From positions 1 to 64,000 of the forward strand of contig NZ_BONC01000004.1 of assembly GCF_016862515.1 (NCBI RefSeq): 64,000 nt of DNA. The letters are read 5' to 3'. Below are positions 1-64,000 of the stretch, piece by piece. Every line of letters starts with the position of its first letter. The stretch's first letter is position 1. The notes below the pieces were generated by a model, which had not been told where the DNA came from, searched no databases, and saw nothing but the letters and a program-made list of their open reading frames with translations. The position numbers and the translations under genes are program-made. The stretch comes from Asanoa iriomotensis (GTDB lineage: Bacteria > Actinomycetota > Actinomycetes > Mycobacteriales > Micromonosporaceae).

Positions 1-242
1 CTTAGCCCACGACCGGCGCCCCAGACTGGGCCGCGGGCTTGACCCGCGGCCGGTGCCCGGACCGGGCGGCGACCGCCGCCCGACGCGCCCCGCAGGGCGT
101 CGGCCAGCAAACCGGTCGGACATGGTGATCGCCGCAGCGTCCACCGAACCAGTCGGTGAGCAACCGGCAGCGATGCGCCCAAGTGGCACGTGAGCACGAC
201 GAAGCCCGCCAGGGCCATGGCCGTCCGGCGCCGCCTGACCAT
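1..242 (-). CDS. Possible partial CDS at window edge, unknown
   Basis: A minus-strand frame opens at an ATG at 242 and stays open to the left edge (about 80 codons). Its start contains a hydrophobic run (ALAGFVVLTC) that could be a membrane segment, followed by an Arg/Pro/Gly-rich tail. No domain is recognisable and GC-rich DNA gives long open frames by chance. It lies downstream of, and in the same direction as, the MoaD-like gene, so it could be the next gene of that unit. The rest of 243-367 shows nothing recognisable. Confidence 0.2.
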   Translation of the reverse strand, partial: MVRRRRTAMALAGFVVLTCHLGASLPVAHRLVRWTLRRSPCPTGLLADALRGASGGGRRPVRAPAAGQARGPVWGAGRGL

Positions 243-367
243 CCGGGCCGTCCGCGTTGCCAGCCGCTAGCGAGCGACGTGCCGTCAGACACCACGTAGC
301 CGCCACCGCCGACGCAGGCTCGAACACCCCTCTCGCCGCCGGCTGCCGGCCTGCGGTCGGGTGCTTG

Positions 368-652
368 CTAGCCGCCGGCGACCGACGGGAGGACCTGGAT
401 CTCGGCGCCGGCGGCGACCGGTGTGTCGAGCCCGCCCGACCGGCGGCAGTCGTCGCCGTCGACGTAGATGTTGACGTAGCGCCGGAGATCACCCCGCTCG
501 TCGCGCAACCGTCGCTCCAGCCGCGGCCAGTCCGCCGCCAGCGCGTCGAGGACCGCGCGCAGCGAGCCCGCCGCGGGCACGGTGAGGCGACTCTGGCCCT
601 GCGCCTCACCTCGCAGCACGCCGGGCAGCAGGACCGTCACCGCATCGGTCAT
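368..652 (-). CDS. MoaD/ThiS-family ubiquitin-like protein
   Basis: Encodes 94 aa. Length, the beta-grasp pattern (VTVLLPGVLR near the start, YVNIYVDGD around residue 60) and a C-terminal Gly-Gly tail (LPSVAGG) fit the MoaD/ThiS small sulfur-carrier family. In that family the terminal Gly is adenylated and thiocarboxylated by an E1-like enzyme. I chose the ATG at 652 because it overlaps the stop of the upstream propeller gene as ATGA; longer frames upstream are Arg/Gly-rich shadow. No moaE, thiF or thiG homologue is adjacent, so the client pathway (molybdopterin, cysteine or other sulfur transfer) cannot be named. Translation is probably coupled to the propeller gene. Confidence 0.8.
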   Translation of the reverse strand: MTDAVTVLLPGVLRGEAQGQSRLTVPAAGSLRAVLDALAADWPRLERRLRDERGDLRRYVNIYVDGDDCRRSGGLDTPVAAGAEIQVLPSVAGG

Positions 653-1731
653 AGCTCCGCGGCCTTCACCGACAGCACGTCGGGTAGGTGGGCCGCGACC
701 CGCACCCACGACTCACCCTCGTCGCGGCTGGACCAGACCTCGCCCGAGCGCGTGCCGAAGTAGACGCCGCCCGGTGTCGCGTTGTCGGTGCACATCGCGT
801 CGCGTAGGACCGTCGGGTAGAACGGCTCCGTGGGTAGGCCCGCCGAGAGCGCCTGCCACGAGTCGCCCGCGTCGGTCGAGCGGAAGACGCGGCAGCGGTG
901 GTCGGGTGGGAAGCGGTGGCTGTCGGCCGACAGCGGGAAGGTCCAGAGCGTGGCCGGCTTGGCCGGGTGGGTGACGATCGGGAAGCCGAAGTCGCTGGGT
1001 AGGCCCTCGGCGATCGACGACCACGTCGCGCCCTCGTCGTCGGAGCGGTAGACGCCGCCGTGGTTCTGCGCGTAGAGCCGGGTCGGGTCGCCGGCGTCGC
1101 GGGCCACCTTGTGGACGCACTGGCCGAACTCCGGGAACGGGTCGGGGAAGAAGCCGGCCCGGATGCCCGCGTTGCCCGGCGACCAGCTCTCGCCGCCGTC
1201 GCTGGTGCGGTAGACCCCGCCCGTCGACATCGCCACCAGGACCCGGGCGGGGTCGGCCGGGTGCGGGAGGATCGTGTGGATCGCCTGGCCGCCGAAGCCG
1301 GCACCCCAGTCGGGCCTGTGCGGGTGGTCCCAAAGCGGCCTGACCAGCGTGAACGTGCGCCCGCCGTCGTCGGAGCGGAACAGCGCCGAGGGTTGCGTGC
1401 CGGCGTAGACCACGTCCGGCTCGCTCTCGGGACCGGGTGCCAGTTGCCACACGCGCACCAGAGAGGTGTCGGTGTCGGCCGGGAACGCCACCGGCGCGGC
1501 GTCGGGCTCGGACCAGGTCTGACCTAGGTCGTCGCTGGTCGCGACGCTGGGACCGAAGTGCGAGCTGTCGACCCCGACCAGCAGCCGCGGCGCGGCGCGG
1601 CGCCGGTCGATGCCGACCGCGTAGATCGACGTCATCGGAAAGTGCGGCCCGCTGACCTCCCAGTCGGCCCGATTGCCGCTGGTCGCGAGAAACAGGCCCT
1701 TGCTGGTGCCGATCGCGAGGAGGACGGTCAT
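649..1731 (-). CDS. Sialidase-like BNR/Asp-box beta-propeller protein
   Basis: Encodes 360 aa with at least five Asp-box/BNR-type motifs: SDDGGRTF, SDGGESW, SDDEGATW, STDAGDSW and SRDEGESW. Such motifs mark sialidase- or sortilin(VPS10)-like propellers. No signal peptide is visible (start MTVLLAIGTSKGLF), so the protein is probably cytoplasmic. I do not see the arginine triad of true sialidases, so 'exo-alpha-sialidase' would be an over-call. The ATG at 1731 is used because the open frame upstream runs into the divergent PH-like gene. The 3' end overlaps the MoaD-like gene by 4 nt, suggesting a functional pair. Substrate unknown. Confidence 0.8.
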   Translation of the reverse strand: MTVLLAIGTSKGLFLATSGNRADWEVSGPHFPMTSIYAVGIDRRRAAPRLLVGVDSSHFGPSVATSDDLGQTWSEPDAAPVAFPADTDTSLVRVWQLAPGPESEPDVVYAGTQPSALFRSDDGGRTFTLVRPLWDHPHRPDWGAGFGGQAIHTILPHPADPARVLVAMSTGGVYRTSDGGESWSPGNAGIRAGFFPDPFPEFGQCVHKVARDAGDPTRLYAQNHGGVYRSDDEGATWSSIAEGLPSDFGFPIVTHPAKPATLWTFPLSADSHRFPPDHRCRVFRSTDAGDSWQALSAGLPTEPFYPTVLRDAMCTDNATPGGVYFGTRSGEVWSSRDEGESWVRVAAHLPDVLSVKAAEL

Positions 1732-1783
1732 GGGCGACAGTATGCGCGCGACCACCGACAAAAGCGCCCCGACGGAAGGTGGG

Positions 1784-2221
1784 ATGATGGCCGACATGAA
1801 CAGGGTACGTTTCCGTCCACACCAGTCGATCTTGATCGCCGCGTTCATCGCGTTCGTGGGCGTGCTGCCGATCGCGTTCGGCCCCAGCCTGGCCTCCTCC
1901 ACCACCACCGCGACGGACGACGGCTCGGACGTACGCTGGCTGTTCGTACCCCTGCTGCTCATCCCGATTGCGGTTTTTGTCTGGGTTCTTCGCTCGGGCA
2001 CCGACGCCGACGCATCCGGCCTACGCGTCCGCGGCCTCCTCGCCAGCAAGCGAATCCCCTGGTCAGAGGTGCGCGAGCTGGCGACCGACGACCGCGGCCG
2101 CGCGGTGGTCCTGCTCCGCGACGGCTACGCGGTCACACTCGCGTCGGTCGGCCGCGACGACCTCGGCCGGCTCGTCGAGGCCAGCGGCCACGGCATCGAG
2201 TGGCACAAGAACAAGCAATAG
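1784..2221 (+). CDS. PH-like domain membrane protein
   Basis: Encodes about 145 aa. Two hydrophobic segments (around IAAFIAFVGVLPIAF and LFVPLLLIPIAVFVWVL) precede a C-terminal stretch of about 70 residues with the pattern 'GLRVRGLLASKRIPWSEV..', typical of actinobacterial PH-like (bPH2) domains: two membrane helices then a small beta domain. The ATG at 1784 is preceded by a GGAAGG ribosome-binding site with 4 nt spacing; an in-frame ATG at 1796 is the alternative. The gene diverges from the propeller gene with 52 bp between. A repeat copy begins 4 nt after its stop. The molecular role of the family is not established. Confidence 0.7.
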   Translation: MMADMNRVRFRPHQSILIAAFIAFVGVLPIAFGPSLASSTTTATDDGSDVRWLFVPLLLIPIAVFVWVLRSGTDADASGLRVRGLLASKRIPWSEVRELATDDRGRAVVLLRDGYAVTLASVGRDDLGRLVEASGHGIEWHKNKQ

Positions 2222-2225
2222 ATCA

Positions 2226-2310
2226 AGGTCCGATTTGCCCGGGCCCGCGGTGGGCACGACCGCCGCTCCCGCCGGACACCGCTCCGCTTCGCTCCGCTGC
2301 CAGGTCCGCG
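2226..2310 (+). repeat. Intergenic repeat, copy A
   Basis: One of four related copies of about 75 bp in the window (others at 10673, 11393 reversed, and 14957). The shared core is GCTCCCGCCGGACACCGCTC followed by a TTCGCT-rich part and CCAGGTCCGCG. This copy starts 4 nt after the stop of the PH-like gene, in the sense orientation. The first half (GGGCACGACCGCCGCTCCC) can form a short imperfect hairpin. No open frame is conserved between copies. Confidence 0.8.
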
Positions 2311-2372
2311 CCCCACAACCAAAGGCACGTACGCGAAAGTTGAGCACGGCGGGGACCTCGCGGTGAACCGGC

Positions 2373-2420
2373 TCAGTAACCGCCGACAACCTCGTTCCCC
2401 AACGGCTCGCCCACGACCTA
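2373..2420 (-). pseudogene. Decayed 3'-end copy of the neighbouring 2-hydroxyacid dehydrogenase gene
   Basis: These 48 bases align without gaps to the last 16 codons of the dehydrogenase gene at 2554-2601, with 39 of 48 identical by hand count. The relic reads VGEPLGNEVVGGY-stop against VAGEPLENEVVGGY-stop in the intact gene. Upstream of these codons the relic carries an in-frame stop and the similarity fades. A few bases after the stop also match. This is most simply the remnant of a tandem paralogue. The remaining spacer 2421-2553 shows nothing recognisable. Confidence 0.65.
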
Positions 2421-2553
2421 CGAGCCGTGCGCGCGGCACCGGCCAAGGCGTCAGCCGCGACGCCATGCGGCCGGGATGCGCGCCGTCGAAGCGTTCGCGG
2501 AATTGACGAGCCGAATGCCGGTTGCAACCGCCAGACCGTGGCGTGGACCCGGG

Positions 2554-3483
2554 TCAGTAGCCGCCGACTACTTCGTTCTCCAGTGGCTCGCCCGCCACAT
2601 AGCGCCGCACCTGCTCCCCCACCAACCGGTAGGCGCGCGGGTGCAGGCCCCGCACCGACCCCGCGATATGCGGCGTGATCAACACGTTCGGCATGTCCCA
2701 CAGCGCATGGTCGGGCGGCAGCGGCTCGGGCTCGGTGACGTCGACCGCCGCCCCGATCCGGCCCGTCGAGAGCGCCTCGACCAAAGCCGCCGTGTCCGCG
2801 ACCGGGCCACGGGCCGCGTTGACCAGCAGGGCGCCGTCCTTCATCGCGGACAGGAACTCCGTCGACACCAGGCCGCGGGTCTCGCTCGTCAGCGGCACGA
2901 TCACCACGACCACGTCGGCGGTCGGCAGCAGGTCGGGCAGCGCCGAGACCGGGTGCACGCCGTCGCGGGCCGAGCGGGCCACCGACGTCACCGTCACCTC
3001 GAACGGGGCAAGGCGCGCGCGGACGGCCGCGCCGATCGAGCCGGCGCCCACGATCAGGACGTGCTTGCCGGCCAACTCGTCGGTGGGTGCGTAGGACGAG
3101 TAGGACCACTCGTGCCGGGCCTGGGCGCGGGCGAAGCCCGGGAAGCTCCGCAAATAGGACAGAATCGCCGTCAGGATCCACTCCGCCGTCGACGAGTCGT
3201 GCACACCGCGGGCGTCGTGCAGGGTGACGCCCGCGGGCAGGTGGCCATACCAGGCGTCCGCGCCCGCCGACAGCAACTGCACCACCCGCAGCGCCGGCAT
3301 CTTCGACGTGAGGGACACCGAGTCCGCCTGCGCCAGGAACGGTGGCACCCAGAACTCCAGGTCCGCCGGGTCCGACGGGAGCCGGTCGGGGTGTTCGGCG
3401 ATCTCCAGCGTGACCTCGGGCGGCACCTCGCCCAGCAGCGCGCGGCCGTCGGCGTGGGGGATCCAGACCTTCACAGCGCTCAC
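2554..3483 (-). CDS. D-isomer-specific 2-hydroxyacid dehydrogenase
   Basis: Encodes 309 aa, the usual length for the NAD(P)-dependent D-2-hydroxyacid dehydrogenase family. The dinucleotide motif VLIVGAGSIGAAV lies near residue 135. The catalytic Arg lies in LLVNAARGPV, the Glu in DVTEPEPLP and the His in LITPHIAGS. It probably reduces a 2-keto acid or glyoxylate-type substrate; specificity is not readable. I chose the GTG at 3483, one base after the stop of the upstream glycosyltransferase, giving MSAVKVWIPHADG. The longer frame is a poor N-terminus. A decayed copy of the 3' end lies 130 bp downstream. Confidence 0.9.
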   Translation of the reverse strand: MSAVKVWIPHADGRALLGEVPPEVTLEIAEHPDRLPSDPADLEFWVPPFLAQADSVSLTSKMPALRVVQLLSAGADAWYGHLPAGVTLHDARGVHDSSTAEWILTAILSYLRSFPGFARAQARHEWSYSSYAPTDELAGKHVLIVGAGSIGAAVRARLAPFEVTVTSVARSARDGVHPVSALPDLLPTADVVVVIVPLTSETRGLVSTEFLSAMKDGALLVNAARGPVADTAALVEALSTGRIGAAVDVTEPEPLPPDHALWDMPNVLITPHIAGSVRGLHPRAYRLVGEQVRRYVAGEPLENEVVGGY

Positions 3484-3484
3484 G

Positions 3485-5059
3485 CTAGTCGGGCAGCGGC
3501 AGATCGACGCGGGTGGCCGGCTGGTAGAGGTCATAACCAGAGACCACGTCGACGGTGTACGAGACCTGGTGCTCGTCGAGATAAGCCCGCACCGCCGCGC
3601 TCTCCGGTGAGCCCGTGGGCAGCGCGAACGTCCTGGTCGGGGCGTCGGCGACCGCCTGCTTGTAGGGCTGGTAGCGGTCGAAGCCGGGCGTGAGGTCCGC
3701 CGAGATCACCGCGCAGCGCACCCGCTCGACGGAGATGTAGGCGATGTAGTCGCAGGTCCAGTACTCGGAGTAAACAGTGGTGACGCCGCGCCGGTCGAGC
3801 TCGGCCAGCAGGCCGACCTGCCGGTCGTCGACGGCCGCGATCCGGGGCAGCTCCCGCACCACGGACACCGTGGCCACCAGGGCGAACGCGCAGATCACGG
3901 CCAGGCCGGCACCGCCGAGCCAGCGGGTGACCCGGCCGCGCAGCCTCCACAGTGGCCACAGCACGGCCGGCGTCGAGATCAGCACGCAGTGCAGGTAGCG
4001 CCCGCTCTCCATCGGCGTGTTGCCGGCCGCGTTGCTGCGCGCGTACACCAGCAGGCTGACCAGGGCGGCGACGACGAGGGCCAGGCGGCCCGCGGCGCGT
4101 ACCCGATCGGGTTTAGTCCTGAATGCCCGCCATGCGGCATATCCGGCGACCGCCAGCAGCGCCAGCCAGACCGGCGCCCACCAGAGCTGCCAGGGCTCGC
4201 AGCGGCCGGGCGCGCACATGCCCGTCGCGAGCGGGATGCCGGTCAGCACGCCGCCGTGCAGGCGTTCGGCCCACGACGCGTCCGGACCCCCGCCGTTGAG
4301 GCCGAGGAACGTCGGGATCGCGCTGTGCTTCCACGCCGAGGTCAGGTCGTGGATCAGGAGCGGCGCGACGCCGACGAGCGTGCCGCCCGCGAGCGCGATC
4401 CAGGCCCGTCGCCCGGGACGCTTCAGCAGGAGCACGGCGGCCGCGGCGGCGACGTACGGCAGAACGAGCCAGTCGACCCATACCATCAGCCCGGTGAGCA
4501 GACCGAACGCCGCGTAGCCGGCGGTCCTCGGCCGCGTGGCGAGCGCGACCCCGAGCAGCATGAGCGCGGCGCCGGCAGTGTTGATCTCCGGGTACCCACC
4601 GCCCGAAATCAGCTGATTTTTCAGGATCCGGTCGGATCCGAGGGCCAGCAACCCCACGACGAACGTGGCGAACCACGGCGAGTAGAGCCGCTTGGTCAGG
4701 GCCCACATCGCCGCGAGGAAGGCCACGTAGAGCAGCAGGTTGGGCAGCCGCAACGCGAGCACGGACCCCTTGGCGACCGCGACCAACGGCGCGGCCAGGT
4801 AGGCCTCGAGCGTGCCCATGTAGTTCTGGCCGTAGAAATAGACGGGCAGACCGCGCCCCTGCCCGATATGCAGCGCGGCGAGGCCCATGGTGCCTTCGTC
4901 GCTGTTGGTCGGCGGCGCGCCGGAGAGCAGCACGGCGATCCGGTAACCGAGGCCGGCCAGCCCCAACGCCAACGCGGCAAGCGCCGCCGCACCCGGCCGC
5001 CGGCCGATGGCTGGCGACACCGCGGGCGTGGAGGTCTGCGCGCCGGTCAGGATCGCCAC
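3485..5059 (-). CDS. GT-C-type membrane glycosyltransferase (ArnT/PMT-like)
   Basis: Encodes about 524 aa with roughly ten hydrophobic segments in the first 400 residues. The luminal-loop pattern NSDEGTMGLAALHIGQG..FYGQNYMG after the first helix carries the acidic pair expected of GT-C enzymes that use polyprenyl-phosphate sugars. A soluble C-terminal domain of about 110 aa follows. It likely transfers a sugar to a cell-envelope acceptor outside the membrane; donor and acceptor are unknown. The GTG at 5059 is used; the frame is open further upstream but Arg-rich. Its stop lies 1 nt before the dehydrogenase start, so the two are co-transcribed. Confidence 0.75.
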   Translation of the reverse strand: MAILTGAQTSTPAVSPAIGRRPGAAALAALALGLAGLGYRIAVLLSGAPPTNSDEGTMGLAALHIGQGRGLPVYFYGQNYMGTLEAYLAAPLVAVAKGSVLALRLPNLLLYVAFLAAMWALTKRLYSPWFATFVVGLLALGSDRILKNQLISGGGYPEINTAGAALMLLGVALATRPRTAGYAAFGLLTGLMVWVDWLVLPYVAAAAAVLLLKRPGRRAWIALAGGTLVGVAPLLIHDLTSAWKHSAIPTFLGLNGGGPDASWAERLHGGVLTGIPLATGMCAPGRCEPWQLWWAPVWLALLAVAGYAAWRAFRTKPDRVRAAGRLALVVAALVSLLVYARSNAAGNTPMESGRYLHCVLISTPAVLWPLWRLRGRVTRWLGGAGLAVICAFALVATVSVVRELPRIAAVDDRQVGLLAELDRRGVTTVYSEYWTCDYIAYISVERVRCAVISADLTPGFDRYQPYKQAVADAPTRTFALPTGSPESAAVRAYLDEHQVSYTVDVVSGYDLYQPATRVDLPLPD

Positions 5060-5135
5060 GCCGGGCAGTCTCTCACGATGGCGCCACCGTGTCCGAACCC
5101 CCGACACAGCAGAAGATCTTGACGCGCCACCGCGC

Positions 5136-6359
5136 CTATCCGGAATCACCGCCCGCGGTCAGGATCCGATTACCGGAATCGACCGGTTCATCGTCGCGGA
5201 CCTGGGCGCCCGCACGGAGGCGCGAGCGGAGCGAGGCAGTCACGGCCAGACTCGCCAGCGCGGCCACCGTCATCGCGATCGCCGGGCCGGTCGCTTCCGC
5301 CACGCCGCCGACCGCGGTGGCGCCCACGGCCTGGAACGTCATGCGCCCACTGCCGTCGAGTCCGAGCGCCTGGCCGCGCAGGCTCTCCGGTGCCCAGTCG
5401 ACCAGGCGCTGCTGCAAGCCGAGCGTGCCGGCGTAGCCGAACGACGCCACGAAGACGGCGGCCGCGCCCACGGCGAGGCCCGGATGCAGGAAGAAAAGCA
5501 GATACGGCACGGCAAGCAACGCCTGCAGCGGGGTGATGAACCGGTCCAGCACCGGGACCGGTACGAACCTGCCTACCGCAAGATCGCCGGCGAGCATGCC
5601 GGCTGCGGCGGCCACGAAGAGGGCGGCTGCCCAGTCGCCGGCGTACGGGACGTACATCGCCTCCGCGCCGACGATCAGACCGTTCGGCACCCAACTCGCG
5701 ATCAGCACCGTGCGGGTTGACCGGTTCATGAACAGTGCTCGGTTGCCTCGCCAGGTCGCCGCCACGCCGGCCCGGCCCGTGGCGCGCGGCGACCGGGTGC
5801 GCAGGCCGGTGTAAGTGACCGCCGCGGAGATCGCGATCAGCGCGGCCGCGATGGCCAGCGCCCGGTGCGGGCCGAGCGTCGCGATCAAGGTGCCGCCCGT
5901 CGCGAAGCCGATGATCTGCATCGCGCCGACCGAGATGTTGAGCGTCGCGCGGCCGAGAACGAAGCCGCCGGGCAGCACGTCCACCATGATCGCGTTGCGC
6001 ACGCCGCCGCTCAGCGCGTCGACGGCGCCGAATGCCATGATCAGCAGCAGCATCCCCCAGATCGGCAGCACGCCGGTGGCCAGCAGCGCTGCCGCGAGGG
6101 CCCGAGCGACGTCCCAGCCGGCGAGGAAGCCGCGGGGCCGGACCCGGTCGGCGTACGACAGCAGGGTCATCGCACCCAACGCCTGCGGCAGCAGACCGCC
6201 GAGAAACGCCAGCGCGGACAGCAGCGGTGAACCGGTTGATGCGTAGACCAGCGCGGAGAGCGCCAGCATCTGGATGGTCTTGCCGGCGACCGTGGCGGCG
6301 TTGCCGGCGAACAGGGCCCGGAACTCGCGGTTGGCGAAAATCTCGCGGTACGTGGTCAC
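5136..6359 (-). CDS. MFS transporter
   Basis: Encodes 407 aa with about 12 hydrophobic segments, the standard major facilitator layout. The start MTTYREIFANREFRALFAGN is typical of actinobacterial MFS exporters. The cytoplasmic loop after helix 2 reads YADRVRPRGFLAG, a weak form of the family's A-motif. The GTG at 6359 is chosen because the extended frame runs into the divergent regulator. The C-terminal tail is hydrophilic. Being divergent from an ArsR-like regulator 57 bp away suggests that regulator controls it. Drug or metabolite efflux is inferred; substrate unknown. Confidence 0.85.
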   Translation of the reverse strand: MTTYREIFANREFRALFAGNAATVAGKTIQMLALSALVYASTGSPLLSALAFLGGLLPQALGAMTLLSYADRVRPRGFLAGWDVARALAAALLATGVLPIWGMLLLIMAFGAVDALSGGVRNAIMVDVLPGGFVLGRATLNISVGAMQIIGFATGGTLIATLGPHRALAIAAALIAISAAVTYTGLRTRSPRATGRAGVAATWRGNRALFMNRSTRTVLIASWVPNGLIVGAEAMYVPYAGDWAAALFVAAAAGMLAGDLAVGRFVPVPVLDRFITPLQALLAVPYLLFFLHPGLAVGAAAVFVASFGYAGTLGLQQRLVDWAPESLRGQALGLDGSGRMTFQAVGATAVGGVAEATGPAIAMTVAALASLAVTASLRSRLRAGAQVRDDEPVDSGNRILTAGGDSG

Positions 6360-6416
6360 GCCGGCACTATCGAGCGGCCGGCCGATGAACCGGTAGAGTT
6401 TCGTCCGGAGCCGAAA

Positions 6417-7418
6417 ATGACCTTGGTGAAAGTCGACCCGACCGACCTGGCCAACACCCGCTTCGCGTTGTCGCCCATGGTCGAACTCGTCGGTGCGCTG
6501 ACCACGGTCGCCACACCCGGCCACCCGGCCGCCTGGCTGGCCCCGTGGGTCGACCGGCACCGCCCGGCGTTCGACGCCCTCGCCGCGGCCGAGCCGACCC
6601 TGGCCGCTCTCCTGGCCACGATGCGCGGCGCCCGCTGGACGCCGGACTTCCTCTTGCCGGCACCCTCCGGAATGGACACCGCGTTCGCCACCGAACTGGC
6701 CCGGGTGCGGGCCACGCCGCCCGACCGCCTGCACCGCGACCTCACCCTGACGGCGCACGCCGGCCCGCACAACGCCGGCCGGATCGGACGGGCCCAGCCG
6801 CTCCCGGAGGCGTTCGCCGCACCGGATGCCCTCGACCGCCTCGCCGACGCGCTCGGCACCCTGTGGGACCGCACGCTCGCGCCCGACTGGCCGCTGCGCA
6901 AGACGCTGCTGGAACACGACGTCGTCCAGCGCGCCGGCCGGCTGGCCACCTACGGCTGGGCGCACGCGCTGGCGGACCTCCGCCCGGGCTTCCGCTGGCT
7001 CGACGGCGGTGCGATCCAGGTCAACGACTGGGACTCCCCGCCGTACGTGGTCGCCGGCGCCCGCCTCGTCCTCGTGCCCAGCGGCTTCGGCCGCGGCTGG
7101 ATCGGCGCCGATCCGCCGGAGGGCTACGCGCTGGTCTACCCGGCGCGCGGCATCGCCGCACCCGCCGACGCACCGGCCGCCGACGGCCTGGACCGCCTGG
7201 TCGGCCGGTCCCGCGCCCGCCTGCTCCGCGCCCTCGCCGAGCCGGCCAGCACCACCCAACTGGTCGGCACCCTCGGCATGAACCTCGGCACGGTCGGCGA
7301 CCACCTGGCGGTCCTCCGCGACGCGGGCCTGGTCACCCGCACCCGCAGCGGCCGGTCAGTGCTCTACCGCCGCACCGCGTTGGGCGCGGCCCTCGCGACG
7401 GCACCCAGCGACCCGTGA
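6417..7418 (+). CDS. ArsR-like winged-helix regulator with long N-terminal domain
   Basis: Encodes 333 aa. The last 80 residues form a winged helix: LLRALAEPASTTQL, LGMNLGTVGDHLAVLRDAG (recognition helix) and LVTRTRSGRSVLYRRT (wing). The first 240 residues match the pattern of actinobacterial DUF5937-type domains placed before an ArsR helix (from memory). A TAGAGT box lies at 6393-6398 and GGAG precedes the ATG. It is divergent from the MFS gene and probably regulates it. No metal-binding Cys pair of classical ArsR sensors is seen, so the ligand is probably a small molecule. Confidence 0.8.
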   Translation: MTLVKVDPTDLANTRFALSPMVELVGALTTVATPGHPAAWLAPWVDRHRPAFDALAAAEPTLAALLATMRGARWTPDFLLPAPSGMDTAFATELARVRATPPDRLHRDLTLTAHAGPHNAGRIGRAQPLPEAFAAPDALDRLADALGTLWDRTLAPDWPLRKTLLEHDVVQRAGRLATYGWAHALADLRPGFRWLDGGAIQVNDWDSPPYVVAGARLVLVPSGFGRGWIGADPPEGYALVYPARGIAAPADAPAADGLDRLVGRSRARLLRALAEPASTTQLVGTLGMNLGTVGDHLAVLRDAGLVTRTRSGRSVLYRRTALGAALATAPSDP

Positions 7419-7432
7419 CCAGGACCGGCCCC

Positions 7433-7918
7433 GTGAACCCGCTCAGCACGACTGACAAGCCGCGCGCGAACATCACGACGCCGATCAACCCGTACCCTCA
7501 GGTCGTGGGATTCACCGTCGAAGACGCCAACGGGGTCCTGGCCGACAACTTCGCGCCCTGGGTGCGGGATCTCGGTCTCGTGGTCGAGCACGTCGAGCCC
7601 GGCGCGGCCACCCTCCGCCTGCCCTGGTCGGACCGCCTCGCCCGCGAGGGCGGCGCGATGAGCGGCCAAGCACTGATGGCCGCCGCCGACACCGCGACCG
7701 TCATCGCGATCTCCGCCGCACGCTCGGCCTTCGTCCCGATGACCACCGTGCAGCTGTCGACGACCTTCCAGCGGCCGATCGCCGGCGTCGACGTCGCGGT
7801 GCTCGCCCGGGTCACCAAGCTCGGCCGCACCCTGGCCTTCGCCGACATCACCCTGACCCCGGAGGGCGCCACCGCACCGGCCGCACAGGCCCAGACGGTG
7901 TACGCACTTCTCGGCTGA
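7433..7918 (+). CDS. PaaI/DUF4442-type hotdog thioesterase
   Basis: Encodes 161 aa from the GTG at 7433, preceded by AGGA with 8 nt spacing; an in-frame GTG at 7505 would give 137 aa and is a fair alternative. Hotdog-fold signals are visible: LPWSDRLAREGGAMSGQALM (long helix with conserved Gly and Asp neighbours), MTTVQLSTTFQRP, and LGRTLAFADITL. The family hydrolyses acyl-CoA thioesters, often phenylacetyl- or other aryl-CoA. It follows the regulator by 14 bp and may share its transcript. The substrate cannot be told from sequence. Confidence 0.8.
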   Translation: MNPLSTTDKPRANITTPINPYPQVVGFTVEDANGVLADNFAPWVRDLGLVVEHVEPGAATLRLPWSDRLAREGGAMSGQALMAAADTATVIAISAARSAFVPMTTVQLSTTFQRPIAGVDVAVLARVTKLGRTLAFADITLTPEGATAPAAQAQTVYALLG

Positions 7919-8018
7919 GCGACATCAAGAGGCGTAACTTTCAGCCGAGAACGCTCGTTGAGGGTGTGAGGCGAGGTATCTTGTCGCCGCGACTCCCCGG
8001 CCCCCTCCACCCAAGGGG

Positions 8019-10661
8019 ATGACCACTGTGTCATCTACGTCCCCACAGCTGCCCCCGTACGCACGGATCGTCGCCATCGCCGGGCCGCCCGCGGCGGCCC
8101 TGGCGGCGCTGGTCTGCGCTGCCGCCGGGCTCCTGCCGACGCTGACCGCCCTCGCGGCCGCGACGGCGTTGACGGCCGCCGTCGGCACGGCGCGCCTCGT
8201 CCGGCTCGCGCTGCGGATCCACGCCCGGGTGCACTCGTTCGGTCCGTGCCGCGGCGCCGGCTATCTCGGCATGGGCGTGCTCGCCACCGGCCTGTCCGTC
8301 GTGCTGCTGCCGTTTGCCCCAGCCGGCGCCAGGGCGCCGATCGTCTCCGTCGGCCTCGCCTTCGCGGCCGTGCTCTACGTGATCGGCCTGCTGCTCCTGC
8401 CCGGCGCCGCGACCACCACGCACGCCCGGCTGCGCCGCTGCTTCGACGGTGTGAGCCTCGGCATCAGCATCGCGTTCGCGGTCTGGCTGCTGCCGCCGCA
8501 GGGCGGGATGCCCGCGGCCGCGCTGGCCTCGGCCCTGGTCGGCTCGTTCGGGCTGGCCACCGCCACGGTGATCGTGCTGCGGGTGGTCGCCTACCGGCGG
8601 GCGGCGTGGCTCTGCGGCGGCGGTGTCGGCATCGCGCTCGGCGGGGTCGGCGCGATCTCGATGATCCTCGCCTACCGGGGCCCGTCCTGGGCCCTGCTGA
8701 TCGCCGCCGTGCCCGTCGTGGTCAGCCCGGCGCTGATCCTCGGCGGCGCCGCGCGGACCGAGGCCGGTGTCGAACCCGCGCCGGTCGGCGAGCCCGAGTC
8801 GCACCTGTCCGCGTACCCGTTGCTGACCATCCCCGCAGTCGTCGCCACCCTGGCCGCCGCCTGGCATCTCATCACGGTCGGTCAGTTCGACAAGACGGCG
8901 ATCGTGCTCGGCCTGTCGGTGATACCGACCGTCGTCGCCCGCGAGGTGTTCGCGGTCGCCGACGTCCGCCGCTATGCGCGGCAACTGTCCACACAGGAGG
9001 CCCACTTCCGTTCGCTGGTGTCCGGCGCCGGCGACCTGACGATGGTGGTCGGCGAGGACCTCGTGGTGCGCTGGCAGTCGCCGGCCGCCGCACGCCTCTT
9101 CGGACTGTCCGATGCGGACGTCGTGGGCCGGGCGTTCCCGGACCTGATGCACCCGGAGGACGCCGCCGACGTGCTCGCGGTGCTCAACCAGACACTGTCC
9201 ACGGAGGACGAGGACGCCCGACCGGCGCTGGTGCCGGCCCGCCTGCGCGACGGCCACGGCGCCTGGCGCGACACCGAGTCCACGGTCAGCGACCAGCGCG
9301 ACATCCCCGAGGTGGCCGCGCTGGTCGTGCACATCCGGGACGTCGGCGAGCGCCGCCGACTGGAGCGCACGCTGCACAAGCTGGCGTTCACCGACCAGTT
9401 GACCGGTTTGGCGAACCGCCGGGAGCTGATGCGCACGATCGCCACCCAGCGCTCGGTCGAGGGCCACACGGGCGCCCTGCTGGTGATCGACCTGCACGGC
9501 CTCGCCGGCGTGAACGACGCCCGCGGCCGCGAGGTCGGCGACGCCGTGCTGATCGAGGTGGGCCGGCGCTTGCGCGCCACGGTCGGCACCGACGACGTCG
9601 CGGCCCGGCTCGCCGGCGACGAGTTCGCGGTGGTCACGGTCGAGGGCCCGGTCGTCGCGTACGCGCTGGGCACCCGGCTGCTGACCGCGCTGACCGAGCC
9701 GTACCTGCTGCCCGGCGCCACCGTGCACATCTACGTCAGCGTCGGCCTGGCCGAACTGGCGGGCGGCGACGGCGTCGACGACGTCCTCCGCCGCGCCGAC
9801 CTGGCCCGCCGCCGCGCCGGCCAGCTCGGGCGAAACCGCATCGAGTGGTACGACGCGTACCTCGAAGAGCAGCTCGTGCGCCGGATGGACCTCGAACGGG
9901 AGCTACCCGGCGCCGCCACCCGCGGCGAGCTCGACCTGGTCTTCCAGCCGATCCTCGGCCTGCACGACGGCCAGCCGGTCGGCGCCGAGGCGCTGCTGCG
10001 CTGGCGCAACCCGTCGCTGGGCACGGTGCTGCCGAGCGAGCTGCTCCCGGTCGCCGAGGACCTGGGCGTGATCGGCGAGATCGGCCAGTGGGTGCTGCAG
10101 GAGGCGTGCCGGCGCATCGCCGCCTGGGACCCGCGGCTGTGGCTGTCGGTCAACGTCTCCCCCGCCGAGCTGGCCGCGCCCGACTTCGTCAGCCACGTTG
10201 CCGCAACCCTCGTCGCGAGCCGCCTGTCCCCGGAACGCCTGGTGATCGAAATAGCCGAGGGCCGCGTCGGCGCCGACACCCCGACGGTGGTCACGCAGCT
10301 GGCGGGCTTGCGGGCGCTGGGCGTCAGGACGGCGCTCGACGACTTCGGCGCGGCGCAGGCGAGCCTGGCCCACCTGCGCCGGCTACCGATCGACATCCTC
10401 AAGGTCGACCGCGCCCTGGTCGGCGAACACGTCACGACGCGACAGAACGGCGGCCTGGCCAAGCCCCTGATCGACGTCGTGGTCAGCGTCGGCCGTCGCC
10501 TCGGCATGGAGATCATCGCCGAGGGCCTGGAGTCCGGCGCCCAGATCGACCAGGCCCGCGCCGCCGGCTGCCAACTCGGCCAGGGCTTCGCCCTCGCCCG
10601 CCCGGCCCCGGCCGAACGCTTCGAAGCCTTCCTCGCCGAACGCCTCACCCAACCCAATTAA
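8019..10661 (+). CDS. Membrane PAS-GGDEF-EAL protein (c-di-GMP turnover)
   Basis: Encodes 880 aa. About ten hydrophobic segments fill residues 15-320. A PAS domain follows (HFRSLVSGAGDLTMVV, about 330-450), then GGDEF (450-615) and EAL (620-880). The GGDEF signature reads AGDEF, so the first Gly of the active-site loop is changed; activity is uncertain. The EAL half looks intact: EALLRW, SVNVSPAEL, EIAEG, LDDFG, LKVDR and AEGLES. It is therefore probably a c-di-GMP phosphodiesterase, with the GGDEF part possibly a GTP sensor. The ATG at 8019 is listed; a GTG at 8028 sits better behind AAGGGG (8013-8018). A repeat copy starts 11 nt after the stop. Confidence 0.9.
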   Translation: MTTVSSTSPQLPPYARIVAIAGPPAAALAALVCAAAGLLPTLTALAAATALTAAVGTARLVRLALRIHARVHSFGPCRGAGYLGMGVLATGLSVVLLPFAPAGARAPIVSVGLAFAAVLYVIGLLLLPGAATTTHARLRRCFDGVSLGISIAFAVWLLPPQGGMPAAALASALVGSFGLATATVIVLRVVAYRRAAWLCGGGVGIALGGVGAISMILAYRGPSWALLIAAVPVVVSPALILGGAARTEAGVEPAPVGEPESHLSAYPLLTIPAVVATLAAAWHLITVGQFDKTAIVLGLSVIPTVVAREVFAVADVRRYARQLSTQEAHFRSLVSGAGDLTMVVGEDLVVRWQSPAAARLFGLSDADVVGRAFPDLMHPEDAADVLAVLNQTLSTEDEDARPALVPARLRDGHGAWRDTESTVSDQRDIPEVAALVVHIRDVGERRRLERTLHKLAFTDQLTGLANRRELMRTIATQRSVEGHTGALLVIDLHGLAGVNDARGREVGDAVLIEVGRRLRATVGTDDVAARLAGDEFAVVTVEGPVVAYALGTRLLTALTEPYLLPGATVHIYVSVGLAELAGGDGVDDVLRRADLARRRAGQLGRNRIEWYDAYLEEQLVRRMDLERELPGAATRGELDLVFQPILGLHDGQPVGAEALLRWRNPSLGTVLPSELLPVAEDLGVIGEIGQWVLQEACRRIAAWDPRLWLSVNVSPAELAAPDFVSHVAATLVASRLSPERLVIEIAEGRVGADTPTVVTQLAGLRALGVRTALDDFGAAQASLAHLRRLPIDILKVDRALVGEHVTTRQNGGLAKPLIDVVVSVGRRLGMEIIAEGLESGAQIDQARAAGCQLGQGFALARPAPAERFEAFLAERLTQPN

Positions 10662-10672
10662 CCAAATTCAAG

Positions 10673-10749
10673 CGGTCCCGGGCTCGCGGTGGTCCGGACC
10701 GCCGCTCCCGCCGGACACCGCTCGCTTCGCGTCGCTGCCACGTCCGCGG
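10673..10749 (+). repeat. Intergenic repeat, copy B
   Basis: Same element as at 2226 and 14957. It shares the 20-nt core GCTCCCGCCGGACACCGCTC and the CTGCCACGTCCGCGG end. It begins 11 nt after the stop of the GGDEF-EAL gene, in the sense orientation. Confidence 0.8.
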
Positions 10750-10862
10750 CAACCCCGGAGTCGATCTTCGACGCACTCCGCCGACATGTTTCCGTTCCCC
10801 CGCGCGGACTGCGCCCGACCAGATCGATCTGGGCTCGACCGCATCGCGCCACGAACCTGGCA

Positions 10863-10887
10863 GGGCCGGGCCCCTCGGGCCCGGCCC
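10863..10887. terminator. Perfect GC hairpin, possible terminator
   Basis: GGGCCGGGCCC and GGGCCCGGCCC form an 11-bp perfect stem around a 3-nt CTC loop. There is no T-tract, as is common for actinobacterial terminators. It lies 200 bp past the GGDEF-EAL gene and could end that transcript. Confidence 0.5.
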
Positions 10888-11392
10888 GGTGCCCGGCGCA
10901 AGTGCCATCTGGCAACCGCACCAGTTGGTCTCGGGCGGCGCGGACCGGCCCCGGCTCACCGCAGCTTCGGCCGTGCGTCGGGCATCCACCCCGAGCCCGC
11001 TCGGGGACCGCGCCCGGGAAACGGACACCCGGTTCCAGCGCCTTCGCCGGTCTTGCCGGTGCGGGCGCGTGCGTGGGCCGGCTCCCAGCAGCCACCGCTG
11101 CCGTTGGCCGCGGTGCGAGAGTCCAACCGGGAGGGCGATTCTGGCGACTTACAGCTCGAATTTCCCAAATCCGATACCCCACGCGACGAAGTTGGCAAAT
11201 GGTTGCTGGTATGGCAGCAACGAACTTCCAAGATCTGCAGCCCATCGCCGAACACAGCGGACCGGCGCGGTTGATCGCATTCGCGGAAGCCGAACGCGTT
11301 CCGGACCTCTCGCTCTCGGGTGGGCCGGCGACGTCGTGCCGCGCGCTCAACCTTCTTCGGCAGACGTTGCCGCATCCGATTTGACACTGAGC

Positions 11393-11461
11393 CACCGCGG
11401 ACCTGGCAGCGGAGCGGTCCCCGGCGGGAGCGACGGTCGCGCCCACGACGGGCCCGGGACA
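11393..11461 (-). repeat. Intergenic repeat, copy D (reverse orientation)
   Basis: Read on the minus strand this gives GTCCCGGGCCCGTCGTGGGC, then GCGACCGTCGCTCCCGCCGG, and ends CTGCCAGGTCCGCGG. It is the same element as copies A-C but inverted. With copy B it brackets about 640 bp of non-coding sequence. Confidence 0.75.
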
Positions 11462-11668
11462 AGAAGTGAGATTGGTCCGGTCCTGGTGGGTCTGAAGGGC
11501 TCGCGCGTAAAGATTGAATGTCCTTCTGTTTCCGCTCCGAAACGGCGGAGGGGCCGGCAGAGGGGCGTTCGGCCGGACAAATAGACTCGCTCGGGTCGTC
11601 GCGCGCGTGTCACGCTCGCGAGCGGACCGACCGCATACGAATCGCCCACACGACGCAAGGGGGCACCG

Positions 11669-11968
11669 ATGGCTGCCATTTCCCGCGATGAGGTCGCGCA
11701 TCTCGCGCGGCTGTCGCGGCTCGCCGTGACCGAGCAGGAGCTCGACACGTTCGCCGGCCAGCTGGACGTGATTCTCCAGGCCGTGGCACGGGTCGGTGAG
11801 GTCGCCGCCGCGGACATCCCGCCGACCTCACACTCCGTGCCGCTGACCAACGTGTTGCGGGAAGACGTCGTGATCAACTGCTTGACGCGGGAAGAGGCCC
11901 TCGCGGGCGCGCCCGACGTCGAGGAAGACCGGTTCAGGGTGCCGCGCATCCTGGACGAGGAGGCGTGA
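11669..11968 (+). CDS. gatC: Asp-tRNA(Asn)/Glu-tRNA(Gln) amidotransferase subunit C
   Basis: Encodes 99 aa with the GatC family start: [22 protein letters not shown] and later [19 protein letters not shown]. GatC stabilises the GatA-GatB complex, which amidates misacylated Glu-tRNA(Gln) or Asp-tRNA(Asn). The ATG at 11669 follows an AGGGGG ribosome-binding site. It overlaps gatA by 4 nt (GTGA), and gatC-gatA-gatB form a coupled operon. Length and motifs are normal. Confidence 0.95.
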
Positions 11969-13455
11969 CGGTGTCAGATCTGACGAAGCTCACCGCGGCC
12001 GAGATCGCCAAGCGGATCAGCGACGGCGACGTGTCCGCCGAGGAAGTGACCCGGGCCCATCTCGACCGGATCGCCGCCGTCGACGGCAAGGTGCACGCCT
12101 TCCTGCACGTCGACGCCGACGGTGCGATCGCGGCCGCCCGCGAGGTCGACGCCAAGCGCGCCCGGAAGGAAACCCTGGGCCCGCTCGCCGGCGTGCCGGT
12201 CGCCGTCAAGGACGTGCTGACCACCAAGGGCGTCCCGACCACCGCCGGCTCCAAGATCCTCGAAGGCTGGCGGCCGCCCTACGACTCGACCGTCGTCGAG
12301 CGCCTGCGCGACGCCGGCACGGTCATCCTCGGCAAGACCAACATGGACGAGTTCGCGATGGGCTCGTCGACCGAATACTCGGCCTACGGCCCCACGAACA
12401 ACCCCTGGGACCTCGGCCGCATCCCCGGCGGTTCCGGCGGCGGCAGCGCCGCGGCGATCGCCGCCTACGAGGCCCCCCTGGCGATCGGCACCGACACCGG
12501 TGGCTCGATCCGCCAGCCCGGCGCGGTCACCGGCACCGTCGGCTCCAAGCCGACCTACGGCGGCACCTCCCGGTACGGCCTCATCGCCTTCTCCTCCAGC
12601 CTCGACACCCCGGGCCCCTGCGCCCGCACGGTGCTCGACGCCGCGCTGCTGCACGAGGTCATGGCCGGCCACGACTGGCGCGACTCGACCTCGATCCCCC
12701 AGCCCGTGCCCCCGGTGGTCGAGGCCGCCCGGCGCGGCATGACCGGCGACCTGACCGGCGTCAAGCTCGGCCTGGTCACCCAGTTCGACGCCGGCGAGGG
12801 CGCCGAGCCGGGCGTCATGGCCGCGTTCCACGACGCGCTGGCCGCGCTCACCAAGCTGGGCGCCGAGCTCGTCGAGGTGTCCGCACCCCACTTCCAGTAC
12901 GCGCTGCCCGCCTACTACCTGATCGCACCCAGCGAGTGCTCCTCGAACCTCGCCCGGTTCGACGGCGTCCGCTACGGGCTGCGGGTCGGCGACGACGGCA
13001 ACCGCTCGCTGGAAGAGGTCATGTCGCTGACCCGCGAGGCCGGCTTCGGCCCCGAGGTCAAGCGGCGGATCATGCTCGGCACCTACGCGCTGTCCAGCGG
13101 CTACTACGACGCCTACTACGGCCAGGCGCAGAAGGTCCGCACGCTGATCACGCAGGACTTCAACCAGGCCTTCGAGCAGGTCGACGTGCTGGTCTCGCCG
13201 ACAACGCCGTTCGTGGCGTTCCCGTTCGGGTCGCGCACCTCCGACCCCTACCAGATGTACCTCGCCGACCTCTTCACGATCCCCACCAACCTCTACGGCG
13301 GGCCCGGCATCTCGGTGCCGTGCGGGCTCTCGGACGGGCTGCCGGTCGGCTTCCAGATCATGGCGCCGACCATGGCCGACGACCGCATGTACCGGGTCGC
13401 CGCCGCGCTCGAGTCCGCCGTCGGCACGCTGACCCCGCCGTCCCTGGAGGGCTGA
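11965..13455 (+). CDS. gatA: Asp-tRNA(Asn)/Glu-tRNA(Gln) amidotransferase subunit A
   Basis: Encodes 496 aa, normal for GatA. The amidase signature is complete: catalytic Lys near residue 82 (VPVAVKDVL), the cis-Ser near 157 ([11 protein letters not shown]) and the nucleophile Ser near 181 ([11 protein letters not shown]). It releases ammonia from glutamine for transfer to tRNA-bound Glu or Asp in GatB. The GTG at 11965 overlaps the gatC stop (GTGA); a GTG at 11971 is also possible. Its stop overlaps the gatB start as TGATGA, so the three subunits are translationally coupled. Confidence 0.96.
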
Positions 13456-14954
13456 TGACCACCACGACGCTGCCCGCCTACGACGACGCGGTCGCCACCT
13501 TCGAGCCGGTCATCGGCCTGGAGACCCACGTCGAGCTCGGCACCAACACCAAGATGTTCTGCGGCTGCCCGACCGACTTCGGCGGCGAGCCCAACACCCG
13601 GGTCTGCCCGGTCTGCCTCGGCCTGCCCGGTTCGCTCCCGGTGGCCAACAAGGCCGCGATCGAGGCGACGATCCGGATCGGCCTCGCGCTGAACTGCTCG
13701 ATCGCCACCTGGTGCCGGTTCGCCCGGAAAAACTACTTCTACCCGGACATGCCGAAGAACTTCCAGATCAGCCAGTACGACGAGCCGCTCTGCGTCGACG
13801 GCTACCTCGACGTCGAGGTCGACGGTCGCACGGTGCGGATCGGCATCGAGCGGGTGCACCTCGAAGAGGACACCGGCAAGACGCTGCACGTCGGCGGGGC
13901 GACCGGCCGCATCCACGGCGCCACCGAGTCGCTGGTCGACTACAACCGCGCCGGCATCCCGCTGGTCGAGATCGTCACCAAGCCGGTGCCCGGCACCGGC
14001 GCGCTCGCGCCCGAGGTGGCCCGCGCCTACGTCACCGAGTTGCGCGACATCCTCCGCGGTCTGGGCGTCTCCGACGTCCGCATGGAGGAGGGCTCGCTGC
14101 GCTGCGACGTCAACACGTCGCTCAACCGGCCCGGCGAGGAGTGGGGCACCCGCACCGAGACCAAGAACGTCAACTCGCTGCGCTCGGTCGAGCGGGCCGT
14201 CCGCTCCGAGATCATCCGCCAGGCGTCGGTGCTCGAGGCCGGCGGCCGGATCGTGCAGGAGACCCGGCACTTCTCCGAGGAGACCGGCGACACCCGCCCG
14301 GGCCGCTCCAAGGAAGAGGCGACGGACTACCGCTACTTCCCGGAGCCGGACCTGGTGCCGCTCGCCCCGGACCCGGCGTGGGTGTCGGCGTTGAAGGCCG
14401 CCCTGCCGGAGCCGCCGCGGGTGCACCGCAAGCGCCTCCAGGAGAGCTGGGGACTGTCCGATCTGGACATGCAGTCCGTGGTCAACGCCGGCGCGGTCGA
14501 GCTGATCGAGCAGACGGTGGCGGCGGGCGCGACCGCGGCGGCGGCCCGCAAGTGGTGGCTGGGCGAGCTGGCCCGGCGCGCCAACGAGTCCGGCATCGAG
14601 CTGTCGGCGGTCGGCGCCACCCCGGCGCAGGTCGCGGAACTGCAGACGCTGGTCGACGGCGGCAAGCTCAACGACAAGCTGGCCCGCGTGGTGCTCGAGG
14701 GCGTCGTAGCCGGCGAAGGCGACCCGACGGCGGTGATGGAGGCGCGCGGCCTCGCGGTCGTCTCCGACACGGGCGCCCTGACGGCGGCGGTCGACGCGGC
14801 CATCGCCGCCAACGCGGACGTGGCCGACAAGGTCCGCGGCGGCAACCTCGCAGCGGCGGGCGCCCTGATCGGCGCCGTCATGAAGACCACGAAGGGCCAG
14901 GCGGACGCGAAGGCGGTCCGCGAGCTGATCCTGCAGCGCCTCGGCGCCAACTAA
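13455..14954 (+). CDS. gatB: Asp-tRNA(Asn)/Glu-tRNA(Gln) amidotransferase subunit B
   Basis: Encodes 499 aa. The cradle domain carries family motifs ([38 protein letters not shown]) with the zinc-type Cys residues, followed by [19 protein letters not shown] and the [15 protein letters not shown] segment. The C-terminal helical and tail (YqeY-like) domains bind tRNA. It phosphorylates the tRNA-linked Glu/Asp with ATP and accepts ammonia from GatA. The ATG at 13455 overlaps the gatA stop by one base. A repeat copy begins 2 nt after the stop. Confidence 0.96.
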
Positions 14955-14956
14955 GA

Positions 14957-15032
14957 GGTCCCGGGTCCGTCGGGGGCGCGACCGTCGCTCCCGCCGGACA
15001 CCGCTCGCTCCGCTTCGCTGCCAGGTCCGCGG
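14957..15032 (+). repeat. Intergenic repeat, copy C
   Basis: Same element as at 2226 and 10673: core GCTCCCGCCGGACACCGCTC, end CTGCCAGGTCCGCGG. It starts 2 nt after the gatB stop, in the sense orientation. The first half can fold as GGGCGCGA / TCGCTCCC around CCG, with one mismatch. Confidence 0.8.
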
Positions 15033-15042
15033 TTGGTTTTAG

Positions 15043-15071
15043 TTTCCATGGCTACTATTTCCATGTAGAGT
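15043..15071 (+). promoter_or_regulatory. Tandem TTTCCATG repeats and leaderless promoter of the MarR-like gene
   Basis: TTTCCATG occurs at 15043-15050 and 15058-15065, exactly 15 nt apart, in an AT-richer pocket. A TAGAGT -10 box follows at 15066-15071 and the GTG start is 7 nt later. There is no ribosome-binding site, so the mRNA is probably leaderless. The repeats sit where -35 and upstream contacts would be and are good candidates for autoregulatory binding. Confidence 0.55.
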
Positions 15072-15078
15072 AAATCCC

Positions 15079-15972
15079 GTGGACGACGACACCGCGACCG
15101 GCCGCCTGCTGTGGCACGTGACGCTGCGCTGGCGAGCGGCCGTCGACCGGGCTGTGGCGCCGCTGGGCCTGACCCACGCGCAATACAGCCTGATCGCCTC
15201 GCTCTACGGTCTGACCCGGCGGGGCGCCCAACCCACCCAGCGCGAGCTCGCGGAGTTCGCCGAACTCGAGCCGATCTACGTCTCGAAGCTCATCCGCGCA
15301 CTGGCCGCGGCCGGCCTGGTCACGAGGTCGGCCCACCCGACCGACTCGCGGGCGGTGCAGCTCACCCTCACCGAGAAGGGCGTCGAGACCACCGAGGCCG
15401 CGATCGCCGTGGTGCACGCCTTGCAGCACGACCTCACCAAGCCGATCGGCGGCCCGTCGAGTCCACGCAACCGTCAGCTCATCGCCATTCTCAAGGACCT
15501 GCTCGGCACACCGCCGGGCCAACCAGACGGGAGCCAGGCCATGACCACGACGCCAACCCTGACCGGCCAGGACGTCGCCGAGGCACAGGGCGCACTCGGC
15601 GCGCTGCTCGACCACGTGCTGTCCGACGCCGGCGTATCCGGCACCGAATACGTCACCTTCCGCGTGATCACCGCCCGCGGCCCGTGGGCCTCTATTGGCG
15701 AGCTGAGCGCCTTCCTGGCGACACAGCCGCAGCTGCGCCTTGACCGCGCTGCCGCCGAAGCGCTCTGCGCCGGCTTGGTCCAAAAAGGACTCGTCACGGC
15801 CGGCGAGCCGGTGGCGCTCACCGACGCTGGCACCAACCTGTTCGCCGACCTCAACGAGCGCGTGCGCCGCACCACGGCCGACATCTACGCGGGCCTCGAC
15901 CCGGCCGACCTGGCAACGGCCCGCAAGGTCCTCGCCACCCTGGCGGAACGGGCTCGCCAAGCGACGAACTGA
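15079..15972 (+). CDS. MarR-type regulator with two fused MarR-like halves
   Basis: Encodes 297 aa, twice the usual MarR length. Residues 1-150 are a classic MarR unit: LTHAQYSLIASLYGL, QRELAEFAELEPIYVSKLIRAL (recognition helix) and a wing at RSAHPTDSRAVQLTLTEKG. After a Pro-rich linker, residues 155-297 repeat the pattern more weakly: GVSGTEYVTFRVITARG, LVQKGLVTAGEPVALTDAG. The protein could act as a single-chain pseudo-dimer. An ATG at 15541 opens the second half, so two genes made contiguous by fusion are also possible. Target unknown; the adjacent TTTCCATG repeats suggest autoregulation. Confidence 0.8.
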   Translation: MDDDTATGRLLWHVTLRWRAAVDRAVAPLGLTHAQYSLIASLYGLTRRGAQPTQRELAEFAELEPIYVSKLIRALAAAGLVTRSAHPTDSRAVQLTLTEKGVETTEAAIAVVHALQHDLTKPIGGPSSPRNRQLIAILKDLLGTPPGQPDGSQAMTTTPTLTGQDVAEAQGALGALLDHVLSDAGVSGTEYVTFRVITARGPWASIGELSAFLATQPQLRLDRAAAEALCAGLVQKGLVTAGEPVALTDAGTNLFADLNERVRRTTADIYAGLDPADLATARKVLATLAERARQATN

Positions 15973-16089
15973 CCCGAGCGGCCGTCACCTCGACGTACGG
16001 ACGGGCAACCCACGCCAACGCCCAGGCGGCGGATGGAGAACCGTCCGAATGCGACCGCCAGTTGTTCCTCGTCGAGAGCGCCTCAACTT

Positions 16090-16380
16090 CTGCGTGCAAG
16101 CTTCTGTCCCCCGAAGCTGGTCGGTGGCACCAAACGCATGATCGAAGAGCGCCGGAGGCAGGACGAGCCGCTGCAGGCTGTCGCGGTCCGGGCGCTCGAC
16201 GACCTGCCTGAGCGTCGTGAAGACCACGCCTTGACCCTCGACGGCGACTGCGCTCAGTGGCCGATCATCGTCGTGATCGACCACCCCCACAGTCGGCCAG
16301 CGAGACACAGAAGACATCTTCGGCGGGGTCGATCTCGATTGCCAGGTCCTTGCGCCTTCAGGCGACAACGAGGGTCCGAT
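16090..16380 (-). pseudogene. Frameshifted gene fragment, unknown family
   Basis: On the minus strand one frame reads protein-like from about 16370 (RKDLAIEIDPAEDVFCVSLADCG) and is cut by a stop. A second frame continues from about 16285 (VDHDDDRPLSAVAVEGQG, then VVFTTLRQVVERPDRDSLQ and LFDHAFGATDQLRG). A single frameshift would join them. No start or family is recognised. It is treated as a decayed gene; a sequencing error is the alternative. Confidence 0.35.
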
Positions 16381-16829
16381 TCGGGCGGGAGTTGGAGCGT
16401 TTCGAGAAGTTCGTCCACGCCGCCGCCCGCAGCAGCACGACCAAGCGGACGATACCGGCGCTGTCCTTCGACGCCGTCGAGGACCCGGACGCGGTGGACC
16501 ACTATCGCGAGCTGCTGGACAAGATCTGGAGCAAGCAGGTGCTCGCCGGAACGGCGGACGCCTGCACGCGTCGGGCGGTACTCGACCTGCTCGACCGCGT
16601 GCCCCCGGCGTACCAGGCCGCGGTGGGCCGGTGGATCCGCGATAAGCGCCGTCTGCTACTCCGGACTGGAAGGCGAGTGGGCGGGTTCCATTCGCTCGGC
16701 CCCTACGGCGACGACGCGATAGTTGTCTATATCTGTGACCGCGAAGCCAACGTGCCCGACGTCGCCGTAATGTGGAATGGCTCTCCCGGACGGCCGGAAC
16801 CGACGCGGGTGAGCCCGCTGCTGGCGTAG
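16257..16829 (+). CDS. Hypothetical protein, possibly a truncated gene
   Basis: The open frame encodes up to 190 aa, of which only the last ~150 (from FGRELERFEKFV on) read as real protein: mixed helices, SLGPYGDDAIVVYICDR and VPDVAVMWNGSPGRP near the end. The first ~40 residues overlap the decayed minus-strand gene and look non-coding, so the gene has probably lost its 5' end. No domain is recognised and no ribosome-binding site is seen. GC content is slightly lower than in neighbours. The sequence on either side (15973-16090 and 16830-16955) shows nothing recognisable. Confidence 0.4.
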   Translation: MADHRRDRPPPQSASETQKTSSAGSISIARSLRLQATTRVRFGRELERFEKFVHAAARSSTTKRTIPALSFDAVEDPDAVDHYRELLDKIWSKQVLAGTADACTRRAVLDLLDRVPPAYQAAVGRWIRDKRRLLLRTGRRVGGFHSLGPYGDDAIVVYICDREANVPDVAVMWNGSPGRPEPTRVSPLLA

Positions 16830-16955
16830 CGGCGGTCAGGCTGCGCCCATCTGGCCGACCAGGCGGGCCGTTCGCCAAACCTGTTCGTCGCCGACGCGTT
16901 CAGCACCTTGACCCGCGCAAGGCGGGGTGACGGCCGGGAGCCGCGTCGACGACCT

Positions 16956-16975
16956 GCGCGCGGCGCGCCGCGCGC
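16956..16975. terminator. Perfect 20-bp palindrome after the GGDEF-EAL gene
   Basis: GCGCGCGGCG is followed directly by its exact reverse complement. It lies 54 bp past the stop of the minus-strand GGDEF-EAL gene, where a terminator would be expected. There is no T-tract. Confidence 0.4.
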
Positions 16976-17028
16976 TCGGCCCCGCGCGCCGCGCCTCCGT
17001 TGCCACTAGGGGGTCGGGGCTGTCGCGG

Positions 17029-19098
17029 TCAGGACGACGGGTTCAAGGGGCGGTAGCGGCCCAGCCATTCGGCCAGTTCGTCGGCCGGCATCGGGCGGGC
17101 GTAGAACCAGCCCTGTGCCACGTGGCAGCCGACCGAGCGCAGCAGGCGCCAGGTGCGTTCGTCCTCCACGCCTTCCGCGACCACGCGCAAGCCCAGCGCG
17201 CCCGCCAGGTCGATGACCGTGCGGACGATCGCGTGGTCGTCGGCGTCCGTGGCCATGCCCAGGACGAACGAGCGGTCGACCTTGACCTCCGTCAGCGGCA
17301 GCCGCCGCAGGTGCTGCATCGACGAGTAACCCGTGCCGAAGTCGTCCAATGCGACCGCGACCCCCAGCTTCGCCAGTTCCGAGAGCGTCGCCAGGACCCG
17401 GCGCGGGTCCGCCATCAGGGCGCCTTCGGTGATCTCGAGCTGTAGCTGCGCCGGCGAGACCGCGAAGCGGGTCAGGCGTTCCCTGATCTGGTCGACGATC
17501 TCCAGCGTGTGCAGGTCGCGGATGCTGACGTTGACCGCCGCACGCAGGCAGACGCCGGCCGCCTGCCACTTGGCGAGCTGCTCGACCACGTCGTCGACCA
17601 CCCGCCGGGTGAGCAGGCGCATCACCGCGCTCTGCTCGGCCACCTTGATCAGTTCTTCGGGGTCGACCATGCCGCGCTTGGGGTGGCGCCAGCGCAGCAG
17701 CGCCTCGACACCGACCACCGCGCCCGTCTGGATCTCGATCTGGGGCTGGTAGTACATCGTGATCTCGCCCGCGTCCGGCGCCGCCACTTCGGGGTCGAGG
17801 GCCCGACGCAGGTCGCCGAGCAGGCTCAATCGCTCCGGCGTGTTGTGGTCCGACTCGGGCGCGTAGACGACGACCGTGTCGCGGCGGTGCTTCGCGTCGT
17901 ACATCGCCACGTCCGCGTGCCGCATCAGCGTCGCGAAGTCCTCGCCGTGCTCCGGGTAGAGCGCGATGCCGATCGAACCCGCCACGTCCAGCGGCAGGCC
18001 GTCGAGGGCGACCGGCTCCGCGAGGGTGGCGACGATCCGGTCCGCCAGGGTACGGGCGCCGCCCGCGTCGGTCAGCCGCGGCGTGAGGATCGCGAACTCG
18101 TCGCCGCCGAGCCGGGCGACCACGTCGGTGCGGCCCACGGTCTGCACCAGCCGGCCGCTGACCTCGATCAGCAACTGGTCGCCGACCGCGTGGCCGAGCG
18201 CGTCGTTGACGTGCTTGAACCGGTCGAGGTCGAGCAGCAGCAGCGCGAAGTGCTGGTCGGGCGCGCCGGCTGCGGCCCGGGCCGCGTGCATCGTCGCCTG
18301 TTCCTGGACCTCGGCCAGCAGTGCCTTGCGGTTGGCCAGGCCGGTAAGGGGGTCGAGGCGGGCCAGGTGCTCCTGCTCGGACGACAGTCGCGACATCCGG
18401 TAGACGGCGAACAGCGGCACCAGCATCAGCGGGATCAGCGCCACGCTCAGCGATGCCGGGCCGCCGACCAGGATCGGCGCCAGCAGCAGCAGCGCGCCGA
18501 TCGAGACCGACTCGAACGCGACGCCGAGGCGGAACGTGTCCCACAGGTTGCCGCCGGAGTGGAGCCGGACGGCGACGGTGACGGTGCCGTACTTGACGAC
18601 GAACCAGGCGCCGGCGGCCGCCGCGGCCGCGACCACGTCGATCCAGGATGGAGCGACACCCTCGGCGAACGCGGTCTCACCGAACGCGAGCAGCATCGCC
18701 TCGGCCGCGCCCAGCGCCAGCGCGTACTGCGCCACGTTGAAGACCGAGCGCCACACCGCGTGGTGCAGCCGCATGGAGGAGACGACCACGGCCGCCGCCT
18801 GCACGAGGATCGCGGGGCCGAGGCCCCAGGCGAGCAGGATCGCGAACGTGAAGCAGATCGAGGGGAAGACCGCGGAGCTCTGGCGGCGGCCCGGCGGCGC
18901 GAACGGCCGGTAGTCACATAGGACGGCCAGCGCCGCCATCACCCAGAACGCGGCCGGCAGCGTCGGCAGGTCTTGGGGTAGGTGGCTGATCGGCACCGCG
19001 GAAACGAGGACGGCCACCGTGATGACCGCCCCGACGAAGGTGTAGAACGACGCCGCCCGTTCGGCGGGAACAGTGTTACGACGCGCGGCAGCGTCCAT
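17029..19098 (-). CDS. Membrane GGDEF-EAL protein (c-di-GMP turnover)
   Basis: Encodes 689 aa. Residues 15-235 hold about seven or eight hydrophobic segments forming a membrane sensor. GGDEF (about 245-405) has an intact GGDEF loop (ARLGGDEFAIL) and LLLLDLDRFKHVND. EAL (about 425-680) has VEALLRWRHP, AAVNVSIRDL, LEITEGAL, LDDFGTGYSSM, EVKVDRSFV and AEGVED, all catalytic positions present. Both c-di-GMP synthesis and hydrolysis are possible. The ATG at 19098 follows GGGAGGTGGG closely and is preferred to an upstream ATG. It differs from the protein at 8019, which has a PAS domain and an altered GGDEF loop. Confidence 0.92.
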   Translation of the reverse strand: MDAAARRNTVPAERAASFYTFVGAVITVAVLVSAVPISHLPQDLPTLPAAFWVMAALAVLCDYRPFAPPGRRQSSAVFPSICFTFAILLAWGLGPAILVQAAAVVVSSMRLHHAVWRSVFNVAQYALALGAAEAMLLAFGETAFAEGVAPSWIDVVAAAAAAGAWFVVKYGTVTVAVRLHSGGNLWDTFRLGVAFESVSIGALLLLAPILVGGPASLSVALIPLMLVPLFAVYRMSRLSSEQEHLARLDPLTGLANRKALLAEVQEQATMHAARAAAGAPDQHFALLLLDLDRFKHVNDALGHAVGDQLLIEVSGRLVQTVGRTDVVARLGGDEFAILTPRLTDAGGARTLADRIVATLAEPVALDGLPLDVAGSIGIALYPEHGEDFATLMRHADVAMYDAKHRRDTVVVYAPESDHNTPERLSLLGDLRRALDPEVAAPDAGEITMYYQPQIEIQTGAVVGVEALLRWRHPKRGMVDPEELIKVAEQSAVMRLLTRRVVDDVVEQLAKWQAAGVCLRAAVNVSIRDLHTLEIVDQIRERLTRFAVSPAQLQLEITEGALMADPRRVLATLSELAKLGVAVALDDFGTGYSSMQHLRRLPLTEVKVDRSFVLGMATDADDHAIVRTVIDLAGALGLRVVAEGVEDERTWRLLRSVGCHVAQGWFYARPMPADELAEWLGRYRPLNPSS

Positions 19099-19262
19099 CC
19101 CACCTCCCCGCTCGCCCCACAACGCCCCCCAGCGTCCCGGCCGGACCGTCCACTAAAGATCCCACCCTATGGGCGCCATTTGCCAACCGAGCGAAACGGA
19201 CAGAGTCGTGATTAAGTTGGAATACACGGCAAGCGGGCAACTATGGGCCGATAGCAGTCGGC

Positions 19263-21449
<2,187 letters not shown>

Positions 21450-22442
21450 TCAGACCTCGACCAGCCGCCGCCCGGCGTCGCGACAGGCCGCCAGCACGTC
21501 CTTCGCATAGGGGAGCGACGCGCCGGCCAGCCCGCAGGTCGGCGTCACCACGACCTGCTCGGCCAGCAACGACCGGCCGAAGCCGAGCTGGTTCCAGACC
21601 GCCCGTATCCGGTCGGCAAGATCGCCCGAACGGGGCGCCCGGGCACCGCTGGTCGCCGCCACGCCGGCCAGCAACCCGACACCGGCGTCGATCGCCTCGC
21701 CCAACGGGTCCAGCGCCGTCACCAGCGAAAGATCGAGCGAGAGGGCCGAAGCGCCGGCCGAGACCAACAGCGCCACGGGTACGTCCGCCGCACAGCAATG
21801 GAACACGACGGGGGCGCCCACGGCCGTGACCAGGGATCGCAACGTGTCGGTGGCGACCGACTCCTCCACGGCCCGGTAGGCGCTGAACCCGCTCTCGGTC
21901 GGCACCCGCCCGGCCAGCACCGTCGGCAGGGACGGCTCGTCGACCTGCAGCAGCACGGTCGCGCCCGGCAGCCGCCGCCGCACGTCCTCGACGTGCCCCC
22001 GCAGCCCTTCCGCCAGCGACGTCGCCAGGTCGCGGACCGCTCCCGGGTCGCGCAGCAACCGCCCGCCGACCGGCAGGTCGACGTTCGCGGCCAGCGTCCA
22101 CGGCCCGGCCGCCTGCACCTTGATCACGCCGGTGTAGCCGTCGCCCTGCTCGGTGAGCTGGTCGAGATCGCGCTCCAGCAGATCCAGCGCCCGCCGCAGG
22201 TCACGCCCGGGCCGCGCGGCGATCCGCCACTGCCCGACATAGAGCTCGACCGGCAGGTCGACGAGAAGCGCCGAGGTGCGCCCGATGATGTCGGAGCCGG
22301 GCCCCCGGGCGGGCAACTCCGCGAGGTGGGGCAGATCGGGCAACTCGCCCAACACCATCCGCTGCGCCTCGACGATGTCGGTGCCGGGCATCGAGCCGAC
22401 GCCCGTCGCGCTGCCGGCGGGCCAGGACCAACGATCACTCAC
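21450..22442 (-). CDS. MetE C-terminal-like (cobalamin-independent methionine synthase family) protein
   Basis: Encodes 330 aa, about half of full MetE and matching only its catalytic barrel. The start GSATGVGSMPGTD is typical of the actinobacterial short family. Zinc ligands appear conserved: HCCAAD (His and Cys) near residue 210 and TPTCGLAG near 305. Short MetE-like proteins transfer methyl groups to thiols, but the acceptor and methyl donor of this family are not established, so calling it methionine synthase would be premature. Its GTG start overlaps the stop of the CDP-alcohol phosphotransferase gene by 8 nt, linking it to that transcript. Confidence 0.8.
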   Translation of the reverse strand: MSDRWSWPAGSATGVGSMPGTDIVEAQRMVLGELPDLPHLAELPARGPGSDIIGRTSALLVDLPVELYVGQWRIAARPGRDLRRALDLLERDLDQLTEQGDGYTGVIKVQAAGPWTLAANVDLPVGGRLLRDPGAVRDLATSLAEGLRGHVEDVRRRLPGATVLLQVDEPSLPTVLAGRVPTESGFSAYRAVEESVATDTLRSLVTAVGAPVVFHCCAADVPVALLVSAGASALSLDLSLVTALDPLGEAIDAGVGLLAGVAATSGARAPRSGDLADRIRAVWNQLGFGRSLLAEQVVVTPTCGLAGASLPYAKDVLAACRDAGRRLVEV

Positions 22443-23169
22443 GAGGGACGAGCCTACCGATCACCCGGGTACGGGCGACCGGGTGACCGGCGCGCCACAG
22501 CCAGAGAACGTCGCGGCCGAACGACTCGACCAGGAGCGCGAACGCGACCAGCAGCAGCACGAGCGTCGCCCGGAACGGCAGCACGCCCGCGGTCGCGGTG
22601 ACCAGCGCGACGCCCTGTGTCGCCGCGACGACCTTGCGCCAGTACCGGGGCGGCAGCGTCCCGCGCATCCACCGCGTCGACCAGATGCCGAGCAGGAACG
22701 CGTACCGCATGCCGCCGATCGCCAGCACCCACCAGCCCGCGGACGGCGCCACGTAGACGCTGAGCACGAGGACCAGGAACGAGTCGGCCTCCATGTCGAA
22801 CCGCGCCCCGAACGCCGACGTGGTGCCCGTGCGCCGGGCGACCTGCCCGTCGACGCCGTCGAGCAGCAGCGCGACCACGACCAGCCCGACGATCGCGCCG
22901 ACCGCGGGCGCCTGCTGGAGCGAGTCGACGACGAGCGCCGCGACCACGCCGATCAGGACCGTCCTGGCGGCCGTCACCCAGTCGGCCGGGCCGTACCTCT
23001 TGAGTCCGGTTGATGACAGTCCGTGTTGAAGAAGAATCATGGTGACGAGTGCGTACGCGACGCCGGTAAACCAACCAGCGGCGCCGATACCGACCGCAGC
23101 CCCCACTGCAGCAAGCACGATGAACTGGGCAAACATGCCGACCAGGGGGCCGGATCGAACAACGCGCAT
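22435..23169 (-). CDS. CDP-alcohol phosphotransferase family membrane protein
   Basis: Encodes 244 aa with about six hydrophobic segments. The family signature is complete: DGVDGQVARR then G....D...D in FGARFDMEADSF (around residues 105-130), which binds the CDP-alcohol and two metals. Such enzymes exchange CMP for an alcohol to make phosphodiesters such as phosphatidylinositol phosphate. Which alcohol is used here is unknown. A GGAGG ribosome-binding site precedes the ATG by 4 nt. It faces the eight-gene operon at 23251 across an 81-bp gap, so I include it in the same proposed pathway. Confidence 0.85.
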   Translation of the reverse strand: MRVVRSGPLVGMFAQFIVLAAVGAAVGIGAAGWFTGVAYALVTMILLQHGLSSTGLKRYGPADWVTAARTVLIGVVAALVVDSLQQAPAVGAIVGLVVVALLLDGVDGQVARRTGTTSAFGARFDMEADSFLVLVLSVYVAPSAGWWVLAIGGMRYAFLLGIWSTRWMRGTLPPRYWRKVVAATQGVALVTATAGVLPFRATLVLLLVAFALLVESFGRDVLWLWRAGHPVARTRVIGRLVPRE

Positions 23170-23250
23170 CGTTCCTCCGTGTCATGAAGCGGCACATGCA
23201 GGTACGGGAGATGGGATCGTTCGGTTCATGCACATGACGGAGAGCCACGA
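23170..23250. promoter_or_regulatory. Divergent promoter region of the FAPy-type cluster
   Basis: The 81 bp between the divergent starts hold CATGAA at 23183-23188 opposed by TTCATG at 23225-23230. CACATG occurs twice in direct orientation (23193-23198, 23231-23236), and CCGTGTCATG is matched by CATGACGG on the other side. The imperfect dyad suggests a shared operator. I cannot place -35 and -10 elements with confidence. Confidence 0.4.
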
Positions 23251-24228
23251 GTGAGCCCGACCGAACGCGCCTTCTGGGTCGTCTCACCAGGCACGGGAGA
23301 GATCCGTCCGGAGACCGTTCCCGACCCGAATCCCGACGAGGTGCGTGTCCGCACGCTCCGCTCCGGCGTCAGCCGGGGCACCGAGACGCTGGTGTTCCGC
23401 GGTGCCGTGCCGGCGAGCCAGCACACGGCCATGCGGGCCCCGTACCAGGAAGGCGATTTCCCTGGTCCGGTGAAGTACGGCTACCTCAACGTCGGCGTGG
23501 TCGAGGAGGGTCCGGAGGAGCTGCGCGGCCGCACGGTCTTCTGCCTCTACCCGCACCAGACCGGTTACGTCGTCCCCGCGTTCGCGGTGGTGCCCGTGCC
23601 CGAGGCGGTGCCGCCGTCGCGGGCAGTCCTGGCCGGCACGGTCGAGACCGCGGTCAACGCCCTCTGGGACGCCCCGCCGCTGGTCGGCGACCGGGTGACG
23701 GTGGTCGGCGGCGGCATGGTCGGCTGCAGCGTCGCCCGGCTCCTGGCCGGCTTCCCGGGCGTGGAGGTCGAGTTGCTCGACGTGGACCCGGCGCGGGAGG
23801 AGACCGCCGCCGCGCTCGACGTCGGCTTCGCCCACCCGGACGCCGCGAAAACCGGCCGTGACCTGGTCTTCCACGCCAGCGCGACGGAGGCGGGCCTGCG
23901 CCGGTCACTGGAGTTGCTGCGGCCGGAGGGCACGGTCGTCGAGCTGAGCTGGTACGGCGACCGTGAGGTGACCGTGCCGCTCGGCGCCGGCTTCCACTCC
24001 GGACGGTTGACCGTGCGGGCCAGCCAGGTCGGCATGGTCGCACCGGCCCGGCGCTCCAGCCGGTCCTATGCGGACCGCGTCGCCCTCGCCCTCGACCTGC
24101 TGCGCGATCCGGCGTTCGACGCCCTGCTCAGCGCGGAGCACCCGTTCGAGCGACTACCCGAGGTGCTGCCGGACCTGGCGTCTGGCAGCCTGGCCGGGTT
24201 GTGCCACGTCATCACCTACGGAGAGTAG
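23251..24228 (+). CDS. MDR-family (zinc-type alcohol) dehydrogenase-like protein
   Basis: Encodes 325 aa. The N-terminal catalytic domain has [14 protein letters not shown] where zinc enzymes carry a Cys ligand, so the catalytic zinc is probably absent. The nucleotide-binding fold is clear: [17 protein letters not shown] near residue 150, then VELLDVDP ending the second strand. The pattern resembles BchC-type and sugar-alcohol MDR oxidoreductases. The GTG at 23251 follows GGAG. It is the first gene of the eight-gene operon; the PTPS-like gene starts 8 nt after its stop. Expected reaction: NAD(P)-dependent oxidation or reduction of a pathway intermediate. Confidence 0.8.
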
Positions 24229-24236
24229 AGAAACAC

Positions 24237-24635
24237 ATGTTCAGCGTCACGGTGCGCGATCACATGATGGTCGCCCACAGCTTCCGCGGCGAGGTCTTCG
24301 GCCCCGCTCAGCAGCTGCACGGAGCGACCTTCCTGGTCGACGCCACGTTCCGCCGGGCCGACGTCGACGCCGACGGCATCGTCGTCGACATCGCCCTCGC
24401 GTCGGAGCAGCTCAAGGCCGTCGTGGGCCAGTTCAACCTGCGCAACCTCGACGACGACCCGACGCTGGCCGGGCGCAACACGACCACCGAGGTGCTGGCC
24501 AAGGTCATCGCGGACCGGCTGGCCGAGCAGGCGAAGGCCGGCGCCCTCGGCGAAGGGGGGCGTGAGCTGGCCGGCATCACCGTGACCCTGCACGAGTCAC
24601 ACATCGCGTGGGCGAGCTACGAGCGATCGCTGTGA
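24237..24635 (+). CDS. PTPS/QueD-family homologue lacking catalytic residues
   Basis: Encodes 132 aa, the T-fold size of 6-pyruvoyl/6-carboxytetrahydropterin synthases. Only parts of the active site survive: first zinc His (MVAHSF, His14) and second His (LHGATF, His28) are kept. The third ligand of the HGH motif is Ala30. The catalytic Cys four residues before HGH is Ala24. The Asp-His pair (DHxxLN) reads FNLRNL. The substrate-binding Glu near the end is kept ([12 protein letters not shown]). So it should bind a pterin- or pyrimidine-like ring but not run QueD chemistry. The ATG at 24237 is preferred over an upstream in-frame ATG inside the previous gene. Confidence 0.85.
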
Positions 24636-25639
24636 ACCTTTCGCCGCCGGGCCTCGTACAGGTCGTCGTGCCAGACGACATCGACGACCCGGCGTTCCCC
24701 AGCGGTGGGAACGCGTACGACCGACGGGTCCTCGACGGTCTGGCGGCGCTGCGTTGGACGGTGCGTGAGCACCCGGTCCCGGTCGGTGCCCCGCTCGGCC
24801 CGGTGCTGGACGCCCTGCCCGACGGCGCGCTCGTGGTGGTCGACGGCCTGCTGGCCACCGGGGTCCCGGTCGACCGGGTCGGCCGCCTCCGCCTCGTCGT
24901 GCTGGCGCACATGGTCTTCGGCGTGCCGGGCGAGCGCGAGGTGCTGGCGGCCGCCGACGCGGTGATCACGACCAGCGAGTGGTGCAAGCGGCACCTGGCT
25001 GCCACGTACGGCGTGCCGGCGACGGCCGCCCCGCCCGGTGTCGAACCGGCCCCGGTGACGCCGCCCAGCGTCGCCGGGTCGCGGCTCCTCTGCGTCGCCG
25101 CCGTCGTGCCGCACAAGGGCCACGACGTGCTCGCCGGCGCGCTGGCGGCGCTGCCGGTGGGCGGCTGGAGCTGCCTGTGCGTCGGCTCGCTGGAGCGGGA
25201 GCCCGGCTTCGCCGGGGAGGTGCGGCGTACGGCGCCGGCGGGCATGCGGTTCGCGGGCCCGCTGGTCGGCGCCGATCTGGAGGCCGCGTACGCCGACGCC
25301 GACCTGCTGGTGCTGCCCTCCCGCGCCGACTCGTACGGGATGGTCGTCACCGAGGCCCTGGCCCGCGGCATCCCCGTGCTGGCCACCACCGCGCAGGGGC
25401 TGCCCGACACGCTCGGCCGCGCCCCCGACGGCAGCCGGCCCGGGATGCTGGTGCCGCCCGGCGATCCGGCCGCGCTCGCCGCCGCGCTGCGGCGCTGGCT
25501 GTCCGAACCGTCCGCCCGCGACGCGCTCCGCTCGTCGGCCCTTATGCGTCGAACGACGCTGACGGGCTGGCCCGAGACCGCGACGCTGGCCTCCGATGTC
25601 CTGTCCACGGTCGCGATGCGGGAGAGCACGAGCAGATGA
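24632..25639 (+). CDS. GT4-type glycosyltransferase
   Basis: Encodes 335 aa with a GT-B fold. The C-terminal half carries [16 protein letters not shown], a sugar-nucleotide region [19 protein letters not shown] and the EX7E-type acidic positions near [11 protein letters not shown]. These place it in the GT4 retaining family. No membrane segment is seen. The GTG at 24632 overlaps the PTPS-like stop (GTGA); an in-frame GTG at 24608 is less likely. Its own stop overlaps the next gene (ATGA). In the pathway it would add a sugar to the pyrimidine-derived product or its lipid carrier; both donor and acceptor are unknown. Confidence 0.85.
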
Positions 25640-26442
25640 CGAGCGTCCTGATGCCCAGCGTCAGCCCCAACTGGCTGCGCCTGCGTGAAGCCGCCGACGG
25701 GGCCGCACGCTCCGCCGAGCTGGTCGCCCTGCTGGGCGAGCGGTTCGCCGCCGCGGACCGGCTGGTGATCCACGACCTCGGCTGCGGCACCGGCGCGGCG
25801 GCCCGCTGGCTGGCACCGCAGTTCCCGGCCACCCAGCACTGGATCATGTGGGACCGCGACGCGGACCTGCTCGGCGCCGCCATGTCCGGCAAGCCCGCGG
25901 GCATCACCGGCGCGACCCGGCAGCGGGACATCGGCACGCTGCGCGCCGCCGACCTGGCCGGCGCCGACCTGGTCACCGCCTCGGCGTTGATCGACATCCT
26001 GACCGTCGCCGAGATCGACGCCGTCGCCGCGGCGTGTGCCGAGGCGCGCGTACCCGCTTTGATCATGTTGTCCGTCGTCGGCCGGGTGGAACTGTCCCCG
26101 GCCGACCCGTTCGACGCGGAGGTGGCCGCGGCGTTCAACGCGCACCAGCGGCGGACGGTCGGCGAGCGCGCGCTGCTCGGGCCCGACGCGGTCACCGCGC
26201 TCTCGGACGCGTTCGCGCGCCACGGCGTCGCGGTCACGCTGCGGCCGAGCCCGTGGGAGCTCGGCGCGGACGACCACGACCTGTTGACGACCTGGTTCCG
26301 GGAGTGGCTGGGCGCGGCGGTCGAACAGGTGCCCGCTTTGGGTAAACCGGCCGAGGGGTACGCACGGCGGCGCCTGGCTGAGATCGCCGAGGGACGGCTC
26401 ACCGCGACCGTCCACCACGTCGACCTGCTGGCGATGCCGTGA
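25636..26442 (+). CDS. SAM-dependent methyltransferase
   Basis: Encodes 268 aa with a class I fold. Motif I reads LVIHDLGCGTGAAARWL near residue 50, an acidic strand-2 end follows in WIMWDRDADLL, and ADLVTASALIDIL fits motif IV. The C-terminal part ends in a helix-rich tail. Start and stop both overlap neighbours by 4 nt (ATGA and GTGA), so it is tightly coupled in the operon. It probably methylates the pathway product or precursor; O, N or C target is not readable. Confidence 0.85.
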   Translation: MTSVLMPSVSPNWLRLREAADGAARSAELVALLGERFAAADRLVIHDLGCGTGAAARWLAPQFPATQHWIMWDRDADLLGAAMSGKPAGITGATRQRDIGTLRAADLAGADLVTASALIDILTVAEIDAVAAACAEARVPALIMLSVVGRVELSPADPFDAEVAAAFNAHQRRTVGERALLGPDAVTALSDAFARHGVAVTLRPSPWELGADDHDLLTTWFREWLGAAVEQVPALGKPAEGYARRRLAEIAEGRLTATVHHVDLLAMP

Positions 26443-27482
26443 CCACGCTCGCGACGCCGCCGCCCCGCACGGCGACACCGCGCATCCCGGCGCAGCGGTC
26501 CGAGCGGCCTGCTCCGGCCGTCCGGCCCGCCCGGCCCGCGGTGAAGGCCCGGATCTGGGCCTGGGCTCGCCTCGCCGCCGGCGTGGGTGTCCTCGCCGTG
26601 CTCGTCTGGCGCCTGGGCAGCGGGCCGTTCCTGGAGGGCCTGCGGGGCGTCGACGCCACGGCGATCGCCCTCGCCTTCGGGATCGGCGTGGTCACCACGG
26701 TGGCCTGCGCCTACCGGTGGGCGCTGGTGGCCCGCGCGCTCGGCGTCCGGCTGCCGATGCGGGAGGCCGTCGGCGCCTACTACCGGGCCCAGTTCCTCAA
26801 CACCACCCTGCCCGGCGGCGTGGTCGGCGACGTGCACCGGGCCGTCCGGCACGGCAAGGACATCGGCGACGTGGCGCTGGGCGTACGCGCGGTCGTGGTC
26901 GAGCGGATGGCCGGTTTCGTGGTCACGATCGCCCTGTCCGTGGTAGCGCTGGCCGTTTTACCGTCGCCGGTGCGCGGGCACATGCCGCTCGCGGTCGCCG
27001 CGCTGGCCGTGGTGGCGCTGGCCGCGTACCTGATCAAGGGCCGGATCAAGATCCGCACTGGACTGTCGCACGCGGGCACGGGGATCGGCGTCGTGCTGAC
27101 CACCGCGGCCGTGCTGGCCGGCCACCTGATCACCTTCCTGGTCGCGGCGCGGACCGCCGGGGCGACCGCCCCGCTGCACCTGCTCGCGCCGCTGACCCTG
27201 CTGGCCCTGCTGGCCATGGCGCTGCCGTGCAACATCGCCGGCTGGGGCCCGCGCGAGGGCGTGGCCGCCTGGGCGTTCGGCGCGGCCGGGCTGACCTCCG
27301 CCCAGGGCGTGGCCACGGCGGTCGTGTTCGGCGTGTTGGCCCTGGTCGCGAGCCTGCCGGGGGCCGTGGTGCTGGTGCTGCGTTGGGCGGACCGGCGGCG
27401 CGCTGCGGAGAAACCGGTAATGCTGGAGCATGAACTACCGGACAGCGGCGTCCACCGGCGACCGGAGACCAGCCATGGCTGA
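26439..27482 (+). CDS. Lysylphosphatidylglycerol synthase TM-region (UPF0104-like) membrane protein
   Basis: Encodes 347 aa with about eight hydrophobic segments after a Pro-rich N-terminus. It has the family marks of the MprF flippase-like region: YYRAQFLNTTLPGGVVGDVHRAVRHG near residue 115 and LPCNIAGWGPREGVAAWAF near 265. No aminoacyl-transferase domain follows, so only the transporter-like part is present. Relatives are thought to move lipid-linked molecules across the membrane. This fits a product that ends up in or outside the membrane. Overlaps with the neighbours are 4 nt (GTGA) and 8 nt. Confidence 0.85.
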   Translation: MTTLATPPPRTATPRIPAQRSERPAPAVRPARPAVKARIWAWARLAAGVGVLAVLVWRLGSGPFLEGLRGVDATAIALAFGIGVVTTVACAYRWALVARALGVRLPMREAVGAYYRAQFLNTTLPGGVVGDVHRAVRHGKDIGDVALGVRAVVVERMAGFVVTIALSVVALAVLPSPVRGHMPLAVAALAVVALAAYLIKGRIKIRTGLSHAGTGIGVVLTTAAVLAGHLITFLVAARTAGATAPLHLLAPLTLLALLAMALPCNIAGWGPREGVAAWAFGAAGLTSAQGVATAVVFGVLALVASLPGAVVLVLRWADRRRAAEKPVMLEHELPDSGVHRRPETSHG

Positions 27483-28167
27483 GCGACCCTACATCCTGTT
27501 GAGCTGCGCGATGTCCATCGACGGTTATGTCAACGACACCGCCGACGAGCGCCTGCTGCTGTCCAACGCCGTCGATTTCGAGCGGGTCGACCACGTCCGC
27601 GCCGGCTGCGACGCGATCCTGGTCGGCGCCGAGACGGTCCGCCGCGACAACCCGCGCCTCGTGGTCAAGTCGGCGGAGCACCGGGCCGCCCGGGTGGCCC
27701 GCGGCCAGCACCCGTCGCCCCGCAAGGTGACCGTCACCGAGGGCGCCGGGCTCGACGCCGAGGCCGCCTTCTTCCAGGAGGGCGAGGCGGAGAAGCTGGT
27801 CTACTGCGCGAGTTCCACTGTGGACCAGGCGCGGTCGCGGCTGGGCCGGCACGCGACGATCGTCGACGGCGGGCAGCCGGTCAACCTGCGTCAGGTCGCC
27901 GAGGACCTCTACTCCCGCGGCGTCGGCCGGCTGATGGTCGAGGGCGGCGGCACCATACACACCCAGTTCCTGACCGAGGAGCTCGCCGACGAGCTGCACC
28001 TGGTGGTGGCGCCGTTCTTCGTCGGCGACTCGAAGGCACCCCGGTTCGTGGGCGACGGGGAGTTCCCCTGGAGCCAGGAGCGCCGGGCGACGCTGGCGGA
28101 GGTGCGCCAGGTGGGCGACGTGGTGTTGTTGCGGTACGCGCTCTCGCCCCGGTTCGGCACCGTCTGA
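27475..28167 (+). CDS. Stand-alone RibD C-terminal-type reductase
   Basis: Encodes 230 aa with a DHFR-like fold. Family motifs are present: [16 protein letters not shown] at the start, [15 protein letters not shown] near residue 45 and [14 protein letters not shown] near 155 for NADPH binding. There is no cytidine-deaminase domain. Stand-alone forms (archaeal and fungal Rib7 type) reduce the ribosyl chain of a pyrimidine before or after deamination. Here it overlaps the cyclohydrolase gene, so it may reduce a FAPy-derived ribosylaminopyrimidine. The ATG at 27475 lies inside the end of the previous gene. Two other RibD-like proteins (32615, 35323) are more distant in motif. Confidence 0.88.
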
Positions 28168-28178
28168 TGAGGAGATTG

Positions 28179-28811
28179 ATGGACGACGCGACGATACGCA
28201 CCGAGGTGTCGGTCCCCCTCCGGTTCCCCGACGGCTACGCCACGACGGCCGAGGTCTTCTCGTTCCACGGGCTCGCCGACGACAAGGAGCACGTCGCGCT
28301 CGGGCTCGGCGACTGGCGCGGTGCCGTGGCCCGCGACGAGGCGCCGCTGGTGCGCCCGCACAGCGAGTGCCTGACCGGTGACGTGTTCGGCAGCGAGCGC
28401 TGCGACTGCGGCCCGCAGCTGCGCGAGGCGGTCGAGCGGATCAGCAACGCGGGCGGGCTCCTGCTCTACCTCCGCCAGGAGGGCCGGGGGATCGGCCTCT
28501 ACGCCAAGCTCGACGCGTACGCGCTGCAGGACACCGGAATGGACACCTACGAGGCGAACCTCGCGCTCGGGCACGCGGAGGACGAGCGTGACTACACGGT
28601 CGCCGCGCAGATGCTGTTGGCCCTCGGCGTCGACCGGATCGCGCTGCTGTCCAACAATCCCGACAAGGAGGAGCAGCTCGCCTCGCTGGGTGTGACCGTG
28701 ACGAAGCGGGTGCCGACGCTGCTGCACCTGTCGGCCGCGAACGCCGGCTATCTCGCGGCCAAGGCGCGCCACGCCCGGCGTACCGCCGAACCCGACTGGC
28801 TCGCGTCGTGA
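28179..28811 (+). CDS. GTP cyclohydrolase II homologue with Tyr-to-Met change (predicted FAPy-forming)
   Basis: Encodes 210 aa from the ATG at 28179, which has AGGAG 4 nt upstream; an ATG at 28167 overlaps the previous stop (TGATGA) and adds 4 residues. Zinc Cys residues 64, 75 and 77 ([18 protein letters not shown]) and the GTP motif RQEGRGIGL are intact, as is the DERD segment. The residue matching E. coli Tyr105 is Met121 ([10 protein letters not shown] versus DQGYDTVEAN). In S. coelicolor SCO6655 the same change makes the enzyme stop at 2-amino-5-formylamino-6-ribosylamino-4(3H)-pyrimidinone phosphate (FAPy). I infer the same here: the first step of a pathway separate from riboflavin synthesis. 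Confidence 0.9.
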
Positions 28812-30406
28812 AGAGCCGGATCCTGACCGGCCTGGCCGCGTTCTTCGTCCTGCTGCTCCTGCTCCTCCCCGACGACTTCGCCGCGCTGAGCCCGTGGGCG
28901 ATCGTCGTCATCCCGCTCGAGGCCCTCGTCGGCGTCGCGGTCGTGGTGCTGCTGCCGCCGCGCGCCCGCACGGTCACCGGCATCGTCGCCGGCGTGCTGC
29001 TCGGCGCGATCACCATCCTCAAGCTGCTCGACCTGGGCTTCGGCGTCACGCTCTCGCGGCAGTTCGACCCGCTGTCGGACTGGTCGCTGTTCCGCGCGGC
29101 CTCGGAGTGGGTGTCGGAGTCGTTCGGCAAGCCCGGCGCCGTCGCGGCGATCGTCGTCGCGATCCTGCTGGCGATCGCGCTGCCGGTGCTCGCGACGCTG
29201 TCGATCCTGCGGCTGTCGCGCGTCGTGGCGGTCCGCCGGTCGCTGGCCCTGCGGGTGGTCGCGGTGCTCGGCGTGGCCTGGGTGACGCTCGCCCTGCTGG
29301 GCGTCCACGTGGTGTCCGGCGTGCCGGTCGCGGGCCGGACGACGGCGGCCGCCGCCTACGGGCACGCGGCGCAACTGCGGGAAGACATCGCGGACATGGC
29401 CGCGTACGACCGCGAGGAGCAGGCCGACGCCTACCGCGACGTACCCGCCTCGCAGTTGTTGCAAGGCTTGCGGGGCAAGGACGTCATCTTCGCGTTCGTG
29501 GAGAGCTACGGCCGGGACGCGGTGAACTACCCGCAGACCGCGTCGCTGCTGGCGTCCCGGTCGTCGTCGCTGGCGGCGGCGGGCTTCCAGGCGCAGAGCG
29601 GTTGGCTGACCTCGTCGACGATCGGTGGCGGGAGCTGGCTGGCCCACTCGACGTTCCAGTCCGGTCTGTGGATCGACAGCCAGCGGCGGTACGGGCGGTT
29701 CACGGAAGGTTCCCGGTACACGCTGACCACCGCGTTCTCGAAGGCGGGCTGGCGGACGGTCGCGGTGATGCCGGCCAACCGGCGCGACTGGCCGGAGGGT
29801 CGGATCTACGGCTTCGACAAGGAGTACGACGACCGGACGCTCGGCTACAAGGGCCAGGGTTTCGCCTTCTCGTCCATCCCTGACCAGTTCACGCTGCACT
29901 CGTTCCGGCAGATGGAGTTGGCCAAGCCGCTGGCCGAGCGCCAGCCGGTGATGGCGGAGATCGACCTGCTGTCCAGCCACGCGCCGTGGGACCCGGTGCC
30001 GCCGATGATGTCGTGGGACGAGTTGGGTGACGGGTCGACGTATCCCGGCAACGGCGGGCGCGGCGGCAACCCCGGCGAGATCGACAACGAGGAGGCGTCG
30101 AAGGTCCGCGAAAACTACCGGCGGACGGTCGAGTACTCGGTCGACAGCCTGGTGTCCTATATGGAGAAGTACGGAGACGAGAACACCGTGCTGGTGATGT
30201 TGGGCGACCACCAGCCGTCGCCGATCATCACGGGCAAGGACCCCAACCGGGACGTGCCGATCACGGTGATCGCCAAGGATCCCAAGGTGTTGCCGCAGAT
30301 CTCGTCGTGGGCCTGGTCGCCCGGGCTGGCCCCGGCGGCGGAGGCCCCGGTCTGGCGGATGGACGCGTTCCGCGACAAGTTCCTGGCGGCGTTCGCGGCG
30401 CCCTAG
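28808..30406 (+). CDS. Membrane alkaline phosphatase/sulfatase-superfamily enzyme (LtaS-like)
   Basis: Encodes 532 aa. About four or five hydrophobic segments fill residues 5-165. An extracellular alkaline-phosphatase-fold domain follows: [12 protein letters not shown] near residue 225, a nucleophile Thr/Ser region [20 protein letters not shown] near 270, and LVMLGDHQP with the metal-binding Asp-His near 465. This resembles lipoteichoic acid synthase and phosphoethanolamine or phosphoglycerol transferases. In the pathway it could transfer a phospho-alcohol outside the cell. The GTG overlaps the previous stop by 4 nt. Its stop shares a CTAG with the convergent TetR gene. Confidence 0.8.
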
Positions 30407-31050
30407 CTTTCGCCGAGGAGGCCGCGCAGAACCCCGCGGAGGGCGCGGTCGAAGAGGTCGGTGTTCTGCGTGCCACTGGGCTCGGCCAGGGCGGCCGCGA
30501 GGTGCGGGTGGCGGGCCGGGTCCAGGGCGGCGAAGGGGTTCGCGGCTGAGCTGCTCGTGGTGCGGCTGAAGAGGACCACCAGGCCGGTCATCACCGCGAT
30601 CGCCTCGAACTTGGTGGCGGTCGGTGCCTCGAGGGTCCGCATCGCGCCCAGGCAGTGGTCGAACCACGACAGCGCCTGCGGGCCGATCGCGGTCGGGCGC
30701 TGGATCAGGTCGGCCAGCCAGGGGTGCCGGCGGTGCAGGTCGAGTTGGCTGTTGGCGAGCGCGGTGAGTTGGTCCAGCCAGTCGCCCTCCGGCTCCGGGT
30801 AGGGGCGTAGCTCGCCGACCGCGTGGTCGGTCATCAGGTCCAGCAGGTCGTCGCGGGACGAGAGGTAGCGGTAGAGGGCGCCGGCCGCGGTGCCCAGCTT
30901 CGTGGCGACCGCGCGCATCGAGACCGCGGGCAGGCCGTCCGTGTCGGCGATCGCGATCGCGGCCGCCACGATCTCCTCCCGCGTGTGGCCGGGTGCGGGT
31001 CCGCGGGTGCCGCGTACGGGTCGGGTCCAGATGGGTTGCGCGTCTGCCAC
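30403..31050 (-). CDS. TetR-family repressor with C-terminal TetR_C-like domain
   Basis: Encodes 215 aa. The N-terminal helix-turn-helix reads IVAAAIAIADTDGLPAVSMRAVATKLG then LYRYLSSRDDLLDLM. The C-terminal ligand domain is of the tetracycline-repressor-like class. The GTG at 31050 has TACAGT (-10) 6 nt upstream and no clear ribosome-binding site, so it is probably leaderless. It diverges from an alpha/beta hydrolase gene; the palindrome between them (31062-31086) overlaps its -10 and is the likely operator. It ends on a CTAG shared with the convergent membrane enzyme. Confidence 0.85.
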   Translation of the reverse strand: MADAQPIWTRPVRGTRGPAPGHTREEIVAAAIAIADTDGLPAVSMRAVATKLGTAAGALYRYLSSRDDLLDLMTDHAVGELRPYPEPEGDWLDQLTALANSQLDLHRRHPWLADLIQRPTAIGPQALSWFDHCLGAMRTLEAPTATKFEAIAVMTGLVVLFSRTTSSSAANPFAALDPARHPHLAAALAEPSGTQNTDLFDRALRGVLRGLLGES

Positions 31051-31061
31051 CTCATCACTGT

Positions 31062-31086
31062 AAACTGCGAACCACGTTCGCGGTTT
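31062..31086. promoter_or_regulatory. TetR operator: 25-bp palindrome between tetR and hydrolase genes
   Basis: AAACTGCGAAC and GTTCGCGGTTT form 11-bp inverted arms with a single mismatch around CAC. It abuts the tetR -10 (TACAGT, 31057-31062) and ends 14 nt before the hydrolase ATG. A repressor here would block both genes. Confidence 0.8.
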
Positions 31087-31099
31087 TGGAGGTCTCTCT

Positions 31100-31936
31100 A
31101 TGGAACTGGTCATGGCGCGCGACGGTGTCCCCATCGCGGTGCATTCCACGGGCACGGGTCCGGGCATCGTGGTCGTGCACGGCGGCGGGGTCACGATCGA
31201 CGTCTACCAACGGTTCGCGGCGGCGCTGGCGGACCGGTTCACCGTGCACCTCTACAACCGGCGCGGGCGGGGCGACGCGGGGCCGCGCGAGGTGCCCTAC
31301 ACGGGATCGCAGGACGTCGACGACCTGGCCGCGGTGCTCGCGCACACCGGTTCGAGCTATGTGGTCGGCCACAGCGGCGGCGGGTTCGTCGCGCTGTCGG
31401 CGGCGCTGCGGCTGCCGATCGCGCGGTTGGCGCTCTACGACGCCGCGGTGTCGGTCGACGGCAACACACCCTCGGCCTGGCTCCCGGCCGCGCGGGCGGC
31501 GGCGGACGCGGGCGACCCGGCCCGCGCCCTGGCGATCACGGCCGCCGGGATCAACACCCACCAGGCGGCCTCGAAGCTGCCGCTGGGCCTGCGGGTGGCG
31601 ATGACCCGGTTGTTCCTGCGCACACCGATCGGCCGCATGATGGGCGACCTGGTGTCGATGACGCTGGACGAGACGGCGCTGATCCACGCCGCCGACGGCC
31701 CGGCATCGCGCTGGTCGGGCGTGACGGCCGAGGTCCTGCTGGCGTGCGGCGCGGACGGCCCGCCCTACTACGTGACAGGCAACGAGGCGCTGGCCGCGGC
31801 GATGCCGCAGGCCCGTGCGATCGTCATCCCCCGCAGCGGCCACGACGCGATCAACCGGGCCCATCCGCGGCTGGTGGAGCCGCTCGCGGACTTCTTCGGC
31901 GCCCCGGCCCCATCCCGCGACAACGCGACACCTTAG
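31100..31936 (+). CDS. Alpha/beta hydrolase
   Basis: Encodes 278 aa. The nucleophile elbow is VVGHSGGGFVAL (Ser near residue 92), the oxyanion loop HGGGVTIDVYQ is at about 33, and the catalytic His is in PRSGHDAINR near 253. The acid is probably the Asp in LLACGADGPP. The ATG at 31100 follows GGAGG with 7 nt spacing. It is controlled, by position, by the divergent TetR gene and the palindrome between them. Typical substrates are small esters or antibiotics; none can be named. Confidence 0.88.
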   Translation: MELVMARDGVPIAVHSTGTGPGIVVVHGGGVTIDVYQRFAAALADRFTVHLYNRRGRGDAGPREVPYTGSQDVDDLAAVLAHTGSSYVVGHSGGGFVALSAALRLPIARLALYDAAVSVDGNTPSAWLPAARAAADAGDPARALAITAAGINTHQAASKLPLGLRVAMTRLFLRTPIGRMMGDLVSMTLDETALIHAADGPASRWSGVTAEVLLACGADGPPYYVTGNEALAAAMPQARAIVIPRSGHDAINRAHPRLVEPLADFFGAPAPSRDNATP

Positions 31937-32003
31937 GGCCCGCGGCGAACCATGCTCCGACTTCTGAGCCCCGCCTCGCTCCGGGCTGGCTAGATTGGCT
32001 CGC

Positions 32004-32534
32004 ATGCGCACCATCGCCAGCGACCGCCTCCTGCTCCGGCCCTGGTGCGACGAGGACGCCGACTTCCTGCTGGATCTCGAGTCGCGCTGGGAGGTCGTGC
32101 GGTTCCTGGGCGCGCAGCCCACGATCATGAACAGCCGCGCGGATGCCCTCGCCTCGATCGCCCGTCGGCGCGCAGTCGACCATCCGATCCACGGCATCTG
32201 GGCCGTCACCACGGCGGCGGACGGCCGGCTGGTGGGAAACCTCCTGCTCAAGCCGATTCGCCTGTCGGCCGGCGAACCGGCGGGCGGGCCGGCCGACGTC
32301 GAGATCGGGTGGCATCTGCATCCGGACGCCTGGGGGCACGGCTACGCCAGCGAAGCCGCGGCGGCGGTCCTGGACGACGCGTTGAGCCGGGGTCTGCCGA
32401 GAGTCATCGCCGTCACGGACCCGGACAACCATGCCTCCCAGGCTGTGTGCCGGCGCCTCGGCATGACCCACCTGGGGCGGACTACCAGGTACTACGACAC
32501 ACCGAACGAGCTCTTCGCGAAACCGGCCGGCTGA
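32004..32534 (+). CDS. GNAT acetyltransferase (RimJ/RimL type)
   Basis: Encodes 176 aa. The layout fits RimJ/RimL-like enzymes: start TIASDRLLLRPWCDEDADFL, acceptor region VEIGWHLHPDAWGHGYASEA (acetyl-CoA pyrophosphate loop WGHGYA) and DNHASQAVCRRLGMTHLG. It would transfer acetyl from acetyl-CoA to an amine. The ATG at 32004 has TAGATT 7 nt upstream and is probably leaderless; a TTG at 31995 is in frame but lies inside that box. Substrate unknown. Confidence 0.88.
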   Translation: MRTIASDRLLLRPWCDEDADFLLDLESRWEVVRFLGAQPTIMNSRADALASIARRRAVDHPIHGIWAVTTAADGRLVGNLLLKPIRLSAGEPAGGPADVEIGWHLHPDAWGHGYASEAAAAVLDDALSRGLPRVIAVTDPDNHASQAVCRRLGMTHLGRTTRYYDTPNELFAKPAG

Positions 32535-32614
32535 TCTTGTCGAAATGAAGGCCTGTCGTTCGCGGCACTCGTGAGAGGCGGATCGGCCGCCTCCGCTGCG
32601 AGGAGTTTCAGATC

Positions 32615-33154
32615 ATGCGGACCATCACGATCGGCCAGTTCATGTCGTTGGACGGGGTCGTCGAAGAGCCTGACAAGTGGCACAGCTCGTACGTCGACGA
32701 CGATCTCCTGGGTGCGATGTCAGCCGAGCGGATCGACACCATGCTGCTCGGGCGGGTGACCTACGAGAGCTTCGCCGGTGCGTTCGGTGAGCTGCCCGAC
32801 GATCACCCGGCGGGCGCGTACATGAACCGGCCCGAGAAGATCGTTGTTTCGCGGTCGCTGTCGACGCTGTCGTGGCGGCGCTCGACGCTGCTGCCGGAGG
32901 GTGACGTCGTGGAGCGGGTGGCGGAACTCAAGGAGGGCGACGGAGGGCCCATCTTCATGCCCGGCAGCATCACGCTGAGCCAGACCCTGTTGCGCGCCGG
33001 CCTCGTCGACCGCATCAGCCTGCTCGTCCACCCGATCGTGGTGGGCCACGGGCGGCGGCTCTTCCCCGAGTCGATGGCCCAGGTCCCGTTCACCCTCGAG
33101 CGGTGCGACGTCTTCGGCAGCGGCGTGACCTACCAGGTCTACGCGGTCCGGTAA
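32615..33154 (+). CDS. RibD C-terminal/DHFR-like family protein
   Basis: Encodes 179 aa. Start TITIGQFMSLDGVVEEPDKW, then MLLGRVTYESFAGAF and IFMPGSITLSQTLL fit the DHFR-like YyaP/YwjB-type family. The NADPH-binding EGG of true RibD reductases is changed to MPGS. A GAGGAG ribosome-binding site precedes the ATG. The terminator at 33158 follows. It is not part of the 23-30 kb operon and its substrate is unknown. Confidence 0.85.
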   Translation: MRTITIGQFMSLDGVVEEPDKWHSSYVDDDLLGAMSAERIDTMLLGRVTYESFAGAFGELPDDHPAGAYMNRPEKIVVSRSLSTLSWRRSTLLPEGDVVERVAELKEGDGGPIFMPGSITLSQTLLRAGLVDRISLLVHPIVVGHGRRLFPESMAQVPFTLERCDVFGSGVTYQVYAVR

Positions 33155-33157
33155 CGA

Positions 33158-33191
33158 GAACGGTGGCGGGCCGTCGGGCCCGCCACCGTTC
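33158..33191. terminator. Bidirectional terminator hairpin
   Basis: GAACGGTGGCGGGCC pairs with GGCCCGCCACCGTTC over 15 bp around a GTCG loop. It starts 4 nt after the plus-strand stop and ends 14 nt before the stop of the convergent minus-strand gene, so it can end both transcripts. Confidence 0.85.
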
Positions 33192-33204
33192 GTCTGCGCC
33201 TCGG

Positions 33205-33603
33205 TCAGGCGGCGGCCATCGGCTGCTCCTGTGGCGCGTTCTTCACGACCAGCTCGTGGACCACCCGCTCGGTGGTGACCTCGTGGCCGACCAGGTCGGC
33301 GATCGCCAGCAGGCCCAGCAGGGCGGCGTTGGCGAAGACCAGCCAGGTCTGGGTCGCGCCCGTGAAGGTCAGCGCGGCGACCAAGGTCCAGAGGCCCGCC
33401 AGGGCCACCAGGCCGTGGCCCACCTTGACGGCCGGCTGGGTCGCCCTGATCGCCGTCAGTGCGGCGGCCGCCGTCACGGCGGTGCCGACGCCGAAGGCCA
33501 GCCAACCGGCCGTACCCGATGTGTAGGTCATCGCGGCGACCAACAGGAAGACGCCACCGACCAGGTAGACCATGTCCAAAGCGAAGCGCGGCGTGAGTTT
33601 CAT
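33205..33603 (-). CDS. Small four-helix membrane protein
   Basis: Encodes 132 aa with four hydrophobic segments (around MVYLVGGVFLLVAAM, WLAFGVGTAVTAAAAL, LVALAGLWTLVAALTF and LVFANAALLGLLAIADL) and a hydrophilic C-terminal tail ending in PQEQPMAAA. Internal similarity between the two helix pairs (TYTSGTAGWLAF versus TFTGATQTWLVF) suggests a duplicated two-helix unit. The ATG follows GAGGAGG. No family is recognised and no function is proposed. Confidence 0.75.
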   Translation of the reverse strand: MKLTPRFALDMVYLVGGVFLLVAAMTYTSGTAGWLAFGVGTAVTAAAALTAIRATQPAVKVGHGLVALAGLWTLVAALTFTGATQTWLVFANAALLGLLAIADLVGHEVTTERVVHELVVKNAPQEQPMAAA

Positions 33604-33773
33604 GACTGACCCCTCCTCGGCGCCACTCCCCCGTGGCGCCTGCGGTGCTGTTAGGCGGGTCGCGGCGGGAATGCACCCGGGACGGCTCGTCGGGTTCCGC
33701 GACCATTCGCGGTGCCTGATTCAGAAAACCTCGCTGACCAGCGGTTTCATGCCCGCGGCGAGTGTCTCCTGGC

Positions 33774-34418
33774 TCACCCGCGCCGGGCGATCAGGTAGCC
33801 CTGCGGCGTGGACTCGCCCTCCTCGGCCGGGCGCCCGCCGCGGAAGACGATCGTGAAGCCGGCGGCGGTGAGGTGCGCCTCCACCTCGTGCGTGGGCAGC
33901 CAGTAGCCGTCCCATTCGACGCCGAGGCCCGCGCTGCGGCCGCTGCGGCGGAGCTTGCCGTCGCCGTCCTTGAAACCCGTCACCAGGTAGCCCCCGGGCT
34001 TGACGACGCGGGCAAGCTCGCCGAACGCGATCGGCCGGTCGGCGGGGGCCAGGAAGATCAGCGAGTACCAGCAGACCACGCCGGCCAGCGACGCGTCCGC
34101 CAGCGGCAGGGCGCGCACGTCGCCTTCCTCGAACGAGAACTCCGGGAAGTCCTGCCGCGCCAGCTTGACCATGCCCGGCGACAGGTCGACGCCGCGCGGC
34201 CAGACGCCCTGTGCGGCCAGGAACGGCGCCAGGTGGCCCGTGCCGCAACCGATGTCGGCGACGTCGCGACCCAGGCCGGCGGCGAGAGTCAGCTCGCAGA
34301 ACATGCCGAGCACGCCCCGGACGATCGGCAGCTTCTCCAGCAGGCCGTCGGCCTGCTCGCGGTAGAACGCGGCGAGCACGTCGTGCGCGGCCTTCAGCTC
34401 TTCGGTCTTGGCATCCAC
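33774..34418 (-). CDS. Class I SAM-dependent methyltransferase
   Basis: Encodes 214 aa. Motif I VADIGCGTGHLAPFL lies near residue 55, motif II RGVDLSPGMVKLA near 75, and RVVKPGGYLVTGF near 140 is the post-motif strand. This is a UbiE/BioC-like small-molecule methyltransferase pattern. The GTG at 34418 has TAGATT (34425-34430) 6 nt upstream; that box includes the stop codon of the preceding gene. The gene probably has its own leaderless promoter in addition to read-through. Substrate unknown. Confidence 0.85.
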   Translation of the reverse strand: MDAKTEELKAAHDVLAAFYREQADGLLEKLPIVRGVLGMFCELTLAAGLGRDVADIGCGTGHLAPFLAAQGVWPRGVDLSPGMVKLARQDFPEFSFEEGDVRALPLADASLAGVVCWYSLIFLAPADRPIAFGELARVVKPGGYLVTGFKDGDGKLRRSGRSAGLGVEWDGYWLPTHEVEAHLTAAGFTIVFRGGRPAEEGESTPQGYLIARRG

Positions 34419-34427
34419 CGGGGCAAT

Positions 34428-35279
34428 CTAGGGGGTCATCGCGGGCAGCGCGGGCAGGCCGATCGGCGTTTCTTCCGGAAGGGCGGCGCGGGCCCGGACG
34501 GCCAGCGGGTGGAGCACCTCGCGGAGGCGGGCCGTGCGCGCCTCGCCCAGGGCGGCCCAGGGTGCCGCGGCCAGGCGGTCGGTGCTGTCCTCGATCTCGG
34601 CACGGGCGGCCAGGGCGACCTTGGTCGCGGCGCCAGACTCGTCGAGCCAGCCGCGGTCGCGCAGCCGGCCGGCGGCGGCCGTCCACTCCTCGTCGGTCCA
34701 GCCGCGGGCCGGCTGCAGGTAGTCGCGCCGCTGGTCGATCGCCGCCCGCCAGACGCCGGCCTCGGCGCCGTCCAGGCCGGCCACCAGCAGGGCCGCGACG
34801 TGGCCGTCACCGCGGTGCTCCCGCAGGATCGTCGCGGCCTGCCACAGGACGCCCAGCGCGTCGTCAGGCCACGGGAGGGCGGCGTTCGCGGCGGCCAGGG
34901 CGCGGCCGGCGGTCGGCACCGCCTCGGCCGCCGCGCGGAGCAGGTCGGCGGCCTCGTCGACCGGGCCGGCACCGTCGAAGAGCGGCGACAGCGACGCGCG
35001 GGCGCCGGCCAGCCGCGCCGCCAGCGCCTCCGCGGGGGTGGCGCGCGACCACACGTCCGGCAGCGCGCGGGTCACCATCGCCGGTGCGAAACCGAAGAAC
35101 AGCGCGGTCACGGGTGCCGCGTCGACCGGGCCGAGCGGGGCCGCCCGGCCCGCGAAGTAGCCACGCCAGTAGCCGCGCAGGTTGGCCGCTTCGAAAGCCG
35201 CGCGGGCCTGCGGCGTGAAGTAGGTGACCCCGTGAATCGGCTCGAACAGCGTCCACATCGTGCGCGGCAGCGAGTCCAT
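34428..35279 (-). CDS. SCO6745-family protein
   Basis: Encodes 283 aa. The N-terminus ..MWTLFEPIHGVTYFTPQARAAFEA.. and RGYWRGYFAGRAAPLG are characteristic of the actinobacterial family named after SCO6745 (recognised from memory). The C-terminal part reads like a winged helix (ARGWTDEEWTAAAGRLRDRGWLDESGAAT). Function is not established. The ATG at 35279 has TAGCGT 6 nt upstream and no ribosome-binding site, so it is probably leaderless. It lies 9 nt upstream of the methyltransferase. Confidence 0.75.
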   Translation of the reverse strand: MDSLPRTMWTLFEPIHGVTYFTPQARAAFEAANLRGYWRGYFAGRAAPLGPVDAAPVTALFFGFAPAMVTRALPDVWSRATPAEALAARLAGARASLSPLFDGAGPVDEAADLLRAAAEAVPTAGRALAAANAALPWPDDALGVLWQAATILREHRGDGHVAALLVAGLDGAEAGVWRAAIDQRRDYLQPARGWTDEEWTAAAGRLRDRGWLDESGAATKVALAARAEIEDSTDRLAAAPWAALGEARTARLREVLHPLAVRARAALPEETPIGLPALPAMTP

Positions 35280-35322
35280 GCCGCGACGCTACCGGCGGCG
35301 CGAGACGCGAGGAAGACACGCC

Positions 35323-35952
35323 CTAACGGACGACGCGGTAGCGCAGGTGGGTCACGCCCGGTGCGTCGACGACCCGCAGCTTCTCCAGTGTGGCGGCGGG
35401 CACCTGGTCGAAGAGCCGGACACCGCCGCCGAGCAGCAGCGGCACGACGTGCAGTTGGATCTCGTCGAGCAGGCCCAGCCGCAGGCACTCGCGCACCGGG
35501 CTCGCGCCCATCAGGCTCACGTAGCGGTCACCGGCCGCCGCCGAAGCCTGTGCCACGGCGGTCGAGATGTCGTCGGTGAACGTGTAGGCGCTCTCGCCGA
35601 CCGGCACCGACGACGGTGGCCGGTGGGTCAGCACGAACACCGGCACCCCGGGCACGGGACCGTTGCCGCCCCACGCGCCGGCGATGTCGTACGTCCGCCG
35701 CCCGGTGATCACGGCCCCGCCGGAGTCGACCAGCTCGCCGAACACCTCGGCGCTGGCCCGCGACAGCCGGAACGGCGGCACCCGGACCCCGCGCGCGGCC
35801 GCCTCCTCGTACGCCCGGATCGGTGTCTCGCCGTCGAAGTACCACCGGAACAGGCCCTCTCCGCCCGCGCCGAGCGGGTTCTGCGGCCCGTCGCCCGCGC
35901 CGGCGACAAACCCGTCCAGCGACACCGTCAGATCCACGATCACCTTGGCCAT
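35323..35952 (-). CDS. Dihydrofolate reductase-like (RibD C-terminal family) protein
   Basis: Encodes 209 aa. Start VIVDLTVSLDGFVAG, then GGAVITGRRTYDIAGAWGG and YVSLMGASPVRECLRLGL, ending in LRYRVVR, match the actinobacterial DHFR-like family widely annotated as 'dihydrofolate reductase family'. As in the protein at 32615, the EGG motif of true RibD reductases is changed (LMGAS). It would be a flavin- or NADPH-dependent reductase of unknown substrate. Confidence 0.82.
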   Translation of the reverse strand: MAKVIVDLTVSLDGFVAGAGDGPQNPLGAGGEGLFRWYFDGETPIRAYEEAAARGVRVPPFRLSRASAEVFGELVDSGGAVITGRRTYDIAGAWGGNGPVPGVPVFVLTHRPPSSVPVGESAYTFTDDISTAVAQASAAAGDRYVSLMGASPVRECLRLGLLDEIQLHVVPLLLGGGVRLFDQVPAATLEKLRVVDAPGVTHLRYRVVR

Positions 35953-35995
35953 CCCGACCCGCCTCCCTCTCTCGAAGGCGACGTCGGAGCCGGCA

Positions 35996-36742
35996 TCAGG
36001 ATGCGGACACGAGGCGGGCGTACACGTCGCCGGAGCGGCCCGTGGGACGGACCTCGCCGAGCAGGGCGACCAACTCCCCCGCCGTCATCCACTGCGACCG
36101 GGCCCAGCGCATGGTCTCCACCGGCGAGTAGTTGTATTCGTAGCCGCCCAGCGACTCCACCTGACCCAGCACCGCGAGCCCGGCCTCGTGCGCCATCGGG
36201 AGATATTCGAAACTCAGCGCGCGTACGGGTCGCGACAGCCCCGCCAGCACGTCCGCCTCGAAACCCTCCACGTCGATTTTGCAGAACGCCGGCTCGCCGT
36301 ACTCCTTGATCATGTCGTCGAGGGTCGTGACCCGGACCTCGACCGTGCGGTCCCAGCGGACCTTGGCGAAGCTGCGGTCCGTGGCGACCGTGTCGCGCCA
36401 GGTCGTCGAGAGTGTCGAGACCGTGGGCGTCGCGGTGGAGAGCGCGAGTTGTGCCGTGCCGGGTGCGGCGCCGACCGCGATGGGGGCGATCACCACCTGG
36501 TCGTCGCGGCCGAAGAACGCGCGCAGGACCCGCAGGCAGTCGGGCTGCGGCTCGACCGCGATCACCCGGGCGCCGAGCTTGCGCCAGGCCCGGACCCGGC
36601 TGCCGACGTGCGCGCCGATGTCGAACGCGACGTCGCCAGGGCCGAGGAACTGGCCGTAGAAGCGGACGAGCCGCCGGTGCCGACCGGGCTGGCCGTGATA
36701 GATAACCAACGATCGGGCGATTCCCCACGCTCGGGTCAGCAT
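35996..36742 (-). CDS. FkbM-family methyltransferase
   Basis: Encodes 248 aa. Motif I VAFDIGAHVGSRVRAW near residue 40, VIAVEPQPDCLRVL near 62 and the FkbM mark FCKIDVEGFEADVLAGL near 162 are clear. FkbM enzymes O-methylate sugars or polyketides. The ATG at 36742 has TAGGGT 6 nt upstream and is probably leaderless. No sugar or polyketide cluster adjoins it, so the substrate is unknown. Confidence 0.87.
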   Translation of the reverse strand: MLTRAWGIARSLVIYHGQPGRHRRLVRFYGQFLGPGDVAFDIGAHVGSRVRAWRKLGARVIAVEPQPDCLRVLRAFFGRDDQVVIAPIAVGAAPGTAQLALSTATPTVSTLSTTWRDTVATDRSFAKVRWDRTVEVRVTTLDDMIKEYGEPAFCKIDVEGFEADVLAGLSRPVRALSFEYLPMAHEAGLAVLGQVESLGGYEYNYSPVETMRWARSQWMTAGELVALLGEVRPTGRSGDVYARLVSAS

Positions 36743-36816
36743 GCAGCGACCCTAGCTGAACTACTCTCGCCCAAACGCCGTAGTCACTCGCGGAGGCACG
36801 GGACAGGAGATCAGTC

Positions 36817-36894
36817 ATGAGCGAGCGAAGCGAGCGCAGCCAGCTCAGTTGCCGGCAGTCTCGCTCTGCCGACCGAAGGGAGGCAGCGGCGTGA
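36817..36894 (+). CDS. 25-residue leader ORF, Ser/Arg-rich
   Basis: A 25-codon ORF starts at the ATG at 36817 with AGGAG at 36805-36809 (7 nt spacing), a textbook ribosome-binding site. It begins MSERSERSQLSC and is rich in Ser, Arg and Ala, with a single Cys. Its TGA overlaps the GTG start of the following flavoprotein gene as GTGA. A leader peptide that couples translation of the next gene is the simplest reading. The GAGCGAAGCGAGCG run also resembles part of the intergenic repeats, so a repeat-derived ORF is possible. Confidence 0.5.
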   Translation: MSERSERSQLSCRQSRSADRREAAA

Positions 36895-38249
36895 CTGCTG
36901 CCGACGCGACGGCGGCGCGCGTGGAACGCGCGACCGGCAACCAAGCCCAGCTTGCCCGATATTTCGTTTGGATCGGACTTGCCTGCAATGTGGCGATCGT
37001 CGAGATCCTGTTCTTCACGGGCGATCCGGCGAAGAACGACCTGATCGGCATCGCCAAGTTCATCGCCCTGCATGCCGCGCTGCTGATGATGCTCCAACTG
37101 CTGCTCGTGGCCCGGCTGCCGTGGCTCGACACCTGGATCGGCGCCGACAAGCTGACCGCCTGGCACCGCTGGACCGGGTTCGCCCTGTTCTGGGCGGTGG
37201 TGCTGCACGCGAGCTTCATCCTGGTGGGGTACGCCCGCCTCAGCGACATCTCCGTCTTCGCGCAGATCGACGTGTTCCTCGGGATCTTCCCGACGCTGCT
37301 CGGCATGCTCGCGGTCTCGCTGATCGTGATCGTGGTGGCGCTGTCGGTGCGGTTCGCCCGGCGCCGGCTCTCCTACGAGCTGTGGCACGCGATCCACGTC
37401 ATCCTCTACGTCGCCGTCGCGCTGGCCGTGCTGCACCAGCTCTACGAGGGCAGCACGTTCCGGGCCAACGCGCTGACCACCGCGTACTGGTGGGGGCTCT
37501 GGGGTCTGGTGATCGTGTCCCTGCTGCACGGTCGGCTGGTCACGCCGCTGCTCCGCAACGCCCGGCACAAGCTGCGGGTGGCCGCGGTCGTGCCGGAGTC
37601 GCCCACCGTGACCTCGGTGTACGTGACCGGGCGCGACCTGGCCGGGATCGAGGCGCGGGCCGGGCAGTTCTTCATCTGGCGCTTCCTGACCAAGGGACGG
37701 TGGTGGCAGGCCAACCCGTTCTCGATCTCCTCGACGCCGGACGGTGAGGTGCTCCGGCTGACGGCGCGGGCGGTCGGGAAGACCAGCGCGGGCCTGCGCG
37801 ACCTGCCGGTCGGTTCCAGGGTCTTCGTCGAGGGGCCGTACGGCGCGTTCACCACGCTGCACCGCACCCGCGACGCGACGCTGCTGATCGCGGGCGGGGT
37901 CGGGATCACGCCGATCCGCTCGCTGCTGGGCGAGCTCGACGGGCCGGTGACGGTGCTCTACCGGGTGCCGACCGAGGCCGACGCGGTGCTGCTCTCGGAG
38001 CTGGGGCACTACGTGACCAACGCCGGCGTGACCGTGCACCTGCTGACCGGCCGCACCGGCGCCGGGCTGCCGCCCAACTTCCCGTTCGCGCCGGCCAACC
38101 TCACGGCGATGGTGCCGGACATCAGAGAGCGTGACGTGTACGTGTGTGGCCCGCCCGCGATGACCGACACCGTGCTGAAGGCGCTGAAGGAGATCGGCGT
38201 GCCGAAGCGCCAGGTGCACGCGGAACGGTTCGCGCTGGCGGGCGACTAG
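36891..38249 (+). CDS. Ferric reductase-like membrane flavohaemoprotein
   Basis: Encodes 452 aa. About six transmembrane helices (40-240) include paired His for haem: [20 protein letters not shown] and [18 protein letters not shown]. The FAD-binding domain has [13 protein letters not shown] near residue 280, and the NAD(P) domain has [15 protein letters not shown] near 340 and [11 protein letters not shown] near 420. It moves electrons from NAD(P)H through FAD and haem to an external acceptor. The GTG at 36891 follows GGGAGG and overlaps the leader ORF stop. Its stop shares CTAG with the convergent mnmA. Confidence 0.9.
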
Positions 38250-39316
38250 CGGATCGTGGCCGAGCCCAGGACGACGTCGCCGCCGGCGTCTGGGCGGTAG
38301 GCCACGACGGCCTGGCCCGGTGCCACTCCCCTGGCCGGGGTGCGCAGCGACGCGACCAGCGCGCCGTCGGCCATGGTGACCACGCCGGGCAGTGGCGTGC
38401 CGTGCGCGCGCAGCTGCACCTCGCACTCGACCGGGCCGTCCGGCAACGGGCCGCCGGTCCACACCGGACGCTCACCGGTCACCGTGGACACTTCGAGCGC
38501 CTCGGCCGGGCCGACCGTCACCGTGTTGGTCACCGGCGTGATCGACAGGACGTAGCGCGGCTTGCCGTCGGGCGCCGGCACGCCGATGTTGAGGCCGCGG
38601 CGTTGGCCGACCGTGTAGGCGTAGGCGCCCGCGTGCGAGCCGACCACCGCGCCGGTCAGCGCGTCGACGATGTCACCGGGCTCCTCGCCCAACCGTTGGG
38701 ACAGGAAGCCGCGGGTGTCGCCGTCGGCGATGAAGCAGATGTCGTGCGAGTCGGGCTTGTCCGCGACGGACAGGCCGCGCGCCGCCGCCTCCTCGCGCAC
38801 CTGGGCCTTGGTCGAGTCGCCGAGCGGGAACATCGACCGGTCGAGTTGCTCGCGGGTGAGCACGGCCAGCACGTACGACTGGTCCTTGGCCAGGTCGACA
38901 CTGCGCCGCAGCAGACCGTCGGCGCCGAGCCGGGCGTGGTGGCCGGTGACCACCGCGTCGAAGCCGAGCGCGATCGCCCGGTCCAGCACCGCGGCGAACT
39001 TGATCTTCTCGTTGCAGCGCAGGCACGGGTTCGGGGTGCGGCCCGCGGCGTACTCCGCGACGAAGTCGTCGACGACGTCCTCGTGGAACCGGTCGGCCAT
39101 GTCCCACACGTAGAACGGGATGCCGATCACGTCGGCCGCGCGTCGGGCGTCACGGGAGTCTTCCAGCGTGCAGCAGCCCCGCGCGCCGGACCGGTAGGTC
39201 TGCGGGTTGCGGGACAGCGCCAGGTGCACGCCGGTGACGTCGTGCCCGGCCGCCGCGGCGCGTGCGGCCGCGACGGCGGAGTCGACTCCGCCGGACATCG
39301 CTGCGAGAACCCTCAC
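38246..39316 (-). CDS. mnmA: tRNA 2-thiouridylase MnmA
   Basis: Encodes 356 aa. The PP-loop [12 protein letters not shown] is at residues 6-17. The catalytic Cys pair lies in [14 protein letters not shown] (about 97) and in [13 protein letters not shown] (about 193), and the C-terminal beta-barrel is present. It thiolates U34 of tRNA Lys, Glu and Gln using sulfur from a cysteine desulfurase, which is encoded just upstream. The GTG at 39316 has TACCCT 7 nt upstream and is probably leaderless. It is convergent with the flavohaemoprotein gene. Confidence 0.96.
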
Positions 39317-39338
39317 GGCAGCAAGGGTACGCGTCGGC

Positions 39339-40505
39339 TCACCGCGACGACTTGATCATGCCGGCTCGGCGGGCCCGCTCCACCGCGGCGGGCAGGGCGG
39401 CGACCAGCGCGTCGACGTCGGCCTGGGTCGAGGTGTGGCCCAGGGTGAAGCGCAGCGACGAGCGCGCCCGGGCGTCGTCGTTGCCCATCGCGAGCAGCAC
39501 GTGTGACGGCTGTGCGACGCCGGCCGAGCAGGCCGAACCCGTCGAGCAGGCCACGCCCTGCGCGTCCAGCAGCAGCAGCAGCGCGTCGCCCTCGCAGCCG
39601 GGGAACGAGAAGTGCGCGTTGCTGGGCAGCCGGTCGACCGGGTCGCCGTTGTAGATCACGTCCGGCACGGCCGCGCGTACGCCCTCGACGAGGGAGTCGC
39701 GGAGGGCGGCGACGCGGGCCGCGTACTCCCGCTGGGTCTTGACGCTCGTCTCCACCGCGACCGCGAAAGCGACGATCCCGGGCGCGTCGAGCGTGCCCGA
39801 GCGGACGTCGCGCTCCTGGCCGCCGCCGTGCGACAAGGGCGTGACGGTGACGTCGCGGCCGAGCAGCAGCGCGCCGACGCCGACCGGGCCGCCGAGCTTG
39901 TGTCCGGTGAGCGTGAGCGCGGCGGCGCCGCTCGCGGCGAAGTCGACCGGGACCTGGCCGACGGCCTGCACGGCGTCGGTGTGGAACGGCACCTTGGCGG
40001 CGGCGGACAGGGCGGCGAGGTCGGCCACCGGCTGGAGCGTGCCCACCTCGTTGTTGGCCCACATGGCGGTGACCACGGCGACGTCGTCGTCGAGCGCCTC
40101 GGCCAGCGCGGCGGGGTCGAGCCGGCCGGCCGCGTCGACCGGCAGCCAGGTCGCGACGGCGCCCTCGTGCCGGACCAGCCATTCGACCGAGTCGAGGACG
40201 GCGTGGTGTTCGACCGAGCTGGCGATCACCCGGACCCGCCCCGGCCGCTCGGCGCGCCGCGCCCAGAAGATGCCCTTGACGGCGAGGTTGTCGGCTTCGG
40301 TGCCGCCGCCCGTGAAGATCACCTCAGAGGGCCGGGCGCCGAGGGCGGCCGCGATCCGCTCGCGGGACTCCTCGACGTGCCGGCGCGCGCAGCGCCCCGC
40401 GGCGTGCAGCGATGAAGGGTTGCCGACCTCCCGTGCCGTGGCGGCGTAGGCCTCGATGGCCTCGTCGAGCATCGGCGTGGTGGCGGCGTGATCCAGGTAT
40501 GCCAT
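39339..40505 (-). CDS. Cysteine desulfurase (IscS/NifS family)
   Basis: Encodes 388 aa. PLP-binding Lys in [11 protein letters not shown] near residue 203, catalytic Cys in [16 protein letters not shown] near 325, and the start [12 protein letters not shown] identify a group II-like NifS/IscS enzyme. It releases sulfur from cysteine as a persulfide. Its place immediately upstream of mnmA suggests it feeds tRNA thiolation. The ATG at 40505 is used; a GTG one codon earlier is possible. Confidence 0.94.
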
Positions 40506-40541
40506 CACGGTTCAGCGTAGCCCCGTGCGGTCCTTACGTGA

Positions 40542-40575
40542 GGAAGGGACCCTTGCCGAGGCAAGGATCCCTTCC
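40542..40575. terminator. Terminator hairpin after etfA
   Basis: GGAAGGGACCCTTGCC pairs with GGCAAGGATCCCTTCC over 16 bp with one mismatch and almost no loop. It lies just past the etfA stop and before the cysteine desulfurase start, so it should end the etfBA transcript. Confidence 0.8.
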
Positions 40576-40583
40576 CGGTCGGG

Positions 40584-41543
40584 TCACTTACGCTTGCGGA
40601 TCTCTTCGGCTGCCTGGGGTACGACCTTGAACAGGTCGCCGACGATGCCGTAGTCGGCCAGCTCGAAGATCGGTGCCTCGGCGTCCTTGTTGACCGCCAC
40701 GATGGTCTTCGAGGTCTGCATGCCGGCCCGGTGCTGGATGGCGCCGGAGATGCCCAGTGCGATGTAGAGCTGCGGTGAGACGGTCTTGCCGGTCTGCCCG
40801 ACCTGGAACTGGTGCGGGTAGAAACCGGAGTCGACCGCGGCCCGGGACGCGCCGACGGCGCCGCCGAGCAGGTCGGCCAGCTCCTCGACCAGCTTGAAGT
40901 TGTCGCCGCTGCCGACACCACGACCGCCGGAGACCACCACCGAGGCCTCGGTCAGCTCGGGGCGCGAGCCCTTCTGCTCGGTGACCCGGTCGACGACCTT
41001 GGCCAGGGTGTCCGCCGCGCCGAGGCTGACCTGCAGCTCCTCGACGGCCGGCGTCGCGGCCTGCGGGGCGGGCGTGAGCGAGTTCGGGCGGACGGTGGCG
41101 ATCGGGATGCCCCGGGTGACCTTCGACTGGACGATGACCTGGCCGGCGAACGCCGGCTGGGTCGCGGTGCCGTCCGCGGTGAGCGCGATCGCGTCGGTGA
41201 GCAGGCCGTTGTCGAGCTTGACGGCCAGCCGGCCGGCGATCTCCTTGCCCTCCTGGGTGGACGGCAGCAGCACCGCCGCGGGCTGCACCCGGCGGACCAG
41301 CTCGGCCAGGGCGGTCGCCTTCGGCGCCACCAGGTGGCCGTCGATGTCGGCGCTCTCACCGGCGTAGACCTTCTCGGCGCCGTACTCGCCGAGCTTGTCG
41401 ACCATCGCGGCGGTGGCGCCGGCGGCGCCGAACACGACCGCGGACGGCGACCCGATCTGCCTCGCCAGGGTCAGCAGCTCGAGGGTGACCTTCTTGACCG
41501 TGAAGTCGCGGGTGGCCTCGACCAGGACCAGAACCTCAGCCAT
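40584..41543 (-). CDS. etfA: Electron transfer flavoprotein alpha subunit
   Basis: Encodes 319 aa. The C-terminal FAD domain has [16 protein letters not shown] near residue 200, [24 protein letters not shown] near 260 and the [20 protein letters not shown] signature near 290. With EtfB it carries electrons from acyl-CoA dehydrogenases to the respiratory chain. It lies 15 bp downstream of etfB and is followed by a strong hairpin, so etfB-etfA is a two-gene operon. Confidence 0.96.
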
Positions 41544-41558
41544 GACTGTGCCTCCCTC

Positions 41559-42335
41559 TCAGACGAACTTCTCGGACGACAGGAACTCGACCAGCGCGAC
41601 GCCGCCGTTGCCGTCGTCGGTGACCCGCTGGCCACCCTGCCGCGGCGGGCGCTTCGCGTGCTCGACCACCTGCGACGACGCGCCGGCGAAACCCACCTCG
41701 GCGGCGTCGATGCCCAGATCGGCCAGCGCCAGAGTCTGCACCGGCTTCTTCTTGGCGGCCATGATCCCCTTGAACGACGGGTAGCGGGGCTCGTTGATCG
41801 TGTCCCACACGCTGACGACCGCCGGGGTGTTCGCGGTGACGACCTCGTACCCCTCCTCGGTCTGCCGTTCGATCGTGAGCGTGCCGCCCTCGACGGTCAG
41901 CTTCCGCGCGCCGGTCAACGCCGCCACGCCCATCCGCTCCGCGATCATGTGCGGCATCACCTGCACACGGCCGTCGGTCGACTCCGCACCCGCGATCACC
42001 AGATCCGGGTTGAGCGTCCCGAGCGCCGCCGCGAGGACCTTCGACGTGGCCAGGGCGCACGAGCCGTGCAGGGCGTCGTCGATGACGTGGACGGCCTTGT
42101 CCGGACCCATCGACAGCGCCTTGCGGATCGACTCCGCCGCACGCTCCGGACCCATCGTGAGGATCGTGACCTCGCCGCCGTGCGCCTCCTGGATCTTCAA
42201 CGCCTCCTCGATGGCGTACTCGTCCATCTCGTTGATGACGTTGTTGGCCGACTGACGTTCGACCGTGTTGTCGCCAGACAGACTGCGCTCCGAGCCGGAG
42301 TCAGGCACCTGCTTGACGAGGACGACGATATTCAT
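41559..42335 (-). CDS. etfB: Electron transfer flavoprotein beta subunit
   Basis: Encodes 258 aa. Start MNIVVLVKQVPDSGSER, then NEMDEYAIEEALKI, a ligand-binding stretch VIAGAESTDGRVQVMPHMIAE near residue 115 and the family mark TPAVVSVWDTINEPRYPSFKGIMAAKKK near 175 define EtfB. It pairs with EtfA to accept electrons from flavin dehydrogenases. A palindrome 26 nt upstream of the ATG (42362-42375) suggests control by a TetR-type fatty-acid regulator. Confidence 0.96.
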   Translation of the reverse strand: MNIVVLVKQVPDSGSERSLSGDNTVERQSANNVINEMDEYAIEEALKIQEAHGGEVTILTMGPERAAESIRKALSMGPDKAVHVIDDALHGSCALATSKVLAAALGTLNPDLVIAGAESTDGRVQVMPHMIAERMGVAALTGARKLTVEGGTLTIERQTEEGYEVVTANTPAVVSVWDTINEPRYPSFKGIMAAKKKPVQTLALADLGIDAAEVGFAGASSQVVEHAKRPPRQGGQRVTDDGNGGVALVEFLSSEKFV

Positions 42336-42361
42336 CGCGTTTCGACGACCCTCCTGGTTGG

Positions 42362-42375
42362 TTAACGAGCGTTTA
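42362..42375. promoter_or_regulatory. Palindrome upstream of etfB, possible TetR-type operator
   Basis: TTAACGAGCGTTTA is symmetric at AACG/CGTT with outer T and A, matching the pattern TnAACGnnCGTTnA. It lies 26 nt upstream of the etfB start. TetR-type regulators of acyl-CoA metabolism often bind such short dyads; the regulator is not identified. Confidence 0.45.
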
Positions 42376-42511
42376 GGTCGCAGCCTGCCGGGCGGGCGAA
42401 CACCCGGTCAATCGCGGGGCGGTGTGGAGTTGCCCACCTGACACCCAGCGCTAACTTACCCGCCAGTAGCTTCCCGTCCGCAGAGCATCAGCGTGACACG
42501 GCTCACGCCGG

Positions 42512-42913
42512 TCACGCGAGCGCGGCACGCACCTTGGCCAGGACGGCTGCTTCGGTCGCGTTGACACCGTGGCTCGCCTCGGCCGCCCGCTGCGCCGCGG
42601 ACAGCACCGCGTCGCGGTAGTTCTCGACCTCGTCGGGCGCCTTCGCGCGCAGGATGGCGAGCGACTGCGACAGCGCCGGCAGCACCTCGGCCTCGACCCG
42701 GCCCGGGTCCTTGCGCGGGAACTTCGGCAGGCCGCCGCTGGTCAGCACGTCACGGGCCAGGCCGCGGGCGCCGGTGAACGCGCCGGACGCCGCGACGCTC
42801 TCGCGCACCATCGCCAGGAACCCGGGCTCCGCGTTGGAGACGAGATAGACAACCCCGAAGGCGGCGCGCTTGAGGGTCGCCCGCTCGTTGTCGGTCAGCT
42901 CAGCCACGATCAC
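42512..42913 (-). CDS. Conserved-looking hypothetical protein, all-helical
   Basis: Encodes 133 aa from the GTG at 42913, which overlaps the stop of the upstream GNAT gene (GTGA). The predicted protein is mostly amphipathic helix (ELTDNERATLKRAAFGVVYL, VLPALSQSLAILRAKAPDEV) without signal peptide or membrane segment. No family is recognised. Overlap with the acetyltransferase suggests joint expression. The 176 bp between this gene and etfB hold the etfB promoter. Confidence 0.75.
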   Translation of the reverse strand: MIVAELTDNERATLKRAAFGVVYLVSNAEPGFLAMVRESVAASGAFTGARGLARDVLTSGGLPKFPRKDPGRVEAEVLPALSQSLAILRAKAPDEVENYRDAVLSAAQRAAEASHGVNATEAAVLAKVRAALA

Positions 42914-43707
42914 GGATGGTAGACGTAGGGCGTGGTCGTGGTGACCGCCACGAACCCCAACCGCTCCAGGATCGGCCGGCTGTCGGCGGAGGCGTCGACC
43001 TGGAGGAGCGTGTAGCCGTTGGCCTCGGCCAGCCGGGCCCGGTGCGCGACCAGGGCGCGGTAGATGCCGCGGCGCCGGTACGCCGGCAGCGTCGAACCGC
43101 CCCACAGCGTGGCGAACGCCGTGCCGGGAACGAATCTCACCCACCCGGCGCTGACCACCTCGCGCGTGTCGGCGTCCTCGGCGACGGTCACCGCCAGGTC
43201 GGTCGGGTGTGCGGCGAGCTCGTCGTGGAGCATGTCGGCGATCCAGCTCCGGTCGTCGCCCCAGACCGCCTCCTCCATCCGCGCGATGCGGTCGAAGTCG
43301 GCGCGGTCGGTGACGTCGCGGAGGCGTACGCCCGTCGGCAGCACCGGCAGCGCGGCCGCCAGCGGCGCGACCGGGCCGATCACGACGGTCTCCTGCTCCT
43401 CCGGGGCGAAGCCGTGTGCCTCGAGCCGCTCGGCGAGATCCTTGGGCTCGTCGTGGCCGTGCAGCTTCCACTCGACCCGCTCGCCGCGGTCGCGGAAGTG
43501 GTCGACCTGCCGGGCGATCAGGGCGTCCAGCTCGGCTCCGTCGAGGCCGCCGAGGTCCTGGTAGACGACGTAGCCGCCGCCCATCATCGCGGACGCGCGC
43601 TTGAGCGGGCCGTCGTGCTCGACGGTCACCCCCGGCAGCTCCGGATCGTAGGCGCGGAGCTGGCTGTCGTAGGCGGCCCGTAGGGCGGCGACGTCGAGTT
43701 CGGTCAC
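42910..43707 (-). CDS. GNAT acetyltransferase
   Basis: Encodes 265 aa. The C-terminal ~130 residues are the GNAT fold: VSAGWVRFVPGTAFATLWGGSTLPAYRRRGIYRALV carries the acetyl-CoA loop (RRRGIY), followed by LLQVDASADSRPILERLGF. The N-terminal ~120 residues look like a degenerate second GNAT-like half. The GTG at 43707 has TAACCT 6 nt upstream and is probably leaderless. Overlaps the next gene by 4 nt. Substrate unknown. Confidence 0.85.
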   Translation of the reverse strand: MTELDVAALRAAYDSQLRAYDPELPGVTVEHDGPLKRASAMMGGGYVVYQDLGGLDGAELDALIARQVDHFRDRGERVEWKLHGHDEPKDLAERLEAHGFAPEEQETVVIGPVAPLAAALPVLPTGVRLRDVTDRADFDRIARMEEAVWGDDRSWIADMLHDELAAHPTDLAVTVAEDADTREVVSAGWVRFVPGTAFATLWGGSTLPAYRRRGIYRALVAHRARLAEANGYTLLQVDASADSRPILERLGFVAVTTTTPYVYHP

Positions 43708-43747
43708 CCGATCAGGTTATGAGGTTCTGTCGACCGATAATCGAAGC

Positions 43748-44119
43748 GTGATCAAGCGGTGGTTCGACACCCAGGACGTGGGTGAGACGCCGGACTACCG
43801 GTTTTCGCTGGCCAACGAGCGCACGTTCCTGGCCTGGATCCGGACCGCGTTGGCGCTGGTCGCGGGCGGTCTGGCGGTGGCGCAGTTCCTGCCCGTGCTC
43901 GGGATCGCCCACCTGCGTGAGGTGATCGCGGTGGCGTTGCTGGTGCTCGGCGGTTTCGTGGCGTTGCGCGCCGTCGACCACTGGGCGCGGGCCGAGCGGG
44001 CAATGCGGCAACGCCGTGACCTGCCGCCGTCGCGCTTCCCGGCGATCTTGTCCATCCTGGTCGCTCTCGGCGCGTTGCTGCTGGTGGCGGCGGTGTTGGT
44101 GCAGGCCGCCCGTGGCTGA
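43748..44119 (+). CDS. DUF202 (YidH-type) membrane protein
   Basis: Encodes 123 aa. The DUF202 signature DYRFSLANERTFLAWIRTAL near residue 16 precedes three hydrophobic segments. Members are small inner-membrane proteins of unknown role. The GTG at 43748 has GATAAT 6 nt upstream and is probably leaderless. It overlaps a second DUF202-like gene by 8 nt; the two likely form one complex. Confidence 0.88.
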   Translation: MIKRWFDTQDVGETPDYRFSLANERTFLAWIRTALALVAGGLAVAQFLPVLGIAHLREVIAVALLVLGGFVALRAVDHWARAERAMRQRRDLPPSRFPAILSILVALGALLLVAAVLVQAARG

Positions 44120-44450
44120 GCCCGTCGAGTCCTCGGAGTTCCGCGTCGCGGACACCGGCGTGGCGTGGATCCGCACCCGGTTCGCCTGGGGGCGCACCGT
44201 CTTGGCGCTGTCGGTGACGGCGGTGCTCGCGGCCCGGTTCGGTGTGCGGCACGGCACACTGGGCGCCGTGTTCGCGGCCATCGCCATCGCCGGCTGGGGC
44301 CTGGGCGGGCTCTGGGTGCTGGGCCGCGTCCGGCAGCTCTCGGGCCACTCGCGACCGGTGTCGGCGGCGACGCCGCGGGTCCTGCTGATCGCGGCGTTGA
44401 TCGTCCCCGCCTACTCGATTCTCGGCTTGCTGATGCTTTTCGCACTTTGA
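44112..44450 (+). CDS. Second DUF202-like membrane protein
   Basis: Encodes 112 aa from a GTG that overlaps the first DUF202 gene by 8 nt. The pattern VADTGVAWIRTRFAWGRTVLAL is a looser form of the same signature (conserved WIRT), followed by two to three hydrophobic segments. The pair resembles other two-gene DUF202 operons (YidG/YidH type). Function unknown. Confidence 0.8.
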   Translation: MAEPVESSEFRVADTGVAWIRTRFAWGRTVLALSVTAVLAARFGVRHGTLGAVFAAIAIAGWGLGGLWVLGRVRQLSGHSRPVSAATPRVLLIAALIVPAYSILGLLMLFAL

Positions 44451-44511
44451 CAACCGTTTTGGCAACGGTACGGGGTGGCCGCGACTGGTGCGGACGGTCC
44501 ATCATGTCCGC

Positions 44512-44916
44512 ATGGCGCGCCTCTACGGACTTCTCTTCGTGGCCCAGCTCGTGCTGGCAGTGGCTGCGTTGATCAGCTGCCTGTCCGCCGACGAGGGTGA
44601 GATCCGCGCACTACCGCGCATCGTCTGGGTGCTCGTCATCCTGTTCTTCCCGCTGGTCGGCGGCATCGCGTGGTTCGTCGCGGGCCGGCCCGAGCAGCGC
44701 TCGGCGGGCGACGGCGCGCGGTGGCGGCCCGGCGCCGGGTTTCCCGAGCACCAACGGCCGCGCCCGACGGCGCCCGACGACGACCCCGAGTTCCTCAAGT
44801 CGATCAACGACCAGCAGCGCACCTCGGACGCTGAGCTGTTCGAGCGCTGGGAGGCCGACCTGCGGCGGCGCGAGGAAGACCTACGCCAGGAAAAGGACGA
44901 CCCGCCTCGCGGGTGA
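44512..44916 (+). CDS. PLDc_N-type membrane protein with charged tail
   Basis: Encodes 134 aa. Two hydrophobic segments (LYGLLFVAQLVLAVAALIS and IVWVLVILFFPLVGGIAWFVAGRP) form the phospholipase D nuclease N-terminal (cardiolipin synthase N-terminal) motif. No PLD catalytic domain follows. The C-terminal ~65 residues are highly charged and helical (DAELFERWEADLRRREEDL), possibly coiled coil. The ATG at 44512 is used. The spacer from 44917 to 45136 contains the promoter of the AfsR-like gene and nothing else recognisable. Confidence 0.8.
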   Translation: MARLYGLLFVAQLVLAVAALISCLSADEGEIRALPRIVWVLVILFFPLVGGIAWFVAGRPEQRSAGDGARWRPGAGFPEHQRPRPTAPDDDPEFLKSINDQQRTSDAELFERWEADLRRREEDLRQEKDDPPRG

Positions 44917-45136
44917 CCAGCGCCGGCGGCCGACGGTCGGCCGAAGGCAGAGGGAGGACGCGGCCCCCCGTTGGCCGCGTCAACCCCCCTCCGGCGGCCG
45001 ATTGCGCGCAGGGCGGTGCGGCCGGTGCCTACTGTGCAAGGCCGGTGTTGGATCTGCGTTGGCTGAACCAGCAAGGGATGGCGTTCGTGCGCTAACGTGA
45101 GTAACCGTCTTTGCCATGGTAACAACGGGAGATGCC

Positions 45137-48100
45137 ATGCGGTTCGAGGTTCTGGGCTCGCTGCGGGTGCTGCGCGGGGAAGCCGATCCGGTCGTGCTCG
45201 CCGCACGCCAACACCGTGTGGTGCTCGCCAACCTACTGGTCGAGGCCAACCACTCGGTGTCGGTCGCGGTGCTCGCCGAGGCGCTGTGGGACAAGAGCGC
45301 CGGCGACGAGAGCCGGCGCGGCGCGCTCCGGGTGCTGATCCACCACCTGCGCAAGGCGCTGGGCGACGAGGTGCTGCGCCGCACGCCGGCCGGCTATCTG
45401 CTCGCGGTCGCTCCGGGGCAGCTCGACGCCGACACGTTCGGCAACCTGGCGATCCGGGCGGGCCAGCTGCGGGCCGACGGGCAGTCCGAGGAGGCGCGGC
45501 GGGCGTTGCGCAAGGCGCTCGGGCTGTGGCGCGGTGCGGCGGCATACGAGGGCGACGACTACGGCGACCGGGTGCGGGCCGAGGCGGCCCGGCTGCACGA
45601 GCTGCGGCTCGCCGCCTACGAGGACTGCTTCGACCTGGAGCTGGAGCTCGGCCGCCACCGCGAGATCGGGCCCGAGGTCCGGGCGCTGGCCGAGCAGCAC
45701 CCGCTGCGCGAGCGGCTCCAGGGCCAGCTCATGACGGCGCTGGCGCGGGCCGACCGGCGCGGCGAGGCGTTGGCCGCGTTCGAGCGCACGCGCCGGCTGC
45801 TGGCCGAGGAGCTGGGCGTCGACCCGGGCGACAACCTGCGCGACCTGCACCGCCGGATCCTGCGGGCGGCCGCGCACGAGCGCACCGCACCGGCCCAGCT
45901 GCCGCCGCCGGCGCGCACCTTCCTGGGCCGCGACGAGCCGCTGCGCCGGCTCGACGCGCTGGTCACCGCCGAGGGCGGCAACGGCCCGGTGGTGGTGGTC
46001 GTCTCGGGCATGGCCGGCGTCGGCAAGACCACGCTGGCCGTCCAATGGGGTCACCGGGCCCGCCGCCGGTTCACCGACGGCCAGCTCGCGATCGACCTCC
46101 GCGGCTGGGCGCAGACCAGCTCCCTGCGTCCGGTCGAGGTGATCGGCCGCTTCCTGACCGCGTTCGGCGTGCCGTCGTCGAGCACGCCCGCGGACCTCGA
46201 CGAGGCGGTCCAGCTCTACCGCACGCTGACGGCCGACAAGCGCCTCCTGGTGCTGCTCGACAACGCGGAGCACGCCGACCAGGTGCGCCCGCTGCTGCCG
46301 GCGGGCCCGGGCAGCGTGACGCTGGTGACGAGCCGCAACCGCCTCGCGGGCCTGGTCGCGGTCGACGGCGCGATCGCGGTGCCGCTCGACGTGCTGGCGC
46401 CGACGACCTCGGCGGCACTGCTCGGCCGCCTGCTCGGCGCCGACGTCGTGGCCCGCGAGCCGGCCGCCGCAGCCGACCTGGCCGCGCTGGCGGGCCACCT
46501 CCCCCTCGCCCTGCGGATCGCCGCGGCCCAGGTCGACCCGGAGCTGCCGACGCCGATCGCGGCCTACAACCAGCGCCTCCGCGACGGCGACCGCCTGGCG
46601 GGCCTGGGCATCGAGCACGACGCGGCGGCCACGGTGTCGGCCGCGTTCGACCTGAGCTACGCGGCCCTGCCGGCGCCGGCCCAGCGGCTGTTCCGCCTGC
46701 TCGCCCTGGTGCCGGGCGCCGAGTTCGGCGCGGGCCTGGCGGCCGCCCTGGCCGACCTGGCCGACGTGGCACCGGCCCTCGACGCCCTGGTGGCGGCCAG
46801 CCTGGTCAACGAACGCGCCGCGGGCCGCTACGGCCTGCACGACCTGGTGGCCGAATACGCGCGGGGTCGCCTGACCGCCGACGAGCCCGACCACGCGCCG
46901 GCCCGCGACCGCCTGTTCGGCTACTACCTCGACCACGTCGACGCGGCCCGCCGCCTGGTCTACCCGGAGTTCTCCCGCCTGCCCGCGGCCAACGGGCAGC
47001 ACGCCCGCATCCCGGCGCCGCGGACGCCCGCGGAACTACCTGACCCGACCGCCGAGCTGACGGCGACCTTCGCCGAGGCGGGTGACGCCGTCGACTGGAT
47101 CACGGCCGAGCTGCCCCAGCTCGTGCCGGCGGTGGCCGCGGCGGCGGAGCAGGGTCCGCGGCACGCGGCGGTGCGGCTCGCCGACGCGCTGCGGCCGTTC
47201 CTCTGGTCGGCGGGCAGCCCGACCGACTGGCAGGCCATCGCGGAGGCGGCGCTGGCCGCGGCGGCGGCCGACGGCGACGAGATGGGCACCGCGTCCGCCG
47301 AGATCAGCCTGGGCGACCTGCACGCACAGCGATCCGACGCGCCCGCGGCGGAGCCGCACTACCTGCGCGCGCTCGCACTGGCCCGGTCCAGCCAGTGGCG
47401 CACCGGCGAGGGCGCGGTGATGGGCAACCTGGCCCTGCTGCACTGGCGCAGCGGCCGGCTGCTCGACGCGGTCGCGCTGTTCGAAGGCAGCATCGAGGTG
47501 GCGCAACGCAACGAGAACCCGACGGCCGAGGCCACGGTGCTGGGCAACCTGTCGGGCCTCTACTGGGCGCTGGGCCGGCTCGAGGAGTCGGCCAAGGTGC
47601 TGCAGCGCGGCCTCCGCCTCCATCGGGCCGCTGGCTGGCCGCAGGCGTCGGCGATCGCGTTCCTCGGCCTGGGCCTGATCCGGGCCGAGCAGGGCCGCTA
47701 CAAGCAGGCGCGGCGCACGCTCAACGGCGCGCTGCGGATGGCGGTCCGGCACGCCAACCGCCGCACCGAGGGCGACATCCTCTGCGCGATCTCGCAGGTC
47801 CACGCCGCCTGCGGCGAGGGCGCCGAGGCGATGCGCACGGCCCGGCGAGCGGTCGAGATCGGCGTCGAGACGGAGCGCTCCCGCCTGCTGGCCGACTCGC
47901 ACAAGGCGCTCGGTGTCGCGCACATCGCCAACGGCGACCTGGACCTGGCCGCCGACGCGCTGGACGAGGCGGTCCGCCTGGCGCGGCGCGCCAACTACCT
48001 GCACACGGAGGTCAGCGCGCTGGTCACGCTGGCCGACGTGCGTCAGGGGCAGGGCCGGCCGGAGGAGGCCAAGGAGTTGGCCGACGGCGCCCTGGAGCAG

Positions 48101-48400
48101 GCGCGGGCGTCGGGCTTCCGCATCCTGGAGGGCCGGGCCCTGTGGGTGCTCGCCAGCTGCGCCCACGACCTGGGCAACCGCCAGGTAGCGATCCGCGACG
48201 TCCGCAACGCCCTGCACATCTACCGCGAAACCGGCCACCGTCCGGGCATCGCGGCAGCCCTCCTCCTGCTGGGCGACGTGCTGGTCGAATGGGGCGACCT
48301 CGACGCGGGCCACGAGATGTGGCTCAAGGCCCGCGACCTCTACGCCGACCTCTCCTCCCCTCAACTGGTCACCGCCCAGTCGCGCCTGGTCGCGAGCTGA
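45137..48400 (+). CDS. AfsR/SARP-type regulator (BTAD, NB-ARC, TPR)
   Basis: Encodes 1087 aa. An OmpR-like winged helix (residues 1-95) and a BTAD domain (100-245) form the SARP part. An NB-ARC ATPase follows with P-loop SGMAGVGKTTL near 290-300 and KRLLVLLDNAEH as Walker B. The last ~400 residues are TPR-like helical repeats (ALALARSSQWRTGEGAVMGNL and similar). AfsR-type proteins activate antibiotic or global regulatory genes in response to phosphorylation and nucleotide binding. The ATG at 45137 follows GGGAG. No biosynthetic cluster adjoins it, so a global role is plausible. Confidence 0.93.
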   Translation: MRFEVLGSLRVLRGEADPVVLAARQHRVVLANLLVEANHSVSVAVLAEALWDKSAGDESRRGALRVLIHHLRKALGDEVLRRTPAGYLLAVAPGQLDADTFGNLAIRAGQLRADGQSEEARRALRKALGLWRGAAAYEGDDYGDRVRAEAARLHELRLAAYEDCFDLELELGRHREIGPEVRALAEQHPLRERLQGQLMTALARADRRGEALAAFERTRRLLAEELGVDPGDNLRDLHRRILRAAAHERTAPAQLPPPARTFLGRDEPLRRLDALVTAEGGNGPVVVVVSGMAGVGKTTLAVQWGHRARRRFTDGQLAIDLRGWAQTSSLRPVEVIGRFLTAFGVPSSSTPADLDEAVQLYRTLTADKRLLVLLDNAEHADQVRPLLPAGPGSVTLVTSRNRLAGLVAVDGAIAVPLDVLAPTTSAALLGRLLGADVVAREPAAAADLAALAGHLPLALRIAAAQVDPELPTPIAAYNQRLRDGDRLAGLGIEHDAAATVSAAFDLSYAALPAPAQRLFRLLALVPGAEFGAGLAAALADLADVAPALDALVAASLVNERAAGRYGLHDLVAEYARGRLTADEPDHAPARDRLFGYYLDHVDAARRLVYPEFSRLPAANGQHARIPAPRTPAELPDPTAELTATFAEAGDAVDWITAELPQLVPAVAAAAEQGPRHAAVRLADALRPFLWSAGSPTDWQAIAEAALAAAAADGDEMGTASAEISLGDLHAQRSDAPAAEPHYLRALALARSSQWRTGEGAVMGNLALLHWRSGRLLDAVALFEGSIEVAQRNENPTAEATVLGNLSGLYWALGRLEESAKVLQRGLRLHRAAGWPQASAIAFLGLGLIRAEQGRYKQARRTLNGALRMAVRHANRRTEGDILCAISQVHAACGEGAEAMRTARRAVEIGVETERSRLLADSHKALGVAHIANGDLDLAADALDEAVRLARRANYLHTEVSALVTLADVRQGQGRPEEAKELADGALEQARASGFRILEGRALWVLASCAHDLGNRQVAIRDVRNALHIYRETGHRPGIAAALLLLGDVLVEWGDLDAGHEMWLKARDLYADLSSPQLVTAQSRLVAS

Positions 48401-48410
48401 GCCGGGCCGG

Positions 48411-48887
48411 TCAGCCGGCATGTTGTTCCACCGCGCGCTGGACCGCTCGGTAGATCTGGCCGAAGCGCAGCGTGTTGGTGGTGCGCAGGAGCAGGTGGTC
48501 GTGGCCCGCGTAGCGGATCCAGAGTTCGTTGACCACCGTGCCCCGGTCGTACGAGCGGTCCAGCCAACCCAGCGGCAACTCCGCCAGCGGGAGCAGCGCG
48601 ATCGCGCCGATCACGCCCACCCCCAACACCCCGGCGGCCAGGCCCCAGGCCGCGCGGTCGCTGGCCGAATAGACCAGCGACAGCGCGCAGACGATGGCCG
48701 CGAGCGGCAGGATCGAGATGATCAGGATGAGTACGCCCCGGCCGACCCGGCGGGACCTCGTGCGGGTCGTGCCCGCGCCGCGTTTGTGCCAGACCAGCTC
48801 CAACGCCGCTACCGGGTATATGACGCCGTCGACCCGCACCACGTCGGACGTCACCTGGACGTGCTGATCGCGGTAGTAGACGGTCAC
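48411..48887 (-). CDS. DUF6232-type membrane protein (first of a tandem pair)
   Basis: Encodes 158 aa. Pattern TVYYRDQHVQVTSDVVRVDGVIYPVAALELVWHKR at the start, two hydrophobic segments (ILIISILPLAAIVCALSLVY, AAGVLGVGVIGAIALLPLA) and a C-terminal region LRTTNTLRFGQIYRAVQRAVEQ. This matches the actinobacterial DUF6232 family (from memory), often near NLR-like proteins. The GTG at 48887 is used. It is a paralogue of the next gene upstream and convergent with the AfsR-like gene. Confidence 0.75.
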   Translation of the reverse strand: MTVYYRDQHVQVTSDVVRVDGVIYPVAALELVWHKRGAGTTRTRSRRVGRGVLILIISILPLAAIVCALSLVYSASDRAAWGLAAGVLGVGVIGAIALLPLAELPLGWLDRSYDRGTVVNELWIRYAGHDHLLLRTTNTLRFGQIYRAVQRAVEQHAG

Positions 48888-48909
48888 CTCTTCAGGAAAA
48901 CCGTTGGCG

Positions 48910-49371
48910 TCAATACCTCGGCGCGGCCTCGAGCGCCCGTTGCAGCGCCCGGTAGATCTGGCCGAACACCAGAGCGTCGGCCGTGCGCACCAGCAGGGTC
49001 GGGCGGCCGCCCACGTCCGCCCAGATCTCCAGCGCGCGGGCACCCTTCGAATAGGACACGTCCAGGCGGCCCAGCAGGTAGTCGGCCAGCGGCGCGGCGG
49101 CGAGGCCGATCAGCACCGACACGCCCACGATCAGCACCGTCGTGGCCGTCGTCGTGTGGAAGCGCAGGGCCAGCGCGATGCCCAGGCCGGCGGCCACCAG
49201 TGGCACGATCAGGGCGACACCGATCGCGCCTCGGCCCGCGACCGTGCCCCACGACCGCTGGCCGCGCCGGTGCCACACCCGCGACAACGCGGCCAGGGGG
49301 TAGCTGCGACCGGCTACCCGGATCGCCTGCGACGTGACCTGCACCGCGCGGTCGTTGTAGTAAGTGATCAT
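48910..49371 (-). CDS. DUF6232-type membrane protein (second of a tandem pair)
   Basis: Encodes 153 aa. TYYNDRAVQVTSQAIRVAG and YPLAALSRVWHRRG align with the first paralogue, as does LVRTADALVFGQIYRALQRALE at the end; two hydrophobic segments lie between. It is 22 bp upstream of its paralogue on the same strand, a tandem duplication. The ATG at 49371 is used; an ATG three codons upstream is possible. Function unknown. Confidence 0.75.
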   Translation of the reverse strand: MITYYNDRAVQVTSQAIRVAGRSYPLAALSRVWHRRGQRSWGTVAGRGAIGVALIVPLVAAGLGIALALRFHTTTATTVLIVGVSVLIGLAAAPLADYLLGRLDVSYSKGARALEIWADVGGRPTLLVRTADALVFGQIYRALQRALEAAPRY

Positions 49372-49461
49372 CCCTGCCATCCAGAACGGACCCGCATCCA
49401 CGTTACCCACATCCCCACCACGTAATGTGTCTCGGACGCGATCTGCACATGGAGGTGTGAC

Positions 49462-50235
49462 GTGGGCGAGCTTGTCCGTCTGGAGAAGCACGACGGCATC
49501 GGCACGATCCGGCTCGACCGGCCGCCGATGAACGCGCTCAACACCCAGGTGCAGGAGGAGATCCGGGCCGCGGCGCTCGAGGCGACCGCCGACGACACCG
49601 TGCGCGCCGTCGTCGTCTACGGCGGCGAGAAGGTCTTCGCCGCGGGTGCCGACATCAAAGAGATGGCCACCATGTCGTACGTGGACATGGCTGCCCGGGC
49701 GGCCGACCTGTCGGCGGCGCTCGGTGCCGTCGCCCGCATCCCCAAGCCGGTCGTCGCGGCGATCACCGGGTACGCGCTGGGTGGCGGCTGCGAACTCGCC
49801 CTCGCCTGCGACTGGCGGGTCGTCGCCGACGACGCCAAGCTCGGCCAGCCCGAGATCAAGCTCGGCATCATCCCCGGCGCCGGCGGCACCCAGCGGCTCG
49901 CCCGGCTGGTCGGCCCCGCCCGCGCCAAGGACATCGTGCTCTCCGGGCGCATGGTCGACGCCGACGAGGCGCTGCGGATCGGGCTCGCGGACCGCGTGGT
50001 GCCGGCCGCCGACGTCTACGCCGAGGCGATCGCCCTGGTCCGCCCCTACGCGAACGGCCCCGCCCAGGCCATCCGCGCCGCCAAGCAGGCCATCGACGGC
50101 GGCCTCGACATGGACCTGAACTCGGGTCTCGCCTGGGAGAGCCAGCTCTTCGCGGCCCTCTTCGCCACGGACGACCGCGGCGAGGGCATGGCGGCCTTCG
50201 TCGAAAAGCGCAAACCGGACTTCAGCGGACGCTGA
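49462..50235 (+). CDS. Enoyl-CoA hydratase/isomerase
   Basis: Encodes 257 aa, standard crotonase length. The oxyanion-hole segments are KVFAAGADIKEMA near residue 56 and AITGYALGGGCELALACD near 96. The catalytic Glu pair is in GQPEIKLGIIPGAGGTQRL (near 135-150). It hydrates enoyl-CoA in beta-oxidation. GGAGG precedes the GTG by 7 nt. Together with etfBA upstream it fits fatty-acid catabolism, though the genes are not in one operon. Confidence 0.92.
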   Translation: MGELVRLEKHDGIGTIRLDRPPMNALNTQVQEEIRAAALEATADDTVRAVVVYGGEKVFAAGADIKEMATMSYVDMAARAADLSAALGAVARIPKPVVAAITGYALGGGCELALACDWRVVADDAKLGQPEIKLGIIPGAGGTQRLARLVGPARAKDIVLSGRMVDADEALRIGLADRVVPAADVYAEAIALVRPYANGPAQAIRAAKQAIDGGLDMDLNSGLAWESQLFAALFATDDRGEGMAAFVEKRKPDFSGR

Positions 50236-50279
50236 TCAACAGCGCTCGGGTACGGGCGGCGCACCGGTAGGCTCGGCGC

Positions 50280-51995
50280 ATGTCACCGGGGGCCGCACTT
50301 GGGGTCGATTTCGGGACCTCGCACACGGTGGCCGTGGTGCGCTGGCCCGACGGTCGCGCACGCCCGCTCCTGGTCGACGGCTCTCCCCTGCTCCCCTCGG
50401 CGGTCTACGCCCCGCCGGGTGACGCGCCGCTGGTCGCCGGCCGCGACGCCGTGCACAGCGCCCGCCTCGACCCCGCCCGGTTCGAGCCCAACCCCAAGCG
50501 CCGCGTCGACGACGGCAGCGTGCTGCTCGGCGAGCGCGACGTCCCGGTGGTCGACCTCGTCGCCGCCGTGCTCGGCCGGCTCGCCGAGGAGTGGCGCCGC
50601 ACCGTCGGCGACCTGACCACCGGCGAGGTCACCGCCGACACCCCGCCCACGCTGACCTTGACCTGCCCGGCGGGTTGGGGTGCGACCCGGCGGGAGCTGC
50701 TCTCCCGCGCCGCCGCCGAGGCGGGCCTGGGCGAGGGCCGGCTGGTCGCCGAGCCGGTCGCCGCGGCCACCTACTTCGCCGAGGTGCTGGGCCGCGACGT
50801 ACCCATCGGGTCCGCGGTGGTCGTGCACGACTTCGGCGCCGGCACGTTCGACGCCAGCGTGGTCGTCCGCAAGGCCACGGGTTTCGAGGTGCTGGCCGTC
50901 GACGGCCGCACCGACCTCGGCGGCCTCGACGTCGACGCCGCGCTGGTCGAGCACCTGGCGACCACCTACGCGCCGGCCCACCCGGAGGCCTGGGAGCGGC
51001 TGCGCAACCCGGCGACCGTCGAGGACCGGCGGGCCAAGCGGCAGCTCTGGGACGACGTACGCGTCGCCAAGGAGCGCCTGTCCCGCAGCCCCACCGCCGA
51101 CCTGGTGATCCCGATCTGCGACGTCGAGGCCCACCTGACCCGCGCGGAGCTCGAAAAGGTCGCCATGCCGCTGCTGGCGCAGACCGTGCAGGTGACCAAG
51201 GCGGTGATCGACGCCGCCGCGCTGCCCGCGGGCAACCGGGCCGGGGTGTTCCTGGTCGGCGGGTCGAGCCGGATCCCGCTGCTGGCCACCCTGCTGCACC
51301 GGGAGCTGGGCGAGCCGCCGGTGGTGATCGAGCAGCCCGAGCTGGTGGTCGCCGAGGGCGCCGTCCTGGCCGTCACCGCGACGCTGGCCAGCGCGCCCGC
51401 CGCGGTGCCGGTGACCGGCCAGTTCCCGAAGATCGTCGAGTCGGCCAACGGCACCATCCCGCCACCGACCGCGATCGCACCGGTCAGCCCCGCGCCGCCC
51501 TCCGGCCCGCCGGCCGACGAGGAAGAGCGGACCCCGGTGGTCGCGAGCGCGCCGGTCAACGGCAACGGCGCCGCGCCCGCCAAGCCTGCCCCGTCCTTCC
51601 CGCCGGGGCGCGCCGCCGTGCCGGTCCGCCCGCCGAAGAGCGCCAACCGCCCGTCCCGCTTCGGCCGGGACACCCTGGCGGAGCCGGCTCTGGTCGCCGA
51701 CCTCCGGGCGCTCTCGGGCCACGACGAGCCCCGGGTCTACGCGGACCCGGAACCCGCCCGCACCGCCACCCGCCGCGACGACCGCCCACCGGTCTGGGAC
51801 GCACCACGACCCGCCGCCCGCCCACGCCCGAGACGCGGCAACCCGTTCACCAGGTTCCTGCGCGCCGTCTTCATGTTCGTGCTGCTGGTGGCCACTCCGG
51901 TGGCGGCCGCGATCGTCGCCTTCCACTACGCGACCGGCGACTCGTACACCGACATCCTCGACGCGATCCGCCGCTGGCTCGACGAACTGAGGTGA
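50280..51995 (+). CDS. Short Hsp70-type ATPase with C-terminal membrane anchor
   Basis: Encodes 571 aa. The actin-like ATPase is complete: phosphate 1 GVDFGTSHTVAVVRW, phosphate 2 VVVHDFGAGTFDASVV near residue 182 and adenosine motif VFLVGGSSRIPLL near 325. The usual substrate-binding domain is missing. In its place lies a Pro/Ala-rich linker (about 375-520) and a single C-terminal transmembrane segment (AVFMFVLLVATPVAAAIVAF). It probably acts at the membrane's inner face. The ATG has TAGGCT 6 nt upstream and is probably leaderless. Confidence 0.88.
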   Translation: MSPGAALGVDFGTSHTVAVVRWPDGRARPLLVDGSPLLPSAVYAPPGDAPLVAGRDAVHSARLDPARFEPNPKRRVDDGSVLLGERDVPVVDLVAAVLGRLAEEWRRTVGDLTTGEVTADTPPTLTLTCPAGWGATRRELLSRAAAEAGLGEGRLVAEPVAAATYFAEVLGRDVPIGSAVVVHDFGAGTFDASVVVRKATGFEVLAVDGRTDLGGLDVDAALVEHLATTYAPAHPEAWERLRNPATVEDRRAKRQLWDDVRVAKERLSRSPTADLVIPICDVEAHLTRAELEKVAMPLLAQTVQVTKAVIDAAALPAGNRAGVFLVGGSSRIPLLATLLHRELGEPPVVIEQPELVVAEGAVLAVTATLASAPAAVPVTGQFPKIVESANGTIPPPTAIAPVSPAPPSGPPADEEERTPVVASAPVNGNGAAPAKPAPSFPPGRAAVPVRPPKSANRPSRFGRDTLAEPALVADLRALSGHDEPRVYADPEPARTATRRDDRPPVWDAPRPAARPRPRRGNPFTRFLRAVFMFVLLVATPVAAAIVAFHYATGDSYTDILDAIRRWLDELR

Positions 51996-52013
51996 GCCGT
52001 CCTCACGTTCTTT

Positions 52014-52029
52014 CCTACCGACTAGTAGG
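52014..52029. promoter_or_regulatory. Inverted repeat CCTAC-6-GTAGG upstream of the TPP enzyme
   Basis: CCTAC (52014-52018) and GTAGG (52025-52029) flank CGACTA. The ATG is 35 nt downstream at 52064. Such TAC..GTA dyads are typical of TetR-type operators; no regulator gene adjoins. Confidence 0.4.
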
Positions 52030-52063
52030 GTGCTGGAAGCGGATTTGAGTGACGGGAGTGGCG

Positions 52064-53686
52064 ATGACCGAGCGGATCGAGGGTCATGGTGGCGAGCTGG
52101 CCCTCGCGGCCTTGCGCGCGGCCGGTGTCGAGGAGATGTTCACGCTCTCCGGCGGCCACGTCTTCCCGCTCTACGACGCGGCGCACAAGACCGGGTTCCC
52201 GATCTACGACGTGCGCCACGAGCAGTCCGCGGTGTTCGCCGCCGAGGCCGTCGCCAAGCTGCGCCGCCGTCCGGGCCTCGCGGTCCTCACCGCCGGCCCG
52301 GGTGTCACCAACGGCATCTCCGGCCTGACCAGCGCCCGCTTCAACGCGGCGCCGGTGATGGTGATCGGCGGCCGCGCGCCGGCGATGCGCTGGGGCGCCG
52401 GCAGCCTCCAGGAGCTCGACCACGTGCCGCTGGTGGCGCCGATCACCAAGCACGCCGCGACCGTGTTCGCCACCGACGAGATCCCGGGCGCGGTCCGCGC
52501 GGCCCTCGGCACGGCGCTGACCCCGCACCGCGGCCCGGTCTTCCTCGACCTGCCGCTGGAGATCGTCTTCTCGCACGGCGAGGCCGACGCGCCGGGCGCT
52601 CCCGACGTGCCGGTGATCGAGCCCGACCCCGCCGACGTCGCCCGCGCCGCCCAGCTCATCGCCGAGGCACAGCACCCGGTGATCATCGCGGGCTCCGACG
52701 TCTACGCCGCCGACGCCGTCGCCGCTCTGCGGGAGGCCGCCGAGACGCTGCGCGTACCCGTGATCGCCAATGGCATGGGTCGCGGCGCCCTGCCGCCGAC
52801 CCATCCGCTCGCCTTCGCCAAGGCCCGGCGCGCCGCCCTCAAGGGCGCCGACGTGGTCGTGGTGATCGGCACCGCGCTCGACTTCCGGCTCGGCTTCGGC
52901 GACTTCGGCGACGCCCGCGTGGTGCACATCGTCGACGCGCCGTCCCAGCGCGCCACCCACGTGACCCCGACGGTCTCCCCCGCCGGCGACCTGCGGCTGA
53001 TCCTGTCCGCGCTGGCCGACTACACCGGCACCCGGGCCGACCACGAAGACTGGATCGCCGGTCTGCGCACCGCCGAGGACGCCGGCAAGGCCCGCGACGC
53101 CGAGGAGATGGCCGCCGAGACCGACCCGATCAAGCCCGCCCGGATCTACGGCGAGCTGCGCCGGGTGCTCGCGGCCGACGCGGTGACGATCGGCGACGGC
53201 GGCGACTTCGTCTCGTACGCCGGCCGCTACCTCGAGCCCGCGCAGCCCGGCACCTGGCTCGACCCGGGCCCCTACGGCTGCCTCGGCACCGGCATGGGCT
53301 ACGCGATGGGCGCCCGCGTCACCTACCCCGACCGGCAGATCTGCGTGCTCATGGGCGACGGCGCCGCCGGCTTCTCGCTGATGGACGTCGAGTCGCTGGT
53401 CCGCCAGCAACTGCCGGTGGTCATCGTCGTCGGCAACAACGGCATCTGGGGCCTGGAGAAACACCCCATGCAGGCGATGTACGGGTACGACGTGGCCGCC
53501 GACCTGCAGCCCGGCCTGCGCTACGACGACGTGGTCAAGGCCCTCGGCGGCGCCGGCGAGACGGTCAGCAAGGCGGCCGACCTCGGCGGCGCGCTGGAGC
53601 GCGCGTTCGCGGCCGGCGTGCCGTACCTGGTCAACGTCCTGACGGACCCGACCGACGCCTACCCCCGCTCGTCGAACCTGGCCTGA
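52064..53686 (+). CDS. Thiamine pyrophosphate-dependent enzyme (acetolactate synthase/2-hydroxyacyl-CoA lyase-like)
   Basis: Encodes 540 aa in three domains. The catalytic Glu is in YDVRHEQSAVFAAEAVAKL near residue 48, AGPGVTNGISGL follows, and the TPP-metal motif runs from MGDGAAGFSL to VVGNNGIWG near 430-460. The central domain has VVVVIGTALDFRLGFG. Patterns resemble oxalyl-CoA decarboxylase and 2-hydroxyacyl-CoA lyase as much as acetolactate synthase. The ATG at 52064 follows GGGAG; a GTG at 52049 is in frame. No small regulatory subunit adjoins, so branched-chain synthesis is unlikely. Confidence 0.85.
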   Translation: MTERIEGHGGELALAALRAAGVEEMFTLSGGHVFPLYDAAHKTGFPIYDVRHEQSAVFAAEAVAKLRRRPGLAVLTAGPGVTNGISGLTSARFNAAPVMVIGGRAPAMRWGAGSLQELDHVPLVAPITKHAATVFATDEIPGAVRAALGTALTPHRGPVFLDLPLEIVFSHGEADAPGAPDVPVIEPDPADVARAAQLIAEAQHPVIIAGSDVYAADAVAALREAAETLRVPVIANGMGRGALPPTHPLAFAKARRAALKGADVVVVIGTALDFRLGFGDFGDARVVHIVDAPSQRATHVTPTVSPAGDLRLILSALADYTGTRADHEDWIAGLRTAEDAGKARDAEEMAAETDPIKPARIYGELRRVLAADAVTIGDGGDFVSYAGRYLEPAQPGTWLDPGPYGCLGTGMGYAMGARVTYPDRQICVLMGDGAAGFSLMDVESLVRQQLPVVIVVGNNGIWGLEKHPMQAMYGYDVAADLQPGLRYDDVVKALGGAGETVSKAADLGGALERAFAAGVPYLVNVLTDPTDAYPRSSNLA

Positions 53687-53723
53687 CACCCGCCGCTGGC
53701 CGGCTCGGGTGACAATGGTCGGC

Positions 53724-54467
53724 ATGGCGCTGCCAATCCCCACGCCCAGTGACGTGATCGGCCTGACCCGTTCCGCGGTGACCGTGCCGGCCCGCGCGCT
53801 CCGGGTCATCGACGACATCGAGGCGCTGGTCAAACGCGTCGGCGCGATCGCCGACCGGGCCGAGGTCTTCCTGGAGCGGCTCGACGGCCTGGCCGACCGG
53901 GCCAGCGCGCTGATCGACGGCGTCGACGCCGCGGTCACCGACGCCGAGGCGGTGCTCGAACGCACCCGCGTGCTCAGCACGGCCGCGACCGCCCAGGTCG
54001 AGCAGGTGGCCCGGGTCGTCACGGCGGCGGCGATCCTGGTCGAGGAGAGCCAGCGGCTCACCGAGGCGGCCGGCAAGGCTGTCACCGGCGCGAACGCGGT
54101 GATCGGCGACGCGGAGACCGTGGCGGTCAAGGCCAACGCCGTCGTCGACAAGGCCGAGGTCTCCGCCGGCACGGCCGACGAGCTGCTCGGTATCTACGCG
54201 CCCGCGCTGCGCCGGGGTGCGCCGATGGCACACCGCTTCGTCGAGCAGCTCTCCGACGAGGAGGTCGACGCCGCGATCAAGCTGATCGACGAGCTGCCGC
54301 GGTTCACCAAGCACATGGACGAGGACATCCTGCCGATCCTCGCGACGCTCGACAAGGTCGGTCCCGACATCCACGAGCTGCTCGAGGTCACCCGCGACCT
54401 GCGGCTGGCCGTCAAGGGCATCCCCGGCCTGCGCATGCTCACGCGCCGGGGCCAGGACCTCGACTGA
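53724..54467 (+). CDS. Coiled-coil/helical repeat protein, unknown
   Basis: Encodes 247 aa, nearly all alpha-helix. Residues 30-150 are Ala-rich with heptad-like spacing (ADRAEVFLERLDGLADRASALIDGV pattern), like phasins or the signalling part of chemoreceptors. The rest has LSDEEVDAAIKLIDELPRF and ends in Arg/Gln. No signal peptide. The ATG at 53724 has GACAAT 7 nt upstream. Its 3' end overlaps the convergent ribokinase gene by 29 nt. Function unknown. Confidence 0.75.
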   Translation: MALPIPTPSDVIGLTRSAVTVPARALRVIDDIEALVKRVGAIADRAEVFLERLDGLADRASALIDGVDAAVTDAEAVLERTRVLSTAATAQVEQVARVVTAAAILVEESQRLTEAAGKAVTGANAVIGDAETVAVKANAVVDKAEVSAGTADELLGIYAPALRRGAPMAHRFVEQLSDEEVDAAIKLIDELPRFTKHMDEDILPILATLDKVGPDIHELLEVTRDLRLAVKGIPGLRMLTRRGQDLD

Positions 54468-55350
54468 CCGACCACAGCTCGTCGATCTCGGCCCGGTTGG
54501 GCAGCGCGGTCGAGGCGCCGAGCCGGCGGGCGCAGGCGGCACCGGCGGCGCACGCCCAGCCGACCGCCTCGACGATCTCGCGGCCCTCGGCCCACGCCAC
54601 GGCCAGCGCGCCGGTGAACGCGTCGCCGGCCGCGGTCGAGTCGACCGTCTCCACCCGGACGCCCGGCACCCGCACGGACGTGCCGGACCGGTCGACGTAC
54701 CAGGCGCCTTCCGCGCCCAGCGTCTGCACCGCCCGCGGCACCGAGGCCAGCAGCGGCTCGGGCCGGCTCTCCCCGCTGATCGCGAGCGCCTCGGTCTGGT
54801 TGACCACGAGCAGGTCGACGGCGTCGAGCAGCTCGGCTGGCAGGGCGCGGGCCGGCGCCGCGTTCAGCACCACCCGGGTGCCGGCTTCGCGTGCCGCCCG
54901 CGCGGCCGCGGTCACCGTCTCGACCGGGATCTCCAACTGCGCGACCAGCACGTCGGCGGAAGCGATCGCCGCCAGCTCCGGCCCGGTCAGGTCCGTGAAG
55001 GCGCCGTTGGCGCCCGGCGTCACCACGATCGTGTTCTCGCCGGCGGCGTCCACGGTGATCAGTGCGACGCCGGACGCGCCGTAGACCACGCGCAGCAGTC
55101 CGGTGTCGACACCGGCCGCGTCGATCCGGGCCTTGAGCGTCACGCCGAACGCGTCGGAGCCGATCGCCCCGAGGAGACTGGTCGCCGCACCCGCGCGTAC
55201 CGCCGCGATCGCCTGGTTGGCGCCCTTGCCACCGGCGACCGTGACGAACTCGCCGCCGAGCACGGTCTCACCCGCCTGCGGCAGCGTGGTCGCCTTGGCG
55301 ACCAGATCCATGTTGGCGCTGCCGACGACCACGACCCGGGCCCGATCCAT
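54439..55350 (-). CDS. rbsK: Ribokinase-like PfkB-family sugar kinase
   Basis: Encodes 303 aa. PfkB signatures are present: VTVAGGKGANQAIAAVRAGA near residue 38 and VDSTAAGDAFTGALAVAWAEG near 250, the latter with the catalytic Asp. NANMDLVAK-like start (GSANMDLVAKATTLPQAGETVLGG) is typical of ribokinase. It would phosphorylate ribose at O5 using ATP. The ATG has TAGAAT 8 nt upstream and is probably leaderless. No ribose transporter is nearby, so the exact sugar is uncertain. Confidence 0.88.
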   Translation of the reverse strand: MDRARVVVVGSANMDLVAKATTLPQAGETVLGGEFVTVAGGKGANQAIAAVRAGAATSLLGAIGSDAFGVTLKARIDAAGVDTGLLRVVYGASGVALITVDAAGENTIVVTPGANGAFTDLTGPELAAIASADVLVAQLEIPVETVTAAARAAREAGTRVVLNAAPARALPAELLDAVDLLVVNQTEALAISGESRPEPLLASVPRAVQTLGAEGAWYVDRSGTSVRVPGVRVETVDSTAAGDAFTGALAVAWAEGREIVEAVGWACAAGAACARRLGASTALPNRAEIDELWSVSRGPGPGA

Positions 55351-55389
55351 AGTCGGCGATTCTAGGGCTCGTCTGGCAGGCTGCTTCTC

Positions 55390-56361
55390 ATGGACAATCC
55401 ACCGATCGGGGTCATGTTCCGCTGCGACAGCCCGCCGGAGAACCTGCCCGCGTACGCCCAGCTCGCCGAGCGGCTCGGCTACGACGAGCTGTGGGTCGTC
55501 GAGGACTGCTTCTTCACGGGCGCGGTGTCGGCGGCCGCGGTGGCCGCGGCGAGCACCGAGTCGCTGAAGATCGGCATCGGCATCCTGCCGGCGGCGTTCC
55601 GGAACCCGGCGCTGGCCGCGATGGAGCTGTCCAACCTGGCACGCCTGTTCCCCGGCCGGATCCTGCCGGGCTTCGGGCACGGCGTGCCGGCCTGGGTCCG
55701 CCAGGTCGGCGCACACCACCCCTCGCCGCTGGCCGTGCTGGAGGAGACGGTCGCCGTCGTCCGCGCGCTGCTGCACGGCGAGAAGGTGACGATGCACGGC
55801 CGGCACGTCGACCTCGACGGCGTCCAACTGGCATTCCCGCCGGCCGAGCCGCCGCTGCTGTCGGCCGGCGTGCGCAACGAGAAGTCGCTGCGCCTGGCCG
55901 GGCGGGTCGCCGACGGCACGATCCTGGCCGAGGGCGCGGCTCCGGCCTACATCTCCTGGGCCCGCGAGCGGATCGACGAGGGCCGGGCCGAGGCCGGGCG
56001 CGAGGATCCACATCGGGTCACCGTGTACGCGCACCTCGACTTCGACGACGACCCGCGCAGCGCCCGGGCCGAGCTAGCCGCGCAGTTCAGCGCGCCGGTG
56101 CAGCCGTCGGACCCGGCCGACGCCGAGAAGCTGGCCGGGCTGGTCGCGGACGCCGACGGTGACCTCGCGGCGTTGGCCGACGCGCTGCCCGACGAGATCG
56201 TCGACAAGTACGCGATCGTCGGCGACGGCGAGAGTTGCGGCGCCGCGGTGCGGCGGCTGGCCGCGGCGGGCGCCGACGCGGTGGTCTTCGTGCCGCCGCG
56301 CGATCCGGACCTCTCGGTCGCACACCTGACGCTGGCCGCCGAAGCCCTCCTCGGCGGGTGA
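55390..56361 (+). CDS. LLM-class (probably F420-dependent) oxidoreductase
   Basis: Encodes 323 aa with a luciferase-like barrel: YAQLAERLGYDELWVVEDCFFTG near residue 22, IGIGILPAAFRNPALAAMEL near 62, and FGHGVPAWVRQVGAHHPSPLAVLEET near 96. In actinomycetes most such enzymes use F420 rather than FMN. It would reduce or oxidise a small molecule by hydride transfer. It is divergent from ribokinase with 39 bp between. Confidence 0.87.
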   Translation: MDNPPIGVMFRCDSPPENLPAYAQLAERLGYDELWVVEDCFFTGAVSAAAVAAASTESLKIGIGILPAAFRNPALAAMELSNLARLFPGRILPGFGHGVPAWVRQVGAHHPSPLAVLEETVAVVRALLHGEKVTMHGRHVDLDGVQLAFPPAEPPLLSAGVRNEKSLRLAGRVADGTILAEGAAPAYISWARERIDEGRAEAGREDPHRVTVYAHLDFDDDPRSARAELAAQFSAPVQPSDPADAEKLAGLVADADGDLAALADALPDEIVDKYAIVGDGESCGAAVRRLAAAGADAVVFVPPRDPDLSVAHLTLAAEALLGG

Positions 56362-56449
56362 CCGGTGCGGCGCTCCGGGGCGGGTGACCGCCGTCGCCGG
56401 GCCGCGGGGCGCAACCCGTGGCCCGCGGCCTGCGTGGTTTGATGACCGC

Positions 56450-57250
56450 GTGCCGACCAACATGATCGACGACGCGGTGCTCGCCTTCGACGGGATCGGT
56501 GTCACGCGCAACCGCAACCAGCTGTTGCGGGACGTCGCGTGGACGGTCTACCCGGACGAGCGCTGGGTGATGCTCGGCCCCAACGGTGCCGGCAAGACCA
56601 CCCTGCTGTCGATCGCGGCCGGCCAGCTCCACCCGACCACCGGCACCGCGATCGTGCTCGGCGAGAAGATCGGCCGCACCGACGTGTGGGAGCTGCGCAC
56701 CCGGATCGGCATCACCACCGCCAAGCTCGCCGAGCGGATCCCCGGTGAGGAGCGGGTGCTGGACGCCGTGGTCACTGCCGCCTGGTCGGTCGTCGGCCGC
56801 TGGCGCGAGCAGTACGACCCGCTGGACGAGGCCCGCGCCCGCGGCCTGCTCGAGCAGCTCGGCGTCGCCGGCCTGGCCGACCGCACGTACGGGACGCTCT
56901 CCGAGGGCGAGCGCAAGCGGGTGCAGATCTCCCGCGCGCTGATGACCGACCCGGAGCTGCTGCTGCTCGACGAGCCGGCCGCCGGGCTCGACCTGGGCGG
57001 CCGCGAGGACCTGCTCAAGCGGCTCACCGCGCTGGCCGCGGACGAGGACGCTCCGGCGCTCGTGCTGGTCACCCACCACGTCGAGGAGATTCCGCCAGGC
57101 TTCACCCACGCGATGCTGCTGCGCGAGGGCGCGATCGTCGCGCAGGGCCCGGTCGAGCGGACGATCACCGCCGAGCACCTGTCACAGACGTTCGGCCAGC
57201 CACTCGTGGTCGAGCACAACGCGGGTCGTTACACCGCACGCGCCGCATAA
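56450..57250 (+). CDS. ABC transporter ATP-binding protein
   Basis: Encodes 266 aa. Walker A LGPNGAGKTTLLS near residue 43, signature LSEGERKRVQIS near 151, and Walker B LLLLDEPAAGLD near 172 are intact, followed by the switch His region LVTHHVEEI. The layout resembles the soluble ABC ATPases of the ModF/YheS-like type. No permease gene adjoins, so the partner is elsewhere or the protein is non-transport. The GTG at 56450 has TTTGAT 6 nt upstream; an ATG at 56462 is the alternative. Confidence 0.9.
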   Translation: MPTNMIDDAVLAFDGIGVTRNRNQLLRDVAWTVYPDERWVMLGPNGAGKTTLLSIAAGQLHPTTGTAIVLGEKIGRTDVWELRTRIGITTAKLAERIPGEERVLDAVVTAAWSVVGRWREQYDPLDEARARGLLEQLGVAGLADRTYGTLSEGERKRVQISRALMTDPELLLLDEPAAGLDLGGREDLLKRLTALAADEDAPALVLVTHHVEEIPPGFTHAMLLREGAIVAQGPVERTITAEHLSQTFGQPLVVEHNAGRYTARAA

Positions 57251-57256
57251 GCCCCG

Positions 57257-57289
57257 TCTTCACCGGATTCTCAGGGAACGTCCAGGAAA
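57257..57289 (+). promoter_or_regulatory. Three tandem 11-nt units upstream of the ApbE-like gene
   Basis: TCTTCACCGGA, TTCTCAGGGAA and CGTCCAGGAAA follow one another with an exact 11-nt period; each has CA at the fifth and sixth position and a purine-rich end. One helical turn per unit is the arrangement bound by OmpR/PhoB-type response regulators. The ApbE-like ATG is 41 nt downstream. Confidence 0.5.
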
Positions 57290-57329
57290 GCGCGCTAAGC
57301 CTGAGAGATCCGTCACGCGGGGGGCAGCG

Positions 57330-58457
57330 ATGGTATTCACGGGTGTTCTTGTGGTGGCGCTTGTGGCCAGTGTCTTCGGCAGCTCCGGCCGGCGCCAGGT
57401 GCCCGAGTCGGGGTCCGCGCGCGGTTCCGGGCAGGGCCCCCCGCCCGGGGCCGCGCCTCCGGAAGGTCCGCCCCCGCCACCGCCCGCGTTCACGCAGTGG
57501 CCGATGCTCGCCGTCGCGGGCCCCGAACCATCCACTGTGGCCACCACGGGGTGGACCCTGTGGGACGAGCCCGTCCGGGTCTCGGTGACCGACGCCGGCA
57601 CGCTCGACCGGGCGGCCGAGCTGGTCCGTGGCGAGCTCGACGCGATCGACGTGGCCGCGAGCCGGCTGCGGCCCGACTCCGAGCTGGCCACGGCGGGCGA
57701 CGGCAGCGAGGTCAGCCCGCTGCTGGCCGAGCTGGTCGCGGTCGCGCTGTCGGCCGCCCGGGAGACCGAGGGCGACGTCGACCCGGCGATCGGCGCGATG
57801 CTCACGAGCCTCGGCAACGACCCGGACTTCGGCGGACTCGTGACCACCGGCTCGACCCGGCACGTCGACGTCGGCCAGCTCGCGGTCTACCGGCCGCCGA
57901 GGTGGGAAGAGGTGCGCCTCGACGGCTACCGGCTCACGATCCCGGAGGGCGTCACGCTCGACCTGTCCGTGACCATGCGCGCGCGGGCCGTGGACCGGTG
58001 CGCCGCGCTGGTCGCCGCGACGTTGGACGTCGGCGTGCTGGTCTCGATCGGCGGCGACGTCGCGACCGCCGGCCCCGCACCACGCACCGGCTGGCCGCTG
58101 GAGGTCCGCGACGGGCCGGTCGACCCGGCCGCGCTGGTCGCGCTGCCTGGCGGCGCGGCCGTGTCCACCGCGAGCAGCCATCACCGGCGGCACTGGGACA
58201 CGTCCGAAGAACTGCTGCACCAGATCTCCGATCCGGAGACCGGATACGCACCGCAGCACGCCTGGCGCACGGCCTCGGTGGCCGCGTTCTCCGCCCTGCG
58301 CGCCACCGCGGTCGCCAACGCGAGCCTCGCCCGCGGCGTGCTGGCGCCGTCGTGGCTGCAGGCGCTCGGCGCACCCGCCCGGCTGGTCGGCGGCGAGGAC
58401 CGCGCGCTGCGCTTCTTCGGCACGTGGCCCACCAAGGCCGATCGGCAGCAGGACTAG
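57330..58457 (+). CDS. Degenerate ApbE-type (FAD:protein FMN transferase) protein
   Basis: Encodes 375 aa: an N-terminal hydrophobic segment (MVFTGVLVVALVASVFG), a Pro/Gly-rich linker to about residue 55, then an ApbE-like fold. The central motif LDLGGIAKGYAVD of active enzymes reads LDLSVTMRARAVD here, so the Gly-Gly and Lys of the FAD site are gone. Later motifs persist: VLVSIGGDVATAGPAP and the TASSHHRRHWDTSEELLHQI stretch. Flavin transfer is therefore doubtful; a binding or scaffolding role is possible. A three-unit direct repeat precedes the gene. Confidence 0.8.
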   Translation: MVFTGVLVVALVASVFGSSGRRQVPESGSARGSGQGPPPGAAPPEGPPPPPPAFTQWPMLAVAGPEPSTVATTGWTLWDEPVRVSVTDAGTLDRAAELVRGELDAIDVAASRLRPDSELATAGDGSEVSPLLAELVAVALSAARETEGDVDPAIGAMLTSLGNDPDFGGLVTTGSTRHVDVGQLAVYRPPRWEEVRLDGYRLTIPEGVTLDLSVTMRARAVDRCAALVAATLDVGVLVSIGGDVATAGPAPRTGWPLEVRDGPVDPAALVALPGGAAVSTASSHHRRHWDTSEELLHQISDPETGYAPQHAWRTASVAAFSALRATAVANASLARGVLAPSWLQALGAPARLVGGEDRALRFFGTWPTKADRQQD

Positions 58458-58491
58458 CTTCCGCACGGCGCCGCGTGTGACGATCGGCGCC

Positions 58492-59829
58492 GTGTCTGTT
58501 TCCCGGCGTACGGTCCTGGGCGGTGGCTTGGCGGCCGCCGTCGGCGCGTTGACCGCTGCCTGCGCGGACCCCGCGACGCCGGAATGGGCGCAGTCGGGCG
58601 GTGGGCTCGAGACACCCGGCGCCGGCCGGGCCGGTCTGGGCAAACAGGGTTCCACGCCGGCACCGTCGGCCAAGCCGAGCGCGACGACGGCCGCGCCCAA
58701 GCCGACCGACACGCGGATGAGCGCGGCGCTGACCAGGTTCCTCGCGCCGACCAAGGAGAACCCGGACCATCCCACGTACGCCGGCGCGGTCGCCCTGGTC
58801 ACCGTCGGCGGCAAGGTGCAAACCGAGGTCGCGGTCGGTGACGCGCTACGCTACAAGGCCGGCCCGGTCGAGTTGGCGCCCGCGCAGCGGGTGAAGACGC
58901 GCACCGACTCGATCTTCGACCTGGCCTCCGTCACCAAGGTCTACACCTCGATCCTGCTGCTCCAGCAGGTCGACAAGGGCAAGGTCGACCTGGCCGCGCC
59001 GGTCGCCGACTACCTGCCGGGCTTCACCGGCACCGGCAAGGCCGCCGTGACGGTCGAGATGCTGCTGACGCACACCAGCGGCCTGCCCGTCGGCGCCAAG
59101 GTGACCGGCCTGTCGTCCAACGCCGCCCGGCGCTCGGCCGTGCTGGCGACGCCGCTGGTCTCCGGTGCGGTGCCGGGCAAGACGTTCCGGTACTCCAGCG
59201 TCGGCCTGATGGTGGCCGCGTTCCTGGTCGAGCAAATGACCGGGCAGACCCTCGACGCCGCGCTGAAAACGCAGCTCACCGGGCCGCTCGGGCTGCGGGA
59301 CACGGGCTTCAAACCGCTGACCTGGCTGAGCAGGGCCGACCAGGCGGCGCGCCTGGTGGCCACGGACGCGCGCACGTCGCGGGGGCTGCTGCGCGGCACC
59401 GTCCACGACGACGTCGCCAACATCATGGGCGGCGTCGCCGGCTCCGCGGGGGTCTTCAGCACGGCCGCCGACCTCGCGGTCATCGGCAACATGCTGCTCA
59501 ACGGGGGTACGCACGGCGGCAAGCGGATCCTGTCCGCGAACATCGTGAAGCGGATGCTGACCAACGCCAACAAGGGCAAGCCGGCGATCGACCCGGAGCG
59601 CCCGTTCCGCACCGCCGACCACGGCCTGGGCGTGGTGCTCAACCAGCCGTGGTTCATGGGCCGCCTGTCGGGCTCGCGGACGTTCGGGCACACCGGCTTC
59701 ACCGGCACCTCGCTGCTGGTGAACCCCGACAAGAAGCTGGTGCTCGTGCTGCTGACCAACCGGGCCCACCCCAACTGGAGTTGGGCGAATCCGGACCCGG
59801 CCCGGGTGGCGGCCGCCAACGCCGTATGA
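58492..59829 (+). CDS. Tat-exported lipoprotein, beta-lactamase-fold serine hydrolase
   Basis: Encodes about 445 aa. The start MSVSRRTVLGGGLAAAVGALTAAC has a Tat twin-arginine motif and a lipobox (LTAAC) with the lipidated Cys at residue 24. After a Pro/Ala linker the class C beta-lactamase/EstB-like domain has the nucleophile motif SVTKVY near 145, YSS (the YxN position) and HTGF near the end. It should act on the outer face of the membrane as an esterase or peptidase. The GTG at 58492 is preferred to that at 58477. It overlaps the EamA gene by 4 nt. Confidence 0.88.
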   Translation: MSVSRRTVLGGGLAAAVGALTAACADPATPEWAQSGGGLETPGAGRAGLGKQGSTPAPSAKPSATTAAPKPTDTRMSAALTRFLAPTKENPDHPTYAGAVALVTVGGKVQTEVAVGDALRYKAGPVELAPAQRVKTRTDSIFDLASVTKVYTSILLLQQVDKGKVDLAAPVADYLPGFTGTGKAAVTVEMLLTHTSGLPVGAKVTGLSSNAARRSAVLATPLVSGAVPGKTFRYSSVGLMVAAFLVEQMTGQTLDAALKTQLTGPLGLRDTGFKPLTWLSRADQAARLVATDARTSRGLLRGTVHDDVANIMGGVAGSAGVFSTAADLAVIGNMLLNGGTHGGKRILSANIVKRMLTNANKGKPAIDPERPFRTADHGLGVVLNQPWFMGRLSGSRTFGHTGFTGTSLLVNPDKKLVLVLLTNRAHPNWSWANPDPARVAAANAV

Positions 59830-60689
59830 GCCCGTGGGCCGGGCCCGCCGCGGTCGTGGCGGTGCTCGCGGCGGCGGTGCTCCACGCGTCCTGGAACGCG
59901 CTGGTCAAGGCCACGGGTGACCAGGTCGGCATCTTCGGCCGGTCCGGCCTGATCGGCCTGGCGATGTGCGCCGTGGGGATCTGGTTCGTCGACCCGCCGG
60001 CCGCCGGTGCCTGGGGCTGGCTGATCGCGTCCGTGGTGATCCACGTGGGCTACAACCTCGGCCTGCTGGCGGCCTACCGGCTCGGTGACTTCAACCAGAC
60101 GTACCCCCTCGCCCGCGGTCTGGGCCCGGTCGTGGTGGCGGTGGTCGCGGCGCTCGCCCTCGACGAGCCGCTCTCGCCGCTGCCGGCGGTCGGCGTGCTG
60201 GTCATCGCCGGCGCGATCGGTGTGCTCGGGCTGACACCGTGGCGCAAGGTGAAGGCCAACCGCCCCGCGGTGCTGGCCGCGATCTTCACGGGCGTGACCA
60301 TCGCGAGCTACACGCTGGTCGACGGCGTCGGCGTGCGGAGCAGCGGGAGCGCTGCCGGCTACACCCTGTGGCTGCTCGGCCTGCAGAGCGCGGTGACCGC
60401 CGTGCTGGCGCTCGGGTTGCGCCGCGACACCCGGTTGCTGGCGGCCGGCGGCCGCGCCTGGTCAGCGGCGGCCGCCGTCGCCGTGCTGTCCACGTTGGCC
60501 TACGGCCTGGTGCTCTGGGCGCAGACCCGGGGCGCGCTGGCCGCGGTGGCCGCGCTGCGCGAGAGCAGCGTGGTGGTCGCGGCCGTGATCGGCATGCTGG
60601 CCTTCAAGGAGCCGATGGGCCGGGTACGCATCGCCGCCAGCATCGCCGTCGCTCTCGGCGTCGCCCTGCTCGCCGTGCCGGCGGCGTAA
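59826..60689 (+). CDS. EamA/DMT-family transporter
   Basis: Encodes 287 aa with about ten hydrophobic segments and two EamA repeats: AAVLHASWNALVKATGDQ in the first helix and a second repeat with LAAIFTGVTIASYTLVDGVGV near 145. EamA proteins export amino acids or other metabolites. The ATG overlaps the hydrolase stop (ATGA), so the two are co-translated. Substrate unknown. Confidence 0.88.
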   Translation: MSPWAGPAAVVAVLAAAVLHASWNALVKATGDQVGIFGRSGLIGLAMCAVGIWFVDPPAAGAWGWLIASVVIHVGYNLGLLAAYRLGDFNQTYPLARGLGPVVVAVVAALALDEPLSPLPAVGVLVIAGAIGVLGLTPWRKVKANRPAVLAAIFTGVTIASYTLVDGVGVRSSGSAAGYTLWLLGLQSAVTAVLALGLRRDTRLLAAGGRAWSAAAAVAVLSTLAYGLVLWAQTRGALAAVAALRESSVVVAAVIGMLAFKEPMGRVRIAASIAVALGVALLAVPAA

Positions 60690-60710
60690 GGAACGGTCCG
60701 TTGTTAACGC

Positions 60711-61454
60711 TTACTGACGCAGCGTGCGGATCAAGCCCAGCACGTCGCGGGTCACCGGGCGCAGGACCCGCAGCCTGGAGAGCCCGACCAGCCGGTCGAT
60801 CAGCGGGACCGCGCCGTCGATCAGCGCCCGGGTCTTCGCCTGGCCGGGTGAACGGTCGTGCACCCAGTAGAGGACGACACCGAGGTACGCGAGCCAGAGC
60901 AGCTCGGGCAGCTCGTCGCCGAGCTCGGGGTCGACCTTCGCCGTCGAGCCGGTCAGCGTGTCGCGGAACAGCGCGATCGACGCCTCGCGGGTCGGCGACG
61001 ACTCGGCCGAGAACGGGCTCAGCGGCGAGGTCGGCTCCGCGGCCGTCTTGAAGAACGTCGCCGCGAACTCGTGGGACGGCGCGAGCGTGTCGACGCCGGC
61101 GTGCAGCACGCCGCGCAGCCGGGCCGCGAACTCGGTCTCCCGGGCCAGGACGCCCGCGGCCCGGGCGCGGTGCTCGACGCCCGTCTCCGCGTAGAACTCC
61201 TGGATCAGGTGCTCTTTGGAGCTGAAGTAGTAGTACGCGTTGCCGACCGCGACGCCGGCCTCCTTGGCGATCCCCCGCATCGTGGTCTGCGCGTAGCCGC
61301 GCTCACGGAACAGCCGCAGCGCCGTGTCGAGGATGAGCTGCCGGGTCTGTTCGCCCCGAGCGGTCGCCGGCTCGCCGCCGGCGGCGCCACCGACCCCCGT
61401 TTGCTCGGTGGCACCGCCGGCGTCGGCGGATGGCGGAGCGGGTCGGTCGGTCAT
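60711..61454 (-). CDS. TetR-family regulator
   Basis: Encodes 247 aa. After a low-complexity N-terminus of about 35 residues the helix-turn-helix reads ILDTALRLFRERGYAQTTMRGIAKEAGVAVGNAYYYFSSKEHLI. The ligand domain is TetR_C_33-like. The ATG at 61454 has TACGGT 7 nt upstream and is probably leaderless. Two TCGAACACGTTCAA-type palindromes lie at its promoter, so it probably represses itself and possibly the divergent or downstream genes. Confidence 0.88.
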   Translation of the reverse strand: MTDRPAPPSADAGGATEQTGVGGAAGGEPATARGEQTRQLILDTALRLFRERGYAQTTMRGIAKEAGVAVGNAYYYFSSKEHLIQEFYAETGVEHRARAAGVLARETEFAARLRGVLHAGVDTLAPSHEFAATFFKTAAEPTSPLSPFSAESSPTREASIALFRDTLTGSTAKVDPELGDELPELLWLAYLGVVLYWVHDRSPGQAKTRALIDGAVPLIDRLVGLSRLRVLRPVTRDVLGLIRTLRQ

Positions 61455-61486
61455 CCGTCTCACCGTACCGAGTCCGCTCAGCCGTG

Positions 61487-61544
61487 TCGAACACGTTCAA
61501 CTTCTCTGCGACGCTGATCGTACGCGAAATTTGAACACGTTCAA
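61487..61544. promoter_or_regulatory. Twin TetR operators TTGAAC-AC-GTTCAA
   Basis: TTGAACACGTTCAA at 61531-61544 is a perfect 6-bp dyad around AC. A near copy, TCGAACACGTTCAA, lies at 61487-61500, 44 nt away centre to centre. The promoter-proximal copy covers the expected -35 of the tetR gene (-10 at 61462-61467). Confidence 0.8.
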
Positions 61545-62993
61545 TCAGCGCAGGCCGAGCACCGCCGCGGCCGCCCGTCCGTTGGCGTGACTGGCGCCGT
61601 ACGTGGTCACGAACGCCCGCACCCCGGCCGGCCGCCAGCTCGACGGCCAACCCATCTCGACCACGGTGACCTGGTGCCGCGCGGCCAGCGCCTCGATCAG
61701 CTCGGTCGCGTTGGCCAGCCGGTGCGCGTGCCGGGCGACGACCACGATCGGCCGGTCGCCGGCCCGCGCCAGCAAATCATCGGCGCCGGTGCTGGCGGCC
61801 ACCGCGCGGATCTGCTCGACGCCCTCGACGTGCGGCCGCAGGCCCCAGGGCACGCGCCCCTCGGCGATGCTCGACGTGGCGGCCAGCTCGACCACCAGCG
61901 GCACGCCGACGACGAGCGGGTCGCCCTCCACCCGGACGGCACGACGGGCGGCGTCGTAGCCCAGGCTCTCGGGCACCGGCTCCGTCGGCGCGGTCGGCAC
62001 CGTCCAGGCCGCGAGCGCCGCGGTGCGCTCCGCCGCCTCCTCGACCCGGGCCGCGTCGAGCCGGCCGTCCTTGATCGCCGCGACGATCTCGGCGGCGGAC
62101 TCCTCGACCAGCGCCGCGTCCACGTCGGCGCCGATGCAGAGCAGGTCGGCGCCGGCCGCCAGGGCCAGCGGCGCGGCCTGCGCGGTGCCGCCGGCGACCA
62201 CCGCGGCGCCCTTCATCTCCAGCGCGTCGGTGATCAGCACGCCGGAGAAGCCGAGCTCGCCGCGGAGCAGGTCGTGCATCGCCGCCCGGCTGAACGTGGC
62301 GGGCCCGTCGCCGGTCAGCTCCGGCACGCGGATGTGTGCGGTCATCACGGCCTTGGTGCCGGCCTGCACCGCGGCGGCGAACGGCGGCAGGTCGCGCTCC
62401 CGCAGCAGCGCCAGCGGAACGTCCACAGTGGGCAGCTCGAGGTGCGAGTCGGCGACCGTCGCGCCGTGGCCCGGGAAGTGCTTGGCGCAGGCCGCGACCC
62501 GGCTCTCCTGCAGGCCCTCGACGGCGGCACCGGTGTGCGCGGCCACCCGCGCGGTGTCGGCGCCGAACGAGCGCGTGCCGATGATGGGGTTGTCGTCAGC
62601 GGTGTTGACGTCCACGGTGGGCGCGAGGTCGACGGTCACGCCGACCTCTGCCAGTTCCGCGCCGATCGCCCGGTAGACCGCGCGGGTCACCTCGACGTCG
62701 TCGAGAGCGCCGAGCGCGGCGTTGCCCGGGTACGGGCTGCCGGTGTGGTGCGCCAACCGGGTGACGTCGCCACCCTCCTCGTCGATCGCGACGATCACCG
62801 CGGGGTTGGCCGCCCGCAGCGCGGCGGTGCTGGCCGCCACCTGGTCGCGGTCGACGATGTTGAAGCCGAACAGCGTGTAGCCGGCGAGTCCTTCGGCGGC
62901 CAGGTCGACCGCCCAGGGCGGCGGGGTGCTGCCGGGGTAGGCGGCGAGCAACGTGCGCAGGGCAAGCCGGCGCAGAGCGGGATCAATCGCCAT
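61545..62993 (-). CDS. nagZ: Beta-N-acetylhexosaminidase, glycoside hydrolase family 3
   Basis: Encodes 482 aa. GH3 NagZ marks: VAIDEEGGDVTRL near residue 68, the His-Asp dyad motif KHFPGHGATVADSH near 170 and nucleophile Asp in LITDALEMKGA near 258. A C-terminal domain of about 120 residues follows, as in Gram-positive NagZ. It removes GlcNAc from cell-wall fragments for recycling. No signal peptide is visible, so a cytoplasmic enzyme. The ROK regulator diverges upstream and may control it. Confidence 0.92.
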   Translation of the reverse strand: MAIDPALRRLALRTLLAAYPGSTPPPWAVDLAAEGLAGYTLFGFNIVDRDQVAASTAALRAANPAVIVAIDEEGGDVTRLAHHTGSPYPGNAALGALDDVEVTRAVYRAIGAELAEVGVTVDLAPTVDVNTADDNPIIGTRSFGADTARVAAHTGAAVEGLQESRVAACAKHFPGHGATVADSHLELPTVDVPLALLRERDLPPFAAAVQAGTKAVMTAHIRVPELTGDGPATFSRAAMHDLLRGELGFSGVLITDALEMKGAAVVAGGTAQAAPLALAAGADLLCIGADVDAALVEESAAEIVAAIKDGRLDAARVEEAAERTAALAAWTVPTAPTEPVPESLGYDAARRAVRVEGDPLVVGVPLVVELAATSSIAEGRVPWGLRPHVEGVEQIRAVAASTGADDLLARAGDRPIVVVARHAHRLANATELIEALAARHQVTVVEMGWPSSWRPAGVRAFVTTYGASHANGRAAAAVLGLR

Positions 62994-63083
62994 CGGTTCT
63001 CACCCTCTTGTGACTCGCACCTGCCGGGTCGTGTGATCGTCGCACCATTCGCTTCCCAGTACGCTACGCCTACTCGTAAGGCG

Positions 63084-63097
63084 ACTAATGTATTAGT
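63084..63097. promoter_or_regulatory. Palindrome between nagZ and the ROK gene, probable ROK operator
   Basis: ACTAAT and ATTAGT form a perfect 6-bp dyad around GT in a locally AT-rich segment. An outer TAAGG (63077-63081) and CCTTA (63105-63109) extend the symmetry. It lies between the divergent nagZ and ROK genes, 30 nt before the ROK ATG. Confidence 0.7.
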
Positions 63098-63126
63098 AAA
63101 GATTCCTTATTGCTAGAGGATGTCGC

Positions 63127-64000
63127 ATGGGGTCCACCCGCCTGCCCGGCACCCCCCGCCTGCTGCGGGCGCTCAACGACCGCGCCGCGCTTGAGCTCCT
63201 GCTCGCCCGCGGCCCGCTGACCCGCGCCCAGCTCGGCGAGCTGACCGGCCTGTCCAAGGTCACGGCGTCACAGCTCGTCGAGCGGCTGGAGGAGCGCGGC
63301 CTGGTCACCCGGGTCGGCGAGCAGGCCGGCGGCCGGGGCCCCAACGCACAGCTCTACGCCGTGCGCCCGGCCAGCGCGTACGTGGTCGGCGTCGACATCA
63401 CCGCGGACCGCGTGGTGGCCGCGTGCGCCGACATCACCGGCGCGGTGACCGGCCAGGTCGAAATGTCCACGAAGGACACCGACGACCCGGTCGGCGTGGT
63501 GCACGAGGCCGTGGTGCAGGCGGCCAGCAACGCGCACGCACAGCTCGCCAGCGTGCGCCGCGTGGTGCTGGGCACACCCGGCCTGGTCGACCCGGGCTCC
63601 GGCGACATCACGTTCGCCTTCAACCTGCCCCGCTGGCACCGCGGCCTGCTCGCCGCGCTCCGCGAGGACCTGCACACCCCGGTGGTCTTCGAGAACGACG
63701 TCAACCTGGCCGCGTGCGCCGAGGCGGAATACGGCGCGGCCGCCGGCGTCGACGACTTCGTGCTGGTCTGGGCCGACGTGGGTGTCGGCCTCGCGATCGT
63801 GCTCGGCGGCCGGCTGCACCACGGCAGCAGCGGTGCCGCTGGCGAGATCGGCTACCTGCCGGTGCCCGGCGTGCCGGTCAACCGCGACCAGTCGCGCCGG
63901 TCCCAGCCGCCGTTCGGCCAGCTCGCCGGCGCCGCTGCGCTGCGCACGGTGGCCCGCGAGCACGGCTTCCGCGGCTCGTCGGCGGCCGACGCGATCCGCG
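63127..64000 (+). CDS. ROK-family transcriptional regulator (partial, cut by window end)
   Basis: At least 291 aa, open at the right edge. The N-terminal winged helix reads LLLARGPLTRAQLGELTGLSKVTASQLVERLEERGLV. The ROK sugar-kinase-like fold follows: YVVGVDITADRVVAACADITG near residue 85, VVFENDVNLAACAEAEYG near 183 and the signature VGVGLAIVLGGRLHHGSSGAAGEIGYLPV near 220. Such NagC/Mlc-like regulators sense amino sugars. Divergence from nagZ and the palindrome between suggest that it controls cell-wall amino-sugar recycling. AGAGGA precedes the ATG by 6 nt. Confidence 0.88.
   Translation, partial: MGSTRLPGTPRLLRALNDRAALELLLARGPLTRAQLGELTGLSKVTASQLVERLEERGLVTRVGEQAGGRGPNAQLYAVRPASAYVVGVDITADRVVAACADITGAVTGQVEMSTKDTDDPVGVVHEAVVQAASNAHAQLASVRRVVLGTPGLVDPGSGDITFAFNLPRWHRGLLAALREDLHTPVVFENDVNLAACAEAEYGAAAGVDDFVLVWADVGVGLAIVLGGRLHHGSSGAAGEIGYLPVPGVPVNRDQSRRSQPPFGQLAGAAALRTVAREHGFRGSSAADAIR

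Follow-up and report, generated by a model that had tools for sequence, protein, structure and literature searches.

A nine-gene divergent cluster of an Asanoa-like Micromonosporaceae as a candidate GTP-derived, possibly lipid-coupled biosynthetic operon

A nine-gene divergent cluster of an Asanoa-like Micromonosporaceae, located at positions 22435-30406 of the window (the whole stretch of 64,000 nucleotides that was analysed), is interpreted here as a candidate dedicated operon for a GTP-derived, lipid-coupled product, entered through APy (2,5-diamino-6-ribosylamino-4(3H)-pyrimidinone 5′-phosphate). This is the best explanation found for the cluster as a whole, and we give it about an even chance. 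Beside riboflavin and F420, the GTP cyclohydrolase II/III branch would then have in this cluster a third outlet. The proposal of a candidate new pathway in the sequence-only reading is borne out insofar as a dedicated and conserved gene set was found, with one soluble part for GTP-derived chemistry and another at the membrane. Searches for the cluster and its parts among openly licensed PMC papers listed no description of the cluster.

All nine open reading frames are open and lie where the sequence-only reading had placed them (Table 1), with a third-position GC content of 0.88-0.97, and seven of the nine proteins exceed the Pfam cut-offs of their families. The overlaps of 4-8 nt described earlier were retained after revision of the start sites for the GT4, methyltransferase, LPG_synthase_TM and LtaS-like genes (4 nt each) and for the RibD-type gene (8 nt), but not for the GTP cyclohydrolase II gene, which overlaps by 1 nt, nor for the PTPS-like gene, whose start is probably the revised one, leaving an 8-nt gap behind the MDR gene. 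The GT4 gene begins with GTG, a longer form starting at 24608 being possible. A scan for sigma-70 promoters and terminators returned a single promoter-like site and a single terminator-like one, numbers close to those in shuffled sequence. The TetR gene at 30403-31194 was rejected as a part of the cluster, since among the loci read it directly adjoins it only in those of Asanoa.

Table 1. Genes of the divergent cluster, with window coordinates and supporting matches.
Feature	Position	Strand	Evidence
CDP-alcohol phosphotransferase, membrane, divergent first gene	22435..23169	-	PF01066 E 2.5e-15
MDR-family dehydrogenase, distantly BchC-like	23251..24228	+	NCBIfam bchC 33.6 bits, cut-off 291
PTPS-like T-fold protein, SCO6650 subfamily	24237..24635 (start probable)	+	PF01242 E 7.4e-22
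GT4 glycosyltransferase	24632..25639	+	PF13692 E 8.6e-23
Class I SAM methyltransferase, small-molecule type	25636..26442	+	PF13649 29.3 bits, cut-off 27
LPG_synthase_TM / flippase-like membrane protein	26439..27482	+	PF03706 E 6.1e-25; TIGR00374 43.9 bits, cut-off 43.2
Stand-alone RibD_C-type pyrimidine reductase	27475..28167	+	PF01872 E 1.6e-40
GTP cyclohydrolase II, Tyr-type (E. coli position 105)	28167..28811	+	PF00925 E 3.9e-56
LtaS-like membrane enzyme with alkaline-phosphatase-superfamily domain	28808..30406	+	AF2 model and Foldseek

The main actinobacterial set comprised 84 loci in which the PTPS-like gene is flanked by 5 kb or more on either side. Five rows were left out before counting, namely the duplicates L032 and L054 (still included in the tallies of position 105 and of conservation in 144 sequences), L003, a short copy of the window, and L152 and L157, in which the profile found no PTPS. 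The PTPS-like gene was accompanied by MDR and GT4 genes in all 84 loci, by an LPG_synthase_TM/flippase-like gene in 83, a CDP-alcohol phosphotransferase gene in 78, a methyltransferase gene in 76 (missing nearby in 8), a GTP cyclohydrolase II gene in 74 (missing nearby in 10) and an LtaS-like gene in 31. In a second actinobacterial set, MDR and GT4 genes again stood beside it in 30/30 well-flanked loci, so that the scattering of homologues without their partners, named beforehand as counter-evidence, was not seen. Moreover, related clusters were found on alpha- and gammaproteobacterial and on haloarchaeal plasmids. This recurrence of the arrangement across genera and phyla argues against a chance grouping. 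Three of the proteobacterial clusters have cytochrome b561 neighbours.

The PTPS-like protein carries the FGPAQxLHGAT signature and belongs to the SCO6650 subfamily; its only PDB match at E 0.001 was 3d7j (SCO6650; E 2.7e-63), which also links the window to the SCO6650-SCO6655 region of S. coelicolor. It shares the T-fold of PF01242 and a conserved Glu of the pterin-binding region with the QueD/6-pyruvoyl-tetrahydropterin synthase family (COG0720). It differs from that family in that Ala replaces both the catalytic Cys and the second His of the HxH zinc site, and it does not classify as a QueD/PTPS enzyme (TIGR03367: 35 bits, cut-off 89). The ring change formerly ascribed to this protein is thus unproven. 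It might instead be a non-enzymatic binder or scaffold for a diaminopyrimidine or pterin, in which case the ring would stay open and the product would be a diaminopyrimidine conjugate and not a pterin. Each of the two Ala replacements is found in at least 97% of the 144 PTPS-like sequences and the structure 3d7j is reportedly zinc-free, both of which favour such a role; many other residues are equally conserved, however, as would also be expected of an enzyme, and HSH is kept in the six haloarchaeal PTPS proteins that were read, so that the archaeal chemistry may differ. We consider the scaffold role a serious but somewhat unlikely alternative. The MDR protein, for which the conservation profile likewise comprised 144 sequences, shows SRGTE and KYGY motifs at positions where zinc ligands would be expected.

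On the membrane side, the CDP-alcohol phosphotransferase has the DxxDGxxAR-x8-GxxxDxxxD motif of its family, with the residues conserved in 125 sequences. The LtaS-like protein had no Pfam match at E 0.001 (sub-threshold Sulfatase match, E 0.0046). Among PDB structures, its AlphaFold model (mean pLDDT 86) most resembled LtaP/LtaS (E 6.5e-11), with GacH and EptA as further Foldseek matches, and a profile match to 4uop was obtained (E 1.1e-4). With these phosphotransferases it shares N-terminal hydrophobic helices followed by an alkaline-phosphatase-superfamily domain, but at about 16% identity, and its assignment to the LtaS type is by fold and by the ESYG and GDHQP motifs, which are invariant in 28 sequences. 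The AF2 model of the methyltransferase (pLDDT 94) matched 3mgg best in Foldseek, all matches being generic small-molecule methyltransferases.

The stand-alone RibD-type reductase scored best in NCBIfam with TIGR01508, the archaeal diaminopyrimidine reductase, at 136 bits and thus below the 186-bit cut-off. Among loci with a GTP cyclohydrolase II gene, a RibD-type gene was nearby in 43/46 of those without a creatininase-family gene versus 11/50 of those with one. In all seven Streptomyces genomes examined that have no RibD-type gene in the cluster, matches elsewhere to the Streptomyces-type reductase reached at most 50 bits. This patchy occurrence, together with the weak matches elsewhere, suggests that the reduction is not universal or that another enzyme performs it.

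The first chemistry of the cluster resembles riboflavin synthesis and the archaeal ArfA-ArfB-reductase route, in which GTP is converted to FAPy and APy before ribityl reduction. The window cluster differs from both by having PTPS-like, glycosyltransferase, methyltransferase and membrane enzymes and neither RibB, RibH, RibE nor a deaminase, and therefore does not classify as a riboflavin operon. The ten window proteins scanned included no member of the RibB, RibH, RibE, QueC or QueE families, in agreement with the earlier statement that neither riboflavin nor 7-deazapurine synthesis explains the cluster. Additionally, RibD, GTP cyclohydrolase II and RibH matches were grouped on another contig of the same genome (G000:C19 67919-70813) as separate housekeeping riboflavin genes. 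The riboflavin type of the first enzymes, and the loci in which GTP cyclohydrolase II, RibD-type or LtaS-like genes are missing nearby, would nevertheless fit two adjacent modules, one a GTP-pyrimidine branch supplying or tuning flavin or deazaflavin precursors, the other unrelated to it and concerned with an envelope glycolipid. Three observations make this rather improbable: the MDR gene lies immediately upstream of the PTPS gene on the same strand in 83/84 and 28/30 actinobacterial, 8/8 bacterial plasmid and 5/7 haloarchaeal loci; the CDP-alcohol phosphotransferase gene is nearby in 78/84, 27/30, 5/8 and 4/7 of these, respectively; and the annotation of the 17 plasmid regions read lists neither RibB nor RibH nor RibE.

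The cyclohydrolase of the window is a clear GTP cyclohydrolase II (PF00925, 189.6 bits against a cut-off of 23.3), and the zinc cysteines and catalytic Arg (equivalents of C54, C65, C67 and R128) are invariant in 85/85 loci. The switch residue for FAPy formation, Met120 in SCO6655, is aligned to Tyr105 of E. coli RibA. SCO6655 reportedly forms FAPy from GTP (Spoonamore 2006). The window enzyme has Tyr at the switch position, which, with its separate lineage and the missing creatininase-family match described below, speaks against the earlier view that the cluster is built around a FAPy-type cyclohydrolase. The Met of its TGMDT motif was considered as the switch residue and rejected; that column holds Leu in 76, Met in 6 and Ala in 3 of 85 cluster enzymes, and it is at the Tyr105 column that the Streptomyces Met aligns. 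In the first 85 loci, position 105 was Met in 38, His in 3 and Tyr in 44, all 38 Streptomycetaceae cluster enzymes having Met; Tyr was found in 30/30 best GTP cyclohydrolase II loci of relatives, the window itself counted.

On the GTP cyclohydrolase II tree the window enzyme falls in a 48-row Tyr set (SH-aLRT 99), apart from the Streptomyces enzymes. It is about 47% identical to the SCO6655-type enzyme of L073, while MDR and PTPS keep 71-76%. Its median identity is 76% to Tyr loci (L011-L063) and 52% to loci with a creatininase-family gene, the corresponding medians being 72 and 71% for MDR and 76 and 73% for PTPS. By sequence comparison, enzymes of the window type form a lineage distinct from those of the SCO6655 type, and the first-step enzyme appears exchangeable while the core of the cluster persists. 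The parallel to the SCO6655 neighbourhood drawn in the sequence-only reading is valid as far as the core is concerned: the Streptomyces loci read, to which that of S. coelicolor does not belong, share MDR-PTPS-GT4-methyltransferase-LPG_synthase_TM genes and a divergent CDP-alcohol phosphotransferase gene with the window. It does not extend to the first-step enzymes. Where Streptomyces loci have a GTP cyclohydrolase II in the stretch, it is of another lineage and of Met type and is accompanied by a creatininase-family gene, in contrast to the Tyr-type enzyme and the RibD-type reductase of the window. The LtaS-like gene of the window is rare there too, occurring in 3/41 Streptomycetaceae stretches.

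Among 110 distinct cluster cyclohydrolases, a creatininase-family gene was present in the stretch in 0/55 cases with a Tyr-type enzyme and in 54/55 with a non-Tyr enzyme (Met, His, Leu or Gln), the 55th non-Tyr locus having one about 13 kb away. The split is a single change on the tree and the independent-pairs test gave one pair, so the pairing of residue and partner does not represent many independent events. In a search limited to that protein family, the window genome yielded nothing that matches the creatininase-family protein encoded in the Streptomyces loci, and three genomes (G015, G025, G027) combine a Tyr-type cluster enzyme with a creatininase-family homologue elsewhere. In PMC9478397, BrbF, a protein initially annotated as a creatininase, deformylates FAPy to APy, and more distant BrbF homologues failed to complement. 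The protein of the sister loci scored 36 bits against the ArfB model (cut-off 180), 135 against MftE (172) and 100 against creatininase (235). Given these distant homologues and the score below the ArfB cut-off, it is a guess, by analogy, that the creatininase-family protein of Streptomyces-type loci may be a FAPy formamidase. The archaeal route splits the steps between separate enzymes (PMC9478397), which a non-Tyr cyclohydrolase and a creatininase-family protein would mirror.

The occurrence of Tyr-type cyclohydrolases without and of non-Tyr enzymes with a creatininase-family gene, together with the activity of BrbF, makes APy the most likely shared intermediate, made by one enzyme or by two. 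That the window enzyme instead makes FAPy, used by the reductase and the PTPS-like protein with its formyl group kept, would suit the origin of the reportedly FAPy-forming SCO6655 from a cluster of this kind and the GTP cyclohydrolase IIa, the FAPy-forming type III enzyme, that adjoins MDR in 3/8 haloarchaeal regions examined, but is improbable in view of Tyr at the aligned switch position, the other lineage, and the creatininase-family gene of all 55 non-Tyr enzymes, whose product would consume FAPy if it is a formamidase.

With APy as entry point, the following route is proposed from the gene families, including its step order and lipid linkage. In the window, the single Tyr-type enzyme would convert GTP to APy; in Streptomyces-type loci, the non-Tyr enzyme would halt at FAPy and the putative formamidase complete APy. 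The RibD-type reductase, where present, would most likely convert the ribosyl to a ribityl phosphate chain. The MDR and PTPS-like proteins may then bind the diaminopyrimidine, from which they probably form a pterin-like ring by condensation or rearrangement, with methylation and glycosylation to follow. A lipid would be joined to the polyol-phosphate part by the CDP-alcohol phosphotransferase, and the LPG_synthase_TM protein may carry the lipid-linked compound to the other side of the membrane. There the LtaS-like enzyme would transfer or trim a phosphodiester group. The leading reading of the product is a lipid-linked diaminopyrimidine or pterin. A doubtful extension is a new class of membrane lipids common to actinobacteria, proteobacteria and haloarchaea, with a GTP-derived ribityl-diaminopyrimidine or 8-ribityl-pterin head group, glycosylated and methylated and attached through a polyol phosphate by the CDP-alcohol phosphotransferase, which might serve as a membrane-bound redox or light-absorbing cofactor, a role suggested by the cytochrome b561 neighbours of three proteobacterial clusters.

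In the proposed pathway, an odd GTP cyclohydrolase II reported to stop at FAPy and the orphan structure SCO6650 would fall into place together, and the missing deformylation would find a specific answer, by analogy, in the creatininase-family neighbour. The cluster is widespread in actinobacteria and has archaeal cousins and, if lipid-linked, its product would extend the known membrane lipids by one whose head group derives from a nucleotide.

All nine genes of the cluster in the window (22435-30406) were found to be open and to stand in the order given by the sequence-only reading, flanked by a methionine-synthase-like gene and LigA (minus strand) and by a TetR gene. The CDP-alcohol phosphotransferase gene is divergent and 81 nt apart from the others. 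Judged from the likely starts, the MDR and PTPS-like genes are separated by an 8-nt gap, while 4-nt overlaps are present at PTPS/GT4, GT4/methyltransferase, methyltransferase/LPG_TM and GTP cyclohydrolase II (GCH II)/LtaS-like, and LPG_TM/RibD and RibD/GCH II overlap by 8 nt and 1 nt, respectively. The closest named loci among the matches listed were those of Asanoa siamensis and A. ishikariensis (94% and 92% PTPS-like identity), which marks the source as an Asanoa-like member of the Micromonosporaceae. Two more RibD_C-family matches near the cluster (see the coordinate table), which are among 30 in the window's genome, showed no sign of belonging to the pathway.

Seven of the nine families were backed by Pfam above the cut-offs. 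The MDR protein is distantly BchC-like at most, and its SRGTE and KYGY motifs, conserved across 144 sequences, do not resemble the usual zinc ligands. The methyltransferase belongs to class I and is of a generic small-molecule type. For the last, LtaS-like gene no Pfam match was obtained at E 0.001, the Sulfatase match being weak (E 0.0046); its structural model (28-row alignment A3, mean pLDDT 86) matched LtaP, LtaS, GacH and EptA in the PDB with a best E of 6.5e-11, and a profile search returned 4uop (E 1.1e-4). The PTPS-like protein had one PDB relative at E 0.001, namely 3d7j (SCO6650; E 2.7e-63), and carries Ala both at the catalytic Cys of QueD and at the second His of HxH. Both replacements are shared by 97% or more of 144 sequences (duplicates kept) and so characterise the subfamily instead of reflecting decay. 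Four PTPS subfamilies, I to IV, are named in a review of the family, in the available part of which the gene context of this cluster was not found described (PMC5041015).

For the analysis of the distribution in actinobacteria, a scan of genome contigs yielded at least 581 relatives, of which the best 80 were kept. The PTPS-like gene was present in 32 of 61 genomes (the window's genome and 60 relatives) and, at E 1e-25, in 57 of 394 genomes of a class sample. Of 396 genomes sampled evenly across the phylum, 62 gave a match at E 0.001, 10 of them at E <1e-30; the weaker ones are probably other PTPS types. Partners were counted in loci flanked by 5 kb or more on either side (84 of the 99 loci of the first set and 30 of the 35 of the class sample), in which PTPS is present by construction.

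Cluster families near the PTPS-like gene in actinobacterial loci
Family	First set	Class sample
MDR	84/84	30/30
GT4	84/84	30/30
LPG_TM	83/84	26/30
CDP-alcohol phosphotransferase	78/84	27/30
Methyltransferase	76/84	23/30
GCH II	74/84	22/30
RibD-type	51/84	13/30
Creatininase-family	39/84	12/30
LtaS-like	31/84	12/30

GCH II of the window type (E <=1e-70) was found in 25 of 32 relatives with the PTPS-like gene versus 3 of 29 without it (Fisher p 9e-8, ignoring kinship). Three genomes without the gene, G014, G016 and G040 (loci L132, L138 and L137), hold such an enzyme (E <1e-70) with Tyr at the position of E. coli RibA Tyr105, which points to clusters that have been broken up or to a further role of the enzyme. 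Genomes G033 and G035 contain three copies apiece.

The residue at position 105 divided the cluster enzymes. Aligned to E. coli RibA, the 85 enzymes of the first set carried Tyr (44), Met (38) or His (3), all Met-type enzymes coming from Streptomycetaceae loci with a creatininase-family gene nearby; Met120 of SCO6655 is reported as the switch to the formyl intermediate FAPy. In the first set the creatininase-family gene was present in 41 of 41 non-Tyr and 0 of 44 Tyr loci, lying in L057 and L073 between LPG_TM and GCH II. Among 110 distinct enzymes of a broader sample (Tyr 55, Met 41, His 7, Leu 6, Gln 1) it accompanied 54 of 55 non-Tyr and 0 of 55 Tyr enzymes; in the exception, L191, it is located about 13 kb from the PTPS gene. 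One locus, L085, has the gene but no GCH II in its stretch. The encoded protein, in which many Glu, His and Asp residues are conserved, scored with the MftE, creatininase and, weakly, ArfB models, all under cut-off. In the accessible part of one study, BrbF of Sinorhizobium, initially annotated as creatinine amidohydrolase, deformylates FAPy, and more distant homologues did not complement (PMC9478397). On a simple reading, a non-Tyr GCH II would stop at FAPy and the creatininase-family neighbour would complete deformylation; every version would then yield the deformylated diaminopyrimidine (APy), which archaea make with two enzymes. As the window's enzyme has Tyr and its genome gave no match to the creatininase-family protein, APy should be formed there by one enzyme. 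On sequence evidence, the FAPy-type cyclohydrolase around which the sequence-only reading had built the cluster is not borne out for the window.

On the GCH II tree, Tyr and non-Tyr enzymes are separated by one change (branch support 76), and an independent-pairs test of residue against creatininase-family gene yielded one pair; by this tree, therefore, the pairing is ancient and has been stably kept, and did not arise by repeated convergence. Five changes of residue type at position 105 are as expected if Tyr is no longer needed. G015, G025 and G027, whose cluster enzyme is of the Tyr type, each hold a creatininase-family homologue (57-62% identity) elsewhere in the genome, and 10 of the 17 genomes searched gave no match. 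Median identity of the window's GCH II was 52% to creatininase-bearing loci and 76% to the Tyr loci L011-L063, whereas MDR (72% to Tyr, 71% to creatininase-bearing loci) and PTPS (76% and 73%) are equally close to both. By these identities the two groups draw their GCH II from different lineages: the first enzyme was exchanged, and the core held on to its partners.

Diaminopyrimidine reductases act ahead of deamination. The RibD-type reductase scored best, under cut-off, with the archaeal diaminopyrimidine reductase model and also matched solved structures of that name. Of the GCH II loci in the first set and class sample together, it was near in 43 of 46 where the creatininase-family gene is absent but in only 11 of 50 where that gene is present. 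A search for the Streptomyces-type reductase elsewhere in the genome gave at most 50 bits in all 7 Streptomyces genomes whose cluster has none, versus 599 and 427 bits in two genomes having it. Ribosyl reduction can therefore not be taken for a general step. On family knowledge, the other genes would serve for methylation, glycosylation, attachment to a lipid (by the CDP-alcohol phosphotransferase), flipping and phosphotransfer outside. In Streptomyces coelicolor, the available part of one study lists SCO6655 among genes with expression opposite to predicted flux, and the majority of the genes so listed go up in stationary phase (PMC2853524).

In a plasmid collection, PTPS-like matches were obtained in 20 records, including Rhizobium, Methylosinus, Thiodictyon and Rhodobacteraceae. 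Rhizobium sp. SL42 has a gene set near that of the window, in the order sulfatase, LPG_TM, FkbM methyltransferase, CDP-alcohol phosphotransferase, RibA, MDR, PTPS, GT4, methyltransferase, RibD and cytochrome b, which is shared by Peteryoungia. Profiles detected MDR and methyltransferase in all 8 bacterial plasmid loci, GT4 and RibD-type in 7 each, CDP-alcohol phosphotransferase in 5, LPG_TM and GCH II in 4 each and LtaS-like in 3. The cytochrome b561 neighbour of proteobacterial versions suggests a membrane redox link.

Coordinates of additional genes in or near the clusters
Locus	Coordinates	Strand	Feature
L143	11528-12085		cytochrome b (b561) adjoining RibD-type gene, gamma-/alphaproteobacterial version
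L145	12062-12601		as L143
L155	12055-12582		as L143
L148	6843-7763		ribokinase/PfkB-family kinase flanking Rhodobacterales cluster
L156	10997-11887		as L148
L141	6081-7430		Gfo/Idh/MocA oxidoreductase, added in haloarchaeal version
L149	5691-7430		as L141
L142	5936-7906		as L141
L142	7996-8865		'hypothetical protein' adjoining MDR on pNG700; weak Sulfatase match, E 4.7e-4
Window	32621-33130	+	RibD_C-family reductase match
Window	35383-35946	-	RibD_C-family reductase match

Haloarchaea were included in the plasmid MDR matches (among 40 of 50 records listed), and GTP cyclohydrolase IIa lay under the match in 5 of the 12 haloarchaeal rows among those listed. In 8 haloarchaeal regions, an annotated PTPS was near MDR in 6, a profile adding a seventh, and GTP cyclohydrolase IIa lay beside MDR in 3; a CDP-alcohol phosphotransferase was present in 4 of the regions and a creatininase-family gene in 1. 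The Haloarcula marismortui oxidoreductase gene matched Gfo/Idh/MocA and aldo/keto reductases alike, and the hypothetical gene of L142 is possibly the archaeal counterpart of the LtaS-like gene. Because all six haloarchaeal PTPS proteins read retain HSH and score low with the cluster profiles, they are cousins whose product may differ. The proposal of an uncharacterised pathway has support, and the plasmid loci carry it into other phyla, the archaeal versions being cousins.
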